A stretch of DNA of 40,612 nucleotides. It comes from Hyphomonadaceae bacterium. Its GTDB lineage: Bacteria; Pseudomonadota; Alphaproteobacteria; Caulobacterales; Aquidulcibacteraceae. Each line of letters starts with the position of its first letter. Within the stretch, counting starts at the first letter, position 1. Shown here one piece after another: positions 1 to 40,612 of the stretch. The notes beneath the pieces were generated by a model, which saw nothing but the letters and a program-made list of their open reading frames with translations, ran no database searches and was not told where the DNA came from. The position numbers and the translations under genes are program-made. The stretch is taken from the NCBI GenBank assembly GCA_022841905.1, contig JALHQO010000017.1:1-40612 (forward strand). The letters run 5' to 3'.

Positions 1-2
1 GC

Positions 3-401
3 GGTGGCGGCGGCGGCGGTTATCGCGGCGGCGGTGGCGGCGGCGGTTACGGCGGCGGCGGCGGCGGCGGTGGTTATCGCGGCGGCGGCGGCGGCAGTGG
101 CGGCGGCGGCGGATTCCGCAGCGGCCCGCGTGAAGGCGGCGGCGGCTTCGGCGGCGGCGATCGTCCCCCGCGTCAGCCCCTTGGCGATCCGCAGGACGGC
201 GTCGTGAAGTTCTTCAACGGCGCACGCGGCTTCGGCTTCATCACGCCGGACGGCGGCGGCGCGGACGTTTTCGTCCACGTCAGCGCTGTTGAACGTGCGG
301 GCCTGACCCAACTCGAAGAAGGCCAGCGCGTAAACTTCCAGACCCTGCCCGACACCAAAGGCAAAGGTCCGAAGGCCGTGAACCTGAAGATCGCTGATTG
401 A
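3..401 (+). CDS. Cold-shock-domain protein with glycine-rich N-terminal tail (5' end outside window)
   Basis: The frame is open from the first bases of the window, so the start codon lies upstream. The visible part begins with about 65 residues that are mostly glycine with scattered YRGG, FRSG and GYGG motifs. It then runs into one cold-shock domain of about 65 residues. The RNA-binding motifs are GFGFI (RNP1) and VFVHV (RNP2); the usual Trp of VKWFN is Phe here (VKFFN). Cold-shock domains bind single-stranded RNA or DNA and melt RNA structure. The GTG at 204 could serve as a start for a bare domain, but the in-frame glycine-rich stretch is clean and continues without a stop, so the fused form is preferred. 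RGG-like tails usually add RNA binding and self-association; that role here is inference. Confidence 0.85.
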   Translation, partial: GGGGGGYRGGGGGGGYGGGGGGGGYRGGGGGSGGGGGFRSGPREGGGGFGGGDRPPRQPLGDPQDGVVKFFNGARGFGFITPDGGGADVFVHVSAVERAGLTQLEEGQRVNFQTLPDTKGKGPKAVNLKIAD

Positions 402-425
402 TCTTCAGCTAAGCCTGAAAAAACG

Positions 426-461
426 AAGGCCCGCGGAGCGATCCGCGGGCCTTCTTGTTTT
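426..461 (+). terminator. Rho-independent terminator of the cold-shock gene
   Basis: A perfect 12-bp stem (426-437 with 442-453) closes a GCGA tetraloop and is followed by CTTGTTTT. It lies 25 bp after the stop codon of the cold-shock gene and is the strongest intrinsic terminator in the window. Confidence 0.9.
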
Positions 462-473
462 GCGTGCTGCTCT

Positions 474-628
474 CGATCCCTCCCTTGCAAAGGGGAGGGT
501 GTCAGGTTGCGCTAAGCGCAAGATGACGGGTGGGATGACAGCGCAGGGTTTTCCGAACGCGGCGCTTTCGCCCCACCCGTCGTCGAAGCAAGCTTCGACG
601 ACAACCTCCCCTGGCGGGGAGGGATCGC
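474..628. repeat. MITE-like intergenic repeat, copy 1
   Basis: About 155 bp bounded by an 11-bp perfect terminal inverted repeat (CGATCCCTCCC at 474-484, its complement at 617-627). Inside are three further hairpins: TTGCGC/GCGCAA, a 10-bp stem GTCGTCGAAG with a CAAG loop, and a right-end CCTCCCC-TGGC-GGGGAGG hairpin. A second copy lies at 10927-11080 and a right-end fragment at 40168-40193. No protein is encoded. The right end stops 4 bp from the stop codon of the neighbouring minus-strand gene. Confidence 0.8.
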
Positions 629-631
629 TCA

Positions 632-1669
632 TCACTGCAGCGGCATGAAGATTTCCAGCCGCGCCGGCGTCGCGCCGTCCGGGCTGCCGGCTTCGTGCAC
701 GATCTCCCACGGCAGACCGCCTTCGCGGAGCGGGATGCGGTGCGCTTGCAGATAGGCGTTCATCTGCCCGTAAGCGGCCTGCACCTGACGGCGCGAGCCC
801 TCGACCAGCACATGCATCGCCTCGCCCGATGGCGTCTGGCCGATCTGCACGCCCACCACCGTCAGCGGCGTTGCGCCCGAGAACGGATAGCCGACGCGGA
901 AGCTCATGCGATTGGCGGCTTGATCGTAGTGCGTCACCACCCGCACCAGCGGTCCAGCCGGGGTCAGCTGATACTGCGCCATGAAATCGCGCACTTGCTG
1001 CACGCCAATACTTTCGGCGCGGTTTATTTCCTCGAGGCTGTTGGCCGAGGTCTCGACCACCGAGTAGACGAAGTTCTGCGGCTCGATATTGTCGAACTGC
1101 GGATTGAGGCCTTCGAAATTCACGTTCGGCAATTGCTCGGTCAGGGTCTTCAGCCGCGCCAGGCCGCTATCGAGCTCCTGTTGAACCATGCCGCGCAAGA
1201 TCAAATTCATGTAGCGGCAGGGCACGTTGATCGCGCCTTCGCCGCACTGCGCCGTCATCGTCCACGCGACCGAGGTGGCGTTTTCGCCGGGGCGCAGTTC
1301 GATGCGCGAACTCAGGGTCGCGCGCTCGCCCATTTCCAGGATCGACTGCACTTCTTCGTTTTCAGTGGCGCTGACGATCGACATGCGGCCACGGCCGACT
1401 TCGCGCACGTTCGACACCCAGCGCATGCTCTGGCCTTCGCCCGGCGCGCCGGAGAACGCGTATTCGGCGTCTGGGTCGCGCGCATAATAGGGCGACCATT
1501 CCTTGGCGATGCGCAGATCGTTGATCATCGCGAACACCGCCACGCGCGGGCGATCGATGGTCGCCGTTCGCGTCACTTCGAGATCATTCGGCAGCAGGAA
1601 ACGGCCGACGCCGTAAAGCGCGCCCGCAATGAGCGCGACCACCAGCAATAGGCCTAAGAACCACCTCAT
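632..1669 (-). CDS. Membrane-anchored SRPBCC protein with GyrI-like C-terminal domain
   Basis: 345 residues. An N-terminal hydrophobic segment (about residues 2-22, WFLGLLLVVALIAGALYGV) should anchor the protein in the inner membrane. A START/polyketide-cyclase type (SRPBCC) ligand-binding domain covers roughly residues 28-180, with the typical 'I.rp...VFamINDLR..keWSP' opening. The last ~150 residues resemble GyrI-like effector-binding domains. Both folds bind small hydrophobic molecules; no catalytic residues point to a reaction. ATG 1669 is preferred to the upstream ATG at 1687 because GGAAGG stands about 8 bases before it. It is transcribed alone, away from chorismate mutase, with no partner that would define its ligand. 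Confidence 0.75.
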   Translation of the reverse strand: MRWFLGLLLVVALIAGALYGVGRFLLPNDLEVTRTATIDRPRVAVFAMINDLRIAKEWSPYYARDPDAEYAFSGAPGEGQSMRWVSNVREVGRGRMSIVSATENEEVQSILEMGERATLSSRIELRPGENATSVAWTMTAQCGEGAINVPCRYMNLILRGMVQQELDSGLARLKTLTEQLPNVNFEGLNPQFDNIEPQNFVYSVVETSANSLEEINRAESIGVQQVRDFMAQYQLTPAGPLVRVVTHYDQAANRMSFRVGYPFSGATPLTVVGVQIGQTPSGEAMHVLVEGSRRQVQAAYGQMNAYLQAHRIPLREGGLPWEIVHEAGSPDGATPARLEIFMPLQ

Positions 1670-1897
1670 GCGCCGCCCCTTCCGCATGCTCGGAAACAGA
1701 CCGAATTACCACCCGGATAGGTTCCGCGCCACGCGCGACCATGCATGCTTGCATCGCAAGCCTCGCTCTCGCGCCTAGCGCGAATGAGCCCGGTTTTATT
1801 CACCATGATCGCGTCACCCACCCCGGACGACGCCTCCCCAGCGGAGCGTGGTTACCACAGGGCAATGTCGCAAGTCAGCGCCGTGGTGCAGTGCAAC

Positions 1898-2269
1898 TCA
1901 GGGCTTTGAGGCCTTACCGGGCGCCCGCAATTCGTCCCAAACGACGAATTCATAGGCAATGCAACGCTCCATCATCTCGCGCCAGACCGGCTCAGCGATG
2001 GCGTCGTATGACAGGCCCTGGCGCTCGCACTCGGCTTTCACCTTGGCCAGCACGTCATTGATCCGCTTTTCGTCGCGGACGACGTTGCGGTCGGTTTTGA
2101 TGCGGGCGGCGGCGTCCATATAGCCCTGCCGGCGGGCGATCAGCGACACCAGCATGCGGTCGATCTCGTCGACCCCCTGGCGGACATCGGTCATGTCGCG
2201 GCAGGCCTCCGGGTCCGGAGCGGCAAAGGTTTTGATGGCTTTCAGGGCCGGGGCGCGCGCGTCATCCAT
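1898..2269 (-). CDS. Chorismate mutase (AroQ type)
   Basis: 123 residues, all-helical AroQ-class chorismate mutase, which converts chorismate to prephenate for phenylalanine and tyrosine synthesis. Recognisable stretches are [20 protein letters not shown], the basic helix [16 protein letters not shown] (active-site Arg/Lys), RDEKRINDV and [14 protein letters not shown]. The family core starts near MTDVR. The longer start at 2269 is chosen because the 'ECRDM' lead-in looks conserved in relatives, but ATG 2194, with GGAGG 11 bases upstream, remains possible. No prephenate dehydratase or dehydrogenase domain is attached, so it is monofunctional. It is divergent from uvrC, with about 110 bp between the two starts. 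Confidence 0.88.
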
Positions 2270-2380
2270 GGCGAAACTTTGGGGTTGGCGCCCATTTTCG
2301 TCCAGGGGGCGCGGGGCCGCAGGGCGGCCTGGGATCGACGCCGCGCGGTCCCCATCTCTATGCGCTATCGTGACACCCGC

Positions 2381-4483
2381 ATGACCGGCGCCGACAAACC
2401 CATCACGCCTCCGCTGGCGCACCTGCCCGCGGAAGATGCGAGCCCGCCCGTGCTGAAAGGCATCGAGGCGATCCGCGACGCGTGGAAGCGGCTGCCGTCA
2501 AAGCCCGGCGTCTATCGGATGATCGGGGCCGACGGCGAGGTGCTTTATGTCGGCAAAGCCAAGAGCCTGAAGAACCGCGTCGGCCAATACGCGCAAGGGC
2601 GCGGCCACACCAACGCAATCTACCGCATGATCCACCAGACGACGGCGCTGGAAGTGATCGTCACCGCGACCGAAACCGAAGCGCTGCTGCTCGAAACCAA
2701 CATGATCAAGCGGCTCAGGCCGCGCTACAACGTTCTGATGCGGGACGATAAGAGTTTCCCGTTCATCGCCATCCGCACCGATCATCCCTACGCCGCCTTG
2801 CAGAAGCACCGCGGCGCCAAGAGCTTCAAGGGCAAGTTCTACGGCCCGTTCGCGAGTGCCGGCGCCGTCAACCGCACGCTCAACACGTTGCAGAAAGCGT
2901 TTCTGTTGCGCTCATGCTCGGACTCGACGTTCAGCGGGCGCACGCGGCCATGCATGCTTTACCAGATCAAACGCTGCTCGGCGCCGTGCGTGAATCTGGT
3001 GAACGAAACGGAGTATGCGGCGCTCGTGAAAGACAGCGTCGATTTCCTCGAAGGCCGTTCGGTTCAGCTGCAGGATCGCCTCGCAGCTGAGATGCGCGAG
3101 GCTTCCGACAAACTGGAATTCGAACACGCCGCGCGCTTGCGCAACCGAATCCGGGCTCTAGCCAGCGTGCGCGCCTCGCAAGGCATCAATCCGAGCACGT
3201 TCGATGAAGCCGATGTATTCGCGCTCCACTGCGAAGGCGGCCAGAGCTGCATTCAGGTGTTCTTCTTCCGCGCCGGCCAGAATTGGGGCAACCGCGCCTA
3301 TTTCCCGCGCCACGGCGCCGAAGAGCAACCGCACGACATCCTCTCGGCCTTCCTGGCTCAATTCTACGACGACCGTGAGCCGCCTAAGCTCATCCTCTGC
3401 AACATCGAGCCGTCCGATCGCGCCTTGCTGGAAGAAGCGCTCTGCGTACGCGCAGAATGCAAAGTCGAAATCCGCACGCCCGAGCGCGGCGAGAAGAAGG
3501 ACATCGTCGACGCGGTGCTGCTCAATGCACGCGAAGCGCTCGGCCGACGCATGGCCGAAACCGGCAGCGTCGCGAAACTGCTGGACGGCGTGGCGGAAGT
3601 GTTCGGTCTTTCACAGCGGCCGGAGCGCATCGAAGTTTACGACAACAGCCACATCCAAGGCGCAAGCGCGCTCGGCGCCATGATCGTCGCCGGGCCCGAG
3701 GGCTTCGTGAAGAACCAGTATCGCAAGTTCAACATGAAGCGCGAAGAGTTCAACGGCGACGACTTCGCCATGATGAAAGCAATGATCCGAAGACGCTTCG
3801 CGCGGATGCTGGCGGAGAGAGAAGAAGCCTCCCCCCTCGCGGGGGAGGTGCCGATCGACAGCGAGGCGGAGGGGGGGCGTCCCGACGCGCTTGTGCTTGC
3901 AAACACCGGCGTGTCTGATCGCTCCCCACCCCCTGCCCCCGCCCCGCGAGGGGGCGGGGGTGCTGTCGTCGATGGCGGCGTGGATTTCTCCAAAGAGCGC
4001 GACGAACCGAGCGAATCCAGATTCGGCGCCTGGCCCGATCTGGTTTTGATCGACGGCGGCGAAGGCCAGCTCAATGCGGCGCTTGAGGCGCTCGATGAAC
4101 TCGGCTTGAAAAACCGCATCACCATCGCCGGCATCGCCAAGGGCGTTGATCGCGATGCGGGGCGCGAGCGCTTCTTCATGCCCGGCAAGCCGGCCTTCCG
4201 CCTCGATGAGAAGAGCCCTGTGCTCTACTATCTGCAGCGCATGCGCGACGAAGCGCATCGCTTCGCCATCGGCGCCCATCGCGGCAAGCGCTCCGCCAAT
4301 ATCGCCAAAAACCCACTCGACGAAATCGGCGGCATCGGCCCTGCCCGCAAACGTGCGCTTTTGGATCGCTTCGGCTCAGCCCGCGGCGTCTCGCGCGCGG
4401 CTTTGGCGGAGCTGGAAACAGTGGACGGCGTCAACACAGAACTGGCAAAGCGCATCTATGATTTTTTCCGCGATGCCAAGTGA
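2381..4483 (+). CDS. uvrC: UvrABC excinuclease subunit C, with an in-frame repeat insertion
   Basis: 700 residues. UvrC makes both incisions around bulky DNA lesions after loading by UvrB. Visible parts: GIY-YIG nuclease domain ([20 protein letters not shown], residues ~41-60), UVR UvrB-binding motif (~residues 230-265, [13 protein letters not shown]), RNase H-like endonuclease domain with catalytic Asp in YDNSH (residue ~421), Asp in LIDGG (~556) and His in RDEAHRF (~626), then C-terminal helix-hairpin-helix motifs. It is longer than the usual ~610-640 residues because about 45-60 low-complexity residues (~483-545) derived from a palindromic DNA repeat sit between RRRFARML and PDLVLIDGG. All catalytic residues survive. 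ATG 2381 is chosen because the sequence before it is not UvrC-like. pgsA follows after 30 bp. Confidence 0.95.
3828..3960. repeat. Palindromic repeat inserted in frame inside uvrC
   Basis: The segment opens with CCTCCCCC-CTCG-CGGGGGAGG (3828-3848) and closes with a second GC hairpin, CCCCCGCCCC-GCGA-GGGGCGGGGG, ending at about 3960. Between them lies GCGAGGCGGAGGGGGGCG-like sequence. It is translated as a low-complexity, Pro/Gly-rich linker (ASPLAGEVP ... [13 protein letters not shown]) absent from ordinary UvrC proteins. This family differs in sequence from the 155-bp intergenic repeat, though both end in CCTCCCC-type hairpins. Confidence 0.75.
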
Positions 4484-4513
4484 ACGCCCTCTCCTTTTCA
4501 AGCGGAGGGAACG

Positions 4514-5107
4514 ATGAGCAACATCCCAACCCTCCTCACAGTCTTCCGCATAGCCATGGGCCCGGTGATTGCGGCGCTTATTCTGTGGGCTGCCGCGGAG
4601 ACCTACGCTGATCGCCTGCTCGCGGGCTTCATCTATGCGCTCTGCGTGTTTCTGTTCGCGCTCTCAGCCGCCACCGATTGGCTCGACGGCTATCTCGCGC
4701 GCAAGCTCAACGCGGTGACGCCGCTCGGCGCCGCACTCGATCACGCCGCTGACAAAGTGCTGATCACCTGCACGCTGGTCGCGCTCGCTTACGCGGCGTT
4801 GCCGTTATGGCTGGTTGCTGCTGCTGTGCTGATCCTAGGACGTGACGTTGCAGTCGCCGGCTTGCGCGAAGGCATTGCAGCGCAAGGCAAGACGCTGCCG
4901 GTAAGCCAGCTCGGCAAATGGAAAGCGGCTGCGGAGATGGCAGGCGTCGGCGCATTCCTGGCGTTTCAGGCGTGCGCCATCCTGTTCGCGCCACAGGCGG
5001 CAATCGACGGTCTGGATTGGGCCGCGCGCATTCTGCTGTGGGCGGCGGCGGCGTTGGCTTTGATCAGCGGCGCGCAATATGTTGGCGCGCTGCTCAAGCG
5101 GTCTTAG
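4514..5107 (+). CDS. pgsA: CDP-diacylglycerol--glycerol-3-phosphate 3-phosphatidyltransferase
   Basis: 197 residues, polytopic inner-membrane enzyme. It joins CDP-diacylglycerol and glycerol-3-phosphate to make phosphatidylglycerol phosphate, the first committed step to phosphatidylglycerol and cardiolipin. The CDP-alcohol phosphatidyltransferase signature D-G-x2-A-R-x8-G-x3-D-x3-D is complete (DGYLARKLNAVTPLG followed by AALDHAADK). About six hydrophobic segments fill the rest. GGAGGG stands about 6 bases before the ATG, inside a small hairpin (4487-4509) that weakly resembles the left end of the intergenic repeat. It lies 30 bp after uvrC on the same strand, a pairing common in alphaproteobacteria, so the two are probably co-transcribed. 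Confidence 0.93.
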   Translation: MSNIPTLLTVFRIAMGPVIAALILWAAAETYADRLLAGFIYALCVFLFALSAATDWLDGYLARKLNAVTPLGAALDHAADKVLITCTLVALAYAALPLWLVAAAVLILGRDVAVAGLREGIAAQGKTLPVSQLGKWKAAAEMAGVGAFLAFQACAILFAPQAAIDGLDWAARILLWAAAALALISGAQYVGALLKRS

Positions 5108-5184
5108 TCCGGCCGGCCGAACTCGATGATGTTGAGCAGGAAGATGGCGGCGATGAAAACGCCGATGGCGATGAGCGCAGCCAT
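5104..5184 (-). CDS. 26-residue single-span membrane protein (hypothetical)
   Basis: A very short frame starting at ATG 5184 with GAGG 5 bases upstream. It reads MAALIAIGVFIAAIFLLN, then IIEFGRPD, then TAA. It is one perfect hydrophobic helix followed by a charged tail, the look of small inner-membrane proteins that attach to larger complexes. Its stop codon overlaps the last bases of pgsA on the opposite strand. The clean hydrophobic design, ribosome-binding site and position exactly filling the pgsA-arsR gap support it. No family can be named with certainty. Confidence 0.55.
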   Translation of the reverse strand: MAALIAIGVFIAAIFLLNIIEFGRPD

Positions 5185-5252
5185 GGGAAACCTCGAAAGC
5201 TGAATCTGTTGGCGTCTGACTACCGGACACTCCCGCCCCTGCCAATGCGGCC

Positions 5253-5287
5253 TTGACGCGCGCTTTCATTCAACCTATTGGTTGAAT
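5253..5287 (+). promoter_or_regulatory. Promoter and ArsR-type operator abutting the start codon
   Basis: TTGACG (5253-5258), a 17-bp spacer and TATTGG (5276-5281) form a plausible sigma-70 type promoter. The 20-bp inverted repeat ATTCAACCTATTGGTTGAAT (5268-5287, 8-bp arms, 4-bp centre) covers the -10 and ends one base before the ATG of the ArsR gene. With a normal 6-base discriminator the +1 falls on that ATG, so the message should be leaderless. No Shine-Dalgarno sequence is present. This is the expected layout for autorepression by ArsR-family proteins. Confidence 0.7.
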
Positions 5288-5611
5288 ATGAAAGCTGTAG
5301 CGCTCGACCACACCATGCTGGCCCTGGCCGATCCGACCCGGCGGGCGATTTTGCAGCGCCTTGGCTCGGGCGAGGCGCGGGTGACCGAGTTGGCCGCGCC
5401 CTTCGCCATGTCTCTCAACGCCGTCTCCAAGCACATCCGGGTGCTGGAGCGGGCCGAACTGGTGCAGCGACGCCGCGCCGGGCGCGAACACATCCTGTCT
5501 CTCAATCCCAAGCCCCTTGATGAGGCCGCCGCCTGGATCGATGAGCAACGCCGCTTCTGGACCGCCAATCTCGACGCGCTCGAACGCGCACTCGCCGACT
5601 ACGAAGACTAA
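5288..5611 (+). CDS. ArsR-family transcriptional regulator
   Basis: 107 residues; one winged-helix DNA-binding domain. It opens with ALDHTMLALADPTRRAILQR, followed by the recognition helix region MSLNAVSKHIRVLERAELV and the wing RRRAGREHILSLNP. The cysteine metal sites of true arsenic sensors are absent, so it belongs to the group paired with SRPBCC (AHSA1-like) proteins rather than to metal sensing. Its own promoter carries an inverted repeat, so it probably represses itself and the two genes after it. ATG 5288 is preferred over TTG 5282, which lies inside the operator. The next gene starts 12 bp downstream. Confidence 0.88.
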   Translation: MKAVALDHTMLALADPTRRAILQRLGSGEARVTELAAPFAMSLNAVSKHIRVLERAELVQRRRAGREHILSLNPKPLDEAAAWIDEQRRFWTANLDALERALADYED

Positions 5612-5623
5612 GGAGCTCGCCCC

Positions 5624-6154
5624 ATGCAACTCGGCCAAGCCATCACGTCCGACACCTTCCGCCTTGAACGCACGCTGAAGGCGCCGATCGAGCGCGTGTG
5701 GTCCTATTTCGTCGACGCCGACAAGCGCAGCCGCTGGTTTACCGCCGGCGATACGCTCACCGCCAATGGTCAGCGTTTCGCATTCAATTTCGGACACCAC
5801 CGCATTACCAACGAAAATCCGCCGGCGCGTTGGGCCCAGATGGAGTGCGGCGAGTTCACAATGCAAAGCCGCGTTCTCGCCTTCGAGCCGCCGCGGCTGC
5901 TTGCAATCACCTGGGGCGATGGCGACGAGCACGTCTCCGAAGTGCGGTTCGAGTTCACGCCCGTTGGCGAAGAAACGCTACTGGTGCTTACGCATTCGAA
6001 GATCGATACGATCGGCAGCTTGCGCGATTTCGCCGGCGGCTGGACCGCGCATTTTGAAACGTTGGCGCATGTGCTCGCGGACGGCAAAGCCAATCGCTTC
6101 TGGGCCGATGTCGTGAAAGCGCATGAGCTCTATGAGCAGAGCATTCCAGGGTGA
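5624..6154 (+). CDS. SRPBCC (AHSA1-like) domain protein
   Basis: 176 residues of the AHSA1/START-like ligand-binding fold. It shows the usual entry (FRLERTLKAPIERVWSYFVD..KRSRWFTAG) and the central 'P.RLLAITWGD' strand, and ends with the long C-terminal helix region (DFAGGWTAHFETLAHVL). Such proteins bind hydrophobic ligands in a deep cavity; the ligand here is unknown. AAGGAG lies about 9 bases before the ATG. It is the second gene of the arsR operon, and its stop overlaps the start of the third gene (GTGA). Confidence 0.85.
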   Translation: MQLGQAITSDTFRLERTLKAPIERVWSYFVDADKRSRWFTAGDTLTANGQRFAFNFGHHRITNENPPARWAQMECGEFTMQSRVLAFEPPRLLAITWGDGDEHVSEVRFEFTPVGEETLLVLTHSKIDTIGSLRDFAGGWTAHFETLAHVLADGKANRFWADVVKAHELYEQSIPG

Positions 6155-6597
6155 GCGCCGCACCGGCCATTCGCGTCGAACACCGCTTTGCTGCGTCAGC
6201 AGAGCGCGTGTTCGACGCGTGGCTCGATCCGGTTTGGATCGGGCGCTTCATGTTCGGGCCGCATCTGCGCGATGAGCAGGTTGTGAGCCTCGAAAACGAT
6301 CCGCGCATCGGCGGGCAGTTTCACTACAAAGTCACACGCGCTGGCGCGGAGATCGATCACACCGGCACCTACCGCGAGATCGATCGCCCGCGCCGGCTCG
6401 TCTTCACTTGGGGCGTCGACGAGGAACAAGGCGATCAGAGCGTCGTGACGATTATGATTGAGCCTGAAGGCGATGGTTGCGTGCTCGCGCTGACGCATGC
6501 TTTGCATCCGAATTGGGCGGAATACGCGGAGCGCACGCAAGCAGGCTGGACGAAGATCGTTGGCGATCTGGCGGCGGCGCTCAATCAAGCGAACTGA
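6151..6597 (+). CDS. SRPBCC (AHSA1-like) domain protein
   Basis: 148 residues, a second AHSA1-like domain protein. It carries EHRFAASAERVFDAWLDP at the start, RLVFTWGVDEE in the middle and HALHPNWAEYAERTQAGW at the end, all standard positions for the fold. The start is GTG overlapping the TGA of the preceding gene, so translation is coupled. Sequence differs enough from the upstream paralogue that this is not a recent tandem duplication. Role inferred only from the operon: ArsR-controlled ligand-binding pair. Confidence 0.85.
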   Translation: MSAAPAIRVEHRFAASAERVFDAWLDPVWIGRFMFGPHLRDEQVVSLENDPRIGGQFHYKVTRAGAEIDHTGTYREIDRPRRLVFTWGVDEEQGDQSVVTIMIEPEGDGCVLALTHALHPNWAEYAERTQAGWTKIVGDLAAALNQAN

Positions 6598-6677
6598 TTA
6601 CTCGCTAAGTGACTACGTTACTGTAGGTTTTTCCGGTTCCGTGTTGCGCAACCTTCGCGCGCGCCGTACGAGCATGC

Positions 6678-6914
6678 ATGCGTGAAGCCACATCTCACGG
6701 CGAACGGCGCAGTGTCGCGCGCGCTCCCGGAAGCGAGGCGTGGAGAACCGTACGCCGCGACGCGTGGCGCATCGAAGCGTTCGAAGCACAGATCGCCTAC
6801 GAAGCCGCGCAGCGCCGCTCCGCTATCAAGCTCAAAAGCGCGGTGATCTGGGGCGTCGCACTTGGGCTCGGCGTGACGCTGTTTCATCTCTGGTCGTCGG
6901 CAACAGTCGGCTGA
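6678..6914 (+). CDS. Small hypothetical protein with one C-terminal membrane helix
   Basis: 78 residues. The first ~50 are polar and Arg/Ala-rich (RTVRRDAWRIEAFEAQIAYE); the last ~25 form one hydrophobic helix (VIWGVALGLGVTLFHLW). Third codon positions are GC-rich as in neighbouring genes. There is no clear ribosome-binding site, and the ATG sits in a GCATGCATGC repeat. No family recognised. It could be a tail-anchored membrane protein, or a chance frame. Confidence 0.45.
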   Translation: MREATSHGERRSVARAPGSEAWRTVRRDAWRIEAFEAQIAYEAAQRRSAIKLKSAVIWGVALGLGVTLFHLWSSATVG

Positions 6915-6957
6915 TCACGCGGGCTGAACGACCGACAGCATGTGGGCTGACGGATGC
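6915..6957 (-). pseudogene. Remnant of a VOC-family gene C-terminus
   Basis: On the minus strand this reads HPSAHMLSVVQPA then TGA, close to the end of the intact VOC gene (HDPDLNLLSVVQHA then TGA) about 260 bp away. The terminal 29 bases match the equivalent bases at 7176-7204 at 25 of 29 positions. No open frame continues upstream, so only the tail of a paralogue remains. Confidence 0.5.
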
Positions 6958-6963
6958 GTTCGG

Positions 6964-7176
6964 CTAAGCGAACTCCACAATCCCAATCGCGACAGCCAAC
7001 GCTGGTGCAATGAGGAGCGCGCGCAGGACAATTACCAGCGCGTAGAAGATCGGCTCATCAGCACGCGAGACAGTGAACTCGCGGATTTTCGCGACGCCAG
7101 ACCTAAGGTCAATCCAAGTGTAATAAAGCAGACCGAGCGCTAAGAGCGCCGACAGGCCACGCGCAATCCATTCCAT
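6964..7176 (-). CDS. Small two-helix membrane protein (hypothetical)
   Basis: 70 residues with two hydrophobic segments (IARGLSALLALGLLYYTWIDL and ALVIVLRALLIAPALAVAIG) separated by a short polar stretch. ATG 7176 shares its A with the TGA of the upstream VOC gene, so translation is probably coupled; an earlier start would lie inside that gene in another frame. No family recognised. The overlap with the VOC gene is the best evidence that it is expressed. Confidence 0.6.
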   Translation of the reverse strand: MEWIARGLSALLALGLLYYTWIDLRSGVAKIREFTVSRADEPIFYALVIVLRALLIAPALAVAIGIVEFA

Positions 7177-7550
7177 CACGCGTGCTGCACGACCGATAGC
7201 AAGTTCAAATCCGGATCGTGAAACCAGGCGACCTTCGTGCCGTCCGGCGCTGACCAAATCCCGCGTTCATCCTGCACGAAGAAACCGAAGCGCGCGAACA
7301 CGACGCCTTTGGCGGTCAGCCCATCGACAGTCTTGGCGATGTCGTCCGTCTGGAACGCCAGCACCGCGTACTGCGCCGGCGCGATCGCCGGCACGCGCGA
7401 GATGCGCACGGTCGCGTTCTTGCCTTCGAAAACCAGCGCAAAGCCGTCGTCGGTGACGAACTTGAGCCCCAGCACATCGCCGTAAAAAATCTTCGCGGCG
7501 TCTGCCTTCATGGTGCCGAGCAGCGGCGTGATCGATGCGGATGCAAGCAT
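7176..7550 (-). CDS. VOC (glyoxalase/bleomycin-resistance fold) family protein
   Basis: 124 residues with the paired beta-alpha-beta-beta-beta modules of the vicinal-oxygen-chelate fold. It has an opening ITPLLGTMKADAAKIFYGDVLGLKF, a middle VLAFQTDDIAKTVDGL and an ending IWSAPDGTKVAWFHDPDLN. Family members are metal-dependent lyases, dioxygenases or drug-binding proteins; no substrate can be assigned. GGAGG lies 6 bases before the ATG. It is followed at once by the small membrane protein in an overlapping arrangement. Confidence 0.82.
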   Translation of the reverse strand: MLASASITPLLGTMKADAAKIFYGDVLGLKFVTDDGFALVFEGKNATVRISRVPAIAPAQYAVLAFQTDDIAKTVDGLTAKGVVFARFGFFVQDERGIWSAPDGTKVAWFHDPDLNLLSVVQHA

Positions 7551-7580
7551 GTGAGCCTCCTGAGCGTGGGAGGCTCTACC

Positions 7581-7615
7581 CCAAAACAAAACCGCCGGCC
7601 ATTGGGCCGGCGGTT
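7581..7615 (-). terminator. Intrinsic terminator downstream of ftsH
   Basis: An 11-bp perfect stem (7590-7600 with 7605-7615, AACCGCCGGCC) with an ATTG loop. On the minus strand it is followed by TTTGTTTTGG. It begins 9 bp after the ftsH stop and closes the long minus-strand tol-tilS-ftsH block. Confidence 0.85.
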
Positions 7616-7623
7616 CGTTGTTC

Positions 7624-9552
<1,929 letters not shown>

Positions 9553-9714
9553 GAACCGACCTTCTGCGCGCGCGCTGGCGAGCTAACCAGCGCGGAAAGA
9601 CTTCATTCAGCAAGATAGGGACAGCGCACCGCCCTGAACACCCCTTACTCTGCCATGGTGCAGGTCAAGGCCGAGTGAACGCGACAGCGGAAAATTCACT
9701 AGCGTTTCCGGCCG

Positions 9715-10923
9715 TTAATCACATTCCAGCAGGTGCGACAGGCGTTCCTGCAAGAGCCAGCTCGGCGACGCGGCGGCAAGTTCGGCGCGGTCCTCGCCCC
9801 GCGCCAGGCGCGCAGCGTCTGCTTCGAACACCACGGACCAGCCCGGACGCGCCATGGTCAGCGCGACGCGGCCGTCCCAAATCGTCTCCTGATTTGGCGT
9901 GAGCGGCAGCGGCGGGATGGGCTTTGCGCCATCGGCCCGGCCGCGGAGCGCGCCCTTGTCGCGGCTCATGACGATGGTTCCGCCACGCGCCTTGAGCGCG
10001 ACGCCGCCGAGGGTCACGCCCGTAAACGGGCGCCGCGTGCCGCGCATGAGCTTGTCGAGGATCCGCACTTTGGTTGGGTGCGGGCCGATCTCGGCGCCGC
10101 TGGCGGCCGTGATCAAAAGCCATAGCGCCCGCTCGCTGACGATATCGAGGCGATCCCACGCCGAGAGCGTCAGCACGATCGTGTCCGCCTCGAACCGAGC
10201 GGCGCGTGCGATCAACGCCGCGGCTTGCGCATCGAGTTCGGCCAGATGCGGCGCGAGCGTCTCGGCGATGGCGGCCAACCGCATCGGATCGAGCCCGCCC
10301 GCTTCCTCACGCGCCAAAGCTTTGCGGGCGACGACGCGCTCGAAGCGCGGGCTGTCGTTGGCAGGATCATCGATCCAGCTTGCGCCGCGTTCTCGCAGAT
10401 ACGCGCGCAGAGGTTCGCGCCGCGTGCGCAGCAGCGGGCGCGCCAGGAAGAGACCGCGTCCCTCCGGCCAGACCGGCGGGCGCGTCATCGCACGCATGCC
10501 GCCGAGCGCGCGCCATGTCGGATTGCGCGCTGCGCGCATCAGCACCGTCTCGGCTTGATCGTCGCGCGTGTGACCAGTGACGATGACGCGCGCACTGCGT
10601 TCGTGCGCCATGGCGCAGAGCGCGCGGTAGCGCTTGAGCCGCGCCGCATGCTGGCTGCGATTGGCGCCGTCGTCCCACGTGAGCGTCGTCACAGCGCCTT
10701 GCACGCCGAGCGCCGCCGCCATCGCTAATGCGCGCGCCGCGTCACTTTCTGAGCCCCGCCGAAGCGCGTGATCGATCACGCCAGCGCGCAAGCGGGCCGC
10801 GCCGAAATGCTCAGCCAGCAGATGCAAGAGCGCAGCGGAATCGCCGCCGCCGGAGAGCGCGATAAGCATCGGCCGCTCGCCGGCCGCCGCCGCAATGCGT
10901 TGGAGTGTTTTGGGGTCGAGCAT
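9715..10923 (-). CDS. tilS: tRNA(Ile)-lysidine synthase
   Basis: 402 residues. TilS adds lysine to C34 of the AUA-reading tRNA-Ile, an essential step. The N-terminal PP-loop ATPase motif SGGGDS (24-29) is followed by VIDHALRRGSESDA and VTGHTRDDQAETVLMR, both characteristic; the C-terminal part is divergent as in other alphaproteobacteria. ATG 10923 is preferred to the adjoining GTG 10926. Its ribosome-binding site GGGAGGG, about 8 bases upstream, is the terminal inverted repeat of a mobile-like repeat that fills the whole space between cpoB and tilS. Order cpoB-tilS-ftsH is typical of the class. Confidence 0.95.
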   Translation of the reverse strand: MLDPKTLQRIAAAAGERPMLIALSGGGDSAALLHLLAEHFGAARLRAGVIDHALRRGSESDAARALAMAAALGVQGAVTTLTWDDGANRSQHAARLKRYRALCAMAHERSARVIVTGHTRDDQAETVLMRAARNPTWRALGGMRAMTRPPVWPEGRGLFLARPLLRTRREPLRAYLRERGASWIDDPANDSPRFERVVARKALAREEAGGLDPMRLAAIAETLAPHLAELDAQAAALIARAARFEADTIVLTLSAWDRLDIVSERALWLLITAASGAEIGPHPTKVRILDKLMRGTRRPFTGVTLGGVALKARGGTIVMSRDKGALRGRADGAKPIPPLPLTPNQETIWDGRVALTMARPGWSVVFEADAARLARGEDRAELAAASPSWLLQERLSHLLECD

Positions 10924-10926
10924 CAC

Positions 10927-11080
10927 GCGATCCCTCCCTTAAAAAGGGAGGGTGTCAGGTTGTGCGCAGCACAAGCTGACGGGTGGGATAAGAGCGCAAA
11001 TGTCTTCGGGGCGCGGCGCTTCCGCTCCACCCGTCGCAAAGCAAGCTTTGCGACACCCTCCCCTGGCGGGGAGGCATCGC
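10927..11080. repeat. MITE-like intergenic repeat, copy 2
   Basis: 154 bp, same design and orientation as the copy at 474-628. Left end GCGATCCCTCCC, right end GGGGAGGCATCGC with one mismatch in the inverted repeat. Internal hairpins have changed bases on both sides of the stem: TTGTGC/GCACAA here against TTGCGC/GCGCAA, and GTCGCAAAG/CTTTGCGAC here against GTCGTCGAAG/CTTCGACGAC. It occupies the cpoB-tilS gap almost exactly, 8 bp from one gene and 3 bp from the other. Confidence 0.8.
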
Positions 11081-11088
11081 CGTTCACA

Positions 11089-11919
11089 TCAGGCGGCGCA
11101 TTGCGCGGCGCGGGATTCGCGGGTGGCGAGATCGCGGACGGCGCGGGTGGCGTTGGGGTAGCGGCGCACGAGCGATGCGAACGCGCTGCAGCCCTGCTGA
11201 CGCTGGCCCATGCCGACGAGCGCCATGCCGAGGCGCACTTGCGCTTCCGCCGCGCGCGCGGCTTGGCCGTGGCGCTGCAAATAGTCGAGGAAGCCGGCCG
11301 CTGCATCGTCGTAATTATTGCGCGCAAGCAGCGTGAACGCGAACCAGAAACGCGCGTCGGGCGCCATTTCCGCATCCGGGTGCCGTTCCAAGAAATCACC
11401 GAACGCGACTTCAGCTTCCGCGTAGCGGCCGTTGACCAGCAATTCGCGCGCGCGGCTATAAGCGTCGCCCGGTTCAACCACCGGCGTCGGCGCCGGCGCG
11501 CTGCCTGCGGGCATGGTGCCGAGCGTGCCGGACGCGCGGCGCTGCGCATCGTTCAAGCCGGCGAGTTGATCGCCATCGCCGACGGAACCACCACCGGACG
11601 GCGGCGGCGGCGCGGCGCCTTCAGGCGGCGTTCCCGCGCTCAGATCCTGATTCACGCCAGCCAGTTCGCCGATCATGCCGCGCAGGCGCGTGATCTCACG
11701 GTCGCGCTGGATGATCTCGAACTGCAGCCGCTCGTTTTCGGCGGTCGCTTCGGTGAGCTGGCGTTGCAGCTCCTCGATGCGATCCTGACGCGCGTCGGCG
11801 TTACCGTAAGCCGGCGGCGGCAATTGGGTTTGCGCCCAGGCGGGCGCGGCAAAAAGAAACCCGGCCGCAGCGATGCACGCTGCGAGCCGGGTGGTTTTGG
11901 AGAGAGCCGAGGATTTCAT
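11089..11919 (-). CDS. cpoB: Cell division coordinator CpoB (YbgF), periplasmic TPR protein
   Basis: 276 residues. CpoB is a periplasmic protein that links Tol-Pal constriction to septal peptidoglycan synthesis. Signal peptide residues 1-29 (cleavage after AWA), then a coiled coil (~45-85, DRIEELQRQLTEATAENERLQ), a Pro/Gly-rich linker, and TPR repeats (~150-270: AYSRARELLVNGRYAEAEVAF, then DDAAAGFLDYLQRHG). ATG 11919 is chosen because AGGTGA stands 6 bases upstream; GTG 11928 lies in that site. It follows pal, as usual in Tol-Pal clusters. Confidence 0.92.
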   Translation of the reverse strand: MKSSALSKTTRLAACIAAAGFLFAAPAWAQTQLPPPAYGNADARQDRIEELQRQLTEATAENERLQFEIIQRDREITRLRGMIGELAGVNQDLSAGTPPEGAAPPPPSGGGSVGDGDQLAGLNDAQRRASGTLGTMPAGSAPAPTPVVEPGDAYSRARELLVNGRYAEAEVAFGDFLERHPDAEMAPDARFWFAFTLLARNNYDDAAAGFLDYLQRHGQAARAAEAQVRLGMALVGMGQRQQGCSAFASLVRRYPNATRAVRDLATRESRAAQCAA

Positions 11920-11960
11920 GCCGGTCACCTAGTCCCGTCCCTCGGGCTAAATTTAGGCGC

Positions 11961-12461
11961 TTACGACACGGCGCCTGAAACGATCTGGCTGTGTGAGTTC
12001 CGGTTCACACTCCAGGCTTCTTCGTTGGCGCGCGGGTCGAGCGGACGCTCTTTGCCGTACGACACGGTTTCGAGGCGGTTGGCGGCGATGCCGAGCGACA
12101 CGAGATAGTCGCGCGCGGCAGCGGCGCGGCGGGCGCCGAGGGCCAAGTTGTATTCGCGCGTGCCGCGCTCGTCGCAATTGCCGGCGACCAGCAGGCGCAC
12201 GTTCGGATACTGGCGCAGCCAAGCGGCTTGACGCTCGAGCACAGAGCGCGCTTCCGGCGAGAGATCGAAACGGTCGTAACCGAAGAATACGCGATCGCCG
12301 ACGGAGACGCGGAAATCTTCAACCGAACCCGGCGTCGGGCCCGACGGTTGCGACGGCGCGGTTGGCGCGGTCGGCGATGTCGGAGTCGGCGTTGGTTCCG
12401 GGCGGCTGGCGCACGCGGCGAGCGCGCTGACAGCGGCGAGAGCGATCAGGATTTTACGCAT
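11961..12461 (-). CDS. pal: Peptidoglycan-associated lipoprotein Pal
   Basis: 166 residues. Outer-membrane lipoprotein that binds peptidoglycan and, through TolB, ties the outer membrane to the constricting cell wall. Lipobox ALAAC with Cys17 as the lipid anchor, then a Thr/Pro-rich linker, then an OmpA-like domain (VFFGYDRFDLSPEARSVLE, LLVAGNCDERGTREYNLALG). The NCDERG..EYN residues contact diaminopimelate. The C-terminus NRNSHSQIVSGAVS differs from the enterobacterial NRR ending but is in frame. A GGGGAG lies about 11 bases upstream of the ATG. Confidence 0.95.
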   Translation of the reverse strand: MRKILIALAAVSALAACASRPEPTPTPTSPTAPTAPSQPSGPTPGSVEDFRVSVGDRVFFGYDRFDLSPEARSVLERQAAWLRQYPNVRLLVAGNCDERGTREYNLALGARRAAAARDYLVSLGIAANRLETVSYGKERPLDPRANEEAWSVNRNSHSQIVSGAVS

Positions 12462-12569
12462 ATGCTTAATTCTCCCCTAAGCGGCGGTGCGCTTCAGCGC
12501 GGGATGACCCCCCACCCTGCTGAATGCAATGTTTAGCTGCGCGGTTCCTACCGTACAATCTTGTTCCCT

Positions 12570-13883
12570 TCACGGCAGCAAGGGCGACCAAGCCGGATCG
12601 GACGCGTCGGTTTGTGTAGGAATTTGACGCAAATTCCGTCCAGTAAGGTCAACGGACCACAACCTAGCGCCTTGTCCGCGGCCTTCACGGAAAAACATGA
12701 TTACGCGACCATTAGGCGACCAAGTCGGCGCTTCATCGAGATAACTCTCGGTCAGGATGCGTTCGCCGGAGCCGTCGGGACGCATCACGCCGATCGCAAA
12801 ACGCCCGCCGCCTTGGCGCGTAAACGCAATCAAATCGCCGCGCGGGCTCCAAACAGGCGTCGAGTAACGGCCGTCGCCGAAGCTGATGCGGCGCTGGCCT
12901 GAGCCGTCGGCGTTCATCACGTAAAGCTGTGGTGAGCCGCCGCGATCCGAGTTGAACACGATCTGCGAACCGTCGGGCGAGTATGACGGTGATGTGTCGA
13001 TGCCCGGATGATTGGTCAGCCGCACACGCGAGCGCGCGCGCAAATCCATCGAGAAGATTTCGCTATTGCCATTCATATCGAGCGTAAAGACGATGCCCGA
13101 ACCGTTCGGCGAAAAGCGCGGCGAGAACGTCATGCCGGGGAAATCGCCCAGAACTTCGCGGCGGTTGGTTTCGAGATTGTAGAGGAACACGCGCGGTGCG
13201 CCCGTCTCGAAGCTCATATAGGTGATCATTTGCGTCGACGGCGAAAAGCGCGGCGTCAGCACCATCGCGTCGGCGCTGGTGAGGAAGAACGGATTGGCGC
13301 CGTCCTGATCCATGATCATTAGACGCTTGATCCGGCGCGTGCGCGGCCCGCTCTCGGAGACGAACACGATGCGGGTATCGAAATAGCCGCGCTCGCCGGT
13401 GAGCTGTTCGTAGATCTGATCCGAGATGCGATGCGCGATGCGGCGCCAATTGTCCGGCGTCGTCGCGTATTGAAAGCCGGTCAGCGAGGTTTCGCCGAAC
13501 GTATCCCACAAGCGAAACTCGATGCGGATGCGCCCGTCCGGCAGCGGCGTCACCTGCCCCACCACCAGCGCCTGCGCGTTGATCACGCGCCAGTCGGCGA
13601 AGCGCGGCGGCACTTCCATCGCGCTGATGCGCTCGATAAACGCGCTCGGCTCCACCGGCCGGAACAGCCCCGAGCGATCGAGATTGGCGCGGATCACTTG
13701 GCTCACATCGCGGCCAACCTGCTGAGCGGCGGCGTTAGGGCCGAGGAAATCGACCACCGCGACCGGCATCGGATTGAGGTGGCCCTCATCGATATCGACA
13801 CGCAGCTGCGCGCTGGCGGGCGCTGCGAACGCAAAGGCAAGTATGACGGCGAACGCCGCGAAGAACGATTTGATCAGACGCAT
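12570..13883 (-). CDS. tolB: Tol-Pal system periplasmic protein TolB
   Basis: 437 residues. Periplasmic protein with a signal peptide (residues 1-~26, ending APASAQ), an N-terminal TolB alpha/beta domain ([20 protein letters not shown]) and a six-blade propeller of WD40-like repeats with the motif SPxGxxIxF ([51 protein letters not shown]). TolB hands force between TolA and Pal during outer-membrane constriction. ATG 13883 is preferred over an upstream start because GAAGGA stands about 9 bases before it and the signal peptide begins there. It starts 17 bp after tolA and is followed by pal after a gap of about 108 bp. Confidence 0.95.
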
Positions 13884-13900
13884 GACGCGGTCCTTCTCAT

Positions 13901-14617
13901 TCAAAAGCTTGGCCGGAATGTGAATTCCGTCTCCCGCCACAAGTTATAGTGTTCCCCGACCACCGGGTCGTCCGGGAACGGATATGGATCGCACACGCGC
14001 ACCGCGCGCAACGCCGCTTCCACCGCAGCACGCATAGCCGGATCGAAGGTATAATTGCGCGGGCTCAGCACACGCGGTTGGCCGTTCAAGGTTCCATTGC
14101 GGTTGATCTCGAACTGCACGGTCACAACCAGGCGATCTGGGTCTGGCAAATCCACCGGCATGCGCCAGCAGCGGCGCATGTGGGCGCGCGCGAGGGCGCG
14201 GATGCGATCCTCCATGGCGGCCACTTCCGCGGTGCCAAGGCCCGCGCCTTGCTGCGTGCGATCGGCGCGCTGGCCTTCGTTTTGGCGGCGTCCCGGCTCG
14301 CGCTCCCGGTTGATTAGGCCGGCGACGGAATCGAGATCGAAGTCATCGTTACGCTGCGGCTGGCGCGGCGCCGGCGTTGGCGAGGGCGTCGGTTGCTCTT
14401 CAGCTTCTGTTGGCTCTTGTTCTTCCGGCGACACGTCGTCGTCCGGCACGTCCTCGGCCAGGGCGCGCACATTCGACTCCGGCGCGACATCCACGATCTC
14501 AACCGGCACCACCGAGCCCGACATCGGCACGATCACGGCGCGGGTTTCCCACACCAGGAACGTCATCAGCACTGCGCCGATGTGGCCTATGATCGAGACG
14601 ATGACGCCAGGGCGCAT
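13901..14617 (-). CDS. tolA: Cell-envelope protein TolA
   Basis: 238 residues. TolA spans the periplasm, anchored by one N-terminal helix ([20 protein letters not shown]), and transmits the energy of TolQR to Pal. The middle region is short and acidic/Pro-rich ([27 protein letters not shown]) instead of the long helical domain of enteric TolA. The C-terminal ~100 residues form the TolA/TonB-type domain ([21 protein letters not shown]). ATG 14617 starts one base after the TGA of tolR, so the earlier GTG at 14653 is not needed. Confidence 0.88.
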
Positions 14618-14618
14618 G

Positions 14619-15080
14619 TCACCCACCGCCTCCAGCGCGAGGCGCGCCGTCACGCGTATCGGTCACCAACTGGATCTTGCGGAATCCGCCAGAGCTCACG
14701 CGCGCGAGCACATCGGCCATCAGGCCGTAATTCACGTTTTCGTCGCCGCGAATATAAATGGCGCGATCGTAGCCTTCATTGGAAATGGCGCGCAGACGCG
14801 GCAGCAATTCCTCGGCCGTCACCACCGTCTCTTGCAGATAGATCGTGCCGTTGGCTTGCACCGTGATCGACAGCGGCTCGGTTTCCGCGGCTGATTGCTT
14901 GGCTTCCGTGCGCGGCAATTCGATCGGGATCGAGACGGTGAGCAGCGGCGCTGTCACCATGAACACGATTAGCAGCACCAGCATGACGTCGACGAACGGC
15001 GTCACGTTGATCTCGGCCAAGCGGCCACGGCCCGCCGCCCGGCGTCCGCGCCCTCGGCGGGCGGCCAAACCGCCGGCCAT
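14619..15080 (-). CDS. tolR: TolR, ExbD-family proton-channel subunit
   Basis: 153 residues. A basic N-terminus (ARRGRGRRAAGRGRLAEINV) is followed by one membrane helix holding the essential proton-carrying Asp (VTPFVDVMLVLLIVFMVTAP), then a periplasmic ExbD domain. With TolQ it turns the proton gradient into TolA motion. Its ATG overlaps the TGA of tolQ by one base, and tolA starts one base after its own stop. Confidence 0.95.
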   Translation of the reverse strand: MAGGLAARRGRGRRAAGRGRLAEINVTPFVDVMLVLLIVFMVTAPLLTVSIPIELPRTEAKQSAAETEPLSITVQANGTIYLQETVVTAEELLPRLRAISNEGYDRAIYIRGDENVNYGLMADVLARVSSGGFRKIQLVTDTRDGAPRAGGGG

Positions 15081-15772
15081 CAGTTACGCTCGCTCAAGCG
15101 CCGCGACAAACGCGCGGAAACTTCATCGCTGAACGTTTCGAGCCGATCGCCGAAGCGATCGAGGTCGCCCGTGAACTTGTTGTAGAAGATGACCGCGGGG
15201 ATGGCCGCAACCAGGCCAAGCGCGGTGGCGAACAGCGCTTCGGCGATGCCGGGCGCGACGACCGCGAGATTGGTTTGCTGTTGCTGCGCGATATTGGTGA
15301 AGGCGTTCATGATGCCCCACACCGTGCCGAAGAGGCCAATGAACGGCGCCGACGCCGCCACCGACGCCAACACGCCAAGGCTCTTCGACGCCCGGCCAAG
15401 CTCACGCGAGATTTGCGCCTGCATGAGCCGATCGACACGCTCCAGCATCAAAGTCGCGTTTTCGCCAGCGACGCCAACCCGGCGCGCCTCACGCCATTCG
15501 CGTGACGCTGCGGCGTACACGCGCGCCAACGCATCGCGCGGACGATCGGCGGCGCCGCGTTCATCAAGCTCATCCATATTGCGGCCGGACCAGAACTCGC
15601 GCTCGAACTTGCGCGCATTCTGTTCGAGTTCGCCGAACTGCAGCCATTTATCGACCGCGACGGCCCACGACCAAATCGAGGCCACGGCCAAGATCAGCAT
15701 GACGCCTTTCACGACCGGGTCGGCTTCCAAGAATAGCGACCAGACCGTGATCTGCTCTGTGGCGTTTTCCAT
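15080..15772 (-). CDS. tolQ: TolQ, MotA/ExbB-family proton-channel subunit
   Basis: 230 residues with three membrane helices (around residues 18-40, 130-155, 170-195) and the MotA/TolQ/ExbB signature region ([18 protein letters not shown] and [20 protein letters not shown]). It forms the ring around the TolR dimer. GGGAG stands a few bases before the ATG. About 70 bp separate it from ybgC, so a promoter inside this gap is possible, although ybgC-tol read-through is the usual arrangement. Confidence 0.96.
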
Positions 15773-15844
15773 GCTCGCTCCCGACTTCCGCGGCTTACAT
15801 CGATTCAGCCGCGCCCCGCGCTGGTTTAGAGCCAGCGGAGTTTG

Positions 15845-16303
15845 TCAAAAGCTGGACGCGGAGGGCTCTAGAAATGGTTTAAGCCCTTCCAAAAGCACCG
15901 CTGGCGGCTTTCGGGGCCGCCCCGTGAGGCTGATGCAACAGACTTGCACCTCGGCCTTTACCAAAATCTCGCCGCCCCGCTCGATCTGCTGGGCGATGAA
16001 CATCCGCGGACCCTTTATCGTTTCGAAACTCGATCGCACCATCAGAGCGTCATCGATGCGGGCCGGTTTGAGGAAATCGAGCGTCAGCTTGTTGACCGCG
16101 AAACCGAGCGGCTCGGCGCCGGCCAGCAGCACGGAATGGTGCACGCCGGCCAGCCGCAGAAAGTCGCTTCTGCCCCGCTCGCAATAGCGCGCGTAATTGG
16201 CGTGATAGACGAGCCCGGTGAAGTCGGTGTCCTCATAATAGATGCGCACCGGCAGGATGTGGTAGCGGCCCTCGAAGCGGCCGGCATTGGGCTGATCGTT
16301 CAT
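15845..16303 (-). CDS. ybgC: Tol-Pal-associated acyl-CoA thioesterase YbgC
   Basis: 152 residues, hotdog-fold thioesterase of the 4-hydroxybenzoyl-CoA thioesterase class. Motif VRIYYEDTDFTGLVYHANYA contains the catalytic Asp and the His/Tyr loop. YbgC hydrolyses acyl-CoA or acyl-ACP and is regularly encoded with tol genes. ATG 16303 is chosen because it lies 4 bases after the stop of the FAD-protein gene and the family motif starts 16 residues later. Confidence 0.93.
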   Translation of the reverse strand: MNDQPNAGRFEGRYHILPVRIYYEDTDFTGLVYHANYARYCERGRSDFLRLAGVHHSVLLAGAEPLGFAVNKLTLDFLKPARIDDALMVRSSFETIKGPRMFIAQQIERGGEILVKAEVQVCCISLTGRPRKPPAVLLEGLKPFLEPSASSF

Positions 16304-16307
16304 CGTC

Positions 16308-17654
16308 TCACGCATCCGGGGCCAGCATGGCTGCAATCGCGGCCGCACGCACGCGGATTTCCGGCGCCGCGGTCGATTCCCAGAACGCGCCTTGCGTAAT
16401 CGGGCCGAGTGCAAAGAGGCCCTGATGCGGCGCGCCGCTGGCGTCGAGCACGCGGCTGTCGTCATTGATGTCGAAGCCAATCTTGGTGGCGTGTGCGCGC
16501 AGCAGCCCTTCATCCAGCATCTGGCGCACCAGCGCATCATCCGAAAGCCATGGGTCGGCGCCCGAGCCGGTGCAGTTCACCACCGCCGCCACGTCCATGT
16601 TGTGCCGCGCCCGGCTGCCGCGGCCACGATGTTGCAGGCGCACGCCATGATCGCCCGGCGCCGCCGAGACGATTTCGCCGGCGAGCACTTTAAGCCGCCC
16701 CGCCGCCTGCAATGCTTTGATCTGCTCGGCAATCTCCGGCGCTGCGCGATGGCGATGAACATCCCACCAGACGCGCAAATGCCGCAAAAACCGCTGCTGC
16801 GCCTCCAACGGCAAGCGCCGCCACAGCTCAGGCGCACGCGCGCGCAAGCGATCGAGCGCGTGCTGCCAAGGCTCGCCGCGCGCCGCCATCGCCTTCACTT
16901 CGGCGCGAAATTGATGCAGCGCCTCGCTCAGCGGCGTCGGCACATCGAGCGCAGCCGGCGTTGCGGGCGCAGCGTTTCGCAAATGCGCGCGTGGAATTTG
17001 CCCCCGCCGCGACAGCGCGAAGATGACGCCGCGCTTGCGCCGCTTCGCCAGCGACAGCGCCACGTCGATCATCGTCAGCCCCGCACCCAAGAGCAGCACA
17101 TCACCGCGCGGGATGCGCGGCAGCGCGTGTGTGTCCCATGGCGCCAGCAAGGTCAGGCCGCCCTGTTCGAATACGGCAGGCGGACGCGGCGGCGCATTAC
17201 CCAAGGCCAGCACGACTGCGTCGGCTTCTATCGGCTTGCCCCGCGCAAGCGTCACCGTCCAAAAAGCGCCATCGGTGCGGCATGCAATGGCGGTATCGCG
17301 CACACGCGTCAGCGACGCGCCGCCTAAACCGCCATGCGCGCGGCGCAGGACGTGTTCGGCATAGGCGCCGTACTGGGCGCGCTTGGCGAAGTGCTGGGCG
17401 GCATCGCGCCTGCCGTGCGCAGCGAGCCAGCGGACGAAATGATCCGGCTGATCCGCAAACGCGCTCATATTCGAGGCGCGCACGTTCAACAGATGCGCCG
17501 GGTCACGCGTGCCATAAGCGAGGCCCGGCCCGAAGCGCTGCTCGCGACCGATCAGCACCACGTCAGGCGCCGCTCTGCCACGCTTCATGAGCTGCGCGGC
17601 CACAGCCACGCCGCTGAAGCCGCCGCCGATGATGACGACACGCCCCCGACTCAT
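16308..17654 (-). CDS. FAD/NAD(P)-binding oxidoreductase-like protein
   Basis: 448 residues. An N-terminal dinucleotide-binding motif (VVIIGGGFSGVAVAAQLMKR) and a second one in the middle (DVLLLGAGLTMIDVALSLAKR) mark a two-nucleotide-domain flavoprotein of the FAD-NAD(P)-binding group that includes N-hydroxylating monooxygenase relatives. It also has ALGNAPPRPP and, near the end, VNCTGSGADPW and LFALGPITQGAFWE. No substrate can be assigned. It lies 4 bp upstream of ybgC, so it heads the tol transcript, a position not normally occupied by this family. Its start is near 17654, and the DUF4198 gene runs away on the other strand. Confidence 0.82.
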   Translation of the reverse strand: MSRGRVVIIGGGFSGVAVAAQLMKRGRAAPDVVLIGREQRFGPGLAYGTRDPAHLLNVRASNMSAFADQPDHFVRWLAAHGRRDAAQHFAKRAQYGAYAEHVLRRAHGGLGGASLTRVRDTAIACRTDGAFWTVTLARGKPIEADAVVLALGNAPPRPPAVFEQGGLTLLAPWDTHALPRIPRGDVLLLGAGLTMIDVALSLAKRRKRGVIFALSRRGQIPRAHLRNAAPATPAALDVPTPLSEALHQFRAEVKAMAARGEPWQHALDRLRARAPELWRRLPLEAQQRFLRHLRVWWDVHRHRAAPEIAEQIKALQAAGRLKVLAGEIVSAAPGDHGVRLQHRGRGSRARHNMDVAAVVNCTGSGADPWLSDDALVRQMLDEGLLRAHATKIGFDINDDSRVLDASGAPHQGLFALGPITQGAFWESTAAPEIRVRAAAIAAMLAPDA

Positions 17655-17872
17655 CGGCGCTCGCGGAACTGGAACCGGTTCATGCGTTTATCCCCGGCCC
17701 AATTTGCCCTATCAAGCCCAGCCAAGCCCATGCAATCTCGCATAGCTTGGCACATCAGCGGGATGCCCATGCTGGCGGCGCCAGCGCACACGCGCACGGC
17801 GCGAGTTCCAAGCAACAGACTCACCGGCGCTTGCGGCTTGATAAATCTGTTATGCTGTTGTTGGCTGGGGTC

Positions 17873-18745
17873 ATGAAAAGAATCCTGCTGGCCGCAGCCA
17901 CCCTCCTCACCATCGCCGGTTCGGCGCACGCTTACACAGCTTACGTGAAGCCTGCCGACTTCTGGCCAGATTCCAACAGCGTCGCCGTGGAGAGTTCGTT
18001 TTCAACGACGTTCTTCTCGCCCGAGATCGCGCTCGGCGGTCAGTTCGTCTTGCTGGATCCAGACGGTACGCCCGGCATCTTCAGCCAGATCGAGATCACC
18101 GGCCAATCCTCGCTGCTCACCGCGCCGGTCAACGGCGGCGGAACATATCGAATCAGCAGCGGTGAGATTCTTGGCCAAGTCGGCTCCGTCGTCGCTATTG
18201 ACGGCAGCTGGCGGGCGCTGCCCGCTGGCGCAACACCGCCGGAAGGCGCGCCAGTGCGCACCATTCAAGCGGTCACCGTCGCCGACAGCTACGTCACGCG
18301 CGGCGCACCGACTCGGCAGGTCGTCGATCAATCCATCGGCCGCTTGGCGCTCCGTCCAGTGACGCACCCGAACCAAATCCTGGTCAACCAACCCTTCCAC
18401 GTGCAAGCGCTGTTCGATGGCGCGCCGCACGCCAATGCCGCCCTCGTCATCTACCGTGACGGCCAGCCCGAAACCGATCAATCGACCTTTGTCGCCACCG
18501 ACGCGGCAGGCAACGCCACCATCACAATCGACGCGCCCGGCAATTATGTGCTAGCCGCCCGCCACGTCGCCGACGCGCCCGCTGGCGCCGCCGCCGAAGT
18601 GCAAAGCTACACAACGACATTCGTGTTCGAAGCGCTGACGGAGCTGCCGCCGATCGTCGAGATTCAGGAAGCGGTAGAAGAAGAGCCCCGCCGTCCGCCG
18701 CCGCGCCGCCGTCCGCCGCGCGACCCACGCGTCGGACGCATGTGA
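17873..18745 (+). CDS. DUF4198-type secreted protein
   Basis: 290 residues. Signal peptide of about 20 residues (KRILLAAATLLTIAGSAHA). It begins YTAYVKPADFWPDSNSVAVE, the usual DUF4198 opening, and has a carboxypeptidase-regulatory-like beta domain in the second half (PFHVQALFDGAPHANAALVIY, then TDAAGNATITIDAPGNYVL). The tail is Pro/Arg-rich (EEEPRRPPPRRRPPRDPR). Family members are periplasmic and some are linked to nickel or cobalt uptake; nothing here shows metal transport. ATG 17873 is chosen to fit the signal peptide; ATG 17852 would add seven residues (MLLLAGV). Confidence 0.75.
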   Translation: MKRILLAAATLLTIAGSAHAYTAYVKPADFWPDSNSVAVESSFSTTFFSPEIALGGQFVLLDPDGTPGIFSQIEITGQSSLLTAPVNGGGTYRISSGEILGQVGSVVAIDGSWRALPAGATPPEGAPVRTIQAVTVADSYVTRGAPTRQVVDQSIGRLALRPVTHPNQILVNQPFHVQALFDGAPHANAALVIYRDGQPETDQSTFVATDAAGNATITIDAPGNYVLAARHVADAPAGAAAEVQSYTTTFVFEALTELPPIVEIQEAVEEEPRRPPPRRRPPRDPRVGRM

Positions 18746-18769
18746 TAAAGTCAACATCGACGTAAATGA

Positions 18770-18800
18770 GAACCGCCGGCTTCCCTGAGGCCGGCGGTTC
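18770..18800. other. Strong hairpin between DUF4198 gene and SDR gene
   Basis: GAACCGCCGGC (18770-18780) pairs with GCCGGCGGTTC (18790-18800). It lies 25 bp after the DUF4198 stop and ends 6 bp before the SDR start. No T-run follows on the plus strand, so it is a poor intrinsic terminator; it resembles the stem of the ftsH terminator. Confidence 0.45.
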
Positions 18801-18806
18801 GCACAT

Positions 18807-19478
18807 ATGAGCACCATGACCCACGCTTTGATCACCGGCGCCAATCGCGGCATCGGCCTTGAGTTCTGCCGCCAGCTGAAGGCGCGCGGCGATGAAGTCA
18901 CGGCAGTCTGCCGCAAGCCGTCGCCTGAACTGGACGCACTGGGCGTACGCGTCGAAGCCGGCGTCGATGTCAGCGACGCGGATGCAGTCGCCGCGCTAGC
19001 GAAACGCGTCGCTGGCAAGGAGATCGATCTGCTGATCAACAACGCCGGCATTCTGCGCGGCGAGAGCCTGGGCGCGCTCGACCCAGACGGCATCGCCGAG
19101 CAGTTCGAGGTCAACGCATTGGCGCCGTTGCGCGTCAGCGAAGCTTTGTTGCCGCTTATGAAAGCGGGCGCGGAGTTGATCATCATCACCAGCCGCATGG
19201 GCTCGATGGCCGACAACGGCTCCGGCGGCTATTACGGCTACCGCATGTCGAAAGCCGCCGTGAACGCCGCTGGCGTGTCGCTGGCGCGCGATCTGAAAGG
19301 CCGCCGCATTGCGGTCGCCCTGATCCACCCAGGCATGGTCGCGACCGAGATGACCGGCAGAAACGGCATCCCGCCGCAGGATGCCGCGCGCGGCATCTTG
19401 GAGCGCATCAACGCGCTCACCATCGAGACCACCGGCAAATTCCTGCACGCCGGCACCGGCGAAGAATTGCCCTGGTGA
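18807..19478 (+). CDS. Short-chain dehydrogenase/reductase
   Basis: 223 residues, classical SDR. Cofactor motif ITGANRGIG at residues 9-17, structural motif NNAG in DLLINNAGILRGE, catalytic Ser in ITSRMGS and the Y-x3-K pair in YYGYRMSKAAVN. The short length and 'ANRGIGLE' opening place it near C-factor/carbonyl-reductase-like SDRs rather than FabG. Substrate unknown. No ribosome-binding site is clear; ATG 18807 or ATG 18816 are both possible. A hairpin directly precedes it. Confidence 0.88.
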   Translation: MSTMTHALITGANRGIGLEFCRQLKARGDEVTAVCRKPSPELDALGVRVEAGVDVSDADAVAALAKRVAGKEIDLLINNAGILRGESLGALDPDGIAEQFEVNALAPLRVSEALLPLMKAGAELIIITSRMGSMADNGSGGYYGYRMSKAAVNAAGVSLARDLKGRRIAVALIHPGMVATEMTGRNGIPPQDAARGILERINALTIETTGKFLHAGTGEELPW

Positions 19479-19552
19479 CGTAACGGCGCCAGGGAACCTC
19501 GGCGGCGCGGCGCAGTTCCCTCTCCGAACACATCTACACCAGGGTCACCGCA

Positions 19553-19696
19553 ATGCTCGAATTCGCCGCCATCGTCGTTCTGTCAGCCATCGCGCTGACC
19601 TTCCTCTCCGACGCCACCTCGCGTGCAATGAAGCTCGTCCGCGCCAAGGGCCGCCGCAGCAACATCCACGTCGCCGACGCCGAACTCACCCAATAA
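19553..19696 (+). CDS. 47-residue single-span membrane protein (hypothetical)
   Basis: Starts ATG 19553 with AGGG about 8 bases upstream. Residues 1-18 are hydrophobic (MLEFAAIVVLSAIALTFL), then a basic, polar tail (SRAMKLVRAKGRRSNIHV). This is the typical topology of a small inner-membrane protein with a cytoplasmic basic tail. Codon use matches neighbours. No family recognised. Confidence 0.5.
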   Translation: MLEFAAIVVLSAIALTFLSDATSRAMKLVRAKGRRSNIHVADAELTQ

Positions 19697-19756
19697 CTCG
19701 CAGGCCAACGCCAGCCTGGCGTGCACAACGGACGACATGCGCTAAACTCCCAGCCC

Positions 19757-20134
19757 ATGTCGTCCACGCCGCATCAACGCGCTGAGGCTGCGCTCTCCGC
19801 CTACGGACTGAGCTTTCCCGAAACTATCGCCGCCCCCGCCTAGCAAACCACGCGCGGGCTTTACGTGCGCAAGAAAATGTTTTGCGTCTTCGGCGCCAAG
19901 GGCGAAGCGCTCGACGCGCTCACCATCCTTATGAAGCTCCCAATCTCCGCCGAGATGACCGAAGACCTCCCCTTCGTCCGCCCCGCGCGCGGCTGGTACA
20001 AACAGCACCAATGGGTGACGGCGCATTTCGGCGCTGACGATGACGTGCTGGCTGAGATGGACACGCTGCGCGGCTGGCTGAAGCAGAGCTATGTCGCGGT
20101 CGCGCCGAAAACCCTCGGAAAAAAGCTGGCCTAA
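19757..20134 (+). pseudogene. MmcQ/YjbR-family gene interrupted by an amber codon
   Basis: The frame begins at ATG 19757 (SSTPHQRAEAALSAYGLSFP) and runs to TAA 20134, broken by TAG at 19841-19843. Both sides are in the same frame and belong to one YjbR-like domain: the opening helix with SFPET before the stop, and YVRKKMFCVFG, LPFVRPARGWYKQHQWVTA and LAEMDTLRGWLKQSYVAV after it. The stop sits close to where the family has the conserved Trp of its PWG motif, so a TGG to TAG change would explain it. An 89-residue fragment could still be made from ATG 19865. YjbR proteins adopt a CyaY-like fold with proposed DNA-binding roles. Confidence 0.7.
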
Positions 20135-20149
20135 GCCACTAAATAATGG

Positions 20150-20206
20150 TTGCAGCCTAATGCAATGAATATTAAATGGCATTCGCTGCACTTGAATGCA
20201 GCGAAT
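20150..20206 (+). promoter_or_regulatory. Promoter and inverted-repeat operator of the cupin-TetR operon
   Basis: ATTCGCTGCA (20181-20190) and TGCAGCGAAT (20197-20206) form a perfect 10-bp inverted repeat with a 6-bp spacer. Upstream, TTGCAG (20150-20155) and TTAAAT (20172-20177) make a candidate promoter with a 16-bp spacer, placing the transcript start inside the left arm. AGGAGG follows at 20208-20213 as the ribosome-binding site. The downstream TetR protein is the obvious candidate to bind here. Confidence 0.6.
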
Positions 20207-20219
20207 TAGGAGGCCGGCC

Positions 20220-20633
20220 ATGGCCGCGACATTGGAAAAAGAGAGCCACCATGTCCTCGGTGAAACGCTGACGCCGATGCTGACCAATGCGATGGGCTCG
20301 GCGATCGAAGTGTTCGACACGCGCGGCATCCCCGGCGGCGGCCCACCGCCGCACAAGCACAAATGGGAAGAGATTTACGTCGTGCTGACGGGGCGGATGG
20401 ACGTGTTCGTCGACGGACAGACGCTGCATCTCGGCCCCGGCGAATTCGCGCATGTGCCAGCCGATACGCCGCACGGCTACACGACGTTGGACGACACGCA
20501 CTTCCTCACCATCGTCTCCAAGGGCAACGCCTCGAAGTTCTTCAAGGAAGTCGCGACCGTCGAGATGAACCCGCCCGACATTCCAGGCATCTTCCGCGTC
20601 GGCGAGAAGCACGGGATCACCTTCCTGACGTGA
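20220..20633 (+). CDS. Cupin-domain protein
   Basis: 137 residues forming one cupin barrel. The metal-binding motif 1 is PPPHKHKWEEIYVVLTGRMD and motif 2 is PGEFAHVPADTPHGYTTLD, giving the His/His/Glu/His set. Small single-domain cupins range from isomerases and dioxygenases to simple sensors; the reaction is unknown. ATG 20220 with AGGAGG 6 bases upstream fixes the start. It is the first gene of an operon, and its TGA overlaps the GTG start of the TetR gene. Confidence 0.85.
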   Translation: MAATLEKESHHVLGETLTPMLTNAMGSAIEVFDTRGIPGGGPPPHKHKWEEIYVVLTGRMDVFVDGQTLHLGPGEFAHVPADTPHGYTTLDDTHFLTIVSKGNASKFFKEVATVEMNPPDIPGIFRVGEKHGITFLT

Positions 20634-21223
20634 GCACCGCGCGCAAATATGTGAGTCCGAAACGCGAAGCGCAGGCGCAAGCGACGCGCACCGCTATTCT
20701 GGAAGCGTTCGCCGAACAACTTTCCGAGCCTGGGCGCACCACGCTCTCGCCCAGCGAAGCGGCGGCGCGCGCCGGCGTTTCGCTGCGCACGGTGCATGTG
20801 CATTTTCCAAATGAGACGAGCCAGATCACAGCGCTTGGCGAGTGGTTCGAAAACGCGATCTTTCCGGACGGCGTTGAACTGGCGAGCGGTCCCGACGATC
20901 TACCCCGCTATTATCGCGACATTCACAAGATGGCGATCAAGCACCCAATCAGCCGCGCGCTGACCTCGGCCAAAGGCATATGGCGCGACGTGCGCGCCTC
21001 GCGCCGCGCCGCGCGCCTGGATGCGATCCGCAAAGCCGTGAAAGCCATCGGCGCACCGAAGCGCGTCACGGAAGACGCGACCGCAGTGCTGCTGAGCCTC
21101 TCCGGCGGCGACGCATCCTGGACGCTGGTCGATCAAGGCTTGCCGCCGGAGCGCGTGCCGGACGCGATCGCGCGGACGGTGGAGTTGGTGGTGGACGATT
21201 TGCGGGAGCAGGTAAGGAAGTAG
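20630..21223 (+). CDS. TetR-family-like transcriptional regulator
   Basis: 197 residues. The N-terminal helix-turn-helix is recognisable (RTAILEAFAEQLSE, then TLSPSEAAARAGVSLRTVHVHF), where TVHVHF replaces the more common TLYYHF. The remaining ~130 residues are the helical ligand-binding domain. The start is GTG overlapping the cupin stop (GTGA), so the two are translationally coupled. It probably represses this operon through the inverted repeat at 20181-20206; a cupin substrate or product may be the inducer (inference). Confidence 0.82.
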   Translation: MSTARKYVSPKREAQAQATRTAILEAFAEQLSEPGRTTLSPSEAAARAGVSLRTVHVHFPNETSQITALGEWFENAIFPDGVELASGPDDLPRYYRDIHKMAIKHPISRALTSAKGIWRDVRASRRAARLDAIRKAVKAIGAPKRVTEDATAVLLSLSGGDASWTLVDQGLPPERVPDAIARTVELVVDDLREQVRK

Positions 21224-21225
21224 CG

Positions 21226-21501
21226 CTACGGCCAGTTCCGCGCCGTGTGGACGACGCGGAAGATGAACAGCAGATCGTCGTGGATTTCATAAACGATAAT
21301 GTGCGCTGTGTGGGCCACGCTTTTCTCACGCGTTCCGCTGACGCGGCCAGGACGGCCTGTGTCGTACCGGGCAAGCTTCGCCGCCGCTTCCTCGATCCGG
21401 CCAACTAACATCTCGCCGATTCGATCATCCGTTCCGGCATGATATTCCGCGATACCGTCCAGATCGGCGCGCGCGGCGCCGGTCCAGACGAGCGTCTTCA
21501 C
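21226..21501 (-). CDS. RelE/ParE-family toxin
   Basis: 91 residues of the RelE/ParE fold: LVWTGAARADLDGIAEYHAG, ARYDTGRPGRVSGTRE, HIIVYEIHDDLLFIFRVVHT and the terminal ARNWP. ParE-like members poison gyrase and RelE-like members cut mRNA; the lack of a RelE-type catalytic set and the R.WP ending favour the ParE side. Its GTG start overlaps the stop of the antitoxin gene (GTGA), the standard type II layout. Its stop is only 2 bp from the stop of the convergent TetR gene. Confidence 0.87.
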   Translation of the reverse strand: MKTLVWTGAARADLDGIAEYHAGTDDRIGEMLVGRIEEAAAKLARYDTGRPGRVSGTREKSVAHTAHIIVYEIHDDLLFIFRVVHTARNWP

Positions 21502-21800
21502 GCTTTGGCGTCGCGCGCTTTCGCCAAAATTGCCCGCGCGCCGGCCATCACTTCGTCGTGGCCGTAAAGCTTGGCCGTGCCCGCGGCGATGTCGCGACGC
21601 TGGCTCTCAATGGAAGCGCGGAGTTCTTCATCGCTGATGCTGAGCGGCGGCCAAGGCTCGTCACTGCTGGACGCCATCAGCTCCGCGATCGCCTCCGCCG
21701 CATACTGCTCCGGCGAAACGCCCTCCTCGCGCGCACGCTCGGAGAGCTGCTGCGCCGTGTGCGGATCAAGCGAGATGGTGATCTTTCCGTCGTCTGGCAT
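21498..21800 (-). CDS. Ribbon-helix-helix (CopG-like) antitoxin
   Basis: 100 residues. The N-terminal ribbon-helix-helix is KITISLDPHTAQQLSERARE followed by GVSPEQYAAEAIAELM, which binds the operator as a dimer. The C-terminal half (DEELRASIESQRRDIAAG, then YGHDEVMAGARAIL) should wrap the toxin. ATG 21800 is chosen because the RHH strand begins right after it. No clear Shine-Dalgarno sequence precedes it. It overlaps the toxin start, so the pair is translationally coupled and probably autoregulated. Confidence 0.85.
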   Translation of the reverse strand: MPDDGKITISLDPHTAQQLSERAREEGVSPEQYAAEAIAELMASSSDEPWPPLSISDEELRASIESQRRDIAAGTAKLYGHDEVMAGARAILAKARDAKA

Positions 21801-21834
21801 GTTGGGAGAATAGCACGGCAAAATCCGCGCGCCA

Positions 21835-22074
21835 TCAGGTAGTTGGCGCAATGACGCAGCCCGCGCCGACAAATCCGGCTCTGAAACGCTCTGCGCTAGA
21901 TCGAATTCTAAAGTCGATATCATCACCGCAGTGCAATCGCACCGCCTCGGATATCTGCCGAGGCGCGAAGGGACTGCTTATTCTCTCAACTTCAATCATT
22001 TTACCCTTAAGCGAACCTGAAGCCACCAGCCTCAGATTTTTCGCATCAAAATCGATATCGAACGTTGCCGTCAT
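21835..22074 (-). CDS. Small hypothetical protein downstream of ruvB
   Basis: 79 residues from ATG 22074 (GGGGAAG about 8 bases upstream), or 81 from ATG 22080, which overlaps the ruvB stop. It reads TATFDIDFDAKNLRLVASGS and later ISEAVRLHCGDDIDFRIRSS. The stretch is visibly richer in A and T than the genes around it (codons such as AAA, AAT, AGA and ATA), suggesting later arrival. No family recognised. It lies 34 bp upstream of the antitoxin and may belong to the same acquired segment. Confidence 0.5.
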   Translation of the reverse strand: MTATFDIDFDAKNLRLVASGSLKGKMIEVERISSPFAPRQISEAVRLHCGDDIDFRIRSSAERFRAGFVGAGCVIAPTT

Positions 22075-22079
22075 GAGCA

Positions 22080-23111
22080 TCACTTCCCCTCAAACAAACT
22101 CCCCGTCGCCGGCGGAGCACTCGGCGGCTTCTTTCCTAACCGCTCATACGCCTTCGGCGCCGCAACCCGCCCGCGCGGCGTGCGCATGACTAGGCCTTGC
22201 TGCATCAGGTAGGGCTCGATCATGTCTTCGATCGCGTCGCGGGCTTCGGAGAGGGCGGCGGCGAGGGTGTCGACGCCGACAGGACCGCCGGAATAGGTTT
22301 CGACCAAGGCATGCAGATAGCGGCGATCGAGCATGTCGAGGCCGTCGCTATCGACGTCGAGCCGCTTCAGCGCCGCATCGGCGGCTTTCGCATCGATCGC
22401 GTTCTCGCCGGCGAAATCGCGCACGCGGCGGAGCAAGCGCACGGCGACACGCGGCGTGCCGCGCGCGCGTTTAGCGATTTCATACGCGCCGTCCGCGGTG
22501 ATCGGCGCGCCGAGCTTGCCGCTGGCGCGCGTGACGATGCCGAGCAAATCTTCCGCGCTATAAAACTCCAACCGCACCGGAATGCCGAAGCGGTCGCGCA
22601 GCGGCGTCGACAGCATGCCCGCGCGCGTGGTGGCGCCGACGAGCGTGAACGGCGAAAGATCGATGCGCACGCTGCGCGCCGATGGGCCTTCGCCGATGAT
22701 GATGTCGAGGTGATAGTCCTCCATCGCCGGATAGAGGATTTCCTCCACTGCTGGCGCGAGGCGATGAATTTCGTCGATGAACAGAACGTCGCGTGGCTCA
22801 AGATTGGTGAGCAACGCCGCCAGATCGCCAGCGCGCGCGATCACTGGGCCGGAGGTGGCGCGAAAGCCGACGCCCAATTCGCGCGCGATGATTTGCGCGA
22901 GCGTTGTCTTGCCGAGGCCAGGAGGCCCGAACAGCAAAGTGTGGTCCATAGCCTCGCCGCGCGCGCGGGCGGCATCGACAAACACACGTAGATTTGCCTT
23001 CGCCGCCGGCTGGCCGACGAACTCGTCGAACCCTTGCGGCCGCAACGCCCGGTCGGCGCCCTCCCCGGGCATGCGTTCAGGCGTGGTGATGCGTTCTGCA
23101 GGATCAGCCAT
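22080..23111 (-). CDS. ruvB: Holliday junction branch migration helicase RuvB
   Basis: 343 residues. AAA+ motor that, with RuvA, drives branch migration of Holliday junctions. Walker A GPPGLGKT (62-69), Walker [11 protein letters not shown], sensor 1 [11 protein letters not shown], then the winged-helix C-terminal domain ([36 protein letters not shown]). Length is typical. ruvA lies more than 4 kb upstream instead of adjacent, with seven accessory genes between them. The next identified gene of the ancestral cluster, ybgC, lies almost 6 kb downstream. Confidence 0.97.
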
Positions 23112-23150
23112 CCGCCCTGCTTAGCCGATTCGGGGTTCTCAATTCGTTCA

Positions 23151-23187
23151 GACACAGAAAACGGCCGAGCGTGGCGCGCCCGGCCGT
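23151..23187 (-). terminator. Probable terminator of the secreted CxxC protein gene
   Basis: On the minus strand ACGGCCG and CGGCCGT (23181-23187 and 23161-23167) pair around a 13-base loop and are followed by TTTTCTGTGTC. It lies 22 bp after the stop of the gene at 23210 and separates it from ruvB. Confidence 0.55.
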
Positions 23188-23209
23188 GAGGATTCTGAAA
23201 CTGGATGCG

Positions 23210-24001
23210 CTAGCGGCGGCCAGCCGCACGCGCCGGTTGGCGCGCTGCATCACCACCGCCACCGCGCGCATCGCGGCCGTCGCCATTGATGTCACCCGCC
23301 GCGACCGCGACGCCGCCATCGCTCGACACCGTCACGCCGCCGATAGAGAGCGAGAACACACGCCGCCGGCGCGGCTGCTCCTCTTCTTCAGCGCCTGCAG
23401 ACGCCGGAGCGGCGGCGACTTCAGAGCCGCAATGCGCGCAGATCGGCAATTCCGGCACCACCGGTTGCGGCTCTTGCTCCTGCGACTGGATGATATCTGA
23501 CCCGCAATGGGCGCAGATCGGCTGTTCCGGGACCAAAGGCTGCGGATCACCGGCGGCCGCTTCGCGCACCCGCTGCACCGCCGGCACAATCAGGGCTTCC
23601 GTGCCATTGGCGGACGGCGCCAGATCAGCCGGGGTCGTCGCTGGCGCCGCAGGCGCTGCGTCGCGCGCCCGTTGAATGGCGGGCACAATAAGTGCAGCCG
23701 GCGCTTCCGGCGGGGCGGCGACATCGCGGGCGCCGCTTTCGTCCTCGACTTTGATCTCCTCGTAATTCAGCGAGAACTGGTCCGTCGGCATCGAGCTTCC
23801 ACCATTGGGGTTCGGCGGCGGGGGCGGAGGTGGAGGCGGCGGGGGTGGTGGCGATCCGCTCTCCCCCTCGACGCCACCGAGCTTCAGGAAAAAATCGTGA
23901 CCCGCCTCGGCGGGCTGGGTTTGGACGCTCTGCTGCGCGAAGGCGGACGTGGTGGCTAGAATGGCCAAGGCGGCGACGGCGCTGAGAATACGGACTTGCA
24001 T
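23210..24001 (-). CDS. Secreted low-complexity protein with polyproline tract and paired CxxC motifs
   Basis: 263 residues, no family recognised. Signal peptide residues 1-22 (ALAILATTSAFA). Then come an uninterrupted run of 13 prolines (~51-63), a duplicated ALIVPAIQRARDAA / ALIVPAVQRVREAA motif (~103 and ~137), a duplicated PEQPICAHCGS / PELPICAHCGS motif (~158 and ~183) giving two CxxC pairs, a basic stretch RRRRVFSLSIGGVTVSSDGG, and DINGDGRDA (~237-245), which fits a DxNxDGxxD calcium loop. The CAHCGS pairs look like zinc or redox sites. GGAGG precedes the ATG. It is divergent from a TetR gene, with a tandem operator between them. Confidence 0.75.
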   Translation of the reverse strand: MQVRILSAVAALAILATTSAFAQQSVQTQPAEAGHDFFLKLGGVEGESGSPPPPPPPPPPPPPNPNGGSSMPTDQFSLNYEEIKVEDESGARDVAAPPEAPAALIVPAIQRARDAAPAAPATTPADLAPSANGTEALIVPAVQRVREAAAGDPQPLVPEQPICAHCGSDIIQSQEQEPQPVVPELPICAHCGSEVAAAPASAGAEEEEQPRRRRVFSLSIGGVTVSSDGGVAVAAGDINGDGRDARGGGGDAARQPARAAGRR

Positions 24002-24039
24002 TGTTCTTTCCTCCGGTTGACCCTCTAGAGCAACACTCC

Positions 24040-24065
24040 AGAGTGATACTCTAGAGTGATACTCT
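24040..24065. promoter_or_regulatory. Tandem palindromic operator between divergent genes
   Basis: AGAGTGATACTCT occurs twice back to back (24040-24052 and 24053-24065). Each copy is itself an inverted repeat (AGAGT-GAT-ACTCT), and the junction makes the palindrome ACTCTAGAGT. A related CTCTAGAG lies at 24023-24030. The site sits 39 bp from the start of the secreted CxxC protein and 45 bp from the start of the TetR gene, as expected for a shared operator. Confidence 0.75.
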
Positions 24066-24109
24066 AGCGCAAGCGGAATGAATGTGACTCAGGTAACAGT
24101 CCGGCCCGA

Positions 24110-24709
24110 ATGACCGCCCAGCCCTCCACCCTCAGCGCGCGCGAGCGCATCCTCGCGGCGGCCATCGCGCTGTTCATGAGCAATGACGTGGAGGGCGTGC
24201 CGGTCGCTGAAATTTGCCGCGCCGCGGGCGTTTCTAACGGCAGCTTCTTCCACCACTTCCCGAGCAAGGATGCGCTGGCGCTCGAGATCACGCTGGCGCT
24301 GCGGCGCGAGTATTGGGATTTCGTCCTGGCCGCGATGGAGCCGAGCGCCAACGCAATGGAGGGCGTCGCCGGCGCCATCCGCGCGGCGTTCGCGTATCAA
24401 CGCAAATTTCCCGAGCGCTATCGCCTGAGCCGCAGCGACGACGCGCCATGGATGCGCGGACAAGACGAGCGCATCCGTGACGACAACGCCCCTTATCGCA
24501 AACGCGCCGCGCGCTGGATCGCGGCGCGCGCCGGCGATGGCGAATTGCCATTGCTCTTGCCGGAGATTTACGGCGCGCTTCTGTTTGGCATGCCGCATTG
24601 GGTCGCGCGCAACGCCAATGCCAGCGCCACGCCCACCGATTTCGATGCGGCCGAAGATCAGCTGGTGCTGACGATCCAGAAGGCGCTCGCCCCCGAGAGC
24701 GGGCGATAG
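24110..24709 (+). CDS. TetR-family transcriptional regulator
   Basis: 199 residues. The DNA-binding domain is textbook: ARERILAAAIALFMSNDVEG, then VAEICRAAGVSNGSFFHHFP with the recognition helix. The ligand domain fills residues ~60-195 (PERYRLSRSDDAPWMRGQDE, PLLLPEIYGALLFG). It faces the secreted CxxC-protein gene across a 108-bp gap holding the tandem operator, so it probably regulates that gene and itself. Ligand unknown. Confidence 0.9.
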   Translation: MTAQPSTLSARERILAAAIALFMSNDVEGVPVAEICRAAGVSNGSFFHHFPSKDALALEITLALRREYWDFVLAAMEPSANAMEGVAGAIRAAFAYQRKFPERYRLSRSDDAPWMRGQDERIRDDNAPYRKRAARWIAARAGDGELPLLLPEIYGALLFGMPHWVARNANASATPTDFDAAEDQLVLTIQKALAPESGR

Positions 24710-24810
24710 TCGGCGGCTGGGGATAAACAAAAAATCGAAATGTCGGCTTTCGGCGCTGGCTTTCGTCCTCCGGTCAGCGCCGCTTATGGCCAGCCTGAAA
24801 AGACCACACC

Positions 24811-25197
24811 ATGCGCTACATGTTTCTCGTCTCCGGCGCCGACAGCGGCGCTATTCCGCCCCAGCGCATGATCGACGAAATCGAAAAGCTGACTGAGCAA
24901 GAGATGGCCGCCGGCCGCATGCTCGCGCGCGGCGGCTTGCTGCCGACGGCGATGGGCAGCGCGCGCATTGAATCACGCGGCGGCAAACTCAAGCTGACCG
25001 ACGGCCCCTTCGCCGAGACGAAGGAAGTGCTTGGCGGCTTCTCCATCTTCGAGTTCGCGACGCGCGAGGAAGCAATCGCCGCCGCCGAAAGCTTCATGGA
25101 CCTGCACTCTCGCTATTGGCCCGAATGGGAAGGCGTCTGCGAAATGCGGCCCATGTTCGGCTTCGAGGCCAACGCCGCCGCCCAGCCGGCGGGCTAG
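24811..25197 (+). CDS. YCII-domain (DGPF) protein
   Basis: 128 residues of the YciI-like fold: MRYMFLVSGADSGAIPPQRM at the start, then LKLTDGPFAETKEVLGGFSI, the DGPF signature, and WPEWEGVCEMRPM near the end. YciI-like proteins resemble muconolactone isomerases in fold; DGPF members are often encoded near ECF sigma factors, as here. It is a paralogue of the gene at 26922. The last residues overlap, tail to tail, the stop of the membrane protein gene on the opposite strand. Confidence 0.85.
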   Translation: MRYMFLVSGADSGAIPPQRMIDEIEKLTEQEMAAGRMLARGGLLPTAMGSARIESRGGKLKLTDGPFAETKEVLGGFSIFEFATREEAIAAAESFMDLHSRYWPEWEGVCEMRPMFGFEANAAAQPAG

Positions 25198-25793
25198 GTC
25201 GCTTCATACTGCGCCACGAGCGCCTCGAGGTGGCGGCGTTCGGGCGCGAGTTGGGTGATGTACTTCACGCCCATCCAGCACGCGCTCAGCGCCAGCGCGC
25301 CGCCAAGCACGAGCGCCGCCGATTGCATTTCGTGCGGCGCCATTTTGCCCGTGCCGACCAATTGGTTCAGCAAGACGAACAGGAGCGGCGCAAACAGCAC
25401 CATGCTGGCGCCAATAATGACGATCCGCAGCCGCGCGGCGGCGTTATCCGCCCGCAAGGCGCGGAAGGTTTCCAGCAGCGTGCCGGTCGGCGCGGCGCTC
25501 GGGGCTGCGCGCTGGGCAATCAGGATCAACGCCGCGAACGGGATCAAAGCAAACGGAACGAGCCCCCACTCGCGGCTCAAATCGATGACGTCCGCCTGGC
25601 CGGTGACGATGTCGACGCCCATCAGCGCCAGCGGAATGGTGAGCATCACGCCCGCGAACGCCAAGAGGCGCCGCAAGTGCATGCGCCGGTTGGCGAGCGT
25701 CGTTTGCGCCTCGGCGATGACGTAGGCGCTGGCGGCGGCGCTCGGATTGTTGGCGTTCGAGGTCCAGGCGTTGCGCAGGGCTTCATAATCCAT
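25194..25793 (-). CDS. Membrane protein, candidate partner (anti-sigma) of the ECF sigma factor
   Basis: 199 residues. A cytoplasmic N-terminus of ~40 residues (MDYEALRNAWTSNANNPSAA) precedes four hydrophobic segments (around LLAFAGVMLTIPLALMG, LVPFALIPFAALILIA, LRIVIIGASMVLFAPLLFVLL and AALVLGGALALSACWMGVKY). It has no zinc-binding HxxxCxxC anti-sigma motif. Its start overlaps the sigma gene by 11 bp, so it is translated from the same message, the classical position of a membrane anti-sigma. The regulatory role is inferred only from position and topology. Confidence 0.75.
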   Translation of the reverse strand: MDYEALRNAWTSNANNPSAAASAYVIAEAQTTLANRRMHLRRLLAFAGVMLTIPLALMGVDIVTGQADVIDLSREWGLVPFALIPFAALILIAQRAAPSAAPTGTLLETFRALRADNAAARLRIVIIGASMVLFAPLLFVLLNQLVGTGKMAPHEMQSAALVLGGALALSACWMGVKYITQLAPERRHLEALVAQYEAT

Positions 25794-26265
25794 CGTCGTT
25801 CTCCATGAGTTGGGTGATCTTCTTGCGCGTACGCGTGAGCCGCGCGCCGACATTGGTTTCGCTGAGGCCGTGAATGGCGGCGATCTCGGCGTAGGATTGC
25901 CCTTCGAGCGACAGCAGCATGAGCGAGCGATCCACCGCCTCGAGTTTGCGGATCGCTGCGTAGAGCCGCTCGATCTGCGGGTCCTCGCCGGTGGTCTCTT
26001 CCACGCGCAGCCGCTCATATTCGCTTTGGCGGTGACGCCGGCGCGCCTCGCTGCGCCGCCAAGTCAGAGCGCGATTGTGGGCGACGCGGAAGATGAAGGT
26101 GGTGGGCGCGCTGTCGCCACGAAACGCCGGCGCCGCGCGCCAGAGCGCTAGCAGCAATTCCTGCAGCAGATCGTGCTGATCGGCCCCAAGCGCAAAGGCG
26201 CGCGCGATGCGGTGCAGCACGCCCACATGCTCGCTCACCCACGCCTGGAACAGCTCATCGCCCAC
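25783..26265 (-). CDS. ECF-type RNA polymerase sigma factor
   Basis: 160 residues, only sigma-2 and sigma-4 regions. Region 2 is FALGADQHDLLQELLLALWR through TTFIFRVAHNRALTWRR; region 4 is RSLMLLSLEGQSYAEIAAIH plus GLSETNVGARLTRTRKKI. It directs polymerase to a small regulon, usually including its own promoter. The downstream overlapping membrane protein is the likely control partner. The long C-terminal extension seen in sigma factors tied to DGPF proteins is missing, so the nearby YCII genes may be coincidental. Confidence 0.9.
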   Translation of the reverse strand: MGDELFQAWVSEHVGVLHRIARAFALGADQHDLLQELLLALWRAAPAFRGDSAPTTFIFRVAHNRALTWRRSEARRRHRQSEYERLRVEETTGEDPQIERLYAAIRKLEAVDRSLMLLSLEGQSYAEIAAIHGLSETNVGARLTRTRKKITQLMENDDGL

Positions 26266-26358
26266 ATTCCGCTCCGTTTCTCAGCGTATTTGACGCGCGC
26301 GGACCCCCAATCCTTACACGCACCTTGAGAGAAAGCGCGGACGGGCTAGGTTTCCCGG

Positions 26359-26811
26359 ATGAGCAGAGCATTCGTTAAGGAAGATGATGACGCGCCCGAG
26401 CAGCTGCCCGAGCGGCAGATTTCCTCCGCGCCCAATCTTGTCACCGCCGAGGGCCTTGCGGCCATCGAGGCTGAAGTGGCGCGCCTCACGCAAGCGCACG
26501 CGTCGACGGAAGATCGCGGCGCCCGCGCCCGCATCGATCGCGATTTGCGCTATTGGAGCGCCCGCCTCGGCAGCGCCCACGTGCAGCTGCCGCCGCCGGA
26601 CAATGACATCGTGCGCTTCGGGGCCACCGTCATCATCGACCGCGACGACGGCCGGCGCCAAACTTTCCGCATCGTCGGCGAAGACGAAGCCGATCCTGAA
26701 CACGGCACCCTCTCCCACATCTCGCCTTTGGCGCAGGCTCTGTTGGGCAAGAGCGAGGGCGAAACCGTGCGCGTCGCTGGTGGCGAGGCCGAAATCGCCG
26801 AAATCCGCTAA
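26359..26811 (+). CDS. GreA/GreB-family factor without the acidic tip
   Basis: 150 residues. The C-terminal half is a clear Gre/FKBP-like RNA-polymerase-binding domain (FGATVIIDRDDGRRQTFRIV, GEDEADPEHGTLSHISPLAQ, ALLGKSEGETVRV). The N-terminal half (~26-75) could form the coiled coil, but it is short, and the GDxSENAxY segment holding the acidic residues that stimulate transcript cleavage in GreA/GreB is missing (STEDRGARARI stands there). It may therefore bind the secondary channel without cleavage activity, like Rnk-type factors. That is inference. Confidence 0.82.
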   Translation: MSRAFVKEDDDAPEQLPERQISSAPNLVTAEGLAAIEAEVARLTQAHASTEDRGARARIDRDLRYWSARLGSAHVQLPPPDNDIVRFGATVIIDRDDGRRQTFRIVGEDEADPEHGTLSHISPLAQALLGKSEGETVRVAGGEAEIAEIR

Positions 26812-26921
26812 AGCCAACGTCATCCACATTTGTTGAAGATCGAACGTCTGGACAGGGCGGTCTGGATCGTCCTTGGGCTGCGGCGCCGATACGGGGCGCG
26901 GCCTAAGACGGAGATCAATCG

Positions 26922-27269
26922 ATGAAATACCTATTCCTGATTTCCTCGGTCCCAGCGCCGCCGCCGCCGAAGCTGATGGAGGAGATCATGAAGCTCGGCA
27001 TCGAACGCACCCAGGACGGCACGCTGGCCCTGCAAGGCGGGCTCATGCCGCCGGCCATGGGCGGGGCCAAGGTGAAAGTCTCGCGCGGCAAACTCCAGGT
27101 GTTCGACGGCCCGTTCACCGAGAGCAAAGAGGTGATCGGCGGCTACGCCATCTTCGAATGCGCGACCAAAGAAGACGCGCTGAAGCACGCCGTCGAGTTC
27201 ATGGAATTGCATCGCCAGCACTGGCCCGATTGGGAAGGCGAATGCGAGATGCGCCAGATCATGGGCTAG
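26922..27269 (+). CDS. YCII-domain (DGPF) protein
   Basis: 115 residues: MKYLFLISSVPAPPPPKLME, VKVSRGKLQVFDGPFTESKE with the DGPF motif, and WPDWEGECEMRQIMG at the end. It is paralogous to the gene at 24811, sharing the DGPF[AT]E[TS]KEV and WPxWEGxCEMR stretches. The pair brackets the ECF sigma and Gre-like genes. CGGAGAT lies about 8 bases before the ATG. Function unknown. The stop is shared, tail to tail, with ruvA. Confidence 0.85.
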   Translation: MKYLFLISSVPAPPPPKLMEEIMKLGIERTQDGTLALQGGLMPPAMGGAKVKVSRGKLQVFDGPFTESKEVIGGYAIFECATKEDALKHAVEFMELHRQHWPDWEGECEMRQIMG

Positions 27270-27874
27270 CGGCTGACTTCCTTCAGTGCGGCGCGGATGA
27301 GTTCGGGCGCGGGCGCGTCCGCGTCAAACTGCTTGGCCGCACTCGCCACCGCGCGGGCGGCGCTTGATTGATCGATGCCAAGATTGACCAGCGCCGATAC
27401 CGCTTCCGCCCGCGCGCCGCCCACCGGCGCGCCGTTGGCTTTTGCGCCAGCAGAGCTGACGGAGATGAACCCCTTCGGCCCCTGCTTTGCCGCGAGCTCA
27501 GTCGCGAGCCGCGCGGCGAGCTTTGGGCCTACGCCGTTGGCGCGCGCGAAGGCGGCTTTGTCCTGCAACGCGATTGCATCGACGAGCGCTTCCGGCGGCA
27601 TCGTGTCGAGAATGCCGAGCGCCACTTTCGCGCCAACGCCGGGGATGGTTTGCAGATGCCCGAACCAGGCGCGCTCTTCTTCGCCGGTGAACGCGAAGAG
27701 ACGGATCGCATCCTCGCGCACGTGCGTCTCGATAAAGAGCTTCACCGTCGCGCCCATGTTGAGCCGCGACAAAGTCCGCGCTCCGGCCTGCACGAGGTAG
27801 CCCACGCCGCCGACCTCGATCAGCGCCGTCTCCTCACCCACTGCCGCAACCACGCCGTTCAACGACCCGATCAT
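27266..27874 (-). CDS. ruvA: Holliday junction DNA-binding subunit RuvA
   Basis: 202 residues. RuvA tetramers hold the junction flat for RuvB. Domain I is the OB fold (MIGSLNGVVAAVGEETALIE), domain II holds two helix-hairpin-helix motifs (LQTIPGVGAKVALGILD and RANGVGPKLAARLATELAAK), and domain III is the RuvB-binding bundle (RAEAVSALVNLGIDQSSAAR). Length is normal. It stands alone: ruvC is 4 kb upstream and ruvB more than 4 kb downstream, all on the same strand and in the ancestral order. Confidence 0.96.
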   Translation of the reverse strand: MIGSLNGVVAAVGEETALIEVGGVGYLVQAGARTLSRLNMGATVKLFIETHVREDAIRLFAFTGEEERAWFGHLQTIPGVGAKVALGILDTMPPEALVDAIALQDKAAFARANGVGPKLAARLATELAAKQGPKGFISVSSAGAKANGAPVGGARAEAVSALVNLGIDQSSAARAVASAAKQFDADAPAPELIRAALKEVSR

Positions 27875-28022
27875 TCTGACCTCACCGCACTCCAGTGCGC
27901 GGATTCGGGCGCGCGCGAAACGAAAGAGCCGCTTTTCGGCGCTGGCGGGCCGCGTTTCGTCTCTTTGCGATTAGCGCCGCCTGCTCAGCCGCGCTAAATC
28001 CGGGGCGACTTGGGGAGAACGC

Positions 28023-30080
28023 ATGCCACATCTGACACGCCGCGCCGTCACCGCCTCTTCGTTTGCGCTCCTGGCCGGTTGCGCCAGCGGCTCCGGCGGC
28101 GCCTCGCCAACGCCGCGCGGACAGCCCGCCATCGGCGCCTTCGGCATCGACATGACCTCGATCGATCCGAACGTGAAACCGGGCGACGATTTCTTCGAGT
28201 ACGTGAACGGCGCGTGGATGCGTAACAACACCATCCCCGAGGACCGCACCTCGTGGGGCACCAATGACATGCTCATCGTCAAAGCCGAGCATGACGTGCG
28301 CGCGATCATTGAAGAAACCGCAGCCAGCGGCGGCGCCCCAGGCTCCAACGCCCGAAAAATCGCCGACTTCTACAACGCCTATCTCGATCACGACGCCATC
28401 GACGCACGTGGCCTCGCGCCCATCCAACCGGCGCTGGCGCAGATCGCGGCGTTCCGCACGCATGAAGATGTGGTGCGTTTCGTCGGCACGCCGGGCAATG
28501 GCGCGTCGTTTCCGATCTCCATTTTCATCGGCCTCGATGAGCGCAATCCCGATCGCTACCTGACGCAGATGACCCACGGCGGCCTCGGGCTGCCGGAGCG
28601 CGAATATTATCGCCGCGCCGACCGCCAGATGCCCGAACTCCGCGCCGGCTACGAAGCCGCGTGCGCGAATGTGCTCGGCCTCGTCGGACAAAGCGATGGC
28701 GCTGGCAAAGCGCGGGCGATCATGGCGCTTGAAACGCAAATCGCTGAACTGCACTGGCCGGTCGCCGATCGCCGCGAACGCGAGCGCACCTATAATCTGA
28801 TGAGCAAGGCGCAAGTGCGCGCGCTGGCGCCAGCTTATCCGTGGGACGCGCATTTCGACGCGCGCGGGCTAAGCGCTGCCGACGAGATCGTCGTCGCCGA
28901 ATTGAGCGCTACCGGGCCGCTGGCGAACCTCGTCATGGCGACGCCGGTCTCGACCTGGCAGAGCTACATGACTTGGCACTATGTCCGCGCCCGCGCCGCC
29001 CTGCTGCCACGCACGCTCGATGACGCGGTGTGGGATTTCTACGGCCGCCAACTGAGCGGCGCGCAACGTCAGCGCGACCGCTGGCAACGCGCCATTCAAG
29101 CGACAAACGGCTCACTCGGCGAAGCGGTCGGCGAGCTTTACGTCGCCCGCCACTTCCCGCCCGAAACCAAGGCGCAAGCGCTTGTACTGGTCGAAAACAT
29201 GCGCCGCGCTTATGGCGACCGCATCGACAACTCGCCCTGGATGTCGGCCGAAACCAAAGTGCTGGCGCGCGAAAAGCTCGCCACCTTCCGCCCCAAGATC
29301 GGCTATCCTGATCGCTGGAAGGACTATTCAGGCTTCGACGTCCGCGCCGGCGACGCGTTCGGCAATGCGCATCGCTACGCGCTTTGGGATTGGGCCAACG
29401 ATCTCGCGCGCTTGGGCCGCCCGAGCGACCGCGAAGAGTGGTTCATGGTCCCGCACGCGGTGAACGCCTATTACAATCCGCCATTCAACGAGATCGTCTT
29501 CCCTGCCGGCTATCTGCAGCCACCACTCTTCGACCCGAACGCAGACCCGGCAGTCAACTACGGCGCCATAGGCGGCGTCATCGGCCACGAAATGGGTCAC
29601 GGCTTCGATGACCAGGGCGCGAAGTCCGATGCGAATGGCGTGTTGCGCGATTGGTGGAACGAAGACGACGTGCGCCGCTTCCGCGAAGTGACGGATCGCT
29701 TGGCCGATCAGTACAGCCAATTCGAACCGCTGCCCGGCCTGCGCGTGAACGGCCGCCTCTCGCTCGGTGAAAACATCGGCGATTGCGGCGGCCTGCAAGT
29801 GGCGCTGCACGCCTATCGCATCTCGCTCAATGGCGAAGAGCCGCCAGTGCTCGAAGGCACGACCGGCCTGCAACGCTTCTTCATGGGCCGCGCGCAGCAC
29901 CGGAAAATCATTCAGCGCGAACAAGCCTTGCGCAATCAGGTGATGACCGGCCCGCACTCGCCGGCGCGCTATCGCATCAACGGCCCGGCGCGCAACATGG
30001 ATGCTTGGTACGAAGCGTTCAACGTACAACCAGGCGATGCGCTCTACCTGCCGCCGGAGGAACGCGTCACGATTTGGTAA
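28023..30080 (+). CDS. M13-family zinc metallopeptidase (PepO/neprilysin-like), predicted lipoprotein
   Basis: 685 residues. Signal with a twin-arginine look and lipobox (LTRRAVTASSFALLAGC, Cys20), so an exported lipoprotein. The M13 N-terminal domain starts at MTSIDPNVKPGDDFFEYVNG. The catalytic region has the zinc motif GHEMGHGFDDQGAKSD (HEMGH near residue 522) and the third ligand in LSLGENIGDCGGL. The C-terminal CxxW of eukaryotic members is absent, as in other bacterial ones. M13 enzymes cut small peptides. It lies between ruvA and ruvC, on the opposite strand. Confidence 0.95.
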   Translation: MPHLTRRAVTASSFALLAGCASGSGGASPTPRGQPAIGAFGIDMTSIDPNVKPGDDFFEYVNGAWMRNNTIPEDRTSWGTNDMLIVKAEHDVRAIIEETAASGGAPGSNARKIADFYNAYLDHDAIDARGLAPIQPALAQIAAFRTHEDVVRFVGTPGNGASFPISIFIGLDERNPDRYLTQMTHGGLGLPEREYYRRADRQMPELRAGYEAACANVLGLVGQSDGAGKARAIMALETQIAELHWPVADRRERERTYNLMSKAQVRALAPAYPWDAHFDARGLSAADEIVVAELSATGPLANLVMATPVSTWQSYMTWHYVRARAALLPRTLDDAVWDFYGRQLSGAQRQRDRWQRAIQATNGSLGEAVGELYVARHFPPETKAQALVLVENMRRAYGDRIDNSPWMSAETKVLAREKLATFRPKIGYPDRWKDYSGFDVRAGDAFGNAHRYALWDWANDLARLGRPSDREEWFMVPHAVNAYYNPPFNEIVFPAGYLQPPLFDPNADPAVNYGAIGGVIGHEMGHGFDDQGAKSDANGVLRDWWNEDDVRRFREVTDRLADQYSQFEPLPGLRVNGRLSLGENIGDCGGLQVALHAYRISLNGEEPPVLEGTTGLQRFFMGRAQHRKIIQREQALRNQVMTGPHSPARYRINGPARNMDAWYEAFNVQPGDALYLPPEERVTIW

Positions 30081-30143
30081 GCACGATCTTTGCTAGTTGC
30101 GAGACGTTCGCGCGTGCCAAATCGCCGGCGCCGGTGTTACGAT

Positions 30144-30155
30144 TCCCTCGAGGGA
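30144..30155. promoter_or_regulatory. Perfect 12-bp palindrome upstream of the Tat repeat protein
   Basis: TCCCTCGAGGGA lies about 60 bp before the start of the repeat-protein gene. It could be an operator half-site pair or the tail of the M13 transcript; no T-run follows. No convincing -35/-10 pair was found in this 133-bp gap. Confidence 0.35.
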
Positions 30156-30213
30156 TAAAGGTATTTGCGACTGACTCGCAGTGCGGGGCAGCGCTTATCT
30201 GCGGGGAAATTCG

Positions 30214-30684
30214 ATGTCGGATAAGAAGCGTTTGAATCGCCGGTCGTTCTTGGAACGCGTTGCCGGCACGGCCGCTCTCGTTGGCGGCGCTGGTGCATTG
30301 GTCACCGGGGAAGCCGCAGCACAAAACTACACCGGCCGCACCGATAATGACGGCGGCTCTTACGCCGACCGCGCCGGTTACGGCCGCACCGGCCTTACCG
30401 ACAGCGATAGCGGCAACGGCGCCGACCGGGCCGGCTACGGCCGTGGCGGCGCTCGCACCAGCGGCATCACCGATAACGATCCGAGCGATCCGGCCGGCAA
30501 CGGTCGTGGCGGCGGCGGTCGTGGCCGCACCGGCCTGACCGACAGCGACGGCGGCGGCAACGCCGACAATGCCGGCAATGGTCGTGGCGCAACCCGCAAC
30601 AGCCCGAGCGGTGTCACGGACGGCGACAGCGGCTCCTATGCCGACCGCGCAAGCTACGGTCGCGGCCCGCGTCGCAACTGGTAA
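30214..30684 (+). CDS. Tat-exported small repeat protein, possible oxygenase substrate
   Basis: 156 residues, family not named. Twin-arginine signal: NRRSFLERVAGTAALVGG with cleavage near GEAAAQ (residue ~37). The mature part is five imperfect repeats of 19-26 residues with consensus [ST]-G-x-T-D-x-D-x-[GS]-x3-D-x-A-[GS]-[YN]-G-R-G: e.g. TGRTDNDGGSYADRAGYGR and TGLTDSDSGNGADRAGYGRG. Repeat 3 is the most degenerate. No cysteines and no hydrophobic core, so it is unlikely to fold as a normal globule. Asp spacing (D1, D3, D9) recalls calcium-binding loops. The next gene, a JmjC oxygenase, starts 9 bp after the stop, indicating one transcript and perhaps cytoplasmic modification before Tat export. 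Confidence 0.8.
   Translation: MSDKKRLNRRSFLERVAGTAALVGGAGALVTGEAAAQNYTGRTDNDGGSYADRAGYGRTGLTDSDSGNGADRAGYGRGGARTSGITDNDPSDPAGNGRGGGGRGRTGLTDSDGGGNADNAGNGRGATRNSPSGVTDGDSGSYADRASYGRGPRRNW
30331..30666 (+). repeat. Five tandem coding repeats (TDxDxG...ADxAGYGRG)
   Basis: Repeat starts in the protein are near residues 40, 59, 82, 106 and 131. The invariant positions are T-D-x-D early and A(G/S)(Y/N)GRG late; spacer length varies by Gly/Arg-rich inserts. Copies differ at DNA level, so the array is not a recent slippage product. Confidence 0.7.
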
Positions 30685-30693
30685 GTTCCGACT

Positions 30694-31872
30694 GTGCAAA
30701 ATAGCGAGCCTTGGCTCGAGGACCCGCTTGGCTACATCATTGGCGCCGAGCGGGTCGCGAGCTTTCACGAGAAGATCTACGAGCGCGAAGCGCTGGTGGT
30801 GCATCACAATGCGCCCGAGCGCTTTCGCGGTCTGATCTCGATCGCCGACATCGACCGCATCGTCACCGGCTTCGACTTGAAGCGCGGACAACTCGCCATG
30901 GCTGACGCCTCGCGCGAGATGAGCGAAGACGAATATGTCGACGCGGCGGGCTTTATCGATCGTGGCGCGGTCTCCGATCTCTACCGCCGCGGCGCCACCA
31001 TCATCATGAACCAAGCGCACCAGTTGGAGCCGCCGCTGGCGCAGCTCTGCCGCGGGCTGGAGCAGACGTTCTCGTCACACATACAGACGAACCTCTATCT
31101 GACGCCGCCCAGCGCGCAGGGCTTTCGCACTCATTACGACAATCACGACGTACTGGTGATCCAGATCGAGGGTGAGAAGGCCTGGCGGCTTTACGAAAAG
31201 CCGGTCGACACGCCGTTCCGGGGTGAAAACTTCGAGTCCGGCAAGCACCCATCCGGCGAGCTGAAGCAAGAGTTTCTGCTCAAAGCCGGCGATTGCGCTT
31301 ACGTCCCGCGCGGCCTGATGCACGACGCGCAGACCTCGGGCGATGCGCCGTCGCTGCACATCACTGTTGGCCTCATCACCCGCACCTGGGCCGATCTCAT
31401 CCTGGAAGCGGTCTCTGAAGCCGCGCTGCGCTCGCCGGAACTGCGCCGCAGCTTGCCCGCAGGGTTCGCACGCCGCGATTTCGATCGCACAGCCGCGCGC
31501 GCGCATCTCGCAAAACTCGCCGCCGATCTCGCGCGCGACATCCAGCTCGATCCCGCGATGGATCTCTTGGCTGACACCTTCACGCGCTCGCGCGGCGCCG
31601 CCAATCGCGGCTCAATCTTGAGCGCCGGCGCCGCGCCTCAGCCGGGCGAACTGTTCAAAGCGCATGAGCGCGTGCCGTTCCGCATTGCCGAGGATGGTGA
31701 CAGTGTCGTCGTCATCTGCCCAGGCGGCGAACTGACCTTCCCGTCAGAATCGCGCGCCGACATCGAATGCGCGCTCGGCGGCAAGCTGTTCACGCTCGGC
31801 GATCTCAAAGGCGAAAAGCCCGAAGGCATGATGGGCACGTTCCTGGCCTACGGCCTGATCGTACGCGACTAG
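30694..31872 (+). CDS. JmjC/cupin-4 (ROX-type) 2-oxoglutarate oxygenase
   Basis: 392 residues from GTG 30694. The JmjC core has HxD in FRTHYDNHDVLVIQIEGEKA (His147, Asp149) and the distal His in CAYVPRGLMHDAQTSG (His210), the Fe(II) triad in the spacing of bacterial YcfD, the ribosomal protein L16 arginine hydroxylase. The C-terminal ~170 residues match the position of the dimerisation and winged-helix parts of that family. ROX enzymes hydroxylate Arg or His in ribosomal proteins. Here, adjacency to the repeat-protein gene suggests that protein as substrate instead; this is inference, and an L16-type target is not excluded. Confidence 0.85.
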   Translation: MQNSEPWLEDPLGYIIGAERVASFHEKIYEREALVVHHNAPERFRGLISIADIDRIVTGFDLKRGQLAMADASREMSEDEYVDAAGFIDRGAVSDLYRRGATIIMNQAHQLEPPLAQLCRGLEQTFSSHIQTNLYLTPPSAQGFRTHYDNHDVLVIQIEGEKAWRLYEKPVDTPFRGENFESGKHPSGELKQEFLLKAGDCAYVPRGLMHDAQTSGDAPSLHITVGLITRTWADLILEAVSEAALRSPELRRSLPAGFARRDFDRTAARAHLAKLAADLARDIQLDPAMDLLADTFTRSRGAANRGSILSAGAAPQPGELFKAHERVPFRIAEDGDSVVVICPGGELTFPSESRADIECALGGKLFTLGDLKGEKPEGMMGTFLAYGLIVRD

Positions 31873-31874
31873 GG

Positions 31875-32372
31875 CTACGCGCCCGCCCGTCGCTTAAATC
31901 CGCAATGGGCGGCGTGGCAGAGCGCTACCCCCAGCGCATCCGCAGCATCGGCGGTGACATCGCCCGCTGTCGGCAACAGGCGGCGCACCATGAATGCGAT
32001 CTGAGTTTTGTCGGCGCCGCCTGAGCCGACCACGGCTTTCTTGATCGTCGTCGGCGCATATTCGGCCACCAGAACGCCCCGCCGCGCCGCCGCCGCCAAC
32101 GCCACGCCGCGCGCTTGGCCGAGCGCCAACGCTGCGCGCGCGTTGGAGTTCACGAACGTCTCTTCGACAGCGCATTCGTGCGGATTGTGCTGATCGATCA
32201 CCGCGCCAAGCTCTTCGAGCAAGACGAGCAAACGCGAGGCCAGTTGCTGTTGCTCCGGCGGCTTGATCACGCCGTGCGCAACGTGGCTCAGCCGCGACCC
32301 CTCGCTCAGCACCAAGCCCCAACCGCAACGATTGAGGCCGGGATCGATGCCGAGGATCAAAGTGGCCGTCAT
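31875..32372 (-). CDS. ruvC: Holliday junction resolvase RuvC
   Basis: 165 residues. RNase H-fold endonuclease that cuts Holliday junctions symmetrically. Catalytic acids are visible: Asp10 in LILGIDPGLNRCGWG, Glu70/71 in CAVEETFVNSNARAA and the Asp pair in TADAADALGVALCHA (142 and 145). ATG 32372 overlaps the stop of the O-antigen-ligase-like gene (ATGA), so the two are translationally coupled. It is colinear with, but distant from, ruvA and ruvB. Confidence 0.96.
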   Translation of the reverse strand: MTATLILGIDPGLNRCGWGLVLSEGSRLSHVAHGVIKPPEQQQLASRLLVLLEELGAVIDQHNPHECAVEETFVNSNARAALALGQARGVALAAAARRGVLVAEYAPTTIKKAVVGSGGADKTQIAFMVRRLLPTAGDVTADAADALGVALCHAAHCGFKRRAGA

Positions 32373-33628
32373 GCGTGATCCTTCTGCGCGCGCGCATCCA
32401 AGGCGAGTCGCGCCGCGACCGCTACGTAGATTGTCCAAAACAGATTGTTCGCCTGCAGCGCATGGCTTTCCGACAGCGTGTAAAGCGCAAACGCCGCCAG
32501 AAACGCCGGCGCCCAAAGGCCGGCGTCAGGCCGCATCACCGCGCCTGCCCCGCGCCACAGCGTCGCCGCCAGTTGCAGCGCAAACACCGCAACGCCGATG
32601 CGCCCGAGCCCGAGCGCCAGTTCAAGCCAGCTCGAATGCGCCGACGCCACTTGCCACGCCACCGCTTCGCGAACCCAATACGCTGGGCCATTCTCCGGCA
32701 GCCAGAATGCGTAGTAGCCGTAACCAAGCCAAGGCTGCGCAGCGACCGCGGGCGCAGCGGCTTCCCAAATATCGGTGCGCCCGGTCAGAGTCAGATCGCG
32801 GCCGAGCACAGCCACCAAGAGATCCGGCGCCAGCAGCACGATGCTCGCGCCAATCACGATCGCCGCCAGCGCGCTGGCGCACACCAGGATCGTCTGCAAC
32901 GGTCCGCGCCGCATCAGCGCGCACGCGCCCATGACGCAAAGCCCGAGCAAGCTCGCGACCAGCGCAGTCTTAGAAGTGGAGAGCAAAACCAACGCCAAAG
33001 CGCCGAGCGCCGTGACTGACCACAACACACGCCGGCGCGGCTCAACCCAAGCCGCCGCGGCGCATGCCGCAACACCAAGCGCCATGATGCCGCCGAGCGT
33101 GTTCTTGTGCGTCCACAAACCAGACCAAGCGCCCGGGTGTTCGAAACTCATGCGGCCAATGCTTGGCGCCACGGCGCCGAGCAGAAGCGAAGCCGCAACC
33201 AGCACAACGAACGCGCCTGCGATCACGGTGACGAGCTTCGCCCAATCATAGCGCCACGCCAGATAGAGTCCGAACGCCATCGTCAGCATGAGCCACACGA
33301 CGCGCCGCAACGTCGCCGCGCTATCGATCGACCAAAGCGTCGAGAGCCCCGCCAGCGCAATAAGCCCCATCAGCAGCGGCACAGCCATCGCCGTGCTCAA
33401 CGCTTGCGCGCGCGCACGCCAGATCGCCCAACCGAGAAACGCATAAACAGGCAGAAAGAAAATCCGCGCATAGCCGGGTGGTTCGGAAGCGCCCTGGCTC
33501 TGCGCCACCGCCGCGAAGAACGGTTCCGAGAATTGCGCCAGGCAGAGCGCCGCGGCGATCATTTCCCAACGCGCCGCGTCCGCGCGCGCAGGCGCGGCCG
33601 CGTCCATGGAGGCATGGGCGTAGGTCAT
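32369..33628 (-). CDS. O-antigen ligase/polymerase-like membrane protein
   Basis: 419 residues, about ten to twelve membrane helices, Wzy_C/WaaL class. The periplasmic loop carries the family marks LTGRTDIWEAAAPAVAAQPW, LGYGYYAFW and ASAHSSWLELALGLG, and an earlier loop has AWSGLWTHKNTLGGIM. Members join or polymerise surface glycans. No other glycan genes are in the window, so the substrate is unknown. ATG 33628 is chosen; GTG/ATG codons around it leave a few residues of doubt. It is directly coupled to ruvC. Confidence 0.85.
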   Translation of the reverse strand: MTYAHASMDAAAPARADAARWEMIAAALCLAQFSEPFFAAVAQSQGASEPPGYARIFFLPVYAFLGWAIWRARAQALSTAMAVPLLMGLIALAGLSTLWSIDSAATLRRVVWLMLTMAFGLYLAWRYDWAKLVTVIAGAFVVLVAASLLLGAVAPSIGRMSFEHPGAWSGLWTHKNTLGGIMALGVAACAAAAWVEPRRRVLWSVTALGALALVLLSTSKTALVASLLGLCVMGACALMRRGPLQTILVCASALAAIVIGASIVLLAPDLLVAVLGRDLTLTGRTDIWEAAAPAVAAQPWLGYGYYAFWLPENGPAYWVREAVAWQVASAHSSWLELALGLGRIGVAVFALQLAATLWRGAGAVMRPDAGLWAPAFLAAFALYTLSESHALQANNLFWTIYVAVAARLALDARAQKDHA

Positions 33629-33706
33629 CGCCGTTAACACCTGCGCCCAATCCCTTGCCAAAGCGCTAACCCGCCGCCAGCATCGGCGCGAATTGGGAGG
33701 GATTTC

Positions 33707-35110
33707 ATGCTTCGCCGCTGGCTTGCGCCCTTAAGCGCGCTTCTATTCTGCGGTGTCGCCGCGCCCGCTTCGGCGCAGTCGGAGGCCGAGCGCGTGCAGG
33801 TTCGCGAACTGATCGAGCGCGTCGTCGCCTTCGACACCTCCACAGGCGAACAAAACATCGCCATGGCGAACTATCTGGCCGAGCGCTTCCGCGCCGGCGG
33901 CTTCGCGGACGAGGACATTCATTTCGTCAACGCCAACGGCTCCGCTGGCTTGCTGGTGCGCTATCGCGGCGACGGCACGGGCGGGCGGCCGATCCTGCTG
34001 CTCGCGCACATGGATGTGGTGCCCGCGCTCCGCGCAGACTGGGAGCGCGATCCGTTCACTTTGGTGGAAGAAAACGGCCTGCTCCACGGCCGCGGATCGC
34101 TCGACAACAAAGCCGGGCTCACGCACATCGCCGCGACTTTCCTAACGCTCCGCGCCGAAGGCTTCCGCCCGACGCGCGATCTCATTCTCTGGTTCAGCGG
34201 CGACGAAGAAACCACCGGCGCCACCACAACAGCGCTGCTCACCGAACATCGCGCGCTCATCGGCGAGGCGGAGTTTGCCTTGAACTCCGACGCCGGCGGC
34301 GGCCAGATCGATGCGCAGGGTCGCGGGCTCACCTATGTCGTGCAAACGGCGGAAAAGACCTACGCCAGCTTCACCTTCACCGTGCGCAATCCAGGCGGCC
34401 ACTCTTCGACGCCGCGCGCCGATAACGCTATCTACGATCTCGCCGCAGCGCTGCAACGCCTCGCCGCCTTCGAGTTTCCGATCCAGTGGAACGAGACCAC
34501 TTTGGCAAGCTTCCGCAACGCCGCCACAGCCTTCGCTGGCCCCGAAGGCGCAGCGATGCGCCGCTTCGCGCAAAATCCGAACGACCGCGCAGCACAACGC
34601 ACCATGGCGCGCAATCCCTCGCTCTCGACCATGATGCGCACCACTTGCGTCGCCACAATGCTCACCGGCGGCCACGCCGAAAACGCGTTGCCGCAAAGTG
34701 CGACCGCCACGGTAAACTGCCGCATCTTTCCAGGCGTCGCCGTCGCTGACGTGCTGGGCGAACTGCAAGCGATCGCAGGCCCAGGCGTCGAAGTCGCCAC
34801 CTTCGGCCCGTCGAGCGCCACCGATGCATCGCCGCTGCGCAGCGACGTGATGGCCGCCGTCGAGCGGGCCGTACGCGCCGCTTACGCCGACATCGTGATC
34901 ACGCCCTACATGTCATCGGGCGCCACGGACGGACTTTATTTCCGCGCAGCGGGCATCCCGACCTACGGCGTCGGCGGTGTGTTCATGCGCGACGAAGACG
35001 ACTTCGCCCACGGTCTCAACGAACGTGTGCCCGTCGCCAGTCTCTATTCCGGCCTCAATCACTGGCGCGCGCTGATCACGGAACTGGCCGGCACGCCGCC
35101 CGGACCTTGA
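33707..35110 (+). CDS. M20-family exported zinc peptidase
   Basis: 467 residues. Signal peptide of ~23 residues (LLFCGVAAPASA). The M20 dinuclear zinc site is complete: His101 in LLLAHMDVVPALRADWERD, Asp133 in HGRGSLDNKAGLTH, the Glu pair in FSGDEETTG (~167-168), Asp195 in NSDAGGG and the late His in DDFAHGLNERV. A dimerisation domain follows (FTVRNPGGHSSTPRADNAIY). These enzymes are amino- or carboxypeptidases of small peptides. GGGAGGG stands before the ATG. The next gene begins 2 bp after the stop. Confidence 0.92.
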   Translation: MLRRWLAPLSALLFCGVAAPASAQSEAERVQVRELIERVVAFDTSTGEQNIAMANYLAERFRAGGFADEDIHFVNANGSAGLLVRYRGDGTGGRPILLLAHMDVVPALRADWERDPFTLVEENGLLHGRGSLDNKAGLTHIAATFLTLRAEGFRPTRDLILWFSGDEETTGATTTALLTEHRALIGEAEFALNSDAGGGQIDAQGRGLTYVVQTAEKTYASFTFTVRNPGGHSSTPRADNAIYDLAAALQRLAAFEFPIQWNETTLASFRNAATAFAGPEGAAMRRFAQNPNDRAAQRTMARNPSLSTMMRTTCVATMLTGGHAENALPQSATATVNCRIFPGVAVADVLGELQAIAGPGVEVATFGPSSATDASPLRSDVMAAVERAVRAAYADIVITPYMSSGATDGLYFRAAGIPTYGVGGVFMRDEDDFAHGLNERVPVASLYSGLNHWRALITELAGTPPGP

Positions 35111-35112
35111 CG

Positions 35113-36075
35113 ATGAACGCGCTCCCCAAATCCGAACCGGACTCTCGGCTCGAAATCATCCAACTGCGATCATTGCAGCCAGGGCCCCGTCTGATCGTGA
35201 CCGGCGCCGTGCATGGCAACGAAACGGCGGGCACAATCGCCATTCGGCGTATGATCGAAGAATTGCGCAACAAGGACCTCGCTCGCGGCAGCGTTACCTT
35301 CGTGCCGATCGTCAACGTGCGCGCATATAATCTGGGTCAGCGCGCCGTCGACGCGAACTTGAACCGCGATCTGCGCGAGCACGCGGTGGCCGTGACTTAC
35401 GAAGACCACGTCGCCAACGTCATCTGCCCGCTACTGCGCGAGCATGACGTGCTGCTCGACCTGCACTCGTTCCGGCGCGGCGACTTTCCGTTCGTGCTCG
35501 TCGGCCCCGTCAACAACACCGGCGAGATCGAGCCGTTCAATCGCCAAGCCGAGGAGCAAGCTCTCGCGCTGGCGCTTGGGCTGGAGCATATGGTCTATGG
35601 CTGGCTGACTGCGAACGGCGCGGCCGCCATCGGCCGCGAGGCAGCGCTTGGCGGCGCGCCAGCGAACGTTTCGCACGGCGTTGGCATGACCGAATACGTG
35701 CGCTCACAAGGCGGCTACGCGCTCACCGTCGAATGCGGGCAGCATGACAATCCGAACGGGCCGGAAGTAGGCTATCAGATGATCGCCGCCGCACTCGGCC
35801 ATCTCGGGATCATCGCCGACGCGCCAGCGCGCCCACGCCCGCGCGTCACCGGCATCCGCATCGCGGCGGCGCTTTTGAAACAGCAAGAAGACGAAACGCT
35901 CGCGGCGGATTTTCAGAATTTCGACAAGCTCGCCGCCGGCGACGTGATCACGCAAACGTGCGCCGGCCCAGCACAACGCGCGCCAGCGGACGGCTACATC
36001 CTCTTCCCCGCCCAACACTCAAGCGTGGGCGACAAGATGGCTTACTTCGCAGAACCGAGCGCGCGCTTCGGCTGA
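35113..36075 (+). CDS. Succinylglutamate desuccinylase/aspartoacylase-family zinc hydrolase
   Basis: 320 residues of the M14-like AstE/ASPA family. Zinc ligands: His34 and Glu37 in TGAVHGNETAGTIAIRRM, and the His in LLDLHSFRRGDFPFVL; catalytic Glu in ALTVECGQHDNPNG. NANLNRDLRE-type sequence (VDANLNRDLREH) matches the substrate Arg/Asn region. Family members remove acyl groups from amino acids. ATG 35113 follows 2 bp after the M20 stop, so the two form an operon for handling peptides or acyl-amino acids (inference). Confidence 0.87.
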   Translation: MNALPKSEPDSRLEIIQLRSLQPGPRLIVTGAVHGNETAGTIAIRRMIEELRNKDLARGSVTFVPIVNVRAYNLGQRAVDANLNRDLREHAVAVTYEDHVANVICPLLREHDVLLDLHSFRRGDFPFVLVGPVNNTGEIEPFNRQAEEQALALALGLEHMVYGWLTANGAAAIGREAALGGAPANVSHGVGMTEYVRSQGGYALTVECGQHDNPNGPEVGYQMIAAALGHLGIIADAPARPRPRVTGIRIAAALLKQQEDETLAADFQNFDKLAAGDVITQTCAGPAQRAPADGYILFPAQHSSVGDKMAYFAEPSARFG

Positions 36076-36091
36076 GCGGCGCGAGCGCGCT

Positions 36092-38803
<2,712 letters not shown>

Positions 38804-39039
38804 AGGCGCAATCTTAATGTTGATGCGCCGTCTCGGACAGGGCGCGGGAGGATCGGATTAATGGGTTGATTTTGTAGGCTTTTTCTAATCCCACCGATGC
38901 GCACCCGGGTGTGTAAACACTCTGGACTGGCACGCGGGCGAGACTTAAGAGCGCCCCTGGGCGGTGTCAATGCGACCCAGGGCGGTAGTCCTGGGGCGCA
39001 GCCCTTGCACGCTGTCCCGTCTTCGAGAGAGCAGAACGC

Positions 39040-40155
39040 ATGGCCTCCAGAAAGAATTTCTCCTCCGCGGCGCGCTCCTTGGGCGCAGCCCTCGTGCTTG
39101 GCCTGATGTTGGCTGGGTGCGGCTTGGGCCGCGATTCTTCCACTGATGGCGAAGGCATTGACGACCCCGTCGTCGCCGCCACCGTCAACGGCCGGCCGAT
39201 TTATATCGAAGACGTGCGCGCGCACGCCGTCGCCCGCGGTTTCATGCAGGAAGGCGAAGATCTCGACGCCAATTCGGACGCCTTCTTCATGGCTCTGGAG
39301 GAGCTGATTCAGTTTCGCCTCTTCTCGATGGAAGCCGAGGCGCGCGGGCTCGACCGTGAGGCCGATGTCCGCCGCCAGCTGGAGAACGCGCAAGAACGGG
39401 TTTTGGCTGCAGCCATTTACGAAGAGATCGACCGGATCGCCAACGATCCGGACGCCATCCGCCGGCTGTACGACGAAAACGCGGCCCGCTTGGGTCAAGG
39501 CACCGAAGTCCATCTCCGCCACATGCAGTTCAACACACGTGAATTGGCGGACGCGGCCAAAAGAAGGCTCGATGGCGGCGAAAGATTTGAAGCGCTCGCT
39601 TTCGAACTCTCTTCCGACCGCGAAACCGCCCCTGATGGCGGCGATCTCGGCTGGGCGCTGCTGACCGACGTCCAAGGCCCGATCCGCACCGCCGTCGACG
39701 ACGCCAATCCGGGCGAAATCTTCGGCCCAATCGAATACGCCAACGCCTGGCACATCGTGCGCGTCGAAGATCGCCGCGAGCGCGGCGTGCCCAGCCTCGA
39801 AGAATTGCGCCCGCGCATCGTCGACTGGCTCCGCTTCCAGGAAATCACCCGCATGCAGGAGCGCCTCGAACGCGACGCCCGCATCGAGCGCCTGCGCGAG
39901 CCGGAAGTCGTGCTTGATCCAGGCGAAGAGACGCCCGTGCCCGCCGACGCGACGACGCCGGACGAGCCGGTGCGCCCCGCGCCTGACGCCGCTTCGCCGC
40001 CGGGCGAAGGCGCGCCGCCCTTCCCGTTCCCGATGGGCCCGGGCGGCGTCATCGGCGGCGCCGACCCGCCGCGCCCGGCGCCACAAGCCACTGCGCCGCC
40101 AGCGCCTACGCCTGCGCCTACGCCGCCAGCGGCTGAAGAAGGCCCGACGCAATAG
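39040..40155 (+). CDS. Parvulin-type peptidyl-prolyl isomerase lipoprotein
   Basis: 371 residues. Lipobox LMLAGC with Cys27. A SurA/PrsA-like N-terminal helical region (VAATVNGRPIYIEDVRAHAV) is followed by a rotamase domain (~155-250: LRHMQFNTRELADAAKRRL, APDGGDLGWALLTDVQGPI, GPIEYANAWHIVRVED). The last ~80 residues are Pro/Ala-rich (PAPQATAPPAPTPAPTPPA) and probably disordered. It assists folding of exported proteins outside the inner membrane. Its place next to secA and before argJ is common in the group. Confidence 0.9.
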   Translation: MASRKNFSSAARSLGAALVLGLMLAGCGLGRDSSTDGEGIDDPVVAATVNGRPIYIEDVRAHAVARGFMQEGEDLDANSDAFFMALEELIQFRLFSMEAEARGLDREADVRRQLENAQERVLAAAIYEEIDRIANDPDAIRRLYDENAARLGQGTEVHLRHMQFNTRELADAAKRRLDGGERFEALAFELSSDRETAPDGGDLGWALLTDVQGPIRTAVDDANPGEIFGPIEYANAWHIVRVEDRRERGVPSLEELRPRIVDWLRFQEITRMQERLERDARIERLREPEVVLDPGEETPVPADATTPDEPVRPAPDAASPPGEGAPPFPFPMGPGGVIGGADPPRPAPQATAPPAPTPAPTPPAAEEGPTQ

Positions 40156-40167
40156 CGCTTTCGCGCT

Positions 40168-40193
40168 GCCCTCCTCTGGCGGGGAGGCATCGC
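40168..40193. repeat. Right-end fragment of the MITE-like repeat
   Basis: GCCCTCCTCTGGCGGGGAGG followed by CATCGC matches the right end of copy 2 (11055-11080) with one or two differences. The rest of the element is missing. It lies between the parvulin gene and argJ. Confidence 0.6.
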
Positions 40194-40211
40194 GGCACGT
40201 ATTGAGCGCGC

Positions 40212-40612
40212 ATGTCCGACCAAATCAGCCCGCTCGCGCCTGCGCGTTTTCCCGATCTGCCCGCCATCGCCGGGCTCGAAGCCGCGATCGGGCGCGCCGG
40301 GTTCTACAAACACGCGCGCCCTGATCTGCTGCTGATGCGCATGCCAGCTGGCACTAAGGCGGCGGGCGTGTTCACCACCAACGCCGTGGGCTCCGCGCCC
40401 ACCGATTGGTGCAAACAAGCGCTCTCCGCCACACGCGGCAGCGCGCGCGGATTGCTCGTGAACGCCGGTTGCGCCAATTCTTTCACCGGCCCCGCTGGCG
40501 ACGCCGCCTGCAAGCGCGCGCTGACCGAAGCGGGCGCGGCCATCGGTGTCGAGACGCGCGAAATGCTGGCCGCCTCCACCGGCGTCATCGGCGTGCTGCT
40601 CGACGATTCCAA
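40212..40612 (+). CDS. argJ: Glutamate N-acetyltransferase/amino-acid acetyltransferase ArgJ (3' end outside window)
   Basis: 133 residues visible from ATG 40212. ArgJ transfers acetyl from N-acetylornithine to glutamate in arginine synthesis. Recognisable: RPDLLLMRMPAGTKAAGVFT, TTNAVGSAPTDWCKQAL, GLLVNAGCANSFTGPAGD and AASTGVIG, whose Thr-Gly forms the oxyanion hole. The autocleavage Thr lies beyond the window. The start is ordinary ATG; no strong ribosome-binding site is seen, and the repeat fragment ends 18 bp upstream. Confidence 0.92.
   Translation, partial: MSDQISPLAPARFPDLPAIAGLEAAIGRAGFYKHARPDLLLMRMPAGTKAAGVFTTNAVGSAPTDWCKQALSATRGSARGLLVNAGCANSFTGPAGDAACKRALTEAGAAIGVETREMLAASTGVIGVLLDDS

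Follow-up and report, generated by a model that had tools for sequence, protein, structure and literature searches.

To our knowledge, every bacterial JmjC protein hydroxylase whose target has been proven works on the ribosome. YcfD hydroxylates an arginine within a glycine-rich loop of L16, and the known substrates of the ROX enzymes as a group (NO66/RIOX1, MINA53/RIOX2 and YcfD) are ribosomal. The oxygenase described here has the same fold, whereas its partner is a repeat protein with a putative export signal. A JmjC enzyme is likewise combined with a repeat protein in the case of FIH, which acts on ankyrin repeats and counts Asp among its targets, as described in the available text of PMC3569879, PMC9189129 and PMC9814778. 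Biphenomycin RiPP clusters also contain a bacterial JmjC-type gene (BpmG, PbsQ) near a ribosomal precursor, with hydroxylation as the proposed reaction (available part of PMC12257519). A published description of the present pairing was not found in the open-licence literature, which leaves its absence from print unproven; strings of the repeat motif occurred there only in papers titled on other subjects.

Results

Organization of the gene pair

The window, that is, the whole stretch of DNA analysed (40,612 nucleotides from a Hyphomonadaceae bacterium), had been described in the first-pass annotation as encoding a 156-residue Tat-type protein with five repeats, 9 bp before a GTG-started JmjC gene. 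This arrangement is seen in the sequence. The features of the locus are the following:

30214..30684 (+): gene of the repeat protein (proposed substrate), ATG start to stop, 156 aa plus stop; Tat-type signal and five TDxD units; relatives found
30214..30324 (+): twin-arginine signal region, MSDKKRLNRRSFLERVAGTAALVGGAGALVTGEAAAQ, from the sequence; relatives share the motif
30340..30387 (+): unit 1, TDNDGGSYADRAGYGR, spacer 5, from the sequence
30397..30444 (+): unit 2, TDSDSGNGADRAGYGR, spacer 5, from the sequence
30469..30507 (+): unit 3, TDNDPSDPAGNGR, short form, spacer 2; two spacer classes are known across relatives
30538..30585 (+): unit 4, TDSDGGGNADNAGNGR, spacer 5, from the sequence
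30616..30663 (+): unit 5, TDGDSGSYADRASYGR, spacer 5, from the sequence
30685..30693 (+): 9-bp intergenic gap between the repeat gene and the oxygenase gene, from the sequence
30694..31872 (+): JmjC_2 (PF08007) oxygenase, 392 aa, GTG start to stop; Pfam; AlphaFold2 pLDDT 92.7; NO66-like fold
31132..31140 (+): Fe ligands H147 and D149 (HYD) of the oxygenase, identical in 43/43 relatives
31177..31179 (+): K162 of the oxygenase, aligned with the NO66 lysine that we take to bind 2OG; identical in 43/43 relatives
31321..31323 (+): Fe ligand H210 of the oxygenase, identical in 43/43 relatives

The repeat protein starts with MSDKKRLNRRSFLERVAG, and its signal region, NRRSFLERVAGTAALVGGAGALVTGEAAAQ, has the twin-arginine motif NRRSFLE preceding a hydrophobic stretch. 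The repeat consensus proposed at first pass held only in part: five TDxD units are present, but ADRAGYGR occurs only in units 1 and 2, and unit 3 is shorter. Searches with the protein returned no Pfam family up to E = 1 and only two NCBIfam models, both of the Tat type and both below cut-off (TAT_signal_seq, 15.5 bits against 16.7). Neither gene of the pair received a name above cut-off from NCBIfam. PADLOC matched neither gene, and identity with a named defence family was thus rejected. A BLAST search of 72,556 plasmid records, with the low-complexity filter on, gave no matches. The pair is flanked by a gene for an M13-like metallopeptidase (identified by eye; 28023-30080, +) and by ruvC (31875-32516, -), and the ruv neighbourhood was found again in Hyphomonadaceae and Maricaulis relatives of the locus.

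The oxygenase

The enzyme matches PF08007 (JmjC_2) with an E value of 5e-27 and 94.3 bits, the curated cut-off being 22. Together with the HxD...H ligands, this places it in the JmjC_2 Fe(II)/2OG class. The triad had been read as intact from the window alone; H147, D149 and H210, and K162 with them, are unchanged in all 43 aligned relatives. The AlphaFold2 model has the ROX architecture beyond the JmjC domain. Two of the residues through which NO66 contacts Rpl8, R297 and S421, are replaced by I/V104 and G226 in the alignment of the 43 relatives, whereas N326 and Y328 are retained as N133 and Y135; in this comparison the alignment of N376 is uncertain, and R272, T274, Q260, L299 and Y577 were left out. 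No signal peptide was seen by eye on the oxygenase.

In the enzyme tree, L091, L093 and L104 (sphingomonad or unclassified) are nested in the Hyphomonadaceae-type clade with support 100/99, and the gammaproteobacterial L116 groups with an alphaproteobacterial sequence (100/98). These placements suggest transfer between lineages, and each of the four loci carries its own repeat gene. Hyphomonadaceae served as the default label in this tree; L123 and L126 do not belong under it, and for L075 and L085 it is unproven. L132 sits on a long branch. L121 and L138, from the same MAG, are apparently two fragments of a single enzyme gene.

Co-occurrence of the repeat protein with one oxygenase subfamily

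One enzyme alignment and one repeat alignment were built, and the same genome draws were searched with both. The draws, at the level of order (n = 299), class (n = 385) and phylum (n = 239), overlap one another, and the searches score limited first-look candidates, so that weak or diverged repeats can escape detection. In the order draw, the enzyme subfamily was present in 59 genomes and the repeat in 58, all 58 of which had the enzyme; the one enzyme genome lacking the repeat, G041, is 65% complete and has its enzyme truncated by a contig end. At class level, 37 of the 385 genomes gave enzyme matches at E 1e-30, the best match reaching at least 299 bits in 12 and at most 150 bits in 25. All 11 genomes of this draw that contain the repeat fall within the strong-match group of 12. 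In the exception, G508, 31 bp separate the enzyme from the end of its contig (5,968 bases), and the repeat was absent from the 4.7-kb upstream flank and not detected elsewhere in the assembly. Enzyme and repeat searches of the phylum draw returned the same six of 239 genomes (6/6). Fisher tests gave 1e-61 (order) and 2e-20 (class), values that are far too small as probabilities because the genomes are related.

Over the union of the overlapping draws, 69 distinct genomes carry the repeat and 71 the enzyme. Repeat homologues occurring regularly without the oxygenase, a prospect raised at first pass, were not encountered: 0 of the 69 lack the subfamily. The converse fails in G041 and G508 only, in both of which the oxygenase sits at the end of its contig. 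Of 60 genomes from the family to which the window belongs, 28 had the repeat protein, and all 28 gave a JmjC_2 match with E 5e-25 or better. When the JmjC proteins of the family loci were compared with the window enzyme, 28 matched with at least 319 bits, 27 of them adjoining a repeat gene and the other being that of G041, at its contig end; four more, at 101 bits or less, had no repeat gene alongside. The subfamily also occurs in the cultured genera Brevundimonas, Maricaulis, Sphingosinicella, Parasphingopyxis and Neoroseomonas.

These results strongly support a general pairing of the repeat protein with the oxygenase subfamily. The pairing is specific to the subfamily rather than a property of all JmjC_2 proteins, since the 25 class genomes with weaker matches carry no repeat, and a link with JmjC_2 generally was rejected for the same reason. 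Adjacency by chance was rejected on the co-occurrence in three genome draws. Nor does the oxygenase track with L16, as the first-pass annotation had allowed it might: the subfamily is found in only 59 of the 299 order genomes, while L16 is, as far as we know, universal in bacteria. The target-loop motif of uL16, R[MR]GKGKG, occurs in 0 of the 72 named oxygenase loci described below, and in the window genome it lies on a different contig from the gene pair. Action on L16 as the main role of the enzyme was therefore rejected, the subfamily being patchy and showing no linkage to the L16 loop.

Gene neighbourhood

The named loci come from a scan for two peptide patterns of the oxygenase subfamily only. 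A repeat ORF adjoins the oxygenase in 65 of the 72 loci; because many loci come from closely related genomes or from an assembly entered twice (some named loci being G genomes), the counts overstate independence. In each of the 62 loci with strict units, a repeat ORF lies within 300 nt of the enzyme, as measured between frame edges. In the gammaproteobacteria-like L115, L116 and L127, diverged DSDSSDQ units stand immediately upstream of it. L273 is counted as having a flank, yet its contig ends 31 bp beyond the enzyme frame. The seven loci with no flanking repeat comprise four that start at the end of a contig (L094, L096, L100 and L138) and three with flanks (L101, L108 and L113). Repeat genes are found at other places in the genome for L101, L108, L113 and L138; for L094, L096 and L100 the repeat was not detected elsewhere in the assemblies. 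Gene order or strand is altered in L092, L110, L114, L132, L135 and L136 with adjacency kept, and the "down" labels of L125, L134, L139 and L292 arise from overlapping frames.

In the order draw, at least 56 of the 59 genomes have a repeat match no more than 1.1 kb from the enzyme, among the matches listed (the repeat position for G020 being taken from a separate family-level search). The remaining three are G041 and, with no repeat among the matches listed, G240 and G248. At least 15 order genomes, again among the matches listed, additionally have unlinked repeat genes.

Clustering of neighbours in 28 hand-picked lineages placed the enzyme in 28 and the repeat in 21. Two unlabelled clusters (26 and 6 lineages) have as their shown members antisense frames over the enzyme, and no third neighbour recurs beyond the ruv genes of 5 closely related lineages. 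Pfam analysis of 65 neighbour ORFs, taken from 42 of the 72 loci and hand-picked after a composition filter, revealed no common function among the best 25 of the 98 families listed.

Some individual loci deserve description. In L116 (2977-8513), and also in L127 and L115, the pair follows a PepSY_TM gene and precedes a large gene for a probable TonB receptor; L116 alone was scanned, the TonB assignment deriving from an aggregate table and the sequence. L115 is labelled Dehalococcoidia but its gene lengths equal those of L127, perhaps through a binning error. In the Roseomonas-type loci L140 (2474-3697) and L141 (2582-3802), the repeat gene is preceded by another JmjC gene, more distantly related (~133 bits). 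In L134 (925-2511, +), a second repeat gene start is in frame with the enzyme, the sole frame with both; a natural fusion was rejected, as the upstream repeat frame breaks down before the enzyme start.

Geometry and conservation of the repeat unit

Unit statistics were drawn from 104 ORFs of the 65 loci. Because an ORF had to contain three or more [TS]Dx[DN] cores to be included, the conservation of T/S and of the first two Asp in part reflects this selection; many of the counted units are related and hence non-independent. The consensus reads [T/S]-D-x-D-(2 or 5)-D-x-x-G-x-G-R, giving a unit of 13 or 16 residues. With spacings of 0-12 allowed between TDxD and D..G.GR, a spacing of 2 was found 203 times, 5 was found 356 times and 6 once, which suggests that the geometry of the unit is fixed. 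By leave-one-out scoring, the three Asp are conserved at 99.5-100%, the second Gly at 99-100%, the first Gly at 94% and the Arg at 90% (spacer 5) or 98% (spacer 2), T/S being mixed and Tyr positions variable. Overall, 593 of the 642 units contain the Arg, but only 1 of 22 in L119. The emphasis previously placed on Asp, Asn, Arg and Tyr thus agrees well with the near-invariant Asp, and less well with the variable Tyr and with Arg, which is nearly gone from the L119 units. In the diverged gammaproteobacteria-like units (L127), which stand outside the conservation count, some Asp positions are Asn.

Cysteines directly before the unit and directly after the Arg occur together in 56 units, spread over 23 loci; 1 unit has the first without the second, 0 have the second without the first, and 539 have neither (Cys only after the core is found in 25 units under a looser definition and in 0 under the strict one). 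Judging from this pattern, the paired cysteines likely form a disulfide closing the loop. An AlphaFold2 run on the Cys-type repeat region from Brevundimonas, with 4 alignment rows, gave pLDDT 33 and no confident structure.

Export signals and unlinked paralogues

A strict RRxF[LMV] motif is present in 83 of the 104 repeat ORFs, and RR followed by a hydrophobic stretch in 93. In 5 others the stretch ahead of unit 1 is wrongly anchored or not long enough, and the last 6 comprise four of the KR type (L097, L103), one masked (L131) and one with RRSFL far upstream (L125). From these signals we infer that the repeat proteins are exported through Tat. A script scored 8 of the ORFs as lipobox-like.

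L064-L068 have second, unlinked repeat paralogues whose Tat-type signal ends, by eye, in a lipobox-like TGC, suggesting that they are Tat lipoproteins. Other unlinked repeat proteins carry additional parts: a 743-aa protein with a C-terminal peptidase M23 domain (L070, 6046-8274, +; G040 contig C155), a protein with a C-terminal PG_binding_1 domain (L307, 1858-2697, -; G455 contig C63), and proteins with a charged tail that looks coiled-coil-like by eye (L297, L299). The repeat proteins of L116, L119, L297 and L302 gave no Pfam match.

Discussion

We consider it likely that the gene pair constitutes a single system of protein modification, in which the repeats are hydroxylated in the cytoplasm before Tat export. 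The oxygenase would remain cytoplasmic and, with Fe(II), O2 and 2-oxoglutarate, introduce hydroxyl groups into side chains of its partner's units. The modified protein would then leave through Tat, a route that exports proteins after cytoplasmic maturation; modification would have to precede export because only then does a cytoplasmic Fe(II)/2OG enzyme meet an exported protein. The favoured site would be the beta carbon of a conserved unit Asp, to which we assign a little less than an even chance, with Arg well behind and another residue or oxidation taking up the rest. Asp is preferred on two grounds: it persists where Arg has been lost, and hydroxylation of L-Asp has been reported for the JmjC enzyme FIH (PMC9814778, available text). 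Once in the envelope, the repeats might serve as a polyvalent acidic, perhaps metal-binding module, joined in some paralogues to peptidoglycan-acting domains. Metal binding and an envelope role are the weaker parts of this proposal; the invariant Asp may equally well mark metal ligands instead of the modified residue, and the PepSY-TM and TonB-receptor neighbours of L116 are a lead only towards a metal or envelope role. In its most specific form, the proposal would make this a NO66-like oxygenase of Pseudomonadota and Myxococcota dedicated to multi-site Asp beta-hydroxylation in every 13- or 16-residue loop of the repeat proteins, yielding metal-binding envelope chains of poly-hydroxyaspartate, which is possible but on balance doubtful.

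The same pairing could operate with the Arg at the G-x-G-R end of the unit as the target, making the enzyme an exported-protein counterpart of YcfD. The ROX fold, the arginyl hydroxylase activity of YcfD (PMC5862935, available text) and the presence in 593 of 642 units of an Arg flanked by glycines speak for this reading, which we regard as rather unlikely. A larger departure would be that the repeat protein is no substrate at all, the enzyme acting elsewhere, for instance on a ribosomal protein, and the genes being linked by a shared need or regulation. All characterised close structural relatives do act on ribosomal proteins, unlinked repeat paralogues exist, and the uL16 target loop is present in the window genome; yet the enzyme accompanies the repeat in every repeat genome found, even where the two are unlinked, the subfamily is patchy whereas ribosomal proteins are universal, two NO66 contacts are changed, and the L16 loop is missing from all 72 loci. 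We consider this reading improbable.

We give the lowest probability to another oxidation of the repeats (cross-linking, cyclisation, desaturation or cleavage after hydroxylation) leading to a RiPP-like product. 2OG enzymes in general perform such reactions, and the spacers fixed at 2 or 5 and the paired flanking Cys suggest closed loops, but neither a second modifying enzyme nor a protease is a recurrent neighbour of the pair, and the characterised ROX relatives are hydroxylases. That RiPP clusters contain JmjC enzymes (PMC12257519, available part) would fit such a product.

The pairing provides an entire oxygenase subfamily with a concrete candidate substrate. If hydroxylation of the repeats before export is correct, a bacterial JmjC enzyme would here have a protein substrate of its own that is exported and not ribosomal. 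The Tat route of the repeat protein would be explained as well, because the reaction depends on Fe(II) and 2-oxoglutarate from the cytoplasm. The repeats offer short, naturally varied peptides for studying the choice of residue by ROX-fold enzymes.

Comparison with known systems

EF-hand, thrombospondin type 3 and RTX repeats have a similar acidic DxDx...D pattern; the window repeat protein, by contrast, matches no Pfam model up to E = 1, and we know of no JmjC partner for any of the three. The nearest printed case that we found is the JmjC protein proposed to hydroxylate a biphenomycin RiPP precursor, although co-expression of PbsQ gave no additional modification in the available part of that report (PMC12257519). 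As described there, the biphenomycin clusters combine several enzymes with short peptides, whereas a single enzyme is here paired with long Tat-type repeat proteins. Relative to these systems the fold is known and the chemistry probably is too; what is new is the dedicated partner family and the logic of export.
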